Shown here: in pieces, positions 1 through 64,000 of the stretch
How positions within the stretch are numbered: position 1 is the first letter of the stretch
How the letters are laid out: each line of letters begins with the position of its first letter
Source of the DNA: Orobanche coerulescens
Lineage: Eukaryota; Streptophyta; Magnoliopsida; Lamiales; Orobanchaceae
Length of the DNA: 64,000 bases
Assembly (NCBI GenBank): GCA_033398695.1
Contig: CM065815.1
Location: forward strand, 146,303,001 to 146,367,000
Direction of reading: 5' to 3'
Made by a program: the position numbers and the translations under genes
The notes under the pieces: generated by a model
What the model saw: only the letters and a program-made list of their open reading frames with translations
Database searches by the model: none
Told to the model about the DNA's origin: nothing

Positions 1-419
1 AATCTTTCGATTCAGTCATTGACAATCCCTGAGTGATATACATGTGACCGAATCGAGTTGAGTCGTGTTCGGCTATACTAATCCCATTAGCATACCTATA
101 ACATGTGCTCCCACTAACTGTTAGTGAAGACATGCACTCTACATGTCAAAGTGCACTTTATACAAGTCTTGTCTAAACTTACTGCCCAGTTAAATTTTAT
201 CGACTTGCGAACTAGTTAAGCATTCGAGTCCTAAACACTTCCAGTGCCTATCTCCTTATCTCCATAAAAAGTGGAATGTTTGATCTCAAATGCAAGGACT
301 ATTATTTTATATACCAAATCACAATGCCTGTGATATACAATAATATAGAAATAATAAATGCCTTATTTAATATAATATTCATAATTACAATACAATGCTC
401 TCACTCTCTCATCCTCTGA
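1..419. other. Unassigned non-coding flank of copia-1
   Basis: No open frame or recognised RNA gene is visible. The stretch is AT-rich and directly precedes a copia gag remnant, so it may be retrotransposon leader or LTR material. The 195-bp LTR found at 4544-4738 has no second copy here, so the 5' LTR of copia-1 is either outside the window or lost. Confidence 0.4.
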
Positions 420-638
420 GTGGCATTCGAGGGCAGATTCCTAACAGAAAGTACAGTAGCTTCTGAAGATAAGGCGAAAGCCCCAATTTGTCTGTGCCAC
501 CATATCCATGATGATTTGAAGGCAAAATATCTTTGTGAAGAAGATCCATTAAATCTGTGGATATCGTTAAGAGACAGATTTACATCTTACAAAATTTATG
601 TTTGCATGAGTCATTATCATGGAAAGTCTATGCCATGA
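420..638 (+). pseudogene. copia-1 gag fragment
   Basis: The 72-residue frame contains the pattern DKAKA...HHIHDDLK...DPLNLW..L.DRF, typical of the N-terminal part of plant copia gag (UBN2-type domain). A related pattern occurs in the third copia element at 17665. Similarity stops around residue 55. The central and C-terminal gag, including the CCHC knuckle, are missing, and protease follows only about 130 bp later. This indicates an internal deletion. Confidence 0.75.
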
Positions 639-760
639 GAGTCGGTTTTGTTTTAGCAAGTTATGAATATTTAAACATGCTTATGAATATTTTTCTAGTT
701 AATTATTTGAATTTGTTTATGTTTTGTGGTAATGGAATCTTATTTTATGATAAAGGTATG

Positions 761-1351
761 GATGGACACATGGAGAAAAATGATACGGATATGTGTTTGG
801 TGGATAGTGCTACGACTCATACAATTTTGAAGAGTCGGAAATTTTTCTCTAAAATTGTATTTGATACACATAAAGTGTCAACTATAGCTGGGCCGACTCA
901 TATAATTGAGGGCTATGGAAAAGCACACCTCATGTTACCTAATGGTACCCAAATTATTGTGCAGAATGCATTATATTCAAGAAATTCAAGGAGAAATTTG
1001 GTAAGTTTCATAGATATACGCATAAATGGGTACCATATTGAAACTCGAAATAATGGTAACAAAAAGACTCTATGTATCATATATAATGTTGTGAGCAAGA
1101 AGCTCACATTAGAAGAGTTCTCCTATTTTTCAGTGGGTCTGTATTACACCAAGAACAGTGTAATTGAATCCCACTCGAATGTGGTGAAACAGAAGAAGCA
1201 TGATCCTGCTTTGTGTACAATTTGGCATGACTGTTTGGGTCACCCTGGGCAAACTATGTTCAAGCGGATCATTGGAAATTCTTGCGGGCATACATTAGTG
1301 GAGTACCATCTCGACTTACCTAAGAATTATTTGTGTGTCCCATGTTCATAA
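761..1351 (+). pseudogene. copia-1 protease and integrase zinc-binding region
   Basis: The frame runs from about 557 but recognisable sequence starts near 761. CLVDSATTHTIL is the aspartic protease active site (DSA-T variant of the usual DSG/DTG), followed by the GAG-pre-integrase region and an HHCC-type zinc-binding segment with HDCLGHPGQTMF and a terminal CVPCS. A TAA at 1349-1351 interrupts the polyprotein exactly after the zinc-binding cysteines, and homology resumes in frame afterwards. The copy is non-functional. Confidence 0.85.
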
Positions 1352-2176
1352 GAAAAGCTAATAACTAGATCATCTTTCTTAAAGGTTAAGAATGAATCTC
1401 CTGTTTTCTTACAAAGGGTACAAGGTGATATATGTGGTCCTATTCATCCTACTAGTGGACCATTTCTGTATTTCATGGTAATTATTGATGCATCATCTAG
1501 GTGGTCACATGTTTGTTTACTGTCAACTAGAAATTTAGCTTTTTCCAATCTATTAGCTCAGATCATAAAGCTTAGAGCTCACTTTCCAGATAACCATATC
1601 AAATCAATTAGATTGGATAATGCGGCTGAATTTACATCACAAACATTCGATAGTTATTGTACATATCTATGGATTGAAGTAGAACTTCTTGTTCTGCATA
1701 TACATACACAAAATAGATTAGCTGAGGCATTCACTAAACGTCTTCAACTTATAGCTAGACCATTACTCATGCAATCTAGTTTGCCACTTACTGCTTGGGG
1801 ATATGCCATCCTACATGCTCACCTCTACATCTTGTTAGTGGTAGGTAACCTAACATATCATACTTAAGAAAATTTGGGTGTGCAGTTTAATTATGGTCCA
1901 ATTCTGCCTCCAAAGAGAACAAACATGGGTCCCCAAAGACGTTTAGGTATTTACATTGGTTTTGTGTCTTCATCTGTAGTAAAATATCTTGAGCCAATGA
2001 CAGGGGATGTATTCACCGCAAGATTTGCAGATTGCCAATTCGATGAGATAGTATTCCCGCCGTTAGGGGGAGATAAGCAACAAAATCTGGTTGCCAAGGA
2101 ACAACGTGAATGGTGTAAATTGACATGGCACACACCTAGCCTGTCTCATCTAGATCCGCTAAAATGTGAAAATTAG
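1352..2176 (+). pseudogene. copia-1 integrase core and C-terminal region
   Basis: The three catalytic acidic positions are recognisable: D in GDICGPI, D in SIRLDNAAEFTS, and E in NRLAEAFTKRLQ. In the last, the common NGLAE is changed to NRLAE. Further on, MGPQRRLGIYIGF and YLEPMTGDVFTARF mark the copia integrase C-terminal region (1927-2050). Stops at 1865 and 2174 break the frame. About 320 bp of low-similarity sequence follows before RT. Confidence 0.85.
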
Positions 2177-2496
2177 ATACTGAAAATGACAAATTTGCAG
2201 GAAATTGCAAATAAATTGCCTGATGCAATTAATGATGCGGCAAAGGTAACAAAATCGCATATGCCGGCTATGATTGTGACAGCCAAAATAAATGTTCCAG
2301 TTGGACAAGGTCCAATTCCGGCGGAAAATTACTCTACTACACGCTAGAAGTGTGGTAGACCTATAGGTTCCAAGGATAGTTCTCCTAGAAAAAGGAGATC
2401 CAATACAACATCTTGTCCTCATAAAAGCCTGTAAAGGCTGGAGCTCCATAAACAAATAATGAAAATGCAGAAGTTCCCAAATTCACTGAAATATCT

Positions 2497-3703
2497 ATGA
2501 TAGCCCCTGATGAGGAGGCACAGGTACCTGAAAATGATGAGATCTCAATTTTTCATACATGTTCAGGTGAATTGTGGGACAAAAAAGCATTTGTCACCGA
2601 TGACATATTTAGCTATGCAGTAGCTGTTGAAATATCAAAGGACAATGATGATGATGAACATGAACCAAGTAGTGTAAATGAATGTCGACAACGAAAAGAT
2701 TGGCCAATGTGGAAAGATGCTATTCAAGCAGAATTAAATTCTCTAGAGAAACGTGGTGTGTTCGGACCTATAGTGGAAACGCCAAAAGGTGTAAATCTTG
2801 TCGGGTTCAAATGTGTTTTTGTAAGAAAACAAAATGAGAGAAATGAAGTTGAAAGATACAAAAATCGACTTGTGGCACAAGGATTCTCTCAAATACTGGG
2901 GATTAATTATGAGGAGACATACTCCCCAGTTATGGATGTTATTACTTTTAGATATCTATCTAGTCTTTCAGTATCTAAAAACCTTGATATGAGGCTCATG
3001 GATGTTGTAACTGCATATCTATATGGAGACTTGGATACTAACATCTATATGAAAATTCCAGAAGGGTTTAAAATGCCTGGGACAGAGTCAAAAGGGATGT
3101 GTTCGATAAAACTAAGACGAGCACTATATGGGTTAAAACAATTCGGAAGGATGTGGTACAATCGTCTTAGTATATATTTGACTAAGGAAGGATTTAAAAA
3201 TAGTCAAACTTGCCTTTTTGTCTTCATCAAAAAATTAGTAGATGGATTTACTATAGTAGCAGTATATGTAGATGATATTAATCTTATCGGGCACTCCAAA
3301 GAATTGGAGAAAACGGCTAACTACTTGAAGAAAGAATTCGAGATGAAAGACTTAGGCAAAACAAAATTTTGTGTCGGTTTACAAATGGAACGGAATTACA
3401 ATGGAATTTTACTCCATCAATCGAGGTATACTGAACGGGTCTTGAAACGGATTAGAATGGATAAAACACATCCCGCTCAGTACTCCTATGGTTGTAAGGA
3501 GTTTGGATTTAGATAAAGATCCATTTCGACCAAGGGAAGAACATGAAGATATTCTTGGTCCTGAAGTCCCATACTTAAGTACTATTGGAGCACTCTTATA
3601 TCTTGCACAATGCAATAGACCTGATATTGCATTTGCAGTCAGTCTATTGTCTCGAGATGGTTCTGCACCTACAAGAAGACATTGGAATGGTATTAAACAT
3701 TGA
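2497..3703 (+). pseudogene. copia-1 reverse transcriptase
   Basis: A 339-residue open frame matches copia RT (RVT_2): W..A...E..SL, KCVFVRKQ, RLVAQGFSQ, YEETYSPVMD, MDVVTAYLYGDLD, ALYGLKQ and the catalytic YVDD at about 3271-3282. A frameshift near 3490 moves the reading into a second frame (3488-3703), which contains the RT/RNase H connection YLSTIGALLYLAQCNRPDIAF. RT residues look intact, but the element as a whole is dead. Confidence 0.92.
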
Positions 3704-4205
3704 TATATATTCGTGGGACAACTAACATGGGATTGTTTTATTCTTATGATTCCACTAACGACTCTCGTCTAGTTGTTTATGCAGACTCAGGTTATCTTTC
3801 TGACCCCTAATGCTCCCAGACAAGTTATGTTTTCATTAATAGCCATACAACTATATCATGGAGATCAACAAAGCAAAGTACTATTGCAACCTACTCTAAC
3901 CATGCAGAATTGATTGCACTCCCTGAAGCAACAAGAGAAAGTGTGTGGTTGAGACCGATATCCGAGGACATTGTGAGATAACCTCAACCATAAATGAACC
4001 AACGACTATTTATGAAGATAATGCCGTCTGCATTGCTCAAGTAGAAGAAGGGTTTATCAAAGGTGATTGAACCAAGTATCTGCCACTTATATTGTTCTAC
4101 GCACACAAGCTTCAACGAAGAAAGGTGATAGCTGTAAAACAAGTAAGATCAAGCGACAGTTTAGCAGACTTGTTCACAAAAGCACTGCCGGAGTCAATGT
4201 TTTAG
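3704..4205 (+). pseudogene. copia-1 RNase H remnant
   Basis: Reading across several stops shows VYADSGYLSD, SYVFINSHTTISWRS.KQ, ATYSNHAELIAL and, near the end, SLADLFTKALPES. These are the standard motifs of the copia RNase H and pol C-terminus. The acidic D, E and D positions are visible. Stops at about 3808 and 3979 and frame changes make it a pseudogene. Confidence 0.8.
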
Positions 4206-4543
4206 AATTTGGTATATAGGATAGGCATGCGGCAACTCAATCATCAAACCAATTAGTAGTTGTATTATTACTTCGAGGGGGTGTAATGTTTTGGGAAACA
4301 TTTACTCGGGGGGAGCATTTTTCAGGACTACAATGCGTTGTACTCTTTTTCTTTCAATAAGGTTTTATCCAACTGGGTTTTCCTTATAAAGGTCTTAACG
4401 AGGCAACATATGCGTGTCCAACACTATCATAAGTTCATCATATTGTACTCTTTTTCCTTAGCTATGGTTTTGTCCCATAGGATTTTCCTAGCAAAGTTTT
4501 AATGAGGCAATCAACTTAGAAACAGTGGACATCCAAGGGGGAG
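4206..4543 (+). repeat. copia-1 3' non-coding region with duplicated block and polypurine tract
   Basis: Two imperfect copies of a block of about 65-70 bp (about 4348-4412 and 4444-4508) both run from TTGTACTCTTTTTC through GTTTT..CC...GG.TTTTCCT to AATGAGGCA / AACGAGGCA. The real polypurine tract, CCAAGGGGGAG, abuts the LTR at 4544. A second G-rich stretch lies at 4275-4281. Confidence 0.7.
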
Positions 4544-4738
4544 TGTTATAAATATAATGGTTGTGGATGCCCACTTAATCAGGTCCGTTGATGTATTATA
4601 GTAACCCAAACTTGGGTATTATATTGCTTGTACTTCAAGCTATTGTATTCTATAAATAGAGACTCTCACCCTCAGTTGTAATATACAAGAATTTACATTC
4701 TCTATTCTATTCTCTCTTCTCTCTTTTAGTTTACAACA
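4544..4738 (+). repeat. 3' LTR of copia-1 (195 bp)
   Basis: Starts TGTTATAAAT right after the polypurine tract and ends TTTACAACA. CTATAAATAGAG near 4650 is a good TATA box. The ends form a short inverted repeat TGTT/AACA. Confidence 0.8.
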
Positions 4739-4820
4739 CTCTTGCAATAAAATGAGTCACTCAAAAATACAATTTGAATAGACCAACCAATCTGTTGTAT
4801 GAATAAAAAGCTAATCTTGG

Positions 4821-5894
4821 TGTTGGAGCAAGATTGGTCGGTATCGCCATATGGTGATAGAGTTATAAAATTCTTTCGCATTGCAGAAGCGATTTAAAAA
4901 TAAAGGTGCAGAAATTAAATCGACACAGGATTTATAGAGGTTCGGCCAAACGTGCCAACATCCTCTCTTCAGTATCTTTTTTATAGGCTAAAGATAAACC
5001 TCTGCACCTCTCTTCTATCGGTGGAGGGATAACCGTTACAAACTCGTCTTCTATCGGTCCGAGTAAACCGTTCAATCACTTATCTTTTTGTCGGTCCAAG
5101 TTAAACCATTTTTTTTTTATTGGACAAGGAATCAACCAATATAGCTTTCTATGGGTACTAGATAGACCTCACGTAGATATCGATTGCGATTCTAACAATG
5201 CCGGATCCTTGATCCTAATAACATCGAATCCAATCGTATCCTTTCTTTTTCCTCTCGTGTATGAGTTTTCGTGTATCACACTCAAACTTTTGACAATATA
5301 AGCACAATTACAACAACAATAGAATGTATAATAATATATGATCAATGTATCGATTGTTTGAAGTTGTTGTTTTTTCAATACCATAGGAAATGGTATTTAT
5401 AGGCTCCAAATCCTCAACTAGCCGTTAGCCCTTTTTGCCTTCTTTACGTAGGTTATAGCTTCTCCTTTACGTACTTTAGCTTCCTTACGTACATTAACAT
5501 CAATATGTTACGTACGTTATGCTCCATGCAAATCAGTCCAGTAGCTTCTGTCTTCTGTATTACGTATGTTACCACATCACCAACTACGTACGTTAACTTA
5601 GTCAAATTATCCGTTGCATGCTGACCTATGCCATGACGTCATCTCCAACGTTCATCTTGTTTGAATTCATAAACACTTGGTTATGTACGTTAATCTCTAT
5701 TTGTTACGTACGTTAAGTTCAGAATATTACGTACGTTAAGCACAGTATATAGCGTACGTTATTCATGATATTTCCAGCTTTTTGTGTCTTCGACTTCTTC
5801 GTTGTTTTGCTTCGCTTCTTTGTTGTTTTTCTTTGTTTAACAACGTAATCATCAAAACTCTATTAATGAATATTTGGAATAAAATATTCCAACA
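4821..5894 (-). repeat. LTR of copia-2 (1074 bp), minus strand
   Basis: Read on the minus strand, the LTR starts TGTTGGAATA at 5894 and ends with the complement of TGTTGGAGCA at 4821, giving TGTTGGA inverted ends. A polypurine tract (complement of ATCTCCCCTTTTTT, 5895 on) lies immediately upstream, so this is the 3' LTR of a minus-strand copia element. The minus-strand TATA box is the complement of GGTATTTATAGG (about 5392-5403), with the palindrome array on its upstream side. No second LTR is visible. Confidence 0.75.
5444..5762 (-). promoter_or_regulatory. Palindrome array upstream of the copia-2 TATA box
   Basis: Ten copies of an ACGTACGT-type palindrome have centres at 5449.5, 5472.5, 5490.5, 5513.5, 5565.5, 5589.5, 5686.5, 5709.5, 5732.5 and 5755.5. 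Steps are 23, 18, 23, (52), 24, (97), 23, 23, 23. The array starts about 45 bp upstream of TATA in the minus-strand sense. The geometry matches the gypsy LTR arrays at 20117 and 23742. Confidence 0.8.
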
Positions 5895-5950
5895 ATCTCC
5901 CCTTTTTTGATGATTACAAAACAACACCTTGAATTGGATAAAACCTGCAA

Positions 5951-6000
<50 letters not shown>

Positions 6001-6500
6001 ACGTATCAAAGTTTTCAGCTTTGATCGTTTAGTTAGTTTCTCCTATCTTTTCTTATTCTCCTTTTCGACTTCTTCTTTTCATTTTTCAACTTCTTCATTT
6101 TATTTTTTGATTTTCTCTTTTTTATTTTTCTCTCCCCCTTTTTACTTTTTATTTTTCTCGTCATTCTTCCATGACGCTATTTATCCCATTCAACTCTTTT
6201 CTCCCCCTTTTTGTTATCAGTAAAAAGTGTAAATAAAGTATACCAATTTATGAGAAAATATGATATGATAAAATATGCATAGAAAGGATAAAACTCCCCC
6301 TGACAAAAAAATCTCCCCATTAAAATATAAACTCCCCCTGAGTAAAATATTTATTGATAAAAATTAATTTTTGGGGATCCAACCAAGAATTATTTTTTAT
6401 TTCGATACATGGACGATATTTGGAATAACAGTTCCCTTTGGAATCCAAATTTTTCTTGGTGTTCGGTCCTTAAGCAAAAACATAGAAAAGGTATGAAGGG
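5895..6500 (-). mobile_element. copia-2 internal remnant
   Basis: On the minus strand, the region near 6390-6480 encodes a frame with KIWIPKGT, close to the KIWVPKGT that precedes the protease in the SIRE-type element at 61650. Only about 500 bp lie between this gag end and the LTR polypurine tract, so the whole pol region is deleted. CTCCCCCT blocks at 6290-6345 resemble extra polypurine tracts. It includes the (TA)n tract. Confidence 0.5.
5955..5996. repeat. (AT)21 microsatellite
   Basis: An uninterrupted AT dinucleotide tract of about 42 bp inside the copia-2 remnant. Confidence 0.95.
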
Positions 6501-7257
6501 TTTGTGGATTCGTGTAAGAATAAAAATGAGAAGAGTAGTGTTTATGTTTGTGGGGGCTGTCGTGTGTATTCCAGAAGAAGAAAGATGTGGGCGGCGGTTT
6601 ATTGTGTGTGGTGGAGACCGGAGAGAAGAGGTGGCTGCACACATATGAGTGCTTAGGGTTTGAAATGATAATGAATCTAGGGTTAGTTTTTTAATACCCA
6701 AAAGTTTAGGATATGTATGATTTTGGATCCGGTTTGGATTGTCCTTGGGCCTAAACAATTTTCTTTTAGGCTGTGATGGGTTATTCGAAAGTTTCCCGAT
6801 GGTCATTCAGACAACTTCCGGTACTGAAAGTGTCAGTATTACTACTGCTAATAGGTTAGTTGGTATTGGTGGTTTTTTTTTTCAAGAAATATTAATCTCT
6901 ATACTTTTTTCCCATCAACAAACCACAACAAGACCCGAAAAAAAATTCTCAGATTTGGTGCTTTCGACAAAGATCTTTGTGTATTATTAAAATACAGACC
7001 TGAGAATAAATAGGATCTTCATTTGGGCTTTTAGTATAGGATCTTCATTTTTCATTTCAGCCAAACCCTAAAACGATTAAAGAATCCCCAGCTTAAATAG
7101 ATTTTATTATAATCTAAAAGAAATTGAATGTTTATGTTGTGAACATCAAAACCCTAGCTTCGTTTGCTTCATCAATTTTAACCGATCCAATTTAAATGTG
7201 TGTTTTATTCATGTGTACGACAAACAAAAAGTCAAACTACCAAAACACACTCTGTAT
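6501..7257. other. No gene seen
   Basis: AT-rich sequence with short overlapping frames on both strands, none with a recognisable domain. Poly-T at 6873-6883. Nothing else is supported. Confidence 0.5.
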
Positions 7258-7265
7258 ATACCCTC

Positions 7266-7851
7266 TAGAGGTGGCCAGTGGGCGGGGCCGGCCCAGCCCA
7301 GTCCAGCCCGGCCCGGCCTGGATTTTCCAGGCCCAGACCAGATCGGGCCACCTCCGAGCCCAAACCGGCCCGGCCCACCCCCAGCCAACCCTAAACCCAC
7401 CCCAAGCCCACCATAAATAACCATTCAAATTTCAAAAAAATAATTTAATTTTTACAAATTAAGTTCAAGTCCATTTTTCCCCGTTCCCCCATTTAATTTA
7501 ATGTTAACATATCTTAAAATTCAAAATGAATTTTCTTAAATAGATTGAAACAGATTTTTTACTAAGTTTTACTAATTTTTAAAGTAAAAACAGTTTTTTT
7601 AAATTGATTTTTTAATTAATATTAATTAATTTATCTTAAAAATTCAAAATAGATTTTTACAAATTGATTTTTAATTTAATGTCAACATATAAATTATTTT
7701 TTTACATATCTGGCCCGGCTCAGCCGCCCACCGGCTTAGGATGGGTGGGCAGTGTGGCCACTACACTGTGCCCACCACCAAATACATGGGCAGGTCCTGG
7801 GCTCCCAAATCCCAGCCCGGCCCGCCTCAGCCCGGCCCACGGCCACCTCTA
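7266..7851. mobile_element. hAT-type MITE, 586 bp, with 8-bp TSD
   Basis: The terminal inverted repeat TAGAGGTGGCC at 7266 is matched by GGCCACCTCTA ending at 7851. Both ends are flanked by ATACCCTC (7258-7265 and 7852-7859), a perfect 8-bp target duplication, which is the hAT hallmark. The two ends are very GC-rich (GGCCCGGCCC-type) and the centre is AT-rich. There is no transposase, so it is non-autonomous. The perfect TSD suggests a fairly recent insertion. Confidence 0.92.
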
Positions 7852-7859
7852 ATACCCTC

Positions 7860-8573
7860 TTCATTAAAAATTATAAATAAAAGAATAAAAAAAATTAAAA
7901 AATAAAAAAATATAAAAAAACAACAAAAGAAGATCTAATATTGAAACTACCATTTCATTCATAAACTGCAGAGTTAATTACATAAAAACCATTGATGTCA
8001 TCATCAACAACCAACCTTGAGAAACCCATACATACCCATCAAAAAAACATAACAGACTACGTAGATGATAATGCATTTCTAATAATTTGGCGCCTACGCC
8101 AAATTCTAAACAAATTTCGAGTAATATTATTAAAAAAAAGATCGATAAAGTACATGGCAAGAAAATTAAATTATATATTGAATATCGATAGTATTTTCCA
8201 AATAGAACATTACAATCAAGTTTTAAAAAATCATTTAAAAATTGCAACTCTTGTATCATTCTTCAAAGAAAAATTATCGATCAACTCTTCATAATCAAGA
8301 GCTCCTCTTTGCGAATGAACCTACTTATTAATTCTTTTTTTTTCTCATGCTTTTCACAACCTAAATCACATTTTCTAATTTTGGGCAGCATAACGATTAT
8401 TTAAAAAACAGGTCAAATAACAAAGGGAAACAAATTATACTTGGGCTTTGATTCTGGATCGGGGCCCTAAAAGGGTTGAGGCCCTATGCGGCTGAACATA
8501 CCGCATAGGCCCAGAACCGGGGCTGGATGATAAACCAACCAAAAGAACCTAAAGAACCATTACCCATGAAGAC
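7860..8573. other. Intergenic, no gene seen
   Basis: AT-rich. A possible hairpin at about 8481-8512 pairs GGCCCTATGCGG with CCGCATAGGCC. It lies just beyond the 3' end of the small minus-strand gene at 8574, so a role in transcript ends is possible but unproven. Confidence 0.5.
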
Positions 8574-8945
8574 CTAATCATACATATCCATAATGGTGAG
8601 ATGATACTCCTTCTCAGATAAACCAGCACGCACTTCAACCAAGATGGCCGTAAACGCCTCCAGCCTCCTTCGCTCCCTGACTTGAACCTCACGCATGCAC
8701 TCGTAGGTATCATCACCAGCTTCTTCTTCATCATGGTTAAGCGACCACACCTCCGCCATTCTCTCAGTGCATTTTTCAATCTTCCTTCGCAACTCATTGC
8801 ATTGCTCCCCAAGCCACATAATCAGACCTTCATATTCTGTATATTCTTGAGTATATTCTTGACTGAAGGGAAACTTGAAGCATTTGTGTAGCTCCTTGCA
8901 CCCAGAAACATCTTTGAGTTCATTGATGAGAGGAGTATCAGCCAT
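8574..8945 (-). CDS. Small charged protein of unknown function (123 aa)
   Basis: I do not recognise this protein. The single-exon frame starts MADTPLINELKD and ends MDMYD. It is rich in Glu, Arg and Lys with a likely helical or coiled-coil middle (residues 40-105), contains a QEYTQEYTEYEG repeat (about residues 29-40), and has no signal peptide or membrane segment. Support for a real gene: a complete frame with an upstream TATA (complement of AATATATATAACG, about 9029-9041, some 90 bp before the ATG), and a second frame of identical length (123 codons) and similar C-terminal helix (RRRLEAFTAILVEVRAGL here; HVRLRALLSFIEKLEAM there) on the same strand 420 bp upstream. Function cannot be assigned. 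Confidence 0.5.
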   Translation of the reverse strand: MADTPLINELKDVSGCKELHKCFKFPFSQEYTQEYTEYEGLIMWLGEQCNELRRKIEKCTERMAEVWSLNHDEEEAGDDTYECMREVQVRERRRLEAFTAILVEVRAGLSEKEYHLTIMDMYD

Positions 8946-9363
8946 TGATTTGGTTGTTAGATGAGAAAGGGTTTTTTTTGTTGATAAAAGTTAAGAGAGA
9001 TTAATAAATCTAAAACAAGTATTAATGCAATATATATAACGAAACTGGATTGGAACTGAATAGACTTCATCATTACAAAACTTAACTCCAGTATTAATTC
9101 ACACACTTGGTTTGTTTTCCCATGCAGAAATATCAAATCTGTCTTTAACATAAACTTTTGCAATAACACATAAAACCCTTCAACTTATGATAAAAGATGC
9201 ATCAAAATTACAAAAGAAATTGGCAATATAACATAACTAACCCTCAAAGTTTTCCAATTATGATAAAAGATGCCTCAAAAACACAACAAAAAACATTATC
9301 ATACCAAGACATCTTAATTATTAAATAAATATATACAAAAATCTTAACAACTGAAAATAAATA
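8946..9363. other. Intergenic spacer with a local duplication
   Basis: The string TATGATAAAAGATGC followed by TCAAAA occurs twice, near 9187 and 9255, about 68 bp apart. The spacer also holds the putative TATA of the 8574-8945 gene. No other gene is seen. Confidence 0.5.
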
Positions 9364-9735
9364 TCAAAACTTCATTGCCTCCAACTTCTCGATAAAAGAT
9401 AACAATGCACGAAGACGAACATGCTTTTGTGTTACCACGAACATCAACCTATCAACTTCATCCAAATCCTCCTCTTGCATTTTCCTCAGATACGCAACGC
9501 TTTGAACTGAAGAATCATAAGTAGCAACAACCTTCAGCTCTTTTTTAATCCGGTCCCTATGATTCACACGCTCAAGAATTTCTGACACTCTTTCCCTTAA
9601 ATATTCTTCATCAGCAAATGTAGATTTAACTTCTCGGCCATAATGTACGAGCATCATATCTTTAACATAGCTCGACTTAGCTTCAACTGCTAACCGGCCT
9701 AACGAAACAAGAGGAGAAACAAAAGGAGAAGGCAT
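9364..9735 (-). CDS. Small charged protein of unknown function (123 aa), possible paralogue of the 8574-8945 product
   Basis: I do not recognise this protein. The intact frame starts MPSPFVSPLVSLGRLAVEA and ends EKLEAMKF. The first 20 residues are mildly hydrophobic. Residues 40-120 are strongly charged and predicted by eye to be helical (ERVSEILERVNHRDRIKKEL; EEDLDEVDRLMFVVTQKHVR). A minus-strand TATA (complement of GAATATATAACC, about 9781-9792) lies about 50 bp before the ATG. Equal length to the neighbour and a similar C-terminal helix suggest an old tandem duplication, but identity is low. It could also be a chance frame. Confidence 0.45.
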   Translation of the reverse strand: MPSPFVSPLVSLGRLAVEAKSSYVKDMMLVHYGREVKSTFADEEYLRERVSEILERVNHRDRIKKELKVVATYDSSVQSVAYLRKMQEEDLDEVDRLMFVVTQKHVRLRALLSFIEKLEAMKF

Positions 9736-9739
9736 ATGT

Positions 9740-10660
9740 GTATTATTTTTTGATAATGTGAGTTTTCCATGTCATGCTAAGAATATATAACCTAGAAAAA
9801 GGAATATTAGAAGCCCATTCCAATTAAATGACCAATATCAAGTTAAAACAAAATTTGAAAATAAAAAACAACTACAATAACTAATAAACTATAAACTAAT
9901 CAAAAAAGTTAGATTTACAAAAATATAAACAAATTCACGCGAAACACTTAGAGAGCAAGTTTGTGCGTAGCACGGGTTCTGACTTACTCGTGAACAAAAA
10001 TTTCTAGATTCATCCTTAATTATACCCCTATATATTTAATTAATTTTTAATAAGCCATATATAACGAGCTATTGAGGTAAATATAATCAGTTAACTGTTT
10101 CTTAACTGTAAGTTAAATATTATTATTAATTTTCTTTTGGAACTTTTTGGATTTTTCACATCGAATGTAATAACTCTTTTTTTTTTAAAAAAAAAAAGAG
10201 AAATTAGATAGCAAGAGAAAAACTTTCTAAATTTGGTAACCTTTATTTTAGGTCAACCTATGTTCCAATTTCTTCCAACACAATTTATTTTCCTCCACAA
10301 AATTTCACAACTTTCTTTTTTCTCCTATTTTTCACAACCTATGTTTTTGTTTCCTGATCCAAACAATTCATACACAAAATTCCCATTGTTTTCAATCTGT
10401 TTTTCAATGCATTGCTGCCAAATCTTTTCCTTCCTGTCATGCTCATGCCATTCTTGTTCTTTGTAACATGATCATGTTGTAGATTTTATGCCAATTAAAA
10501 ATATATGTGTATGTATATGTTGGCGTCCTGTAATAATATTCAAATTTCTACATTTTCAATACCATTCAAAAAAAAAATTCCATATCCATTTCATCAAGTT
10601 TCATCATTTTCTCTCTCATTGGATGAGGATCTCAAGAGAGAAAAAAGGTGATCAACATTA
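9740..10660. other. Intergenic region upstream of the DUF868 gene
   Basis: AT-rich with poly-T/poly-A near 10171-10198. An ATATATGTGTATGTATATG stretch at about 10500-10519 and a CT/AG-rich leader (10605-10646) precede the ATG at 10661, so the promoter of the DUF868 gene probably lies here. Nothing else is recognised. Confidence 0.5.
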
Positions 10661-11590
10661 ATGGCTTATCGTGTGACCACGAGGTCTCAATCCATATCCT
10701 CTTCCCAACAATCGATCGTCCAAAAACTAAGCAACGACCCAGTCACGAACAAAACGGCCCAAACCACGGCCACGTGCGTTTATCAAGCCCATATCGCGGG
10801 ATTTTGGCGAAATGTGACTATATTATGGAGCAAGAATCTCATGAACTACTCTTTAAGCATATCGGTCGATAGTGCCGAGCATGATATTGTCTACACGTCC
10901 AAAATCGACCTAAAACCTTGGCATTTTTGGGCCAAGAAAGGTTACAAGACGTTGGAGGTGGACGGGAGCCAATTGGAGGCCTATTGGGATTTAAGATCGG
11001 CAAAATTTTCGGGCGGCCCCGAGCCTTGCTCCGATTACTACGTCGCCTTAGTGTCGGAAGAAGAAGTCGTCTTGTTATTAGGGGACTTGAAAAAAAAGGC
11101 CTACAAGAGGACGAAAGCAAGGCCTGCATTGGTTGATGCCGTGATGTTTTACAAGAAGGAAAATGTCTTCGGCAAGAAATCTTTCTCCACGAGGGCGAAA
11201 TTCGATCAGAGGAAACGAGAGCACGATATCGTGGTCGAGAGCTCGACTTCGGGCCCTAGGGAGCCCGAAATGTGGATTAGCATTGACGGGATCGTGTTGA
11301 TACACATCAAGAATTTGCAATGGAAATTTAGGGGCAATCAAACGGTGTTGGTCAATAAGCAGCCGGTACAAGTGTTTTGGGACGTGCATGCATGGCTATT
11401 TTGCGCACCGGGCTCAAATCATGGGCTCTTCATATTTAAGTCGGGCGAGAATGAAGGTGATAGCGATGAAGATAATTGCAGTCGAGGGGAAGATAGCGAA
11501 TGTAGTGGTAATAGTAAGTATTATTCGACGCAGAGCTATTCGAGATATGCTGATTTCTGTCTTTTTCTTTATGCGTGGAAGATTGAGTGA
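10661..11590 (+). CDS. DUF868 family protein (309 aa), intact
   Basis: An intronless plant gene of the DUF868 family (PF05910), whose biochemical role is unknown. Family landmarks in order: a Ser/Gln-rich N-terminus (residues 1-30), CVYQAHIAGFWRNVTILW (about 45-62), DLKPWHFWAKKGYKTLEVDG, AYWDLRSAKFSGGPEP.SDYYVALV, LLLGDLKKKAYKRT, FGKKSFSTRAKF, MWISIDG, LQWKFRGNQTVLV (strongly conserved in the family), VFWDVHAWLF and the terminal FCLFLYAWKIE. Length and both ends agree with full-length members. A Ser/Glu/Asp-rich linker precedes the last motif. ATG 10661 is preferred because it lies just before the conserved start and follows an A-rich leader. It converges with the minus-strand ELF3-like gene. 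No frame damage is seen, so it is probably functional. Confidence 0.92.
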   Translation: MAYRVTTRSQSISSSQQSIVQKLSNDPVTNKTAQTTATCVYQAHIAGFWRNVTILWSKNLMNYSLSISVDSAEHDIVYTSKIDLKPWHFWAKKGYKTLEVDGSQLEAYWDLRSAKFSGGPEPCSDYYVALVSEEEVVLLLGDLKKKAYKRTKARPALVDAVMFYKKENVFGKKSFSTRAKFDQRKREHDIVVESSTSGPREPEMWISIDGIVLIHIKNLQWKFRGNQTVLVNKQPVQVFWDVHAWLFCAPGSNHGLFIFKSGENEGDSDEDNCSRGEDSECSGNSKYYSTQSYSRYADFCLFLYAWKIE

Positions 11591-12358
11591 TTTTAAATTT
11601 TTCAATCAAAAATACTGAAATGGATATTATGAGATTTGTATATAGTTATAGTGCATTTCTTCTTTAGTTTTTGTTACTTTTGTTTATTATATTGTTCTGA
11701 AAATTTACCTGATGAAAGTGTGTGTGGCGATTATCTATCTCGGTTGGATTTGGAATATGATCGATGAAGGTTTACCTTCGTATGAAAGTTCAGCAAGTAT
11801 GTCTGGCGTATAATCCTACTTTATTTTTTGCATGAATTTATAATCAGCTATGTTTAGCCCATGAGTCGATACTCCATAATTTATAATCAACTAATTTTAG
11901 ACTTAAATTTTCCTATATCACATTGCTATCGTATATATTTACCTACCCCACACTAAGTTGGATGAGAAAGTTACTTCTTCTATAAAAAAAATATTATATT
12001 AATTTAGAAAAATCATTGGTAGATTGTGCGAGTATTGACGGTGGGTGTATGGTTGAGATTAAAAAATAAAAAGTACTGATGGTAAATATAGTATGGAGAT
12101 TAAGTGATGTGATTGTGATTGTTTGATTTGAAGGTGTGGAAAGTGACAAGTGTAAACTTACTACAGATATAAATTTAAGAGAGAAATATAAACATTGATA
12201 CATATAAATTCCTGTATATATGGTTCATATTGATACAACAAAAGCACTAATGGAATTTAGAAGATCTCTAGGTATAACAAAAATTTATCGCATGTGTGTA
12301 TGCATATACAATTAATAAATAAAATTAAAACCAAAAGAACTATCGAACAACATATCAC
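11591..12358. other. Intergenic between the DUF868 and ELF3-like genes
   Basis: AT-rich, holding the 3' ends of two convergent genes. No third gene or clear repeat is seen. Confidence 0.5.
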
Positions 12359-13168
12359 TCACGACACACGTGACTCACACGATGAAGTGCGGAGAAACTC
12401 ACTTTCTTCCTTTAAAGACTCGAAAATCCGCGCAGCCGATGCTGTAGCCGATATCCAGTTGTAGGGCGCGGCTTTAATCACTCGCGGTTTCCGTTCGTCA
12501 TTTTCATCAGTCAACATCTCATTCCGCGGAGCCATAGGAAAAAGGGCGAGAATGTCTTTTTCTGATGGACCCCTGGATGGGATATGCTCGATTTCAAAAT
12601 TCAAACCCCTTGCATCTATAAGCGGCATGGCATAATATTGACTGCAACCTTGACCAAGTCCGGTGTTAAAAGCAATGTTGTTGGTTGGAAAACAAGGTCC
12701 GTGATACGGATTGTAAACTAATCCTTCCGACGGGATCTTATCGGAACTAGCCATTGGTTTCCGACTGGTGGAGAGAAAAACCACGGTGCTAGTTTAGCTT
12801 GATCGATACTAGGAACATATGTCGAGGTTGTTAGAAGCTTCGGAGCGAAATATACTTTATCGGCATTTGGCTTTAGGATGTCGTTTTTTGGTTTAGCGGT
12901 CATATCGAGCAACTTATCTAGCTTTTGTGGTGATCTGGCTATAAGTCTCTGCACCTGTTAACACAATATATATTACTAATTGACATTTAGTTTAAAACAC
13001 GTTCAAATGAAAAACTAAAAATTTTGAAGAGAAGCACTCACTTTTGTCAATCTGTGTAACTCGAGAATCTGGAGAGAAAATATTTTCTGCTGTCTGCAAA
13101 ATAGGGGAATTTTGTTTACAAAAATGATACGCAAAATGAATGTAAAATCATAAAATTAGTCGTGTAAC

Positions 13169-13602
13169 TAGTGGTGTTAATGGGCCTAGCTATCTGGTAC
13201 CCACCCTGCGGCCTGGCTGAATACCCGGTCCGATGGACTACCGGATTTTCCAGTGAGCTGGTCGGGCCGTCTGGGTCCTGACTTGCTACCTGTTCGTGAA
13301 ACCGGGTATACCAGGTCCACCCGGTAAAACCCGCTCGTTTCTTAATTGGACTTAACTCTATTAACAGTCCAGCCCGAACAAATCTAACTTTTTAGTAATG
13401 TTAAGAGGCCGAGCTACCCGGTACTGCACCGCGGCCCGGCTCGAATACCCGGTCCGATGGACCTCCCGGTTCTTTAATGAGCCGGTCCGGTCCTGACTTG
13501 CTACTCTATTCCTTAACAAGCTCGTCCGATACCCGACTCGAGACTGTTGATCCAGACCGGGTATAGTAATCTCCAACTCGGTTTGACCCTTTAACAGCAC
13601 TA
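13169..13602. mobile_element. hAT-type MITE in an ELF3-like intron (434 bp)
   Basis: The left end TAGTGGTGTTAATGGG pairs with the right end, whose complement is TAGTGCTGTTAAAGGG. Flanks CGTGTAAC (13161-13168) and CATGTAAC (13603-13610) are an 8-bp TSD with one mismatch. The element is GC-rich and contains two diverged copies of a block of about 130 bp (13200-13330 and 13405-13540) with CCCGGTCCGATGGAC in both. It sits within the 795-bp intron 13090-13884. Confidence 0.85.
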
Positions 13603-13700
13603 CATGTAACTAAAACAGCGGTCGTGAAAAAGTAAGATACCGCAAAATGCATGTAAGTATAGTACAACTATATGAAATGGTCCGGATCCAGCGTGACCAG

Positions 13701-13824
13701 GGTCGCTCCATAATCCGTTATGGAGTGACCAGGCTGATGTGGTACTGCCACAACCACACAATATTTTAATATTTTATCATGTTTGATTTTTCTTTTGGTC
13801 ATTATGCCAGCGCCACATCAGCCT
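13701..13824. repeat. Two inverted repeats in the ELF3-like intron
   Basis: GGTCGCTCCATAA (13701) faces TTATGGAGTGACC (ends 13730). Directly after, AGGCTGATGTGG (13731-13742) faces CCACATCAGCCT (13813-13824), with a further TGCCA/TGGCA pairing inside. This may be a tiny foldback element of about 95 bp. No clear TSD was found. Confidence 0.5.
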
Positions 13825-14370
13825 ACTGTAGTATCGTAAGTGACGTCTACCGCAGCACACACACACACCTACACACACAAATACTTGCTGCAGAATTGTT
13901 TTTCTTGCTTCCTGAAACCACCTCTGTCCAATAACTCTTGCAATATTATCAGGAGTTAAATGTTGGCCCCACAAGTAGTCTACCTTAACAACATCCGACA
14001 TATCTTGCTTTATGTCCGGACGTCCTGTTTCCGAAGCCCCACGCTCATTTTTTTTAAGGGCCTCCTCCTTAATAGTCCATTCAATCTTAGCCGGTTCATT
14101 ACAGATGTCTCCAACTCCACATGACGAATATAACGACAAATCCATTGAAGAAGCACGTCTTTTTCCTGTAACCCTTTTGGACATGCCATCTGTAACAGGC
14201 TCGGTTTTTAGCATAACTCTGGCTATTCTATTTTTCGAAATTTCACCGTCTTCTTTATTATGAAACTCGGAATTCTCGTACTCGAGAGCTTTCATCATCA
14301 AATTCGCCGGTTTTTTCTCATTTGTTGGCTCCAAAATCGATGGTTCGGATTTTCTTAGTGAACACTAAGA

Positions 14371-15844
14371 ATAATAACTCTGTCAAGTTAGGAAGCACTT
14401 TCTGCGTTGCAGTAGCAGCCTGCAATCGTTGAATAATCTGTGAGTAAGATGGAGATAGATTTAAGCAGGATCTCGATTTATCGATTATCTCAAACATAAT
14501 AAATATACACCAAACAAAAAATGGCAGTATCTACTAAGTGATGTCTGTGTTCCTAGGATACGTATCATTCGAACATGGGAATGTAAACGAATCGAGTGTA
14601 GATGGACAAAGTACTGTTCAAGTTTGTTCAAGTTCTAATCGAGCTTCAAAAATTGTGTTCGGGCTTGATTTGATTATTAATTGAGTGGAGCTCGAACAAA
14701 CTTAAGTCAAGCTGAACAACAGTGTAGCTCGAGTGATTGATATTTCACACAATTTCTTTTTCATTTTTTGTTTGGGAATTTAGTCGTATTCGGCCCGAGC
14801 CTTTTCCATTTTATCAAACAAAATAAATGGCATCAATGCTGACGAACCAAGCATAGTTCAATTCGTTTTTCATCCCTACTCAGACGTGTGAGAATTCGAC
14901 CAAACGCCATTGAGGTAGATTACAAAATCGTTTGCTTTTTGAGGAAGTAACTTACCGTAAATTGGTAGTGTTTGCAAAGAGTTAAGAAAGAGTGTTTAGT
15001 GAATAAGTTGTAAATGTATTTTAATTATTTGTAAACGTCAAATCAGAAGCAAAACGAAACAAGAGCTGGCATAATGCCGGGCCGGATCCGGCCGGGATTG
15101 GTCGGGCCATGCCTGTTTCTCTTTGATCCCGAAAATGATCCCGGCCCGTGTATACACTTTCATATACAACTTCTACCGTTGGGTAAAAAACGGGCCTCGC
15201 TCAAACCCGCCGGACTAACTGGGTATAGCTCTACCCTCGGCATCCAAATTCCTCCATATCTTCTTGGCAACTTATCAGGAATTTCGGTCCATAATGCATT
15301 ATGAACTTGTGATGAATATATAAGAAACAAACGGTCACCTAAATGGATACGGGACACGACATGAGGACACCGCGTGGATACATTTTTTACAGGTAGAATA
15401 GAATTCAACATGGAGACACGATGCTGCTAAAATTTTCAATTTGAAGTGTCTGTGCTTCATAGTTTACGAGTCCATGCTATATCGTGAACTAAGATCCATG
15501 ATATACCAACTCGTGTTCTTCTGCACATGATTCAAGCAAAAAAAAAAAAAAAAATTGGCATTCTATCAACCCTAATGTACCAAATACATGAAGGTGATAA
15601 ACTCACATTGCTTGAAGATGCTTGTGATTGTTCACAAAATGCCACCCTTGTTTCCTTCATATTTTCCATCTTTCATCCACCCTTTTTTCACTCTCTTAAC
15701 TGATAACAAAATCCCATTTGGCTTCAAACTTTACTGCATTAGTAAAGTCAAAACTTTAACTGAAAATTAACCATGAAATATGAGCAAGAAAATGCCTTTA
15801 AATAGCACCGAATATCCAACAACTAATGCGAGAGAGAGGGCGGG

Positions 15845-15888
<44 letters not shown>

Positions 15889-16099
15889 CTTAAGGGGTTA
15901 GGACACAAATGGAGCCGATAGGTAGATTAGATTCAGCGAAAACAGAGGGTCATCTCAAAAGATCGAATCAGCAGAAATTTTGAAAAGAGGGGATAGACCA
16001 ATGGGATATCTTGGGATAAAATTTGATTTTCGCCGAAAGAGAAGAAAATACGGAGCTTAATTTAATTATATTTATCTTTGAGTTAAAATAATAATATTC
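14371..16099. other. Intergenic, low-complexity patches
   Basis: No coding region is recognised. It contains a GC palindrome GGCCGGATCCGGCC (about 15082-15095) in a GC-rich patch that may be another degraded hAT-like MITE, poly-A at 15539-15555 and a GA tract. Confidence 0.5.
15847..15888. repeat. (GA)n microsatellite
   Basis: An almost pure GA tract of about 42 bp. Confidence 0.92.
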
Positions 16100-16329
16100 A
16101 ATGTGTGTCTGTGCTTAAATTTATTATTTATGGATTTTCCTAGTTATGGTAGGATTAAGCTTGTTTGTATATAATCTCTCCTATATAAGTGAGAATATAC
16201 AGTCTTTTGTCCTACTCAGTTATTTTTCATTCAACACGTTATCAGCACGTGCTATCCCAACTGAACAAGATTTTTTTTCTATTCGATACTTCTGAAAATT
16301 CCGAAAAAAAAGAAAAAATCGGAATTTCT

Positions 16330-17122
16330 CTGAAACCCTAGTCTTCGGCATCACCTTCCAAAGCCGTCGTCACCCTCTTCGCCGGACTCCACCCGCCGCC
16401 TCCGATCAGAAATCGCGCAGCCCAGTCCTCATACACAGCACCACGACTCCCCTCGGGTCAATCCCAGATCTGACCTCCTGTCACCGCCAGACCCGATCAC
16501 CGGCATCCTCGCAACCCAGCCCCCTGAAGCCGCCGCCGTCTTCAAACCCTAGGCCTGGAACTCTCCTTCCCGATCATTCCCATTATTGGAAGTCCAGAAC
16601 CCGCACCCGATTTCGACCAGACACGACCTGTATGCAACTTCGAATCGTGACCAGATATCTGAACCGACCCAGATCAATATCACTGACCCGACCACGACCG
16701 CCGTTTTTCAGTCGGCCTCCTTCACCGATTTCGATCGCGACCTGGCGTTTTTTGCCTGCTGCTTCAGTCGCCCGGCATCAGAAGTGGAATTTCTTCCCCA
16801 CGTCTCGTGCTCCGACTTCAGTCAGCCCCGACCCGCCGCGACTCGTCTCCGGCCGGCTCAGCGCCCAGCCCAAATCATCGCACCAAGCCCGCTTCTTTTT
16901 CCAGCCCGCTCGGCCCCCATATCCGACGCTGCAAATCGTCCAACCCGGCCCGTGACCCAGAACCAGAAGGGCAACCCGTCCTGTGACCCAGAACTAGAAG
17001 GACAAACCAGACCTGCGATCCAGTCCAGACTTCAGACCGCCTGCGCCCGACCCGACCCGTTGCTGCCCAACCGGACAGCTTCACAAACCAGATTTTTTTT
17101 TACCTTCTCGACCCCGAAGTAA
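16330..17122 (+). other. GC-rich leader of copia-3 with a 178-codon upstream frame
   Basis: The GC-rich, Pro/Arg/Ser-biased leader contains an open frame at 16586-17122 without a recognisable domain. Its position between PBS and gag, and the composition-driven residues, argue that it is an untranslated leader. AT-rich sequence with GTAAGG near 17119 and a TATCAAG just before the gag ATG would suit a leader intron, but this is a guess. Confidence 0.4.
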
Positions 17123-17664
17123 GGTACACGATACGAACCCTACTATCTGCAATATGCGATTTTACATGATTTTTAATTACTTTTGATTGCATATTATATT
17201 CCGAAATTTATTTATGCTTAATTAAACTAGTTAAAAGCATTATGCATTAATAATTTTAATTAAATCAAAGTAAACTGTTTAGAGCAAATTGGATTTAAAT
17301 TAATTCACATAAACTAACGTATATTGCGACATAAGACACCTCTTTGACTGCACATATTTGTGTATAGATATATTCCTATGACTATGTGATTATATCTATA
17401 ATTATATATATCTTGCATGCATTGGTAGATATGGCATGTGTATTAGGTTCATAATTGGTAGAACTTAGAGGACATCTTTTCTATTAATTATCACATACTA
17501 AACCATGATAAAGAAATCTCATGGATAATAGCATTGAAAGTAATTTTTTGACCATATATTGGTTTCGAAAAATAATAACGCTCCTCATTATTCAAAATTT
17601 TATCATGGAAATAACTCATGATATACTGTGAAAACTTGTTTCTTTTTTTATTTCTTGTATCAAG

Positions 17665-17931
17665 ATGGCTGATTCAACTCGTCTCGAATTTGACATCTTG
17701 GACTCGGAAGAGCTTGAGTACCATAGATGGGTTTCTAATGTAGAGACCACATTTGTCGATAAGAACTATAGTGCCACTATCTTTGAAAAGGCAGACGAAG
17801 CATCGTCTCACAAAATCAAAGCTAGTGCAGTAATGTTCCTTAGGCGACATATCGACCCCAGACTGAGATGGGAATATCTGCAGCTGAAATTCCCCAAAGA
17901 ACTGTGGGATGCCCTTAAGGGCTGTTTTGGG
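17665..17931 (+). pseudogene. copia-3 gag N-terminus, truncated by insertion
   Basis: Starts MADSTRLEFDILDSEELEYHRW, typical of plant copia gag, and continues with FLRRHIDPRLRWEYL.....PKELWDALKG, the same region as in copia-1 gag. The frame reads into the inserted LTR (TGTAACACCC at 17932) after about 89 codons. The rest of the element is expected on the far side of the nested stack, beyond the window. Confidence 0.8.
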
Positions 17932-18292
17932 TGTAACACCCCCAATCCTCTAGGGAATATTACAGCGCCGCAGACCCTCTCCGTGGGGGATCTACTAGGC
18001 TAGATCTCAAACACAGACATCACAACAAATGCCAAAATATCTGAAAAACACATCCGTAGATCGATTTGGTCTTTCATCAATTACATACAACTCAAACTCC
18101 ATATACATCTCTATTACAAAACTCTTACCCGCACAGGGGTCAAAGTACAACAACACTCCTATAAGACGGGAGAACTCTACAGTGGAAAGAATAATACAAT
18201 TCGACCAACAAATCTTAATACTGGCCCATGTGATTAGTATCATTTGTCTTCCATCATCCTTCGTACCGATCCCGTATTTTCTCCTCAATGAC

Positions 18293-19933
18293 CTGCACAT
18301 ACCTTAATGCAATACAGACATCCACCCACCGATTACTCGGGAGTTAGCAAAATTCCGTTAATTTGCTAGTGCAAGTATAAAGTGCAATTACGAGCCATAC
18401 AGGTCATATTCCAAGAATATATAATAATTGTGAATAGCCAACCAGTTAAACGTAATAAAAGACTTCCCTAGATAATTCACTTGAGTTAAAACAGTTCGAA
18501 TCATGAAAGGTAAGAAAGATACCAATATACGTTTTGCAAAGCATTTTAAGATCTCGCGAGTTATGAAAACACTTGAGTACGAAGGATCTTCAAATCATCA
18601 AAAACTGCGTAGGGACACCGCCCCAAAGATTATTTTCCAAAATACAATTCAGATCACGAAGCACGGGGTCCAAGACCCAATCGTTCACATCAACTTACTC
18701 CCAAAGGTTATTCTTGTCCCATGCTAACAAGCGTGAACCTCGGAGCTTCTTCGTGCATACCCGAATGAATAAACCAATGGTCAATAATAGAGTCACACAT
18801 CAATATGACAACGGTCACACAAACAACTCAAATATTAGGATTCCACAACGGACATATAACATTCACTCATAGTTATCCTGACATCGGGCTAACAAGCCAC
18901 GAACCTCGGATCTCGCGACGACATACCCGGTTTGGATAACCCAATAGTTATCCTGGCATCGTGCTAGCAATCACGAACCTCGGAGTCTCGCAACGATGTA
19001 CCTAGTTTGGATAACCCATGATGAGTATGTAACACGTCCAAATATACACCCATAAGTTATCCTAGTATCGGGCTAGCAAGCCACGAACCTCGGAGTCTCC
19101 TCGATACCTACCCGATTTGGATAACCCTATGGTCACGCTCAACTTACAACCAAATTGCAACAATCACACATCAATAAGAAAGTACACTTTCCCAACAATA
19201 CCAAACGGCACAACCTCCTTAAAGGAGTCACAACCAATGTCACGCAACATCACATACTTATCAATGAGCACACATATCCACACACACACACACACATCTT
19301 GCCGAAAGAATAAAACCTTAAGTCCAGTAGTGAAATAGTCGCACCTAATGATACCACACGAAAACAAGGCAATCCAAAATACAAGACTAATACCCATTTT
19401 CAGAACTACACATTCATTTACAGATGCACGAGTTGATTTTGAAGAAAACCCTTATCGAGAATATACCGATTCCCTTGAAAGTTCATTAAAATCATTCAAA
19501 CTACACACATATCCAATTACCAACCATTACTCTACGAAACATGAAGTATATGAGCAAGATACTTGACTCGAAACCACGAACGAATGAAATGACGAACGGA
19601 CGCAACCGAACAATCACGGAGCTTCCAATTTCAGCTAGCAAGTGGCAACTCCAGAACACTACGAGAATAACTCCATAATGAATCAACTATACTCCTCAAA
19701 ACCCGACTCTAACTCGCTATGGAACAACAATAACAATTGAGGGTTCAAGAATTTTTCTCAAGGGAATCAAAATCATGCTCTGGGTGAAATGAAAACGATA
19801 AACGGAATTCTGATCTGTAGATCACAACCAAAACAACAAGAATTACATAACTGATTCATCAACTTCTGATTAAATCAAGGAATCAAGGAAAACCCCCAAA
19901 AATTACTCAACTAGGGTTCTAAGAAGAAAATAC
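18293..19933 (-). other. Candidate LTR intron of the gag-only element
   Basis: On the minus strand the donor is GATCGAG|GTATTTTC (intron starts 19933), about 170 bp after TATA. The acceptor is TATGTGCAG|GTCATTG (ends 18293), preceded by TTTGCTAAC and a CCGA-GTAA-TCGG hairpin (18329-18340). The layout is repeated in four other gypsy-type LTR families here. Splicing is inferred, not shown. Confidence 0.5.
18872..19127. repeat. 72-bp tandem repeat in LTR, three copies plus a degenerate one
   Basis: Units at 18872-18943, 18947-19018 and 19056-19127 each begin GTTATCC and end GGATAAC, so each unit is bounded by a 7-bp inverted repeat and can fold on itself. A degenerate unit lies near 18707-18780. 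Confidence 0.8.
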
Positions 19934-20116
19934 CTCGATCGAACAAGAGAACAAGTGAGATAGTGTTGATAATGTGAATGAGACTCACCAAGATGAAGCT
20001 TGATGATGAAAATCGACCCAGATCGCCCAAGAAGACCAGACCCGACAGATAGAGACGGAAGAAGTCAAAATGACTTCCAAAAAATCATCCTGCAGATTAC
20101 ATAAATGGCCAGACTC

Positions 20117-20312
20117 TTACGTATGTAATCGACCAAGGTTAACGTACATTAATGCATTAACGTACGTAAGGAGATACATGCTACGTACGTAAGGGTGTTC
20201 CAGAGACTTCTGCCTGATTTTCTACATATGATAACGGCTGTAACACACTGGCCTTTACGGTCGTAATAAACTGGCCTCTATAGCCATAACATACTGCAGG
20301 TTACGTCCGTAA
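20117..20312 (-). promoter_or_regulatory. Palindrome array upstream of TATA, gag-only element
   Basis: Centres at 20122.5, 20145.5, 20163.5, 20186.5, then 20237.5, 20260.5, 20283.5 and 20306.5. Steps are 23, 18, 23, (51), 23, 23, 23. The first four have TACGTA-type cores. The next units are of the ACGGCTGT, ACGGTCGT and ATAGCCAT type, so one array mixes two core types without changing register. Confidence 0.85.
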
Positions 20313-20816
20313 CCTACATTCTGGCAGCAGATCCCAATCTGTTGTCCGATCAGCCCCGAACGACTTCAAAATGCGACGACTTGGAAAAATATGATGTAAC
20401 ACTTATTGAGGATTCTCAACAACGAACGAAAGTGCTAAACAAACACGCGATTCCGACAATCTAAAAGTAGGTAAAAGCAAGCACGTAAGCGAGTACCCAA
20501 AACTTTGGGAATTACAAAACAGCCCAAATATTCTAAAAATCACGATACGAGATCGAATAACCATTCCGAAGTTCTCAACATGACCAAAAATGATAAATGA
20601 ACTTGTAGGAACGACAATATAACAGTTCCGAGCAAGATTCATAGGAATCGGACCTAAATGCGGAAAAGTCGCAATAATATGCCGATTAACCCCAAACAAT
20701 ATCAAAACTCGCTCGAATGACAAAAAGTGCAGAACAAAACATGTCCAAAATGTGTCCATGAATACAAGAAAGTTGCTAGAATCGAAAAATACAGGAATGA
20801 AAATACGAATATTACA

Positions 20817-21824
20817 TTCTACCCCCCTTAAAAGAAGTTTCGTCCCCGAAACTTAAAACAATAAAAACAAGACAACAAGAAAGCAAGTAACTGACAGATA
20901 GAATCTCTCAAGGATCTCTCAGAGCCGATCCCGACATCAGTGCTGAAGTCCGCGTCTCGGAGGACTCGGCGACCAACTCACAAAACTGGATTCTGTGCCC
21001 CTCAAGTCCACACTTTTAACACGTTACTGGCGGGGAAGGACAATGTGCATGAACATGTCCCGGCACATTACAGTTGAAACACCTCCTGGCCTTACCAGTA
21101 GTCAAAGCTGACGACTTGGAACTCTCAGTTCCCTTTATCGGGCGATGGAGCTTCACGGTAGAAAGACTACGGTATTGCAGTTTAGAAACTCCAACTCGCG
21201 AAACGATAGAAAATCATCAGGCATCCTCTGCTTCTTCAACTCGGGCACACGTTCAGTCGATAACGAAGCTAGATTGTAGGCTAACGCTCGATTCTGATAC
21301 TCTCCCAATGTAGTGTAAGTGAATCCCGCCATATACTGGCGAATCTCCGGCTTCATCCGCATGTCAAAATAACGGATCTTATCTTCCTCTTTAGTCATCT
21401 GTTCCTGCACATAGCTGAGTTGTTTGCTATAATCGATGATAGCTTGAGACACCGGTACATCTTGCGGTTTTGCCAATTAAAAATCACAAATTCTCTGCAC
21501 TCTAATCGGTTCCGATCAAAACCCGGCTTCCATTAATCCCTGGAACTCCTCCCACATGACAACACGATCCCGAGGCTTAACAGCCTCCCACCAGTTGGCG
21601 GCATATCTGTCAAGGAAGTACTGGGCGATGGGTACTTTCCGTCTTCGGGGCAATCAACTGCTTCGAAAATCTTTCCCTATTGGAAAATCTAACCATCCCA
21701 GCCCAGTGCATCCGTGGCACCAGCGAAACCAGGGGGATTCATACAAACCACTTCTCATAGCCATTGGTTTGTGCCAACATTCATGGTCACATCCATGTTA
21801 CGTTGAACCGTCTGGGTCAAGTGA
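20817..21824 (-). pseudogene. Gag of the gag-only gypsy element, C-terminal part
   Basis: Minus-strand gag with DALGWDG.., YFLDRYAANWWEA..PRDRVVMWEEFQ (about 21540-21700), then IDYSKQLSYVQEQMTKEEDKIRYFDMRMKPEIRQYMAGF (21153-21476) and two zinc knuckles: CFNCNVPGHVHAHC (about 21040-21081, intact) and a second with a stop in place of the residue after its first Cys. Only about 170 bp separate the knuckles from the polypurine tract, leaving no room for pol. The Tekay-type element at 21825 interrupts it. Confidence 0.8.
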
Positions 21825-22155
21825 TGTAACACCCCCGATATATTCAGGAATATTACAGCGCCGTAAATCCTTTAAGTTAGAATTTACAAGGATGATGAAA
21901 TGAAAAGACAATAACAAATACCAACAAACAATGGCAGCGGAAATAAAATACAACACGAGTCTGAAAACAGTACTGAATGACAAACGTCAAACGGTGAACA
22001 TTAATACATGACCAAATCCAACATCCCAAACAACAACGTACTCAAGTACTTTATTAAAACAACACAAACATACGACAAAATAATGGGGACGTAACATCAC
22101 TCTGCACCCTCGTCGTTGTGCAGCTCTAGTGGTTGTTTTCCCGCTCTCCTGGATC

Positions 22156-23521
22156 CTGAACATAAACAAATGTTCACCCCCGAAGGGGTTAGCACGACGA
22201 TGCTAGTACAAGTACGATAATTATACAACAATTTATTCAACAATCCCTGAATAATAACTTTAATAATATCAACAATAATCACGTCAAGTCTATCCAACGA
22301 GAAACAGTAACAATGTACAGCATATGATACCAATCTCAACATACTCGTGGTATTCCAATGATCCAGCGCACACAGCTATAGATTCAATGATGATCCAGTC
22401 GGACCAATGCATGGTGGAAATACATATCCAACGATTCAGCGCACACAACTATAGATTCCCATGATGATCCCATCGGACCAACGCATGGTGGACAAACAAT
22501 CACAACACATATGCACAATACAACAACAATATAACCGACATCAATACGAATAAATATAATTAAGGTACTTGCCTTAAATTGACGACAAGGATAATATTTG
22601 ACGGATGTTAATACACTCGAAGGTCGTCCCTTCGATCAATCACATTGCAAATCTCGGGCCTAAAACAAAAGAAATATTATAGAGTTCATCTTACGTCATA
22701 TAACTAACGTACGAACATCTATCATCCTAAACTATGGCCGAAAGTTGCCGACACTTTGGATCCTGTCCGATTCTCTTCATAAAGGACGTTACATACCCAA
22801 CGTAACGTACGTTAAGTGTGTGCCTTAAAGTATGTATGCTCCTATTCCTAACGTATGCTAAGCTTGTATTTGACAAAGTTCTCTGATTAGACGACTGTCT
22901 CACCTGATGCTATAACGTACGTAATGCATGACACTTAACGTACGTTATACTTATGAACACATTTTGGTACAATGATGGTGTCTACGATTTCAAAGATATT
23001 CATCAAACCAATATAATTCTATACTTCAATCTTCATTCGTGGTTCGATCATTCATACAACTCGTATCAAAGGTATGATCATATGAATACTAACAAATTCT
23101 CGAAGGAAGATGAAACAACCGTGTTCTAGGTTCAATTCGATTATCCTCAACATAATAAATCCATTCTAACCAAGAATATATCAAAGTTATCAATTCAAAA
23201 AACTCTTACAAAAATACGAAACGTTCTTGGTGAAACTCCTAGAATTCATCTTCTTTGAACACTTTGATTCTAGGTGATGATATTAACATGGCATTATATA
23301 CAACTCGACCAAAACGTACCACAATCTCAGAAACTACGTCCTAGGGTTCAACATGCCAAGGTTCATTTCACAATTCTCTTAACAACGAAGAACACTCCAA
23401 GTATAATCAAACCAATCTTTCTAAGACATGATATTCGATTACTACGACATCCTTGAAACGTAATAATCTCATTAACATACTCAAGAAACCGAATTCAAGG
23501 TTGTGTTTAGTATCAACATAC
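22156..23521 (-). other. Candidate LTR intron, Tekay-1 3' LTR
   Basis: Donor CATAAAAG|GTATGTTG (intron starts 23521), about 200 bp downstream of TATA. TGCTAAC, a CCCC-TTCG-GGGG hairpin (plus coordinates 22177-22188) and the acceptor TTATGTTCAG|GATCC (ends 22156) follow. The second exon would be 331 nt to the LTR end. The 5' LTR has the same sites at 29584-30956. Confidence 0.5.
22700..22950 (-). promoter_or_regulatory. Second palindrome array, inside the Tekay-1 LTR intron
   Basis: Further ACGTACGT-type palindromes, best seen in the other LTR at 30211-30380: centres 30218.5, 30241.5, 30264.5 and 30287.5 (23, 23, 23), then 30351.5 and 30374.5 (23). Same pitch as the upstream array, but downstream of TATA and donor. 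Confidence 0.7.
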
Positions 23522-23741
23522 CTTTTATGAAGAATAACGATGAAAACGATCGGTAGAACTCAACTCCGTAGGCTTGAACACCACTCCGAGATGTCTACGA
23601 TCTTCTAAACCAGGTATAGAGGCTATATAAGGATTATGTGTGGGTGAGAAAACTCTCTGGACTATCAGAAATCAGATAAGGAATGAAAAGAAATGAGTTG
23701 AAATGAAATGGGGTGCTGCCATATTTATAAAACTCAGACCT

Positions 23742-24130
23742 TTACGTACGTTATCCTCAAAGAATTACGTACGTTATGTCCTTAACGTACGCTATCTAAA
23801 ATATTTAGCATGTGTTATCGTCCGATAGTAGCTACTGCCTCATCGCTGACCTTCTTAACGTACGTTAACCCTTACCCATTACGTACGTAATAAGCTCTGT
23901 TTAGCGTGCGCTATCTTAGTCCCTTAGTGTACGCTAAACCTCGTTGACTTGCTTTTTCAAAAAGCTGTCTGGGCCATGCAGGGAATCTTATCCATGTCCC
24001 CGTCCCAAGATGGACCATGTGCCGACCAACCTTATCTGCCTGACTGTATGTTACGTACGCTTTGCTTCGTCCATAGCGTATGCTATCCTCAGTCCATAAC
24101 GTACGTTAAGCTCATCAGCTAGCGTACATT
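23742..24130 (-). promoter_or_regulatory. Palindrome array upstream of TATA, Tekay-1 3' LTR
   Basis: Twelve palindromes: 23747.5, 23770.5, 23788.5, 23811 (23, 18, 22.5); 23861.5, 23884.5, 23907.5, 23930.5 (23, 23, 23); 24056.5, 24079.5, 24102.5, 24125.5 (23, 23, 23). The sets are separated by 50.5 and 126 bp. Cores vary among ACGTACGT, GCGTGCGC and mixtures. Confidence 0.88.
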
Positions 24131-24405
24131 ATGACGTAGCTACATGCATGAATTTGCAAATTCTTCCTAATATGATCATGACTGATTGGAATACGAATAT
24201 GGGAAAAATCATACTTCAATTATAGATACCACAAGGTCGAATATTACAAGGTTCAAATACAGATGAAAATACTCAACAATTATCAGGATATTACATACTC
24301 TCCCTCTAAAAAGGAGTTTCATCCTGAAACTTAAGACGAAAATAGTTCTGGGTATCTAGACATCATACTGTTCTCTGTCTCCCAAGTGGCTTCTTCAACT
24401 TCGTG

Positions 24406-24780
24406 TCATGACCATTGAACTTTAACCAAGGTGATTGGTTTATTCCTCAATTGTTTGACTCGACTCTCGAGTATCTTGATTGGTTTCTCTTCGAATGTGC
24501 CATCCTTAGCGACTTCGATCTCGCTGAAATCAATTACATGACTGGGATCTGTGATGTACTTCCGTAACTGAGACACGTGAAACACATTATGAACATGACT
24601 CGGCAACGACAGTAAGGCTAACTTGTACGCCAACTCCCCAATTCTCTCAAGAATCTTGAATGGTCCGATATATCTCGGACTCAGCTTTCCTTTCCTCCTC
24701 AAACGAAAAATTCCTCGAGTAGGAGAAACCTTTAAAAGCATGTGGTCCCCAATTCCAAATTCCAACGGGCGACGGCGCAC
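24406..24780 (-). pseudogene. Tekay-1 integrase C-terminus and chromodomain
   Basis: The 124-residue frame contains the integrase C-terminal GPF.ILERIGELAYKLALL and HNVFHVSQLRKY, then a chromodomain-like end EVAKDGTFEEKPIKILESRVKQLRNKPITLVKVQWS followed by a stop. Group II chromodomains of Tekay/Del elements are thought to bind heterochromatin marks and steer integration. The frame stops just after VQWS, which may cut off the last helix. Confidence 0.88.
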
Positions 24781-24846
24781 GTCTGCATAAGATTTCTGCC
24801 GACTCTAGGCAGTCAACATCCTTTCACGAATCAAGGCTACCTTCTT

Positions 24847-25820
24847 TTAAGTCTGTACTATTAGCTCCGGTTCCGTCCCGATCAAGTCTGATGAATCATC
24901 CCAACACAGGGGTGATCTACATCTCATACCGTATAATGCTTCAAAAGGTGCCATCTTAATGGAAGCATGCCAACTATTGTTGTAAGTGAATTCAATCAAC
25001 GGTAGATGAACTTCCCACTCAGTCGACCAATCTAGGGCACAAGCTCTCAGCATGTCTTCCACTATTTGAATAGTCCTCTCAGACTGTCCATCAGTCTGAG
25101 GATGATAAGTTGTGCTAAAGTTTAGATCGGTTCCCAAGGCTCTATAAACCGCTTTACAAAAATGTGACATGAAGCGACCTTCTCGGTCAGAAATAATGGT
25201 CTTCGGCGTACCATGCAATCGGAATATCTCTGCAATAAACACTCGTGCCAACCTATCTGGTTATCCTTAATGCCCAGAAAATGAGCCGACTTGGTTACGC
25301 GATCAACTCTCACCCAAATCATATTCATCCCTGTTCTGGTCTTCGGCATATTAGTGATAAAGTCCATCGATATATCTTCCCACTTCCATTCAGGAATCGA
25401 AAGTAGCTTCAACATTCCAATGGTTCGTTGATGTTCGATCTTAACCTGCTGACAAGTTAAACACTTCGAGACATATTTCGCCACATCTTTTTTAATATTT
25501 CCCCACCAAAAATTCTTCTTCAAATCCTTATACATCTTACTGGTGCCCGGATGGATAAAATAGGGCGTATTGTGAGCTTCCTTCATGATTGTCTGCTTCA
25601 AAACATCTACATCGGGAACACAAAGTCGACTGTGGAATCTCAAAACTCCATCATCATGAATCACAAATCCTGGGGCCTTACCCTTGCTCACTTCATCATG
25701 TAATCGAATCATCAGAGGGTCATCTAATTGCTTAGATTTGATTTCTTCGGTTAACGACGAAGTTAATTCCATCACACAGTTACCCTTGGACTCCTTGCAA
25801 CCATACTTCGATTCCCTCAC
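24847..25820 (-). pseudogene. Tekay-1 integrase
   Basis: Two overlapping frames (25122-25820 and 24847-25251) together cover the integrase: zinc-binding segment with CLTCQQVKIEHQR, then SMDFITNMP (first D), IISDREGRFMSHF (second D) and DGQSERTIQIVEDML (E). A frameshift near 25250 separates the first D from the second D and E. The catalytic triad is still readable, but no single protein could contain it. Confidence 0.88.
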
Positions 25821-25849
25821 GAATCAACTCTCGTTGAATGTTGGACTCG

Positions 25850-27240
25850 GAGGTGAGTCTCCAGCATTCGAATAGAAACAGTTTGCGGCTCAGTGCGTCG
25901 TCCACTACATTCGCTTTGCCTGGGTGATAAAGAATCTCCAAATCATAGTTCTTAATCAATTCTAGCCATCTACTCTACTGCATGTTTAACTCTTTCTGAC
26001 TAATGATTTATTTGAGACTTTTATAATCTGTGAAGATCTCACAGTGAGTCCCGTATAAATAATGTCTCCATATCTTCAAGGCGAAAACAACAGCTGCCAA
26101 CTCCAAATCGTGAGTTGGATAATTTACTTTATATGGTTTCAACTGCCGTGAAGCGTAGACGATCACCTTTTCATTCTACATCAATACACACCCTAGACCT
26201 TGGTTTGAAGCCTCACTGTAAACTATGAATCCTTCGGTTCCTTGTTGCAGTGCTAAAATCGGTGCCGTCGTCAATCTCTTTTTTAATTCATCAAAACTGG
26301 TCAGGCACATGTCTCTCCATTAAAACTTTTGGGTTTTCTGTAGCAATCGAGTAAGTGAGTAATTTTAGAAAACCCTTCCACGAACCGACGATAATACCCA
26401 GCAAGTCCTAAGAAACTCCTGACTTCCTTCACGTTCTTAGGAGACTTCCAGTCCAAAATTGCCTCGACTTTCTGGGGATCTACTCGGACACCTTCCGCTG
26501 ATACCACATGACTGAGGAACATCACTTTATTTAGCCAGAATTCACACTTAGAAAGTTTGGCATATAATTGTTCGCTTCTCAAGAGGTCCAAAACGATCCA
26601 TAAGTGCTGCACATGCTCTTCCGGGCTCTTGGAATAAACCAGAATATCATCAATAAACACAACTACGAATTTGTCCAAATACTCTATGAACACTCAATTT
26701 ATTAATTGCATAAACACAGCAGGCGCATTAGTGAGACCAAACGACATCACTACAAACTCATAATGTCCGTAGCGAGTTCTGAACGCTGACTTCGGAACAT
26801 CAGATTCCTTAATCCTCAACTGATGATATCCCGAACTCAAATCGATCTTGGAAAATACTGTATCTCCTTGTAACTGGTCAAACAAATTATAGATCCATGG
26901 CAACAGGTACTTGTTCTTGATCGTCATCTTGTTCAGCTCCCGATTGTTAAAACACAATCGAAGCGATCCATCTTTCTTTCGGACAAAAAGAACTGGTGCA
27001 CCTCAGGGTGAAACACTTGGCTGAATATAGCCTTTGTCCAGTAACTCTTCCAGTTGATTCTTCAATTCATTCATTTCGGTAGGTGCCATATGATACGGCG
27101 CCTTAGAAATCGGTGTAGCTCCTCGTTCTAGCTCGATGGTAAACTCTACATCTCGTCGTGGAGGTAGTATAGCTAATTCATCAAGGTACACATCCAGAAA
27201 TTCACTCACAACAGGAATGGATGAAAGCTCTACTTTTCCG
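25850..27240 (-). pseudogene. Tekay-1 reverse transcriptase and RNase H
   Basis: RT pieces at 27003-27209, 26694-26957 and 26301-26693 show [48 protein letters not shown] and the catalytic [14 protein letters not shown] at 26694-26696 replaces an Arg codon. RNase H follows at about 25850-26300 with [16 protein letters not shown] and FTDYKSL, broken by stops. The motif style is typical of Tekay/Del chromoviruses. Confidence 0.9.
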
Positions 27241-27276
27241 CCTTCTTTCTTCAGTACACAAGTATCCAGTACAACC

Positions 27277-27735
27277 CTATTTTAGCAATTTGACGGCTTT
27301 CATAGCTTCGATCATTTTCCCTGAGCTTTCTGGCCTCCATCCCTTGAATAATAATTCAGAACCATCTCCGGCTATCATTGAGATATTCCTCTTCCGGTAG
27401 TTCACAATGGATCCATATCGATTAAGCCAATCATCTCCGAGAATCAGATCGTCTCCTTGCATCTCTATCACAATCAAATTTGATGGCCACTTCTTGCCTC
27501 CAATTGATACAGGAAAATCTCTAGTTTCTAAGTTCCCCACAATTCTCTCTCCACTCGGTAATCCCACAATATAAGGCTCACATTTATGAAAACAAGAAAT
27601 GTTCAAACAATTAACACAAGACAATGATATAAACGAATATGTAGCCCCTGTATCGAACAAAACACTAACTGGTTGTGAAAGGATCTGAACGGTACCTGAT
27701 GCAACAGCGGCATCCTGGTCGTGTGCCCTCCTCAT
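27277..27735 (-). pseudogene. Tekay-1 protease
   Basis: An open 152-residue frame with VLFDTGATYSFIS (aspartic protease active site DTGA), PYIVGLPSGERI and LILGDDWLNRYGSIVNYRKR, the retropepsin-like domain between gag and RT in chromoviruses. The frame itself is undamaged and ends with IEAMKAVKLLK. Confidence 0.88.
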
Positions 27736-27899
27736 CTCATAAAGGCATGGGGGAATGGATCCAGCACTCGATGCTCCTTTTTGGTCGAACTGTCCTCTGC
27801 CTCATCCTCGACCAAAACTCTGTGGTAGCTGGACACTCTGCTGCGTCTGCGGAACACTTGCTTCCCTTTGAGTCGGCTGCGAAGTATGAGCTCCATTTA

Positions 27900-29018
27900 A
27901 CTTAGTGGCATCCCTACAGACCATTGCATGATGCCCTTCCTGTCCGCAATCATAACATGTCACTGGAGAATGGAAATAATCACGCCAAAAGGTGTCCTGG
28001 GCGACCTAAAACAGCTCCTGACCACATCTGTCAGTGTTGATACTGATCTGAAGTTCTTTCCGCTTTTGGATGGGTGCGGGGGACTCTTAAACGAATGAAA
28101 GGATGACTGGGCCTTACGGAGCCCACTACTCTTGTGCTCGGTGAAACTACCAGAGACTTTCTGCTTCTTGGACTCTGAGAACTTTTCCATAGCTGCTTCT
28201 TTCATTTCATATGCTAGGGCTTTGTCTTGATACTGGCGGAGAGTGGTGCAATCAAAACCAGATATGTACCTCTGTATTTCTCGCTTCATTCTCATATCAA
28301 AGTGAATCATCATTTGTGCATCGGTTCTGACCAGGTGTCGTACAAACGCCAGCTGCTGATTAAATATCTTAATCGCCTAAGCCACCGGCACATCCGACGG
28401 CTGCACAGAGAAAAATTCCCGAACTTTAGATTCTCTCACCGGACGAGGGAAGTACTAAGATTCCATCATAAGTTTGAACTCTTCCCAACCGGCATCATGA
28501 TCAACAGATCGGATGGCTTCCCACCATTTGGACGCTTCTCCTGTCAGAAAGTACTGGGCAATGGGGGCTCTCCGGTCGTCTGGGCACTTAATCCGTGCGA
28601 ATACTTTCTCCAGCTCTCTCAACCAGTGATCCCATGACGTTGTCTCAGAAAATCCGTCGAATTTCGACGGGTGCATCATCGCCACCTCCTATAGCCATTT
28701 GTCTCCTTGGTTTCCTAAATCTGGGATGCCTTGCTGTCTTTCCCCTAGTTGCAATCCTACCGCCACTTGCATCCTATCCATCACTTGAGCAAATTGAGCC
28801 ATCTGGTTGACTACTTGACGAAGGATGTCGGGAACGACAGGATTGGCATTTGTCTCTACTGTATGTTCTCATTCATTATTAACGGACTCCTGCTGTTCGC
28901 CAGAATTGGAGTTAGCCTGATTTGACAACGAATCAGGAACAGAAGGTGAAGCTTCTCTCTCAGCATTCCTACGTCCGCGTCCACGACCGCGGCCACGTCT
29001 ACGTCCTCCCCTCAACAT
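27900..29018 (-). pseudogene. Tekay-1 gag
   Basis: Starts at about 29018 with an Arg/Gly-rich tract, then PSKFDGFSETTSWDHWLRELEKVF and ASKWWEAIRS (28455-28685), FDMRMKREIQRYISGFDC (27960-28313), and an intact zinc knuckle CYDCGQEGHHAMVC (about 27915-27960). The capsid order is normal. Stops near 28455 and frame changes near 27960 interrupt it. Confidence 0.88.
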
Positions 29019-29241
29019 ACTGTAAGCATAAACACTCAATATACAGGGAATAATATCGTCTTAATGTTTAAGTATATAAAAAAAGGTACAACATGTAAAG
29101 AACAAGATAGAGTTTAGAAAACTTACAACCACCGCTCACACGAAGACGTAGGCAGTACAGTGATGTTATGCGCGGCCGGTTACCTCAAAAGATATATACA
29201 ACCTATATTTTAACCCAACGGCCCAGATATCCATAATCTTA

Positions 29242-29253
29242 GCTCTGATACCA
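29242..29253 (-). other. Tekay-1 primer-binding site (initiator Met tRNA)
   Basis: The complement of GCTCTGATACCA reads TGGTATCAGAGC on the minus strand, a perfect PBS, 5 nt from the LTR end at 29259. Confidence 0.92.
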
Positions 29254-29583
29254 TATTCTGTAACACCCCCGATATATTCAGGAATATTACAGTGCTGTAA
29301 ATCCTTTACGTAAGAATTTACAAGGCTGAGGAAATGAAAAGACAATAACAAATACCAACAAACAACGGCAATAAAATACAACACGAGTCTGAAAACAGTA
29401 CTGAATGACAAACGTCAAATGGTGAACATTAATACATGACCAAATCCAACATCCTAAATGACAACATACTCGAGTACTTTATTAAAACAACACAAACATA
29501 TGACAAAATAATCCGGCCGTAACATCACACTGCAACCTCGTCATCGTGCAGCTCTAGTGGTTGTTTTCCCGCTCTCCTGGATC

Positions 29584-30956
29584 CTGAACATAAACAAATG
29601 TTCACCCCCAAAGGGGTTAGCACAACGATGTTAGTACAAGTACGATAATTATAAAACAATGATTTATTCAACAATCCCTAAATAATAACGTCGATAATAT
29701 CAACAATAATCACGACAAGTCTCTCCAACGAGAAACAGTAACAATGTACAGCATATCATCTCAATCTCAACATACTCGTGGTATTCCAACGATCCAGCGC
29801 ACACAACTATAGATTCCCATAATGATCCCGTCGGACCAACGCACGGTGGAAATACCTGTCCAATGATCCAGCGCACATAACTATAGATTCCCATGATGAT
29901 CCCGTCGGGCCAACGCATGGTGGACAAACAATCACAACACATATGCACAATACAACAATAATAGAACCAACATCAATACGAATAAATATAATTAAGGTAC
30001 TTGCCTTAAATTAACGACATGGATAATACTTCGACGGATGTCAATACACTCGAAGGTCGTCCCTTCGATCAATCACGTTGCAAAGCTCGGACCTTAAACA
30101 AAAGAAATAATATAGAGTTCATCTTACGCCATATAACTAACGTACAAACATCTAACATCCTAAACTATGGCCGAAAGTTGCCGACACTTCGAATCCTGTC
30201 CGATTCTCTTCATAACGGACGTTACATACCTAACGTAACGTACGCTAAGTCTGTGCCTTAATGTACGTAAGCTCCTATGCCTAACGTATGCTAATCTTGT
30301 ACTTGACAAAGTTCTCTGATCAGACGAATGTCTCACCTGATGCTATAACGCACGTAATGCATGACACTTAACGTACATTATACTTACGAACACATTTTGG
30401 TACAATGTTGGTGTCTACGATTTCAAATATATTCATCAAACCAATATAATTCTATACTTCAATCTTCATTCGTGGTTCGATCATTCATACAACTCATATC
30501 AAAGGTATGATCATATGAATACTAACAAATTCTCGATGAAAGATGAAACAACCGTGTTCTAGGTTCAATTTCAATTATCCTCAACATAATCAATCCATTC
30601 TAACCAAGAATATATCAAAGTTTATCAATTCAAACATCTCTTACGAAAATACGAAACGTTCTTGGTGAAACTCCTAGAATTCATCTTCTTTGAACACTTT
30701 GATTCTAGGTGATGATATTAACATGGCATTGTATACAACTCGACCAAAACGTACCACAATCTCAGAAACTATGTCCTAGGGTTCAACATGCCAAGGTTCA
30801 TTTCACAATTCTCTTAACAACGAAGAACACCCCAAGTATAATCAAACCAATCTTTATAAGACATGATATTTGATTACTACGACATCCTTGAAATGTAATA
30901 ATCTCATTAACATACTCAAGAAACCGAATTCAAGGTTGTGTTTAGTATCAACATAC
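29584..30956 (-). other. Candidate LTR intron, Tekay-1 5' LTR
   Basis: Same donor (CGTAAAAG|GTATGTTG) and acceptor (TTATGTTCAG|GATCC) as the other LTR, with both sites kept despite divergence nearby. The hairpin loop differs (CCCC-TTT-GGGG). Confidence 0.5.
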
Positions 30957-31169
30957 CTTTTACGAAGAATAACGATGAAAACGATCGGTAGAACTCAACT
31001 ACGTAGGCTTGAACACCACTCTGAGATGTCTACGATCTTCTAAACCAGGTAGAGAGGCTATATAAGGATTATGTGTGGGTGAGAAAGCTCTCTGGACTCT
31101 CAGAAATCGGATAAGGAATGAAAAGAAACGAGTTGAAATGAAATAGGGTGCTGCCATATTTATAAAACT

Positions 31170-31575
31170 CAGACCTTTACGTACGTTGTCCTCAAAGAAT
31201 TACGTACGTTTTGTCCTTAACGTACGCTATCTGAAATATTTAGCGTGCGTTATCATCCGACAGTAGCTAATTCCTCATTTATGACCTTTTTAACATACGT
31301 TAACCCTTACCCTTTACGTACGTAATAAGCTCTGTTTAGCGTATGCTATCTTAGTCCCTTAGCGTACACTAAACCTCGTTGACTTGCTTTTTCAAAAAAC
31401 TGTCCGGGCCATGCGGGAAATCTTATCCTTGTCCCCGTCCCAAGATGGCCCATGTGCCGACCAACCTTATCTGCCTGACTGTATGTTACGTACGCTATGC
31501 TTCGTCCATAGCGTACGCTGTCCTCAGTCCACAACGTACGTTAAGCTCATCAGATAGCGTACGTTGTGACGTCGC
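31170..31575 (-). promoter_or_regulatory. Palindrome array upstream of TATA, Tekay-1 5' LTR
   Basis: The same sets as at 23742-24130, with independent point changes within cores (for example TTAGCGTGCGTTA here where the other LTR has TTAGCATGTGTTA). Confidence 0.85.
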
Positions 31576-31730
31576 TGCATACATGAATTTGCAAAATCTT
31601 CCTAATATGATCATGACTGATTGGAATACGAATACGGGAAAAATCATACTTTGATTATAGATACCACAAGATCGAATATTACAAGGTTCAAATACAGATG
31701 AAAATACTCAACAATTATCTGGATATTACA

Positions 31731-31875
31731 AGTGAGTCGTTTGTGTAGCTACCTGTTGCAATATAGTAGCAACACTAATGCCAATGTCATTCTTGGCAAT
31801 ATTCTCTTGGTCCCGCATCCGATCTCCATGATCACCCATACCATGGTCACGACCACGACCTATGCCTCTCGGCAT
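31731..31875 (-). pseudogene. Gag of the gag-only gypsy element, N-terminal part
   Basis: The minus-strand frame starts at ATG 31873-31875 with MPRGIGRGRDHGMGDHG, the Arg/Gly-rich start also seen in the other chromovirus gags here, and continues to VATQTTH at the insertion point. The AGTGA at 21820-21824 is repeated at 31731-31735, showing that this segment and the one ending at 21824 were once contiguous. Confidence 0.8.
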
Positions 31876-32367
31876 ACTGAGCAGATACCCACTCAACACG
31901 ATGAATCACAACATCGCAAAATAATATATCTAAGTGCCAACTCAGCAGAACATATCAACATAAGGCAACAAGTAGCAACACGATAAAAATATCCGCTCCG
32001 GATAAATACATGAATACAAAAATTACAATTGCAACAAATGAAACTTGCAGTCGTAACTAACGGATCACATAACCGTATCAACAGAAAATCAACGACCATT
32101 ATCGTTACAATCATGGCCATAAAATACCACACATGGTAGCCAATCAATTTTGACATTCCTTTTAAAACTCCATGAGGTGTCCGTTTAATTAATATCATTT
32201 GAAAATCTTTGAATCTGTATGTTCAATTGAAATAAAAATTTGAAAGTACTTTTGGTACGTCGGGCTATTTTATCAAGTTTAGAACCACAATTCATAACCG
32301 TTTATTTTGAAACCTTTCCAAATTCATAACTCAAAACAGCAAGTTTCCTCGAAGTCGACATCACCAA
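31876..32367 (-). other. Probable 5' leader of the gag-only element
   Basis: Non-coding sequence upstream (minus-strand sense) of the gag start, ending where the CACTA terminus begins. No PBS or second LTR is present, so the 5' LTR probably lies beyond the CACTA insertion and outside the window, or was lost. Confidence 0.45.
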
Positions 32368-32399
32368 CACTACTACGAAAAGAGGATTCAACATCATCC

Positions 32400-32665
32400 A
32401 ATTTACATCGGTCTTTAAAAAAACTGATGTAAAAAAGAAGGCGGTGGTGAAATTGTAATTTTCTTTGATGTTCACATCGGTTAAAAAATAATCGATGTAG
32501 AAGTTACTATTTTAACATCGGTTATTTAATAACCAATGTGAATAGTACCAGTTTCACATCGGTTCTTTAGCAATCGATGTGAGTTGCACTAATTTAACAT
32601 CGGTTACCTGACAAACTGATGTGAATTTCAACATTAACATCGGTTTCCTTATAACCGATGTGGAA
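32400..32665. repeat. CACTA subterminal inverted repeats
   Basis: Six units of ACATCGGT...(A)CCGATGT type follow each other, each a short inverted repeat such as ACATCGGTTTCC facing ATAACCGATGT. These are typical TNP1-type binding repeats of CACTA elements. Confidence 0.88.
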
Positions 32666-34526
32666 AGCCATTATACAAAATACCCAGCACTGACGGGCCT
32701 TTCCTTTAATCCCTTTGCGTCTCTCTCTCTCACATCTGGGATCTCACGGCGAAATCGAAGAATACCGTACCGCTTTCCTCCTATCAAGCTTTCATTCACG
32801 GAAATCTTTACCCGATTCAATCTAGCAACTGCCTGTCACCACTGGATAGTTCAAGACTGACCCGGGCGTATGAATATAGGAGTGAATACAGACCCCTGCC
32901 CTCTATATCTGTCTCCATCATTTTCCAATCATTGCTCCTTTTCCATTTCTGCAGAAGTCGGCTTGCTCCTATAAGGTATATGGTCTTCTCTTTGTGGAAT
33001 TCTGGAAAATGGTGATATAATAAGATTTTATTTGGTCTTCCCCCTATGTTAGATAAATTGAATCCAACTTTTTTCTTTTGTTTTATTATTCTAGTCATAG
33101 AAGTTTGTAGTTCTAGAAAAGCCTTGTAATTTATGAAGGAAAATATTTTCTTGAACTATTTGTGTTGCTGAAGCTGAAAACAGGCCTCCCTGGTGTTGGA
33201 GGGGCTTCCAATAAATTTCTCTTTGTGCCCCTATTATGTGATGAAATTTCAGAAAAGCCCCTGATTTCTGTGCCACTGTTTCCCATTGGGAATGATTTTT
33301 CAAAATCTGAGGTTTCTTTTAGGTTCAGTTTACAGAAAGGGTCACGAAATGAATCCAATAATGGGTTCTTATGCTTGTTTTGTCCAATCTGCGCATTCTG
33401 CGTTTCCAGATTTTTAATCGAAGCCTCAGTGTTTCTTTGAGATTCTTCTTGACTCTTTGAGAGGGCTTAAAATTGACTTTGAGTAGTCTTCATGTATTGG
33501 GCAAGAGTTTCTTCGAGACTTTTCCTAGGTTGCTGTGAATTGGTGGCTTGAGGTGGTTGAAAATTATTGTTCCCACCTCAAAAGAAATTTTGACATCCAA
33601 TTTGGCCAACCAGAAATAAAATTATTAAAAAAAAGGATACATTTGGTGTCTAGCAACAACTTACAAAAATTGTATAGAGGTGGTGATTTTCATATATTGT
33701 AGAAAGAATTTGTTAGTTTTCCTCTAAGTCCCACTTTGTTAACTATGATATTGTATTGAATTCATGTCATACAATAATAATTTTTCATGTAAAAGTATAA
33801 TAAAAGCCATAGATATCGAGTAACATAGTACTCACTGGTCCGTGCTGAACTACTAGTCGCGCTTCAACCTTCTTAAGGTTGTATTGTTAGAATGTTCAGT
33901 CACTTGTACGAAGAAAGAGGAGTTAGCAATGTGTATGAAGTGAAGTTTTAATATTTAAATCTTTTATGCATGCTACATTGCGAGTGAATATAGACACCAT
34001 TTCCCCCCATTTGCTTCTGGTATTTACATTTAAGTGCCTCAGAACTATTCCTCTAATCCATTTGTTTGGAGAGTGTATGTTCGTAGAAGAAAGAGAATGG
34101 GGAAAAGTTCTGCTATTAACGTGGTTAAGGATATCCCTGAATCATACGAACATTTCTGTTATTGGTGATATCACTGAAGTGTAGGAAAATGGTTAGCTAA
34201 TAGTGAGTAATATATTAGGGAGAGTAGGGTTTGTTATCTGGAGGACACGTTTATTGTTATCTTTGTGATAGGAGAATAATTGCTCTGGATATGCAATATA
34301 ATTATTACCATCAGCTTCTATTAATACAATCAATTCCAATTTTCCATTATTCAAACTCTTTCGTTATACATTTTCCAAGTATATAATATTCTCTAAATGT
34401 CATAATATGAAGTCCATGGTTGCGTCTTAAGTATCTTCTCCCTTTTGGATAGATGTTAACTTTGTCTTGAATATCTTCTCGTCAGTTGGTTTTGAAACTA
34501 TTTTTTGTCCAGATTGATCTTATAGT

Positions 34527-35782
34527 CCTAAAACGGATCGAACATGGATGAATGCTAGTCGAATAAGTGATGAATATGAGAATGGAGTTAAGTAATTTCT
34601 AGAATTTGCACAACAAAATCGACTAGAACCCGATTGTATCAATTGTGTGAATGGAAGAAGGCATGAAGTTAGCAAGATTCGACAACATCTTCTTTGTGAT
34701 TTAATTAACAAGAATTATAAAATATGGACATGGCATGGTGAATTGGTGAACTTTTGAAGTGAGCACGCAGAATACACTCATGACACTTATGTAGATACAT
34801 ACAATCGAGTTGAAGACATGATTCGTGATGTTGGACAAGAATCTTTTCAACGAGCACATGTGTATGATACGTTGAAAAGTGATTCAGAGACACCTTTGTG
34901 GCCGGGGTGTAAACTATTTACACGGTTGTCAGCAGTGTTAAAACTGGTTAATCTGAAGGCGAGAAATGGATGGAGTGATAAAAGCTTAATGAATTGCTTG
35001 AACTCTTGAAGGAGATGCTTCCAGAAGATAACACATTACCGAATCGTAATTATGAGGCAAAGAAGATATTTTGTTCGATGGGAATGGAGTCCGATGGGAA
35101 TGGAGTACAAGAAAATACACGCATGCCCTAATGATTGCATATTATACAGAAAAGAGTATGAAACATTGCATAAGTGTCCCACATATGGGGTATCGAGGTA
35201 CAAATCCAAGTCAGATGATTGCAGTGATGGTAGCACAAAACGAGGTTCCCCTGCGAAGGTGTTATGGTATCTTCCAATAATTCCAAGGTTTAAGCAATTG
35301 TTTGCTAATGCAGATGATGCGAAAAACCTCATATGGCATGCGGAAGGGAGAAAATGCAATGAACAGCTTTGCCATCCGGCTGATTCTTTACAGTGGAAGA
35401 AAATTGATAACTTGTTTCCATATCTTCGGAATGAGGCAAGAAATCTTAGACCTGGACTTGCTACAGATGGGATGAATCAATTTGGTAACATGAGCTGTAA
35501 GCATAGTTCATGGCCGGTTATGCTTGTGATTTACAATCTGCCTGATTGGTTGTGCATGAAATGGAAATATGTTATGTTATCTATGATGATTTCAGGCCCA
35601 AGACAATCAGGAAATGAAATATATTTATCTAAGTCCTTTGATTGAAGACTTTAAATGTTATGGGAGGAAGGGATAAACATGTTTGATGGGATCGTCAGCA
35701 AAGTTTCAAGTTGCGTGCATTGTTATTTTGCACCATTAATGACTTTCCAGCATATGGAAATGTGAGTGGGTATGGTGTTAAG
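34527..35782 (+). pseudogene. CACTA TNP2 transposase, broken
   Basis: The N-terminal transposase-associated domain reads DRTWMN...YENGVK.FLEFA...C.NC...RRHEVSKIRQHLL....YKIWTWHGE (34527-34745). The TNP2 region (Transposase_21) follows, with KIHACPNDCILYRKEYE, CPTYGVSRYK, WYLPIIPRFKQLFAN, LIWHAEGR, FPYLRNEARNLRPGLATDGMNQFG, MISGPRQSGNEIYLSPLIED and FCTINDFPAYGNVSGYGVK. In-frame stops (about 34596 and 34755), a 16-bp duplication at 35076-35107 and a frameshift near 35630 disable it. The LTR at 35783 cuts directly after GYGVK. Confidence 0.88.
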
Positions 35783-36059
35783 TGTAATATCCTGAATTTC
35801 TACTATGGTTGTTTAATTTTATTTTATCTGAGTTATATTGTACAGTGTGAGATCTGTACAATATGGATAAAAATTGAAGGACTAAGACAGTTGTATTAGT
35901 ATAATTGTCGTAGTTGGTCGACAATTGCATTTGAGGATATTGTGTATCGCATGAGAATATTATTGGAATGAATATATGTATTCAGCATGTCATGTATACG
36001 TATCCAATATGTCTAGACAACGGACAGGAACAATTGGAATTGGCTAAGTATAGCCTGAT

Positions 36060-36661
36060 TAACGTACGCTAGTATGAGGACTTATCACATGCTAATGTGC
36101 AGAGCTTACGTACGCTAAGAAGGACCGTTAACATACGTAAGATCATATTGGACAAGATCCAGGTTGTGGCCGACAAGTAGGTCCCGAACTGAGTCATCGG
36201 CATTTTGCGCACGCTAATGCATAAGGTTAACGCACGCTAGTGCAGAACAGATCAGAGGGAATCTACATGTGGACCCGGTTAGTTTCGGCGCATGTCCCGA
36301 CAAGGTCAACGGATGTTTGCTATGGAAGACTAGCGCACGCTAAGCGTAGGGCTTAACGCACACTAATACCAGATTAGTCAAAGGGAATCCCGACTTTGTT
36401 GTTTGCTTTCGGCGTATGGACCCAGGCATCTTCAGAGTAGGTGCAGATTATCGAGTCAATGGGGATTAGCACGTGCTATTGTTGGAGAATTACGCACGCT
36501 AATGAGCATATTACTGTAACAAGTCAACGTCGATATTACGTACGCTACGGCATGGATTTTGCGTACAAATTATTGTGCGAACTGAGGCAGTAGCCACTGG
36601 ACCACGATTGCACACGCTATGGCAGGTAACACATGCTATTTAGTGAGAGTAGCGCACGCTT
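36060..36661 (+). promoter_or_regulatory. Palindrome array upstream of TATA, plus-strand LTR
   Basis: Centres 36065.5, 36088.5, 36111.5, 36134.5 (23, 23, 23); 36210.5, 36233.5 (23); 36336.5, 36359.5 (23); 36472.5, 36495.5, a degenerate 36518, 36541.5, 36564.5 (23 each); 36613.5, 36632.5, 36655.5 (19, 23). TATA follows 17 bp later. Cores are mostly ACGTACGC, GCGCACGC and ACGCACGC. Confidence 0.85.
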
Positions 36662-36903
36662 GTAATGTGCAGTATATATATGTGCAGTTGGGTATTATTA
36701 TTCATTTCGGCCATTTCTTCCCTTCATCAGATAGAGAGAGTTCTTGGGCGAGGTTTTGAGGTCCCAAACACTTGAGTGTTTGTAGAGATGATCACCTTTA
36801 ACAACATTAAGCTTGAGATCATGGATTAGAGCTTTGTTCTTAAAGTTGTCAATGATTCTTGGAGGGAGCTCGATTGTTCTTCATAATAATTCGTCAATAC
36901 AAG

Positions 36904-38881
36904 GTAATATTCGTATCCATTCGATAGTAGTTCATTTTACAAGGATGTTTACAGGTTAGGAAGCATGTTGGTTTATCTTATTATGTATGATGATGTTACA
37001 CGTGATTAAATGGAATTATGACAAGAGATTGAAGATGTTGGTTAAGATTCTTCATGTTGTAATAATGGTGATTCGTTCAAATGTGCTTGTAAGATGGATT
37101 TCCAAATCATGCCGATGTTGTTATTGATATATGGGTATTGATATGATTGCAGTGGTTTTGGATTGTGTTGAAGGGTTTGATGTAATCCCTTTCTTCATTT
37201 TGGATTCTTGACGTTTTTGTCGTTGTTTACTTTGTATGATGACGAAGATGTAAGTGTTGTTGTGATTCTTCGTGTTGCTTGAAGCTTGTTGAGGAATATG
37301 GTGGTGTGATGTTTTAGATGTTCGAACGTATTGGATTAATTGTTGATATGTTTATCGGATTGTGGAATCGTATTATGGTTATGACTTCGTGATTTATTGA
37401 TTGAGTTATTTGGATTGATGTTTAATCGAGATATTATGGAACCGTTGGGTTTGTTGATTGGTTATATTGATTGTTGATTGTTATCGAACTTGTTGTTATC
37501 GATTATTATAATAGGTTGTGAGGATTGATCGTTGATTAGAATATAATGTTGCGGTCGAGTTCGAGGATGTTCGTGAATTGCTTTGGCCGGGGGCCGAGGA
37601 GCTTGTAGACGACGACAAATAATTGGTAACGACTTCACTATCGTCGTATCGGTATCAGGGCAAGTTATTACTTGCTCAGTTTATAATATTAATGAATAGT
37701 TTCAGTTTCATTCATTTAAAATTCGTATAGCAATGATTATAATTGTGAACTCTGGAGATTTGGGATTGTACATTATTTCCTGATTTTGGGAATTTAATCA
37801 TAATGTATATGATTTAAATTTGTTGGTATACTTGGGTATCGAGGATACATTTTGGTAAAGACGAGTATATGAGTTATCTATAGTCCGTGGTATTTTGGAT
37901 CGTCGAACATTGAGAACAATTGTTGGTGATAGTTTTTGACATCAAGATTGCTATCGAAGGATTCGGGGCAAATACTCTAATCATTTGTGTCATTTAGTGT
38001 CAATCATGTTGTGATACATTCATGTATTATTGTTGTCAGGCATGACGATTATGTTGTTATGTGTCGTGCATATGTGTTGTGATTGTTTTGTCCATCATGT
38101 GTTGGTCCGATGGGATCATCATGGGAATCTATAGCCGTGTGTGCTGGATCGTTGGATGGGTACTTCCACCATGTGTTGGTCCGACGAGATCATCATGTGA
38201 ATCTATGTTGTGTGTGCTGGATCGTTGGATTATCATGTGTTGTTGTGCATATGCATATTGTGGGTTATCCACCACGTGTTGATCTAATAGGATCATCGTG
38301 GGAATCTATGTTGTGTGCGCTGGATCGTTGGATTATCATAAGATACGTTGTTGTTATTGTTGTGAGCATATTGATGTTATCACTTGAGTTTGCATTTGTA
38401 GGTCTTGTGTTAGGACCATGTCTGTATGTTGTATTGATCTGATCTCAGATTAGACTGACATGATTCGTCGTGGCATTGCATATCTTGAGGTACGTTCCAT
38501 ATTTTCTTATTGGTACTTGTCTGTTGATTGGCAATCGATTATCATGTTGAGATTTGATGATATTATCCGATGGATTGGGTTGGACAGAGTTAGTATATTT
38601 CGTAACAGTGAGTTATGATGATGTTTTGAGAATCTTGGGTATTGTCTGGGATACAGTACAAATGTATGTGTACGATTCAGTGTGTTTTTGGGAATACGAG
38701 ATGTGGAATATGGTGAGGATTACTTTGATGAGGATTATCACGAATTGATAAGGTTATGATGTTAAGATTACATTGGTCGTATTCTTACTTTGTAATTTCA
38801 TTGGTATGTAATTATTGATGTGATGTGATCATTATCATTGTTGAGTATTATGGATGACCCCGTCGTGGGCTTTATTTTTAG
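36904..38881 (+). other. Candidate LTR intron of the plus-strand element
   Basis: Donor CAATACAAG|GTAATATTC at 36904, about 230 bp after TATA. Acceptor TTTATTTTTAG|GTACTC at 38881, preceded by GATGACCCCGTCGTGGG, a weak hairpin. The second exon would be 486 nt. The orientation is opposite to the other copies, so the similarity is not a strand artefact. Confidence 0.5.
38096..38333. repeat. Tandem repeat in the plus-strand LTR, three copies
   Basis: Units near 38096-38155, 38170-38230 and 38272-38333 contain TGTTGGTCCGATGGGATCAT and TGCTGGATCGTTGGAT in variants. The reverse complement is related to the Tekay-1 LTR repeat at 22355-22491. Confidence 0.75.
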
Positions 38882-39367
38882 GTACTCGGAGTTTGAGCTT
38901 GTAGCGATCGTGAAGTGATGAGCTTCCCGGAGGATAATAGCTATGGTGTGTGTTTGTGAATTGAGCACTTTGACTAGTTGTCATTTTTCCGCTGCAAAAG
39001 TATGTTTAGTTATTTGTTATATCCGCTGCGAGTGTATTCTAAAATGGGTGACTAGCATTTTATGAACTTGGGTTTATTCTGGAAAATCATTTTTTAAACT
39101 ATTTTTCCGAGACGTGCAAGCGGTGGCTTAATGTTTACTTTTGAAATTGTTGAGTTTTGGCGTTTTGGTCTTATACTTTCAAATGAGATTTTTATGACGG
39201 TATTGATAAATGGATTTTATAAAGTCTTTGAATATTTTAAAAGATATTACAATTATCGCCGCTTAGGCGTATTTGAAATGTTTGTAAAAATGTCTGTTAG
39301 CCTTGTGGGTTTCGTTTCGAGGCCCACGGCGCTGTAATATTCCCGGATGGCTCTGGAGGGTGTTACA

Positions 39368-40089
39368 TAATATTGTATCGGAGCTTAGGTTGTGTGAACC
39401 TAGGCTGTCGGGTCGAGTCGAGTCGTGTTTTTGTCACATAATTTGAGTTGTCGGTTGGCAAGTATTAGAGCCCTGAGTTTTTGTTGTTCACTCGGGCTTG
39501 TGTGTTATGTGGTTTACCAGTGTGGTATTGTGGTTGTTTTAAACTTATCCAAATGACATTAATGTGATTCTTTGGAAGGAGATGTGTTGTGTTCTCGAGT
39601 TGAACTGATTTTGCAAAATTTATGTTTTGAAAATATATGTATCGAGTATTTTCTAGAGTTGAGACATGTGCCAGTATCACGGGGAATCATCGGCTTCACG
39701 ATCTGTAAGTATTTGGATTTTTAAATTGCATTGAGTTTATTCTTAGTTATAAGTTGATGTACTTTGAGAAACATTTGGAAGAATACTATGTGTTACAGTA
39801 TGAGGTAGCAGAATATAATAGTTGAGACAGAACTAATGATCTTGAGAAGATATGATTATGGAAAATTAATATGTCGGTTATAAGGAAAACAGAGTAGTGT
39901 ATTTGGGAGAAATGTTGTGGATTGTTGAGAGGGACATGTAGTCATGCTAGTTTATTTTGAGATATATGAAACTGTTTTTTTTAACATTTGAAAATGATAC
40001 TTTTCAACACGATATATTTTGAATAAACTATTTTGCTCGCTGTCATGAAAATGTATTTTCTTAAATTTATTTTAAGAGACAGTATTGTT
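39368..40089 (+). other. PBS and leader of the plus-strand gypsy-type element
   Basis: PBS-like TTGTATCGGAGC at 39373-39384, then about 700 bp of T-rich leader without a coding frame before the insertion of Tekay-2 at 40090. The gag should start on the far side of the insertion, outside the window. Confidence 0.6.
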
Positions 40090-40339
40090 TGTAACACCCC
40101 AAACTAGGCAGCTATTACAGTGCCATGGAACCCCAACTGGGACCCACCAGACGAATGAAAATTAATGAATTAAATAATATAATTATAGTACCGAACCACA
40201 TTATATTACCAAATACTCTAATGAGGAGCTTAAGTACAATACACCAGGACAATACAGAATACTAGTATATTTTATATGAAGATAAAATACACCACCCGGA
40301 ATAAATAAACATCCCAAATGGAATTTGCAGCAGAAATAC
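40090..40339 (-). repeat. Tekay-2 3' LTR, outer fragment
   Basis: 250 bp matching 55969-56218 of the other LTR. It continues at 48489 after removal of the LARD and one AATAC copy. Combined length is about 2480 bp. Confidence 0.92.
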
Positions 40340-40725
40340 TGTAACACCCCCAAGATATTCGAGGTGTATTACAGCGCTGTGGACCCCTACATGGGACCCA
40401 CCAGGCTAACACAAGAAAACACCACTCGACTAACCGCTTCGGTTAGCAAAGAAACAATTGTTAACAATAAGAACATAAAACAACACGTCCGGTACAACCG
40501 GCATAATAAACATCAACCGACAAATACAGTAACTCCAACGAATACCAATCACAATCCGAAAGGAAAAACCTAAGTACTCGCGAGTACAATCTATAAGTTT
40601 ACAATTTGGAAAACATCCACATCAAAAGAGACAGTAGGAAATAACAAGACTCAATTACACATGTCAACAACCTTGGCCGACATCCTCGTACCATCCCAGC
40701 GCCCGCTCGTCTGGCTGAACATAAC

Positions 40726-41568
40726 CTGAAATCGATAACAAGAATTTCTCCAAAACGGGTCCCCAGAGGGGTTAGCAATTACGCTAGTACAAGTAATCAA
40801 GGCAAACCAATCGCTTACACATTTCATAGTACATGCACCAATATCATTTCGAAAACCAAAACCAGACATGTCTTTTCCGGAAACAAACAGTCACAATTAA
40901 TTTGCCTAGGACCGGGACGAAGCCACGAATCCCACTCGAGGCCTCTAAGGACCCTCCCGAGCTGGCCACATTCATAAAACAAGTCAAGCACCACACGTCA
41001 CCTAGGACCGGGACGAAGCCACGAATCCCACTCGAGGCCTCTAAGGACCCTCCCGAGCTGGCTAGCGAATCAAACTCATGAATCCAGGACGAAGCCATAG
41101 ATTCCCTCGAGGCCTCGTCGGACCCTCCCGAGGTGAGTAAAGCACACACAATATACATTACCATTTCACGTTAAGCATAAAGGTTTCCAAGAATTACTTG
41201 CCTTGAATGTTGACGACGCAACGAACGGAAAGGAAAGTCACCGACGAACGCTAGGAACCAACGAAACCGAACCTAACGATTCGAAGAATACAATCACAAC
41301 CATTTCTAAATGAATACGGAATTGGAATACACCCGAAAACCCGCCTACAATTCATGTATATTCGTATATAAACAACAACGAGGGCGGACCACAACCAAAC
41401 CCTCTCGATTCCGTAAAAATCACGAAATATACCATGAATCCGTAGGGAAACTAAGAATACCAACAAGATTAATCATATTCATCATGAATTAATCGACAAA
41501 ACGGAACGAATCGGACAAAAACGTGAAAACCCCCAATTTTACCAAAAGTAGGGTTCTAAAGATCTAAC
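40726..41568 (-). other. Candidate LTR intron, LARD 3' LTR
   Basis: Donor AATCAAG|GTTAGATC (intron starts 41568), about 145 bp after TATA. TTGCTAAC, then a CCCC-TCT-GGGG hairpin (plus 40761-40771), then the acceptor TATCGATTTCAG|GTTATG (ends 40726). At 843 bp it is the shortest in the window. The 5' LTR has the same at 46791-47629. Confidence 0.45.
40911..41132. repeat. Tandem repeat in LARD LTR, three copies
   Basis: Copies start near 40911, 41001 and 41083 with GGACGAAGCCA, and each holds CTCGAGGCCTC and CCTCCCGAG, which can pair. The repeat is also present in the other LTR (46973-47193). Confidence 0.85.
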
Positions 41569-41719
41569 CTTGATTCGCTGGATCAAGGGATGATATCGGA
41601 CGAATGATTGATGATATAACCCAAAGAACTCCATGGATAAGTTGTTAAACAACATGGCTTCAAGCTTAGAACACGCCCAGCAGCGGAAGAGGAGAAGTTA
41701 AAAAATGAATTTATAGGGG

Positions 41720-42050
41720 TTGACTGCCCTGCCGGACACGGCCCGTGCCGATCGGCACGGTCGTGTCGCACAGCTGGCCGACAGGGACTCGACCGTGTCC
41801 TGCTTGACACGGTCGCGGCGCGGAGGGCCTTCCGATAGTGACCCGTCCGACAGCGACTCGGTATGACTCGACCGTGTCCTGGAACACGGTCGGGCGTGTC
41901 GGCAGTCGGTTCTGGCTTATCCGGAAGAGTTCGACTCGGCCGTGCCAAACGACACGGTCGAGTCCTGTGGGAAGGGACTTCGGCATTTCCGGACGAGTAC
42001 GGCACGGGCCGTGTCGGACGACACGGCCGAGTTCGGTCGGCAGTGATCGG
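41720..42050 (-). promoter_or_regulatory. GC-rich palindrome array, LARD 3' LTR
   Basis: Same array as at 47823-48110 (core CACGGCCGTG, variants CTCGACCGTG, CACGGTCGAG). This copy has many small differences and indels relative to the other LTR. Confidence 0.75.
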
Positions 42051-44485
42051 CCAATAACTGAAAAATGAGCGGGTGAGCTAAAACGACCATAACTCTCTCG
42101 TCCGGACTCCGATTGACTCACCGTTTGAACCATTGGAAAGCTAACTCGATGTTCTATAATATTGCAAAGATTCAGAATCTTTGGAGTTTCCAAGAATTAA
42201 TGGTGACTTTACAAAGTCGAACTCCCACGTGAAAAAGTCGATTAAGGACACGGAACTCAACAAAACGACACCGAAACGAACTCGGATGACAAAAAGTGCA
42301 GAATTAATCATTCTCGGAATGACGAAAGGGTCTTGATAGAGTTGTCAAAACGAACTTCCTCCGAAAAAAGAAAATTACCGAAATTCGAAATTGCGGATAT
42401 TACATTCTACCCTCCTTAAAAGAAGTTTCGTCCCGAAACTTAAAACAAGTAGGGGGGAGCAATATACCCGCCAAGAAAACTCGACGAGATACACAAAAAT
42501 AGAAAACTCACGCCCAACGGCGAAACGCTGCAAGAAACGCAAAGAGACATACGGCGTGAAAACACGCTTCACGACGACCAACACAACGTCGCCGTTAGGG
42601 ATACAATAAAACCAACAAATGACAAGCGTCATCAAACGGATGATATAGCCAAGTCAATTATCCGACAATCACAAATCACAACGAACGAAAGTCAGTATGA
42701 TTGACCAACCCAGCGGTACATCAATCGAAACGCAAGCCAATCGCTGAACTAATACGGAATTCCACCGCCCAAGGGTTGGAGGATCGAAAACGAGACTAAT
42801 TTCCCAAACTTAAGGGAATTACGGAGGAGTCTGAACGTTCAACAATCACAAAACGAGAACAAAAACCGAACAAACAAACGATCGAGACAACAAAAATCGA
42901 GCAATCATGTCCGAAACACGAAGGATAATAAAACTCAAACAACAACTCCCAGGATGATCTGGTGAGAATTACAAGGAATGCATTCCCATAAGATCCACAG
43001 GATAGGGAATAGCGATTGAAAAGTCACAGCAACAAACGAGTTATTCCAAAACAATACCACACTCGTTCGATCAACAAAAGCAAGGGATAGGGAAAGTTCA
43101 GAAATGTCAACGAACATAAACGAGTCGACAGAGTCGAAAATACAGAAGCTCCAAATCCGATCCACTTCGAATAAAAGAACTAGTAGAACCAAAAGATGTT
43201 ACTTCCGAACAAGGTTCACAAGAATCGAACCGAATTCGGAAAAGTCACAGCGATAACCAGATCGACCCAAAACAAGATCACAGCTCGTTCAAATAATGAA
43301 CCCGAAATACAAAACAAGTTCAGACAGTATCAACGAACACGAGCGAATCGATAGACTGGAGAAAGAGAAAATACAGAAGTCAAAATAGTATGGGTATTAC
43401 CCCCGACCTCATCCACGAAATTCACAAAAACAGGAGCAAGGTAACAAGACATTAAACAACCGACACATAACGGAACGATCACCGATGCACACGGTCATAC
43501 CAAACCAAGCTCTAACAGCTCGCACATGCGCGACAACGTAGAAATCACTACGAGGCGGCAACATTCGACACTAACATCCCACCTCTCACAACAAATGCGT
43601 GGCAACGCCTCGACGTTCATGCCACCAATCTGATCATACTCGGGAGCAAACATCATAACGACAACGCGAACATCATACATATATACCCAGCCCTCAAACG
43701 GGAATGGATAGGTTTTAAAAACGAAAACCTCATTTTGAAAATAATTTGCAAGCACCAGTTGATTTTGAGTATCATATATCAAAAAATAGTACAAACATCG
43801 TCATCGAGACTTTAAAAAAAACCATCTTGCGTTTGAAAAAAAAAAATGAAGACACCTTTCGTTAAATTACAACTTTTCAGCTATATTCGTCATTCGGGTC
43901 TAAGCGAATGCGTTTCTAAATCATTAGAAATATCTCCAAATATTTTGATCCCCAAAGTAGAATAATTTTGAAACATAGCGTGGCGCCAGTAGGCATCTTG
44001 AGGACACTGTGAGAAAATAATTCATTTTAAAAGTACGTCTCGAGGTTTATTTTCTAAGATACTCAAGATTTTTCGTATACAATAGGCCAAAATGCCTTAA
44101 TTCACACTTGTCAACATTCACTTAAACACATCATAGCACACTCATTAAATCGTTCACAATCAAGACAGTGATATACAATCTCTAGGATATGTTTAACAAC
44201 ATCGTTAAAACAACGATCGGTTTATCAAAACCGGATGGAAAACGACATCAAGAACAAAACTCCAAAAAGTCAACTCTAGGGATTCAAGAAAAATACCTAG
44301 ATTCGGCGAAGAACAATGGATTAGATGATGTTAAAAATCATCTAGGATACTCCAAAACACCTTTGGATGGAAGAAAAATCAGCCCAGATGCGAAACTGAG
44401 TCGCTACGTCTCAATCTCATGGAGGAAGAAGAAAAATGAAGAAAAATGCAACTTCTAGACTGGTGTCCGGTATTTATACTGGACA

Positions 44486-44725
44486 CAATTAGCGTGCGCT
44501 AATCATTAAGGTTAGCGTGCGCTATCACGGCACCCAACAAAACTCCTGACCAAAAATACACTGTTAGCGTGCGCTAACCCCAAGTGTTAGCGTGCGCTAA
44601 CGAGAACTTGCACCCCAAGAGCTCTGGATCGCTCTGAACTACCAGGTAGCGTGCGCTATTCTCCCCTTAGCGTGCTACCAACGTACTCTCGCGCGTGTTA
44701 GCCGTAAAGCGTAGCGTGCGCTAAC
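44486..44725 (-). promoter_or_regulatory. GCGTGCGC palindrome array within the LARD interior
   Basis: AGCGTGCGCT-type palindromes: 44495.5, 44518.5, (52) 44570.5, 44593.5, (59) 44652.5, 44673.5, 44694.5, 44717.5. Steps are 23, 52, 23, 59, 21, 21, 23. A minus-strand TATA (complement of GGTATTTATACTGG, 44469-44482) and the donor GAATCTAG|GTATTTTT (44296) follow at LTR-like distances. This is a sixth promoter of the same design. Confidence 0.8.
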
Positions 44726-46389
44726 AATTCACAGAGACAACAACAGAACATATCAGAAAAATTACATGTCGTAAACCCTTCTCACAAGGATTTACCAGGC
44801 TAAGCATGATTTCCCATCTCATTTCGAAAATGCTAAAAATACCAATGACGGTGATATTTTCCAAAACTCACAAACTCATTTGTCAAACCATCATGAAATA
44901 TTCAAGGCCAAAATGCCAAAACTTGATTCAAGGAATCGGTTTTATGAAATAAAACTCAGTTTGCAAAATACCGAAAGTCGTTTGAAAGAACTCACGCATC
45001 GGATAAAATACGGTACGAAAATACATCAGCAGTGACGACACTCCTCGTACAAACCAAATACGAGAGTCTAACAAACACATATCGTGAAATCAAAATCCAC
45101 AGAAGGATTCCATCATTCAATCGACTAATCATACAAATAACTCGTGTCACACGAGGCACAACACAAGGAAGGGAGGTTAACATCCATAGGTCGCACGTAA
45201 GTGACGATCGCCCCTCGATACTAATCACGACCAATGATCTCAAATGACGCGTCGTGATGCGACTAAGTCAGACAAAATCCGACAAGACAAAACTCAACAA
45301 ACACCACTTGAATCGACAGTCTAGGTTTCCCCAAGCTAATCTGATCTTTAAAATCGTATACTCTAGTTATTCGAAAATAAAACCGATAAGTTAAAAATCG
45401 TTCTCAAGACCCTTTTAAACACGACAAGGGCTTAACAGTGGTAGCATTTTATAAAATGTCCTAAACACTTTTATACACGACCCTTAAATACGACACAAGG
45501 TTTTATTTGAAAATACAAGGCTGGCTCGCCCAAATTAATGTCACTTTTCAAAAACCCACAATACGATCAAGTCTAAGAAATTTTCAAGCATGCACGCCGC
45601 ATGTATTATTATTAATAGAAACACATTGGTTGTAAATAATAATAATTAGCCAAGTACTAACAATTCCCGAACACACGCATATACGACATTCAAAAATCAC
45701 CAGTTCAACAAGCGCAACTCGGAAACACAAATTTTAAGCATATGTCAAACTTATCTCTTCAAGTTTAACAGCATAACTGATGAACACCGATTCGAACACA
45801 TGTCGAAACCATCTATGTGAGTTTCTCAACAAACTCTGCCATCGACACCTTTCCCGGAACATATCAATGTTCAAAACATTCACATCATACTGCACCCCTC
45901 GGTGTCCAAACCATCAGTACGTTCGGCTCAACATACATTTAGTATATCGCAATTATCAAACACAGATTCCATCATACAACAAAAGACTAGAGAGTCAAGC
46001 CCTCTCACAATATACCACGGAGCAAATCTCGGATCTTTCGATTACCAATGATCCCACCAACATTAGGAAGTTTGGTGATGGAAGGCTCGCAAAACGACAA
46101 ACGGTCAAGCCCAGAACGGCGCACACACTCCAGAGAGATAAAGGACTGCGCAATACTAGAATCAAAAGTACACGAACCGGATGGATCGAAAAACAACTCG
46201 ACGATAAGTACGAGAGAGACAATCACAGTTCAAGAAGTGGAAATACAATACGAGAAAACAAGAGGATCGAGTAAGGAAAACTTACAAGCGCTGGATGTAC
46301 TGAGATGTCGGCAGCGGTGTGACAATGTGCAAAACAAAACGCAAATAGACCCAAATTAACCGACAAGCCTAGGTATCCATAAACCTAGA

Positions 46390-46401
46390 GCTCCGATACC
46401 A
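46390..46401 (-). other. LARD primer-binding site
   Basis: The complement of GCTCCGATACCA reads TGGTATCGGAGC, one mismatch from the Met-tRNA PBS, 5 nt from the LTR end at 46407. Confidence 0.88.
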
Positions 46402-46790
46402 TTTTCTGTAACACCCCCAAGATATTCGAGGTGTATTACAGCGTTGTGGACCCCTACATGGGACCCACCAGGCTAACACAAGAAAACACCACTCGACTAA
46501 CCGCTTCGGTTAGCAAAGAAACAATTGTTAACAATAAGAACATAAAACAACACATCCGGTACAACCGGCATAATAAACATCAACCGACAAATACAGTAAC
46601 TCCAACGAATACCAATCACAATCCGAAAGGAAAAACCTAAGTACTCGCGAGTATAATCTATAAGTTTACAATTTGGAAAACATCCACATCAAAAGAGACA
46701 GTAGGAAATAACAAGACTCAATTACACATGTCAACAACCTTGGCCGACATCCTCGTACCATCCAGCGCCGCCGTCTCGGCCGAACATAAC

Positions 46791-47629
46791 CTGAATTCGA
46801 TAACAAGAATTTCTCCAAAACGGGTCCCCAGAGGGGTTAGCAATTACGCTAGTACAAGTAATCAAGGCAAACCAATCGCTTACACATTTCATAGTACATG
46901 CACCAATATCATTTCGAAAACCAAAACCAGACATGTCTTTTCCTAAACAAACAAATACAATTAATTTGCCTCAGACCGGACGAAGCCACGAATCCCACTC
47001 GAGGCCTCTAAGGACCCTCCCGAGCCGGCCACATTCATAAAACAAGTCAAGCACCACACGTCACCTAGACCGGACGAAGCCACGAATCCCACTCGAGGCC
47101 TCTAAGGACCCTCCCGAGCTGGCTAGCGAATCAAACTCATGAATCCAGGACGAAGCCATAGATTCCCTCGAGGCCTCGTCGGACCCTCCCGAGGTGAGTA
47201 AAGCACACACAATATACATTACCATTTCATGTTAAGCATAAAGGTTTCCAAGAATTACTTGCCTTGAATGTTGACGACGCAACGAACGGAAAGGAAAGTC
47301 ACCGACGAACGCTAGGAACCAACGAAACCGAACCTAACGATTCGAAGAATACAATCACAACCATTTCTAAATGAATACGGAATTGGAATACACCCGAAAA
47401 CCCGCCTACGATTCATGTATATTCGTATATAAACAACAACGAGGGCGGACCACAACCAAACCCTCTCGATTCCGTAAAAATCACGAAATATACCATGAAT
47501 CCGTAGGGAAACTAAGAATACCAACAAGATTAATCATATTCATCATGAATTAATAGACAAAACGGAACGAATCGGACAAAAACGTGAAAACCCCCAATTT
47601 TACCAAAAGTAGGGTTCTAAAGATCTAAC
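46791..47629 (-). other. Candidate LTR intron, LARD 5' LTR
   Basis: Same donor and acceptor positions as in the 3' LTR. The acceptor reads TCGAATTCAG|GTTATG, with one change that keeps the AG. Confidence 0.45.
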
Positions 47630-47822
47630 CTTGATTCGCTGGATCAAGGGATGATATCGGACGAATGATTGATGATATAACCCAAAGAACTCCATGGATA
47701 TGTTGTTAAACAACATGGCTTCAAGCTTAGAACACGCCCAGCAGCGGAAGAGGAGAAGAAGAAGGGAAAGAAATGAGCTGAAATGCTCAAAAAATGAATT
47801 TATAGGGGTTGATCGCTCGCCG

Positions 47823-48110
47823 GACACGCCCGTGCCGATCGGCACGGCCGTGTCGCATACCGCCGACAGGACTCGACCGTGTCCTCGCTTGACATGGTCG
47901 CGCGCGAGGGCCTTCCGATAGTGACCCGTCCGACAATGACTCAAGATGACTCGACCGTGTCCTCGGAACACGGCCGGCATGTCGGCGATCGGCTCGCTTA
48001 TCCGGAAGATTTCGACTCGGCCGTGCCAAACGACACGGTCGAGTCACGTGGGCGAGGACTTCGGCATTTCGACGAGTACGGCACGGGCCGTGTCGGACGA
48101 CACGGCCGAG
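47823..48110 (-). promoter_or_regulatory. GC-rich palindrome array, LARD 5' LTR
   Basis: Centres 47829.5, 47847.5, 47876.5, 47897.5, 47954.5, 47973.5, 48020.5, 48038.5, 48087 and 48105.5. Pairs are 18-21 bp apart, with pairs separated by 47-57 bp. The core is CACGGCCGTG with half-site variants. The plan is the same as in other families but with a shorter step. Confidence 0.8.
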
Positions 48111-48594
48111 TTCGGTCGGCAGTGATCGGCCAATAACTGAAAAATAAGCGGGTGAGCTAAAACGACCATAACTCTCTCGTCCGGACTCTGATTGACTCAC
48201 CGTTTGAACCATTAGAAAGCTAACTCGATGTTCTATAATATTGCAAAGATTCAGAATCTTTGGAGTTTCCAAGAATTAATGGTGACTTTACAAAGTCGAA
48301 CTCCCACGTGAAAAAGTCGATTAAGGACACGGAACTCAACAAAACGACACCGAAACGAACTCGGATGACAAAAAGTGCAGAATTAATCATTCTCGGAATG
48401 ACGAAACGGTCATGATAGATTTGTCAAAACGAACTTCCTCCCAAAAAAGAAAATTACCGAAATTCGAAATTGCGGATATTACAAATACAAATGAAGAAAA
48501 ACAAGAATGACTGAAAGGACTGGGGCCCCCTACTAGTATCACTGGGACTCCTCGCCGTCAACGTTCTCTTCCCGTGCTTTTGCCTTGCCATGAC

Positions 48595-49702
48595 CTGAAA
48601 ACAATATCCCCCAACAGGGTCACTTATACAGAACAACAATCCTCAAGGGTTGAATATACACAATCATGACATATCTCAATTATGAAATATCCTTAGTTAT
48701 GAATTTAAGCTGAAGAGGAGCATCATAGTACGCCCATTATGTTCTGTGCAAGTGTACAAGACGAGTGCCCGGACATACCCGTCCTTGTACCTAATTAGTC
48801 TCACGGAGGTAAACGTTACCGTTTGCACAGTCCAATGTATCGGTGAACCCAACACATGACTATCGTGTGCCCGACTAAAACTTCCACACATTCGCACCCG
48901 GCCACGCAATATGAACCCAGAAGGTCACACGATCAAAAGTGACCATGATGATTATTAATGAATAACAACCCGACAAGGGTCAAGAATGACTCACCGAGAT
49001 GAAATAATAGTGAAATGAATGATAGCTCTTTGAAATGATTGGAACCGTCGTTCCCCATGACTGAAATGATTATTTTGATAATTACACATCTCAACATGAT
49101 TAGTACACTATGAATGATTATGATTTATGAATGAACAACAACGAAAGGAATGAGTATCCTTTTAACCGAGTAAGAATTAACTTACTCAACACTGGTGAAA
49201 AATGTCCTTCCACGAACAAACGTCCTAAATGAGATGTCGGTCGCTTGAGCAGCCTTGAATAACATAATTACCAACAATCCGTTCAACATACGAATCAAAC
49301 ACGATTATAACTAAATCAAAACGTCGATACGACTAAACCAAGTTCATTGGGGCATTATATCAAACACGTTGTAATCAATCTTCGATTGTTTACAACCAAT
49401 CCTTAACTATACCAATATCAAATCCTCAAGGAGTTTTCCAAACAACAAAACATCTTCAATACAATCAATAATCCAATATGAATATCCAAATTCGTGACTA
49501 CAACAACAACTAATCGAAAACCCCCAAATCCAACTCAATATTCAAAGTGTTCTTGGATAAACCTTCAATAATCCAATGAATATTCATACACACTCATAAT
49601 CATACGTATATCTCTTCATACAACATGATTATAATGTCCAAAACATCATATCTCAGCATAAAATCGAAATCCAAGATCCAAACAATTGTTGAAGAATATT
49701 AC
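48595..49702 (-). other. Candidate LTR intron, Tekay-2 3' LTR
   Basis: Donor TTCAAGG|GTAATATTC (intron starts 49702), about 190 bp after TATA. AAGTGAC, a CCC...GGG hairpin and the acceptor ATTGTTTTCAG|GTCATGG (ends 48595) follow. The matching sites in the 5' LTR are at 56325-57422. After removal of the LARD, the second exon would be about 356 nt. Confidence 0.5.
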
Positions 49703-49908
49703 CCTTGAAGATCCAAACACTTTGATCCGATGAACACACGTTAGATCGACTATCCAAGCTTCACAAACGAATGAAGATGATGAAAACCGAACACCCAAGT
49801 GATTGATGATGAAAAATCTCTCCCTCAAGATCTCTCTCTTGGAACAAGGTGAAGAAATGATGGAAATGAGCTCAAAGTCCCGTCCAAGTCCTTTAAATAC
49901 TGCCATGG

Positions 49909-50368
49909 TTACGGCCGTAGCTCGGCCTACTTACGGCCGTAACATCCCAAGTCAACGGCCTTACGGCCGTAACCAGCCACCTCATATGGGCGTAACTCAC
50001 CCTCGTCCAAACACCTGCCGACAGTCATACGACCGTACCCGCACATGCCTTACGGGCGTAACTCGACCGATACGGCCGTACCCGGCTAAACTTACGGGTG
50101 TATGAAGCCTTTGTCGAAACTGCCTGGGCACCTTGCCTGCATCGTACGGCCGTAAAGCCGGTTATGGCCGTACCAGCCTCATCTTACGGCCGTTTTCCGC
50201 AACACTTACGGCCGTAAGTCCTATTCGTCCGAACTGTCCTGAAAACAACGAACGCATGTTACGGCCATATCCTACAATCCTTACGGCCGTAACTCACCTT
50301 CGTCCAAAACCACCCTGAGCCAACGAATGCATGTTACGGCCGTAATGCCTGACTAGTTACAGCCGTAA
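49909..50368 (-). promoter_or_regulatory. ACGGCCGT palindrome array, Tekay-2 3' LTR
   Basis: Sixteen TTACGGCCGTAA-type palindromes: 49914.5, 49936.5, 49966.5, 49989.5, 50032.5, 50055.5, 50075.5, 50097.5, 50149.5, 50167.5, 50189.5, 50211.5, 50264.5, 50286.5, 50339.5 and 50362.5. Common steps are 18-23 and 52-53. The array begins 8 bp from the TATA segment. Confidence 0.88.
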
Positions 50369-50753
50369 GTCACTGCTGGAAGTGACAAAAATCCGACAAC
50401 TCCATCTACTCGTTACAAACGGTGAATGATCTGATGTACAATACTTGTATGATTATAATTAAGTCCAATAACACGTGATAGATGATACTTCCAACACAAG
50501 ACTATATTCACGATGATTATGATAATACTCTCGTCTCGACTCTCAATTGGAGATGAATGACGATCGGCAACTGATACACGGTTACAAATGCCTACGATGC
50601 ATACAAATGAATGAATCATGAATGATGAGTGATTATTAATGAGTGAAAAATTACTGAGTGACCAATACTGATTGATAATTACTCAATGATAATGAATGAA
50701 TTACAACCGGGTATTACATACTCCCCCCTTAAAAGAGTTTCGTCCTCGAAACT

Positions 50754-51420
50754 AAGGGTCAAACAAATCGGGATAACTCTCCCGCATACTACCCTCGGTT
50801 TCCCAAGTAGTCTCTTCGACTCCGTGTCTAGACTACTGAATCTTGACCAAAGGAATCGTCTTGTTCCTCAACTGTTTGATTCGCCGCTCTAAAACTCATA
50901 TAGGACGCTCCTCATACGAATGATCATCCGCGATCTCAATTTCGTCGAACTGAAGTACGTGACTCGGGTTGGCAACATACTTCCGCAACTGAGAGACGTG
51001 AAACATATTATGAATTTGGCTCAATGGCGGAGGTAAAGCCAATCGATAAGCCAGACTGCCTACTCGATCCAAAATCTCAAACGGTGCGATAAATCTCAGA
51101 CTCAACATCCTCCGTTTTCCGAATCGAAAAATACCTCGACTCGGGGATACCTTGGCCAACACGTGGTCACCTGTCTTGAACTCTAGTGGTCGACGACGAT
51201 TATCTGCATATGATTTCTGTCGACTCTGAGCAGTCAACAAATGACTCCTGATCAAAGCTACCTTCTCACGAGCGGCTATAAGCATATCAGGCTCGGTGCC
51301 AACTGATTCTGATAAGTCATCCCAACATAAAGGAGGTCGACAACAACGACCGTACAAGGCCTCGTAAGGTGCCATCTTAATCGAAGCATGCAAACTATTA
51401 TTGTACGTGAACTCAATCAA
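50754..51420 (-). pseudogene. Tekay-2 integrase C-terminus and chromodomain
   Basis: The frame 50896-51420 holds LIEFTYNNSLHASIKMAPYEALYG, YADNRRRPLEFKTGDHVLAKVSP and MFHVSQLRKY. The chromodomain-like tail continues after a TGA as VLERRIKQLRNKTIPLVKIQ, a TAG where Trp is expected, then GVEETTWETEG and a terminal stop near 50754. Both internal stops fit C-to-T (or complementary G-to-A) changes. Confidence 0.88.
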
Positions 51421-52012
51421 CGGTAGTTGGGCTTCCCAATCGTCTTTTCAATCGAGGACGCATGCCCTCAATGTCCTCCAATGTCTGAATAGTCCTCTCT
51501 GATTGTCCGTCGGACTGAGGATGAAAAGCGGTGCTGAGATTAAGCTGAGTTCCCATAGCACGATGAACTGATTTCCAAAAATGTGACACGAATCGTCCGT
51601 CACGATCGGAAACGATACTCTTAGGAGTACCATGCAATCTCACTATCTCTTTGATGAACAATTGGGCAAGTCTCTCAGGACCCCACGTATCCTTAATCTC
51701 GAGGAAATGAGCTGACTTAGTTAGACGGTCCACAAATACCCAGATTGTATTCATGCCACGACGACTCGTCGGCAAACTCGTGATGAAGTCCATAGAAATA
51801 TCTTCCCACTTCCACTTTGGAATAGGGAGCGGCTTCAGCATACCTGCTGGTCGTTGATATTCTATCTTGACTTGCTGACAGGTTAAACATCTCGAAACAA
51901 ATTCTGTGACTTCTCGCTTCATATTACTCCACCAGTAATTTTGCTTCAAGTCCTTGTACATCTTGCTAGACCCCGGATGAATGGAGTAAGGGGTAGCATG
52001 AGCTTCTCTCAA
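51413..52012 (-). pseudogene. Tekay-2 integrase core
   Basis: CLTCQQVKIEYQRP (zinc-binding), SMDFITSLP (first D), SIVSDRDGRFVSHFW (second D) and DGQSERTIQTLED (E): the full D,D-35-E triad is present. A frameshift near 51440 separates this 199-residue frame from the C-terminal part. A break at 52013-52025 separates it from RNase H. Confidence 0.9.
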
Positions 52013-52024
52013 AATCGAGTTTTT

Positions 52025-53692
52025 CTACTCGTTATTCGCCGGTACGCATAACTGATTCTTAAATCGCAAAAGTCCATCCTCGTGAACCACAAATCCAGGG
52101 GCTTTCCCCTGAGCCACATCCTCACGGATGCGCAACAATGATGGGTCTGAACCCTGATTCACTCTGATTGCCTCCTCAAGTGGCGATGAAATCTCTAACA
52201 TGTAAAGTTTCCCTTGCACTCGCTGAAGCCAAACCTCGATCTCGGGTCTAAGAAATTCCTGCTGAAGCTCCTTCTGAACTGTTAAACGAGCAAGCATTTG
52301 CTCCTGAACGGACTTACGACTCAAGGCATCGGCAACCATGTTTGCCTTACCCGGGTGGTACAGGATCTCGATATCATAATCTTTGATTAGTTCCCACCAC
52401 TGCCTCTGTCGCATATTTAACTCCTTCTGAGTAAATATATACTTCAAACTCTTATGATCGGTGAATATCTGACAGGTAATGCCATAAAGGTAATGACGCC
52501 AAATCTTCAACGCGAAAACCACGGCTGCTATCTCCAGGTCATGGGTTGGATAATTAACCTCGTAAGGTCTCAATTGCCTTGAAGCATAGGCAATAACCTT
52601 CCCATTCTGCATTAATACACATCCTAGGCCATGTCCGGACGCTTCACTATAAACCACAAATCCTTCCGTCCCTTGTGGCAAGGAAAGGACAGGTGCTGAA
52701 ATTAACCGGCTCTTGAGTTCCTTAAAACTCCGCTGACACGCGTCGGACCACGTGTATTTCTTATCCTTTCGCAAAAGGTTCATCATAGGTTGATCGATTT
52801 TAGAAAATCCTTCCACAAACCGCCGATAATAACCTACTAACCCGAGAAAGCTTCGGATTTCCTTAACATTCTTCGGAGGTAACCAATCTCGGATAGCCTC
52901 TGTCTTCTGAGGATCAACACGCACACCGTATGATGAAATTACATGCCCGAGAAACGTCACTTCGGACATCCAGAACTCACATTTGGAAAACTTTCCATAA
53001 AGCTGCTCTCGTCTCAACACGTCGAGCACCTGATGAAGGTAAAACTCGTGCTCCTCTCGGTCATGAGAATAAATTAAAATGTCATCAATGAAGACAATCA
53101 CAAACTGGTCCAAAAAGTCGATGGAAACCCGATTCATTAACTCCATGAATACCACAGGTGCATTAGTTAACCCAAACGGCATTACCATGAACTCATAATG
53201 ACCATAGCGTGTTCGAAACGCCGTCCTCGCGATATCCAACTCTCGAATTCGCAACTGATGATATCCAGATCTTAAGTCGATCTTGGAAAATACTGAAGCT
53301 CCCTGAAGTTGATAAAAGAGATCATCAATATGGGGTAGAGGATACTTATTCTTGATCGTCACCCTGTTCAACTCCCAATAATCAATACATAAGCGAAACG
53401 AACCATCATTCTTCTTGACAAACAACACTGGTGCTCCACACGGGGACGCACTAGGTCGGATATAACCTTTCTCGAACAACTCTTCAAGTTGATTCTTCAA
53501 CTCCTGCATTTCGGTCGGGGCCATCCGATGTGGTGCCTTCGATATTGGAGACGAGTCGGGCTCCAACTCAATCGTGAATTTCACATCTCTATGTGGAGGT
53601 AAACCAGGCAACTCATCTGGAAACACATCGGCATATTCTCTCACTACCGGAATATCCGCCAACATTATTGATGATTTCTTGGTTTTGGTCAT
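52025..53692 (-). pseudogene. Tekay-2 reverse transcriptase and RNase H (555 aa open)
   Basis: A long intact frame: [84 protein letters not shown], the catalytic [12 protein letters not shown]-type thumb motifs, then RNase H with [22 protein letters not shown] and [13 protein letters not shown] and the connection [15 protein letters not shown]. Catalytic residues all appear intact. It is joined to protease only by a frameshift (overlap 53613-53692). Confidence 0.93.
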
Positions 53693-54173
53693 AAAGCACC
53701 AATAACCAATACCCCTGACTGAGTAATTTCACTGCTTTCATCAAATTAATGACCTTACCAGAACAACCGGGATTACCTCCCTGAAAAACACATTTGACCC
53801 CATCATCTGAAATGATAGTGACCATACACTTACGGACACTAATGATGGCATCGTGACGATCCATCCAATCAATACCCAAAATAACGTCGTCTCTCGGTAA
53901 ATCTACCACGATTAGGTCTGCTAACCAATCACGGCCATGAAGTTGAATCAGACAATTCTTAATCTCACGATTTTCGATAATTCGTCTACCATCAGGTAGA
54001 CCAATGATATACGGCTCACAACTAGTAGCACTACCCAGACGTAGTCTACTCAAACATGATTCGGAAATGAATGAATGCGATGCACCAGTATCAAAAAGGG
54101 TACACACAGGTTGAGATAGAATATCGAGTGTACCTAAGATCACCCGGGCCTCCAAATCATCGGACTTCTTCAT
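53613..54173 (-). pseudogene. Tekay-2 protease
   Basis: A 186-residue frame with TLFDTGASHSFIS (active site), PYIIGLPDGRRI and VILGIDWMDRHDAIISVRK. It reads past [12 protein letters not shown] into a shifted frame before the RT start. Confidence 0.9.
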
Positions 54174-55474
54174 CTCATAAATTCGGGGCTTGCTAGTCCC
54201 AGCACCAGACGCTCCCGTCTGATGACTATAGGCTCCACCTTTATTCGCTCCTGTCGTCTTGAACGACGCAGACTGAGTGGCCTGATTATGAACAGCTGAC
54301 TGCTTCGGGGCCTGAGATGACGTCGGAGTAGGTTTGGAGTCCCTTCGGTAAAAACGGGCCTTATGCCCAGCAATCCCACAGTTATGGCATACGATAGTCT
54401 GCCTTGGACACTTAGTGCTGACATGACCAAGTTCCCCATAGTTGAAACAGGTGATGGCCGAACTAGCCCCTCAGGACTGCAATTCCGCCGGTTTGGGCAC
54501 CACAGGAGGTCGCTCATAGAAGGTAGAGCCCGCACGAGTCTTCTTAAAGGTTGTCTGACCGCCTTTAGACTGATTATGATTCTTTGACTTCTTGCTAGCA
54601 GATGAAGGTTGCTGCTTAGCAATCTCCTTAGCAGTAAGCTCATAAGTAAGAGCTTTCTCGATGAATTCGGCCAGAGTGGTGCAATTATGATTAAGTAACT
54701 GCATCCGCATACGGGGTTTCAGCCTCTTGCTGAAATACTTAATCTTATCTGCCTCAGAGTGAATGATAGATGAGGCGAAAGGAAGAAGTTCCTGAAATTT
54801 CTCGGCGATGGCGAGAACATCATCTTCCGCTGAGGGGTCGGGATTGAGTAATTCTAATAACTTGGCCTCTCTGAGTGGGGCGGATAATACCTCTCCATCA
54901 TTAGAGTCTTGAATTGATCCCAAGTACATGATCCGTCGGTGTGTTTCAAAGATAACCACCATGAATGAGCGCTCTTACCCAGATAGTAAGCCGCAACTAA
55001 AACTTTGTGTCCTTAAGGACACTCTACCATAGCAAATAACTTCTCGAAATGCTCGAGCTAGTGAACAATATCCGCCGGTTCAGGTGAACCCTCAAAAGTA
55101 GGTGGACTTTGGCGAGAGATGTCGCCAATGATACTGCTCACACTTCTCTCTTGCCTCTGAGGTGGCGGCGGAGGAGTCTGTTGATTTTGAGTAGCTGAGT
55201 TATGCATTGTCTCCATCAGTTGTGCCATCTGAGTCATTTGGGCCATCATGCCCTGCATAAAAGCGAGTGGATCAACCCGAACACCTTCTGAATGAGATGT
55301 GTCCCGGGTACGACTCCCTGATAGTGAATGATTACGTCCAAATGAATGAGTGGCAGTGTCACTGCTCGATGAATTAGCATTATTCCTCGCATTCGCGCAT
55401 GTATTCACACGAGCGCTCGGGTTTCGGCCCGCACCGCGGCCTCATCCCCCACGTCCTCTTCCTGCTCTCTCCAT
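54174..55474 (-). pseudogene. Tekay-2 gag
   Basis: The ATG at 55474 gives MERAGRGRGG, then a TGA (Arg expected), a Met/Gln-rich region (55058-55408, MMAQMTQMAQLMETMHN, PPTFEGSPEPAD), the capsid part (54471-54962, KIKYFSKRLKPRMRMQLL) and two zinc knuckles near 54365-54455. Each knuckle has one Cys changed to Tyr: CFNYGELGHVSTKC and CHNCGIAGHKARFY. TGC-to-TAC changes fit the same C-to-T mutation pattern. Confidence 0.88.
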
Positions 55475-55952
55475 ACTGAAGTAGGAAAGTCACATGATAA
55501 TTATAGCTCTCATATGAATAGCACATTATGATTACGTCATGAAATGATGAAAATGAGCATACGCGCTCTAACACAGTGATTACATGAATGATTAACTGAG
55601 GTTACATGATTATCTGATGATATCCTTGAAATGATTATCTTGAACAAGTTAACAAGATTAATGATATGATTCTCAAGATCAACAACTGAACAGTGAAATG
55701 AACTAAGTGATTAATGAGTTAACATGATCGTCCTGATCAAAACGAATGATGATGAGGATTGTTGACTGTTGAATGATGAATGAATGATTCTCATTGCCAG
55801 AAATTATACCATGGCGTTAGACATCTTACAGTTCTTGGTCTGAGGGGCTTGGCATTTGCACAGGTCACACGCAACGCGAAAGTCCAATGATACTAGTCTG
55901 ATGACGATGATTTCAAATGAGACATGACTCGGAAGGTAGTATTCAAAACCAC

Positions 55953-55964
55953 GCTCCGATACCA
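55953..55964 (-). other. Tekay-2 primer-binding site
   Basis: The complement of GCTCCGATACCA reads TGGTATCGGAGC, one mismatch from the initiator Met-tRNA complement, 4 nt from the LTR end at 55969. Confidence 0.88.
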
Positions 55965-55968
55965 ACTC

Positions 55969-58158
55969 TGTAACACCCCAAACTAGGCGGCTATTACAGT
56001 GCCGTGGAACCCCAACTGGGACCCACCAGGCGAATGAAAATTAATGAATTAAATAATATAATTGTAGTATCGAACCACATTATATTACCAAATACTCCGA
56101 TGAGGAGCTTAAGTACAATACACCAGGACAATACAGAATACTAGTATATTTTATATGAAGATAAAATATACCACCCTGAATAAATAAACATCCCAAACGG
56201 AATTTGCAGCGGAAATACAAATGAAGAAAAACAAGAATGACTGAAAGGAATGGGGCTCCCTACTAGTATCACTGGGACTCCTCGCCATCAACGTTCTCTT
56301 CTCGTGCTTTTGCCTTGCCATGACCTGAAAATAATATCCCCCAACGGGGTCAGTTACACAGAACAACAATTCTCAAGGGTTGAATATACACAATTATGAT
56401 ATATCTCAATTATGAAATATCCTTAGTTATGAATTTAAGCTGAAGAGGAGCATCATAGTACACCCGTAATGTTCTGTGCAAGTGTACATGATGAGTGCCC
56501 GGACACACCCGTCCTTGTACCTAATTAGTCTGACGGAGGTAAACGTTACCGTGTGCACAGTCCAATGTATCGGTGAACCCAACACATGACTATCGTGTGC
56601 CCGACTAAAAATTCCACACATCCGCACCCGGCCACGCAATATGAACCCAGAAGGTCACACGATCAAAAGTGACCATGATGATTATTAATGAATAACAACC
56701 CGACAAGGGTCAAGAATGACTCACCGAGATGAAATATTAGTGAAATGAATGATAGCTCTTTGAAATGATTGGAACCGTCATTCCCCGTGAATGAAATGAT
56801 TATTTTGATAATTACACGTCTCAACATGATTAGTACAATGTGAATGATTATGATTTATGAATGAACAACAATGAAAAGAATGAGTATCCTTTTAACCGAG
56901 TAAGAATTAACTTACTCAACACCGGTGAAAAATGTCCTTCCACGAAGAAACGTCCTAAATGGGATGTCGGTCGCTCGAACAACCTTGAATAACACAATTA
57001 CCAACAATCCGTTCAACATACGAATCAAACACGATTATAACTAACTCAAAACGTCGATACGACTAAACTAAGTTCATTGGGGCATTATATCAAACACGTT
57101 GTAACCAATCTTCGATTCTTTACAACCAATCCTTAACTATACCAATATCAAATCCTAAAGGAGTGTTCCAAACAACAAAACATCTTCAATACACTCAATA
57201 ATCCAATATGAATATCCAAATTCGTGACTACAACGACAACTAATCGAAAAACCCCAAATCCAACTCAATATTCAAAGTGTTCTTGGATAAACCTTCAATA
57301 ATCCAATGAATATTCATACACACTCATAATCATACGTATATCTCTTCATACAACATGATTATAACGTCCAAAACATCATATCTCAACACAAAATCGAAAT
57401 CCAAGATGTTGAAGAATATTACCCTTAAAGATCCAAACACTTTGATCCGATGAACACGCGTTAGATCGACTATCCAAGCTTCACAAAAGAATGAAGATGA
57501 TGAAAACCGAACACCCAAGTGATTGATGATGAAGAATCTCTCCCTCAAGCTCCCTCTCTCGGAACAAGGTGAAGAAATGATGGAAGTGAGCTCAAAGTCC
57601 CGTCCAAGTCCTTTAAATACTGCCATGGTTACGGCCGTAACTCGGCCTACTTACGGCCGTAACATCCCAAGTCAACGGCCTTACGACCGTAACCAGCCAC
57701 CTCATACGGGCGTAACTCACCCTCGTCCAAACTCCTGCCGACACCCATACTGCCGTATCCGCACATGCCTTACGGGCGTAACTCGACCGATACGGCCATA
57801 CCCGGCCAGACTTACGGGCGTATGAAGCCTTCGTCAAAACTGCCTGGGCACCTTGCCTGCATCGTACGGCCGTAAAGCTGGTTACGGCTGTACCAGCCTC
57901 ATCTTACGGCCGTATGCCACAACACTTACGGCCGTAAGTCCTATTCGTCCGAACTATCCTAAAAACAACGAACGCATGTTACGTCCATATCCTACAATCC
58001 TTACGGTCGTAAATCACCTTCGTCCAAAACCACCCTGAGCCAACGAATGCATGTTATGGCCGTATGCCTGACTAGTTACGACCGTAACTCGCTGCTGGAA
58101 GTGACAAAAATCCGACAACTCCGTCTACTCGTTACAAACGGTGAATGATTATGATAAT
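55969..58158 (-). repeat. Tekay-2 5' LTR, truncated by copia insertion
   Basis: Matches the reassembled left LTR from TGTAACACCCC. Near 58150 it jumps from the equivalent of about 50432 to about 50515 (a deletion between GATGAT/GATTAT repeats), then the copia LTR begins at 58159. Candidate intron 56325-57422. Confidence 0.9.
57630..58090 (-). promoter_or_regulatory. ACGGCCGT palindrome array, Tekay-2 5' LTR
   Basis: The same array as 49909-50368 with scattered substitutions (for example ACGACCGT and ACGTCCAT in place of ACGGCCGT and ACGGCCAT). Confidence 0.85.
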
Positions 58159-59370
58159 TGTTGGGATAACAACCTTTATCTGAAATTGTTGGGATAACAA
58201 TGCCCGGTATCGAAATAGTTAGGATTAACAATCCCTGTATCGAATAAGTGGTGATAAGATATTTTGACAATATGCCAATCCAGCATACAACATGCAAACT
58301 GTATCGAAAGGCTGATGTGTCAACCTGTATCGAAGACCTCTTGTATATCCAGCTTATTGATCAGTACAACAAAGAAGTCTCATAAAGACTAAGTATGGAA
58401 GCTGTCTCGAATATCAATACAGTGATCCTTCCATACAGCTCTCAATAGGACAAAGAAGGAATCTTCAGTATTCGCTATAAGTCAAGTCCCGTTGATAAAA
58501 AAGTATTTAAATACTAAAGGATAAAGTATTTAAATACTGTAAGTCAGAAGATCTTCAAATCCCGCAATATCCGGATCTCAGTCAAAATGTCTGCTGTCAT
58601 AGAATCTTGCCCAACGGATAGATTTCAAACGGATATATTTCAGAGACTATATATATCTCCAGAGTTTGAAGATCATCAACTACTGAAATACTGAGAGACT
58701 GAACGACTTACAAACGATCAAGCTTACAAAGAAATATTCAGAGCAAAACAAATCTCCCAAGCTTTCTGCTATTCAGATATAAAGAGATATACAGTGCTCA
58801 AAAACTTGAACAACACATCATCAGCTTAAAGCCCAGAAAGTCATTAGCTGTTGTTCAACCTTGTTGTATCTTTGAACAAACCCAGATCAGCCCTGTGTGG
58901 ACTTAGTAATATTTGCTTCTCCCGAACTGTGTGTGAAGGAATTGTATCGAAGAAGATGAAGCTTTAGAACTTTGTGTGAAGAAGCCAGTCAAGTGTTAGC
59001 CCAAACCAATCTGTGTGAAAGGCTGAAAGCTAAGATCTTTATATCTATCTGTGTGAACGATATATTGATTGTGTGTTGTTATAATTACGTAGTTGTGTAC
59101 GCAGTAATTATAATAAACTTTTTACTCCTGTGTGGAGGACCAGTGGACGTAGAGGGGTTTACCTCGAACCACTTTAAATACTGTGTTATTTACCTTCTGC
59201 CTTACTTGTTTTATTATACTGTGATTATTGAAGTATACACTGCACATCGAGTTACTATATCCACAGCAACTTACTATTTAAGACTTCCGCTACGCACTCA
59301 GATTTAAAACAGTACAGCTTGTTGTTTAAAACACTTTCCAAGCTGTATCCAGTATACTTAGTGTCCAACA
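58159..59370 (+). repeat. copia-4 5' LTR (1212 bp)
   Basis: TGTTGGGATAACAA occurs at 58159 and again at 58188, a duplication of about 29 bp at the LTR start, so 58188 is an alternative boundary. TGTATCGAA-type motifs recur (about 58205, 58231, 58290, 58328, 58945). TATA: CTATATATATC near 58648. Confidence 0.88.
58502..58538 (+). promoter_or_regulatory. Two AT-rich palindromes 23 bp apart in the copia-4 LTR
   Basis: AGTATTTAAATACT, a perfect 14-bp palindrome, occurs at 58502-58515 and 58525-58538, about 110 bp upstream of TATA. The core lacks CpG but the spacing equals the 23-bp step of the other LTRs. Confidence 0.6.
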
Positions 59371-59372
59371 AG

Positions 59373-59384
59373 TGGTATCAGAGC
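59373..59384 (+). other. copia-4 primer-binding site
   Basis: TGGTATCAGAGC, an exact initiator Met-tRNA complement, 2 nt after the LTR end. Confidence 0.95.
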
Positions 59385-59479
59385 GGTTGATTCTAAAAAG
59401 AATCGGTCGTATTTTTAACCGAATCATATCCAAATCACTTAATTTTTTAAAATAATCTTTTTCATTCCTTTACTCTCAC

Positions 59480-60617
59480 ATGGATACATCTATGATCAAC
59501 AAAGTACCCATGTTCTCTATTAATGAATTTGATGATTGGAGAATCAGGATGGAGGCTCATCTTGCAGCAATGCACGAAGAGATAATTTTTGTTATATAGG
59601 ATGGCCCCATTAAGATCATGAAGGTGAACACGGCCGCAAGGATTGAAGGCCAAGACCATGCTGAGATGCTCGAGAAGGAGCGCGAACAATGGACCACAGA
59701 TGAAAGAAAGTGCGCCAATCTCGACAATGTGGCTAAGAACGCGTTATTTGTCACTCTTGACAAAGGCACGTTCTCAAAGTTAAAGAGCTGTAAAACAGCC
59801 AAGGAAATCTGGGATAAACTCAAGTTGATTTGTGAGGGAACTGAGCTCTCGAAAGAAAACAAAATTTCAAAACTGACTCAGCAATTTGAATCTTTTGAAA
59901 TGAAACCGAGACACTTGAGGAACTTGACCTCAGATTCACTGGTATTGTTGGTGAACTTGAAGCTTTGGGCAAAATTTATACCCAAAAGGAGAAGAATTTA
60001 AAAATTTTCAGATCTCTCTCTGCCCGATGGGACATTAAGACCACAGCTATGCGTGTGTCGTGTAATCTAAATGAAATATCTACTTTTGATCTCTTCTCTG
60101 ACCTCAAAGCTTTTGAGTATGATATTTACAGAAGAGAGAAAGCTGAAGAATCTTCTTCAAAGGTTACAGCACTAGCTGTTGTATGGAACCATCGACACAC
60201 CATGCCCAGCTCGTCGAAGCCTAGTCACAAGAATGCTGACAGTGACGACGACATCCTGTCTCAAGATGAAATGGCGCTTCTCCTGCATAAGTTCAAGAAG
60301 TTCATCAAGCAATCGGGAAAAACTCCCTACAGGCCCAAATCTGTCCACAAGGTAAGACCAAAACTTCATCTGGTGATGCTAACCTGTGCTATAATAGCAG
60401 GAAATCGGGACATTATGCAAATAAATGTCTTCATCCCAAAGTTCAAAGGTTGCCAGAAGCCGAGCAACAAGAGAGGGATGAACGAAGACGAGCTTGGAAA
60501 AACAAGCTCAAGGCCCTGATTGGAGAATCAGAAGCCTCCCCCACACCATCAAAATCCGAAGAATGTCTTCAGGTGGTAACTGAAAGTGATTCATCTGACG
60601 ATCAGTTCGAAGATTAA
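59480..60617 (+). pseudogene. copia-4 gag
   Basis: The ATG at 59480 gives MDTSMINKVPMFSINEFDDW, a copia gag start. A TAG at 59597-59599, a 1-bp loss near 59903 and a shift near 60345 break the frame. Capsid motifs continue as LEELDLRFTGIVGELEALGK and MPSSSKPSHKN. The zinc knuckle reads CYNSRKSGHYANKC, with Ser in place of the second Cys. The acidic tail ends in DSSDDQFED and a TAA at 60615-60617, where other elements of this type read on. Confidence 0.88.
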
Positions 60618-61721
60618 GCATATATGTGCTTTATGGCCAAGGACATTCTTCCAGTAAATGCATCTCATACTTTTGAAAACATGATGAATGAGTTTAAGAA
60701 CATTCAAAAGGCCCATGAGACATTGAAAAATGAGAATATACAGCTCCAACTGTCTAACCTAGAGCTGAAAGATGAAAATGACTTACTGAAAATAAATTAT
60801 GAAAATATGTCTATTGATTGTGAAACCAGCAAAGTCGATTATGAAAAACTCATAGAGAGCAACCATCAACTTGCTCATGAACGAAGTGAGGTTAAAACTC
60901 ACAATGAGAGCAAGACAAATGATTTTGTTCTACTTCAAGCCAAAGTCAAAACTCTCGAAAAATGAGAAGATGAACTTGAGACCATTCTGAAATCGTTCAA
61001 GAAATCGTCCAAAAGAATGGAAGAAATTCTAAGCACTGGGCAACATGCTCATGATAAAAGTGGCTTAGGATACAGCTCATGTTCAAACAAAGGGAAAACT
61101 AGTACAGTGTTTGTCAGGGGTGTGGAACCCATTCCTGTGTTGAAAGAAACTCCGAGTCCTGTGAAGGAACTTGTTGCACAGCGAACAGCAAAGGCTGCCA
61201 TTCCGCCACCTCAATCATACTCCAGACAGCGGAATCACCAGCCATTCAGACCTGAAAGGCGCACTCAACAGCATGCTCCCCGAGCATATCAACAGCGTCA
61301 ACAGCCGTTCAGAAGGAAGGCTGTATCCAAATACCAAAGGCCCGCACGGCAGTACTATCAGTACAGCACGCCTAGGTATTGGATACAGGAGCCCCGTTAT
61401 TCCTCGAGACAGCAGGTGTCCGCACAGTATCAACAACAGTGTTGGGAATCCAACTGGAGACCCAGAAGGCAAGCTGTTAGGCCAAAGAAAATGGATCCAC
61501 CTCCAAGACGGCACTGGTACTGGACTAATAATAATAACCCTGAATCTTTCATGCATAACAATTATCATGGTTATAGCGACTACGTACATGCCCCACATAG
61601 ATACCGCAACACTGTTCCGAATGTAACCTACAGTAAACCAATTACTGTCAGGAAAATTTGGGTACCTAAAGGCACTAACATTCATGGACCCAAAAATCAA
61701 AGGGGACCTAAATCTACCTAA
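60618..61721 (+). pseudogene. copia-4 coiled-coil and basic linker between gag and protease
   Basis: A heptad-rich segment (60624-60965, HETLKNENIQLQLSNLELKD) ends in a TGA. Then a Gln/Arg/Pro-rich region (61017-61721, with RRQAVRPKKMDPPPRRHWYW) ends VRKIWVPKGTNIHG.K and a TAA at 61719-61721, in frame with the protease that follows. This extended region is typical of Maximus/SIRE-type copia. Confidence 0.8.
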
Positions 61722-62207
61722 TCTCTTTGCATACAGGACATCCTAGAGGAGGACACCTGGTACTTTGATAGTGGATGCTCTCGGCACATGACTGGAAATA
61801 GAAGCAAACTATCAGATTTCATAGAAGGTTGCGGTCCAAAAGTTCGCTTCGGTGATAAATCTATAGGAAGAACAAGAGGAAAAGGAAACCTTCTTGTAGG
61901 AAAATTCAAAGTCACCAATGTTGCATATGTTGAAGGCTTACAGTACAATCTACTTAGTATTAGCCAATTCTGTGATAAACAATTCTCGGTGAAATTCTAT
62001 ATAGATCGCTGTAGAGTCAAGAACATCCAGACCAAAGAAGTTGTGCTTACAGGAAGCAGATCAGGTAACATGTATATTGCTGACTGGAAGCCTATGAGCT
62101 CCTCAATTCCATGCTTTGTTGCCAAAGGCACTGCAGATCTAAGCTGGTTATGGCACAAGAGGATGTCTCACGTCAACTTCAAGGCAATCAATAAGCTCTC
62201 AAGATAG
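61722..62207 (+). pseudogene. copia-4 protease and pre-integrase
   Basis: WYFDSGCSRHMTG is the protease active site. GKGNLLVGKFKVTNVAYVEGL and NLLSISQFCD belong to the pre-integrase domain, ending with WLWHKRMSHVNFKAINKLSR, the first half of the integrase zinc finger, at a TAG (62205-62207). The same frame continues on the other side. Confidence 0.88.
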
Positions 62208-62210
62208 GGA

Positions 62211-64000
62211 ATGGTAAGAGAATTTCCAAACGTGTCATTAAAAAAGGACAGCGTGTGCGGACCATGTCAGAGAAGCAAGCAAATCAAGTCCACCCTGAAG
62301 AGCAAATCCTACCTTTCAACCCAAAGAGTGTTGGAGATGCTACATATGGATCTCTATGGTCCTTTAGACCCGGTAAGTTTGGGAGGTAAGAAATACTGTC
62401 TTGTTGTTGCTGATGATTACTCCAGGTATGCTTGGACAATCTTCTTAAGTAAGAAGAAGGAAAAAACATCAAAGCTGCCCGAGCTCCTGAGAAAGCTTCA
62501 AAATGAAAAGGCATTGAGTATTGTGTCCATTCGTTCCGATAGAGGTACAGAATTTACTAACCGCTTTATAGAGCAATACTATTCGGAGAATGGGATACAT
62601 CACGAATACTCAACTGCCCGTACACTTCAACAAAATGGTGTTGCCGAGCGAAAGAATAGGACGCTGAAAGAAGCAACAAGGACAATGATTGCCGCAAGCA
62701 AGTTGCCACAGCATTTCTGGGGTGAAGCAACCAATACAGCATGCTACACTCAAAACCTCTATATCGTCAACAAGCACCACAACAAAACAGCATACGAGGT
62801 ATGGAACAACAAACCTCCGTTAGTTTCATATTTTCACATTTTTGGATGCAGGTGCTATGTGTTGAATAATGGGAAGGATCAACTTAGAACCTTTGATGAG
62901 AAGTCAGATGAAGGAATATTTGTAGGATATTCCTCCCTCAGCAAAGCTTACAGGATCTTTAATAAAAGGAAGCTGACGATTGAGGAATCAGTTCATGTAG
63001 TGTTCGACGAACCTCACCATGACCCTACAGGAGTAGAAGCTGTTACTCAGACCATCCAACAACTTTCCATCTTAGATCCACCAACTCCCATAGAACCTGT
63101 TGTTGACCTAGAAATCAACCCCGCAGCTGTAAGAATCAACGTAGATGAAGCCGATGCTGTACAAGCTGAAGCTGTATCTACAAAAACTCTCGATATAGTA
63201 CGGGATCCTAAATTAGAACCCGACCGAAGATGGTTGAGAGATCACCCGCAAGAGCTGATCATTGGAAACATAGATGCTGGTGTTTCAACTCGTAGGAGAA
63301 TACAAAGTACACAAGGAAATGTACTGTGTGCACAAGAAGAACTAGATACTGAGATATCACCATTCCTTGAATGGAAATCTCAATCCGAGCTTAAAAGACT
63401 TAACATGTGCACTATTGCTGTATTCTTAGCCCAGTCTGAACCTGTTTCTACCATAGACGCTCTTAATCATTCTCATTGGATAACATCTATGGAAGAAGAG
63501 CTTAACGGTTTCGAAAGAAACAATGTATGGTATGTTGTACCCAGACCTACGTATCAATCGATTATAGGAACCAAATGGGTATTTAGAAACAAGAAGGATC
63601 GAAATGGACTAATTATTAGGAATAAATCCAGACTAGTCGCACAAGGCTATAGACAGGAAGAAGGCATAGACTACGATGAAACCTTTGCCCCTGTAGCCAG
63701 ACTAGAAGCCATTAGGATATTCTTAGCCTTTGCCGCCCATAAGAGCTTCATTGTATATCAAATGGACGTCAAAAGTGCATTCCTAAATGGAGACCTTGCC
63801 GAAGAAGTTTATGTTGAACAACCACCAGGGTTTGCCAACACAGATGACATCGACCTAGTGTACAGGCTAAGGAAAGCACTGTATGGACTTAAGCAAGCCC
63901 CTAGAGCATGGTATAATACCCTGTCCCAGTATCTAACTGATAATGGATTTGAGAAAGGTGCTGTGGACAAGACCTTGTTCAAAATACAGGAAGGCGATGA
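62211..64000 (+). CDS. copia-4 integrase and reverse transcriptase, open to the window edge
   Basis: About 596 uninterrupted codons from ATG 62211. CGPCQRSKQ completes the zinc finger. MDLYGP (D), SDRGTEFTN (D) and [11 protein letters not shown] (E) give the integrase triad. [17 protein letters not shown] is the C-terminal region. RT follows with [58 protein letters not shown] and [13 protein letters not shown]. The window ends before the YVDD motif. All upstream breaks make the whole polyprotein defective even though this part looks intact. Confidence 0.92.

Follow-up and report, generated by a model that had tools for sequence, protein, structure and literature searches.

Do the short CpG palindromes that recur near TATA boxes in several LTRs of a 64,000-nucleotide stretch of the Orobanche coerulescens genome (the window) form an arrangement that is kept across retrotransposon families, and if so, what keeps it? 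The palindrome, M1, is a 14-bp dyad with a CpG core (pattern TTARCGNNCGYTAA, TTARCGYRCGYTAA-like), and reversed TTARCGNNCGYTAA, which has the same base composition, was used as the control pattern. A second dyad, M2, has the sequence CCAGWAGCTWCTGG. The arrays of the window are listed below, with intervals between M1 centres in bp; "Tekay-1" is used purely as a label, taken over from a preliminary description of this DNA.

23741-24132, minus strand: M1 array of Tekay-1 LTR A, in the direction of transcription 23, 23, 23 / 126 / 23, 23, 23 / 50 / 23, 18, 23
23825-23838, minus strand: M2 in the 50-bp gap of Tekay-1 LTR A, three mismatches to CCAGWAGCTWCTGG, 20 and 30 bp from M1 centres
23722-23729, minus strand: TATAAATA, 11 bp beyond the edge of the last dyad of Tekay-1 LTR A
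31176-31567, minus strand: the same M1 array in Tekay-1 LTR B
22779-22948, minus strand: further M1 array within LTR A of Tekay-1, downstream of TATA by about 800 bp; twin at 30212-30381
36059-36662, plus strand: M1 array of the plus-strand LTR, ending 72 / 19 / 23; TATATA starts 10 bp after the last dyad
36587-36600: M2 of the plus-strand LTR
5443-5762, minus strand: M1 array of a copia-type LTR, 23, 23, 23 / 97 / 24 / 52 / 23, 18, 23; TATA 41 bp on
5538-5551: M2 of the copia-type LTR
44489-44724, minus strand: M1 array of the LARD region (the 44-kb array), 59 / 23 / 52 / 23; TATA 10 bp on
20116-20313, minus strand: degenerate array of a gag-only element; just two dyads pass the weight matrix and the others were placed by position

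For Tekay-1, the LARD region and the plus-strand LTR, the preliminary description had the spacings right. Self-BLAST placed the Tekay-1 LTRs at 21825-24295 and 29259-31730 on the minus strand, and the LARD-region array showed 94-100% identity among the genome copies listed (40). The array claimed for the gag-only element at 20 kb is present but weak. Arrays are not present in every LTR, as each Tekay-2 LTR (48483-50430 and 56213-58149) contains a single isolated M1 site.

The exact TTARCGNNCGYTAA occurred 351,317 times in the one genome examined (3,646,015,169 bp, 1,279 contigs), compared with 731 occurrences of the reversed control. At one mismatch or fewer, 23 sites were found in the window, compared with a mean of 0.4 and a maximum of 3 in 50 block-wise dinucleotide shuffles. 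Forty sites were present at two mismatches (6.0 in shuffles), and the counts were near background at three (100 vs 62) and four mismatches (422 vs 412). A random sample of 20 loci of 10 kb (L009-L028; 200 kb at random positions on contigs C1-C15) gave 46 sites at one mismatch or fewer (control 3), 95 at two (control 40) and a background number at three (232 vs 254). When TTAR was permuted with the CpG kept, the 12 resulting palindromes differed in their counts in the random loci (TTARCG 46, RTTACG 39, ATTRCG 14, the other nine 0-6), and we regard the three highest as one motif read in overlapping forms. A weight matrix, which was built from the clustered sites of the window and of the same random loci that it later scanned, gave 118 M1 sites in the random 200 kb. 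The same 200 kb contained 13 arrays with at least four dyads, which extrapolates, very roughly, to 240,000 such arrays genome-wide. Exact 23-bp pairs of M1 were found in just 2 stretches among 257 Gb of prokaryotic contigs and in none among viral contigs. Given that the Tekay-2 LTRs carry no array and that 7 of the 20 random loci had no M1 site at two or fewer mismatches, not every LTR needs the grid.

The pitch was also distinct from background. With sites at up to four mismatches, 41 M1 pairs in the window lay exactly 23 bp apart, compared with a mean of 2.5 and a maximum of 6 in the shuffles, and at three mismatches the random 200 kb contained 34 such pairs, compared with a maximum of 5 pairs for the control pattern, whatever the distance. 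Among the 97 intervals of 150 bp or less between adjacent sites found with the weight matrix in the random 200 kb, 59 were 21-24 bp and 34 exactly 23 bp, with minor groups at 18-19 bp (3), 51-54 bp (7) and 64-65 bp (7). The 14 clusters in the random loci had 58 intervals of 21-24 bp (mean 8.2, maximum 18 in 2000 random placements). The main value is thus 23 bp as first claimed, with 21, 22 and 24 bp also occurring as variants, and the predicted peak at 23 bp with side peaks at 18 and 50-52 bp before TATA is present in the random sample and in the chosen loci.

The order of intervals also recurs. We compared 22 arrays, oriented by the nearest TATA or else by site order, with TekB and L015b being LTR twins of other entries. 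Seven of the 22 (both Tekay-1 LTRs, L017, L007, the window copia LTR, L020 and L025, the last two with one dyad missed) have an ending of 50-53 / 23 / 18 / 23 (type A), which spans copia and gypsy elements. Five (L001, L013, both L015 arrays and the 44-kb array) end in about 64 / 23 / 51 / 23 (type B), with blocks of 21-24 bp pitch farther upstream. L006, L022 and L028 match type B in part, by just the final 52-54 / 23 (approximate); the plus-strand LTR has a variant order and the 20-kb array is degenerate. Neither common ending was found in 5 of the 22 arrays (L018, L021, L039, L041 and L010). In a later set of 15 loci, the ending is 50-51 / 24 / 18 / 23 in L071 and L072 and nearly the same in L073 and L074. 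Copia and gypsy may have come to have the ending 51 / 23 / 18 / 23 in common either by exchange or by convergence.

The arrays had been described as ending at TATA, and in 16 of the 22 oriented arrays the last dyad is indeed followed, at 8-12 bp, by a TATA-like box, compared with a background of 4.2% (the closest such box on either flank of randomly taken stretches). The statement does not extend to the remaining six, which are the copia LTRs (41 bp), L010 (51), L025 (36), the 20-kb array (32) and L007 (none by pattern). In the 15 later loci, for which the sequence was limited to that near the array, TATA was found at 10-11 bp in five, at 31-37 bp in four and not in six. The arrays are accordingly repeated sites upstream of TATA within LTRs, as in tandem enhancers of U3.

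The carriers belong to more than one superfamily. In total 42 arrays from the window, the random loci and loci chosen by pattern or similarity (with overlaps between L001-L003, L004-L005 and L007-L008) fell into 14 clusters without mutual BLAST similarity of 80 bp or more, but LTR flanks still tie some clusters together: L001, L015, L018, L021 and the 44-kb array are 74-81% identical downstream, and short flank matches (38-194 bp), some at the LTR start, connect L022, L025, L007, L015, L017 and Tekay-1. The claim of gypsy-type carriers is borne out by Tekay-1, a minus-strand element with RT, integrase and protease between its LTRs, and by L017. About 1 kb from the L017 array, and on its strand, lies an integrase piece of 59 residues that shares 90% identity with the integrase of the window's Tekay-2. 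Gypsy elements are not the only carriers, however, since the array at 5443-5762 lies in a copia family. This 5.4-kb LTR family has a copia-type gag (Retrotran_gag_2, E 7e-17 in L041) on the same strand beside the LTR. Such a gag was present in 10 of the 14 loci examined (L020, L030, L031, L032, L033, L036, L037, L038, L040 and L041) and as a fragment in L035, and absent from L029, L034 and L039. The RT of L020 was rejected as proof of copia, as the array-bearing LTR starts at 8531 and interrupts it; the gag downstream of this LTR was retained as evidence. The data support that one palindrome and one pitch are common to families of two superfamilies whose arrays are not alignable.

Three pairs of copia LTRs are about 3.1 kb apart, which suggests gag-only elements; in L031, L040 and C10:51890277-51894153 the distance between LTR starts is about 3.1 kb and the elements seemingly contain gag alone. 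The Tekay-2 LTRs are without an array, yet the 90% identical integrase piece in L017 adjoins an array-bearing LTR, and promoter types may have been swapped between such close relatives. A GATGACGTCATGG stretch resembling a bZIP site was observed between dyad groups, in the 98-bp gap of many copies of the copia LTR (L029-L040).

Part of the gaps of about 51 and 65 bp hold the second dyad. M2 was first noticed by eye in gaps and then counted. At two or fewer mismatches, all seven M2 sites in the random loci were no more than 45 bp from an M1 centre (2.8% of the sequence is this close; control 0 sites), as were 2 of 4 in the window. At three mismatches the numbers were 9/21 in the random loci (control 0/17) and 4/8 in the window (control 1/2). 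For 11 of the 13 gaps of 59-65 bp, the centre of the best M2 match lay 30-33 bp away from the upstream M1, and M2 beat shuffles in 7 of 13 at p<0.05, where p values are optimistic because M2 was defined on overlapping data. The corresponding number in gaps of 48-55 bp was 6 of 15; here the distances were 20-23 and 30-32 bp, and the copia LTR had them in mirror image (21/31). No clear M2 was seen in the type B gaps of about 51 bp that adjoin TATA.

The explanation that we favour, with a probability of roughly 75%, is that the arrays are putative promoter-proximal platforms for a cooperative dimeric factor, common to Ty1-copia and Ty3-gypsy LTRs. Each 14-bp M1 dyad would be the site of a dimeric sequence-specific factor, with several dimers at the fixed 23-bp pitch; some of the arrays would in addition accommodate a second factor, on M2 at set distances within the gaps. 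The platform, commonly at a fixed distance from TATA, would make contact with the TATA complex. The factor may be encoded by the host, or made by one element and used by others, and it would either activate the LTR or prevent its silencing; owing to the CpG core, binding would be open to methylation. It is from the arrangement of the sequence that we infer protein binding, the dimer, cooperativity and activation. If copia and gypsy elements depend on such a factor, source copies would be selected for dyads and pitch, and the spacers would be free, or under pressure, to change.

Divergence was examined in an alignment of 12 copia LTR loci, with figures between insertions calculated from nine of them (L031, L034 and L039 were dropped as twins). 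Between insertions, the 9-bp spacers differed at 52.7% of positions (1115/2116), compared with 12.7% for the dyads and 6.3% for M2; elsewhere the values were 10.1% in upstream U3, 10.1% downstream, 13.9% in the TATA region and 20.3% in the long gaps, and the internal sequence near the LTR differed by about 11-18%. Between the two LTRs of one insertion (three pairs) all regions differed by 5.5-10.7%, with 5.7% in spacers and 7.2% in dyads. Given this like divergence within LTR pairs and the spacer excess between insertions, spacers were replaced between source lineages, and outside the array most divergence is post-insertion damage. The variable zone forms a halo: divergence is 0.45-0.62 in the spacers, and outside the dyads it is 0.55 at a distance of 1 bp and declines to about 0.1 by 12 bp. 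No correlation was seen between the divergence of spacers (0.10-0.64) and that of the LTR (0.07-0.13; r 0.07). Spacers nevertheless hold their length: the array had at least 100 spacer substitutions and 1 indel, compared with 186 and 10 outside it.

In the copia LTR pairs CpG transitions amounted to 15.3% in dyads and 16.7% elsewhere, and in the Tekay-1 LTR pair to 18.6%, compared with 2-3% at other sites, which we read as probable CpG methylation after insertion. Since M1 CpGs decay like other CpGs after insertion, the conservation of dyads points to selection on source elements rather than to a low mutation rate, and the data support that dyads and pitch, and not spacers, are kept by this selection. 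The same transitions (15-19%) could suggest that the arrays are nucleation sites of host silencing, with CpG-dense dyads attracting methylation. We consider this improbable, given that the elements would then profit from loss of the dyads, which are instead kept between source lineages, and that CpG decay is the same outside the dyads.

In other families, seven presumed LTR pairs differed by 1.3-5.6% in spacers, 1.1-12.5% in dyads and 1.7-12.6% in the rest. Between insertions the values for spacers, dyads and rest were 44, 13 and 33% (L071/L073), 36, 12 and 32% (L072/L074), 43, 9 and 21% (L068/L070), 46, 11 and 25% (L069/L070) and 20, 4 and 9% (L066/L067), so the dyad constraint recurs outside copia. 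The spacer excess over other U3 parts was 1.1-2.2 fold in these families, compared with about 5-fold in copia. No spacer excess was found in L075/L077 (2, 4 and 11%) or L076/L078 (4.5, 4.6 and 22%), and in the young 44-kb family the spacers differed by 1.1% over 21 copies, below its gaps (7%); all three sets are recent, and the 44-kb copies had been selected for their likeness to the array. A spacer divergence of 53% can hardly come from weak constraint alone while other parts of the LTR are little diverged beyond post-insertion damage. The change near dyads would therefore be selected for or arise from a process of the replication cycle, and a mutation process that acts constantly near dyads is at odds with the young 44-kb family. 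The claim that dyads and pitch are kept while spacers look unrelated between families stood; only 5 of 1375 spacer pairs between families agree at 7 or more of 9 bases.

The comparison of spacers also bears on a 23-bp minisatellite, which would have arisen by head-to-tail duplication of one monomer and whose repeat length would be all that the pitch reflects. The spacers of L018 are near-identical, spacers of the same array are slightly more alike than those of different families (mean 3.10 vs 2.44 of 9), and new dyads could well originate by such duplication. However, among 106 spacer pairs within arrays, just 3 agree at no fewer than 7 of the 9 bases, and these 3 are all from L018, so neither recent duplication of one monomer nor likeness of whole monomers was found. 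Copia spacers match by position (32/180) and rarely across positions (2/720) or inverted (2/900), the intervals of 18, 51 and 65 bp recur across families, and dyads are conserved while spacers diverge. As a complete explanation, duplication of the full monomer is largely refuted by these numbers, and we regard a minisatellite origin as unlikely. The positional matches likewise led us to reject that units moved from one position of an array to another or that spacers were inverted; the copia spacers change in place.

Element RNA also contains U3, at its 3' end. The dyads might therefore function at the level of RNA or cDNA, in dimer linkage, packaging or template switching, and not as DNA sites, with short palindromes pairing between molecules, and the variability is indeed limited to the dyad flanks. 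The common fixed distance to TATA and the absence of any sign of unit shuffling or inversion speak against such a role, and loopless 14-bp palindromes would be poor hairpins; of the alternatives weighed here we give this one the least credence.

The platform of dimers that we prefer has its closest analogue in the VANC target arrays. According to two reports, VANC targets are motif arrays of VANDAL (Mutator-like) transposons in Arabidopsis, the motifs are family-specific (YAGTATTAY for VANC21), the protein is element-encoded and the repeats evolve together (Hosaka 2017, PMC5735166; Sasaki 2023, PMC10398659). Both systems have dense short motifs in noncoding DNA of plant mobile elements, both have fast-diverging target regions, and CG methylation is at stake. 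The VANC motif is private and belongs to DNA transposons, whereas here one palindrome is common to copia and gypsy LTRs; VANC repeats evolve together, whereas here a 23-bp pitch is tied to TATA and the spacers diverge but the dyads do not. More tentatively, much of the copia and gypsy load might run on one trans-acting factor through the common dyad grid, perhaps VANC-like in preventing silencing but public, with the 9-bp spacers being driven to change from lineage to lineage at a rate above that of other LTR parts; a promoter of invariant dyads amid changing spacers would then escape homology-guided silencing or a repressor that reads the flanks. Escape from siRNA as a full account was weakened by the LTR parts upstream and downstream of the array, which stay alike, and by identical runs within the array region, which had a median of 28 and reached 56 bp. 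On the other side, identical 24-base windows of the copia LTR made up just 2.3% in the array region, compared with 8.2% upstream and 9.1% downstream.

Tnt1, Tto1 and similar elements have tandem regulatory boxes in U3, which are direct repeats private to one family or subfamily. Like the present arrays they are repeated sites upstream of TATA in an LTR, for activators in their case and putatively so here; unlike them, they are not known to have a dyad, pitch or second motif common to superfamilies. Spm has subterminal 12-bp binding motifs for TnpA, which activates and demethylates the transposon. These too are arrays of short sites, with protein binding being predicted in our case, but they lie at the ends of a DNA transposon of a single family, their protein is element-encoded and they are not known to form a 23-bp dyad grid. 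We know of no factor motif that matches the dyad: SPL (GTAC core), NAC, MYB, BZR1 (CGTGYG), FHY3 and E2F fail on centre or flanks. A literature search of titles and abstracts, with most subscription papers outside its reach, gave no description of the M1 grid, which leaves its absence from print unproven. Literal motif strings had rare matches, one string each, under titles on other subjects. The strings "palindrom" and "promoter" are absent from the main text of an Orobanche repeat study (PMC4381496).

If one factor serves unrelated superfamilies, its discovery or removal would test single-regulator control of the expansion of an entire plant genome. Frozen dyads next to fast-changing spacers in the same LTR copies preserve, as a natural archive, how selection has acted on retrotransposon promoters, and the contrast between them offers a way to test escape from small-RNA silencing.

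A CpG observed/expected ratio of about 1.0 is unusual among large plant genomes. Such a ratio was observed in the random loci L009-L028 and in the window, despite the strong CpG decay in LTR pairs. The window also contains a DUF868 gene (10652-11590), which points to a host probably within Orobanchaceae, being 87% identical to that of Castilleja foliolosa, with further top matches in Lamiales.
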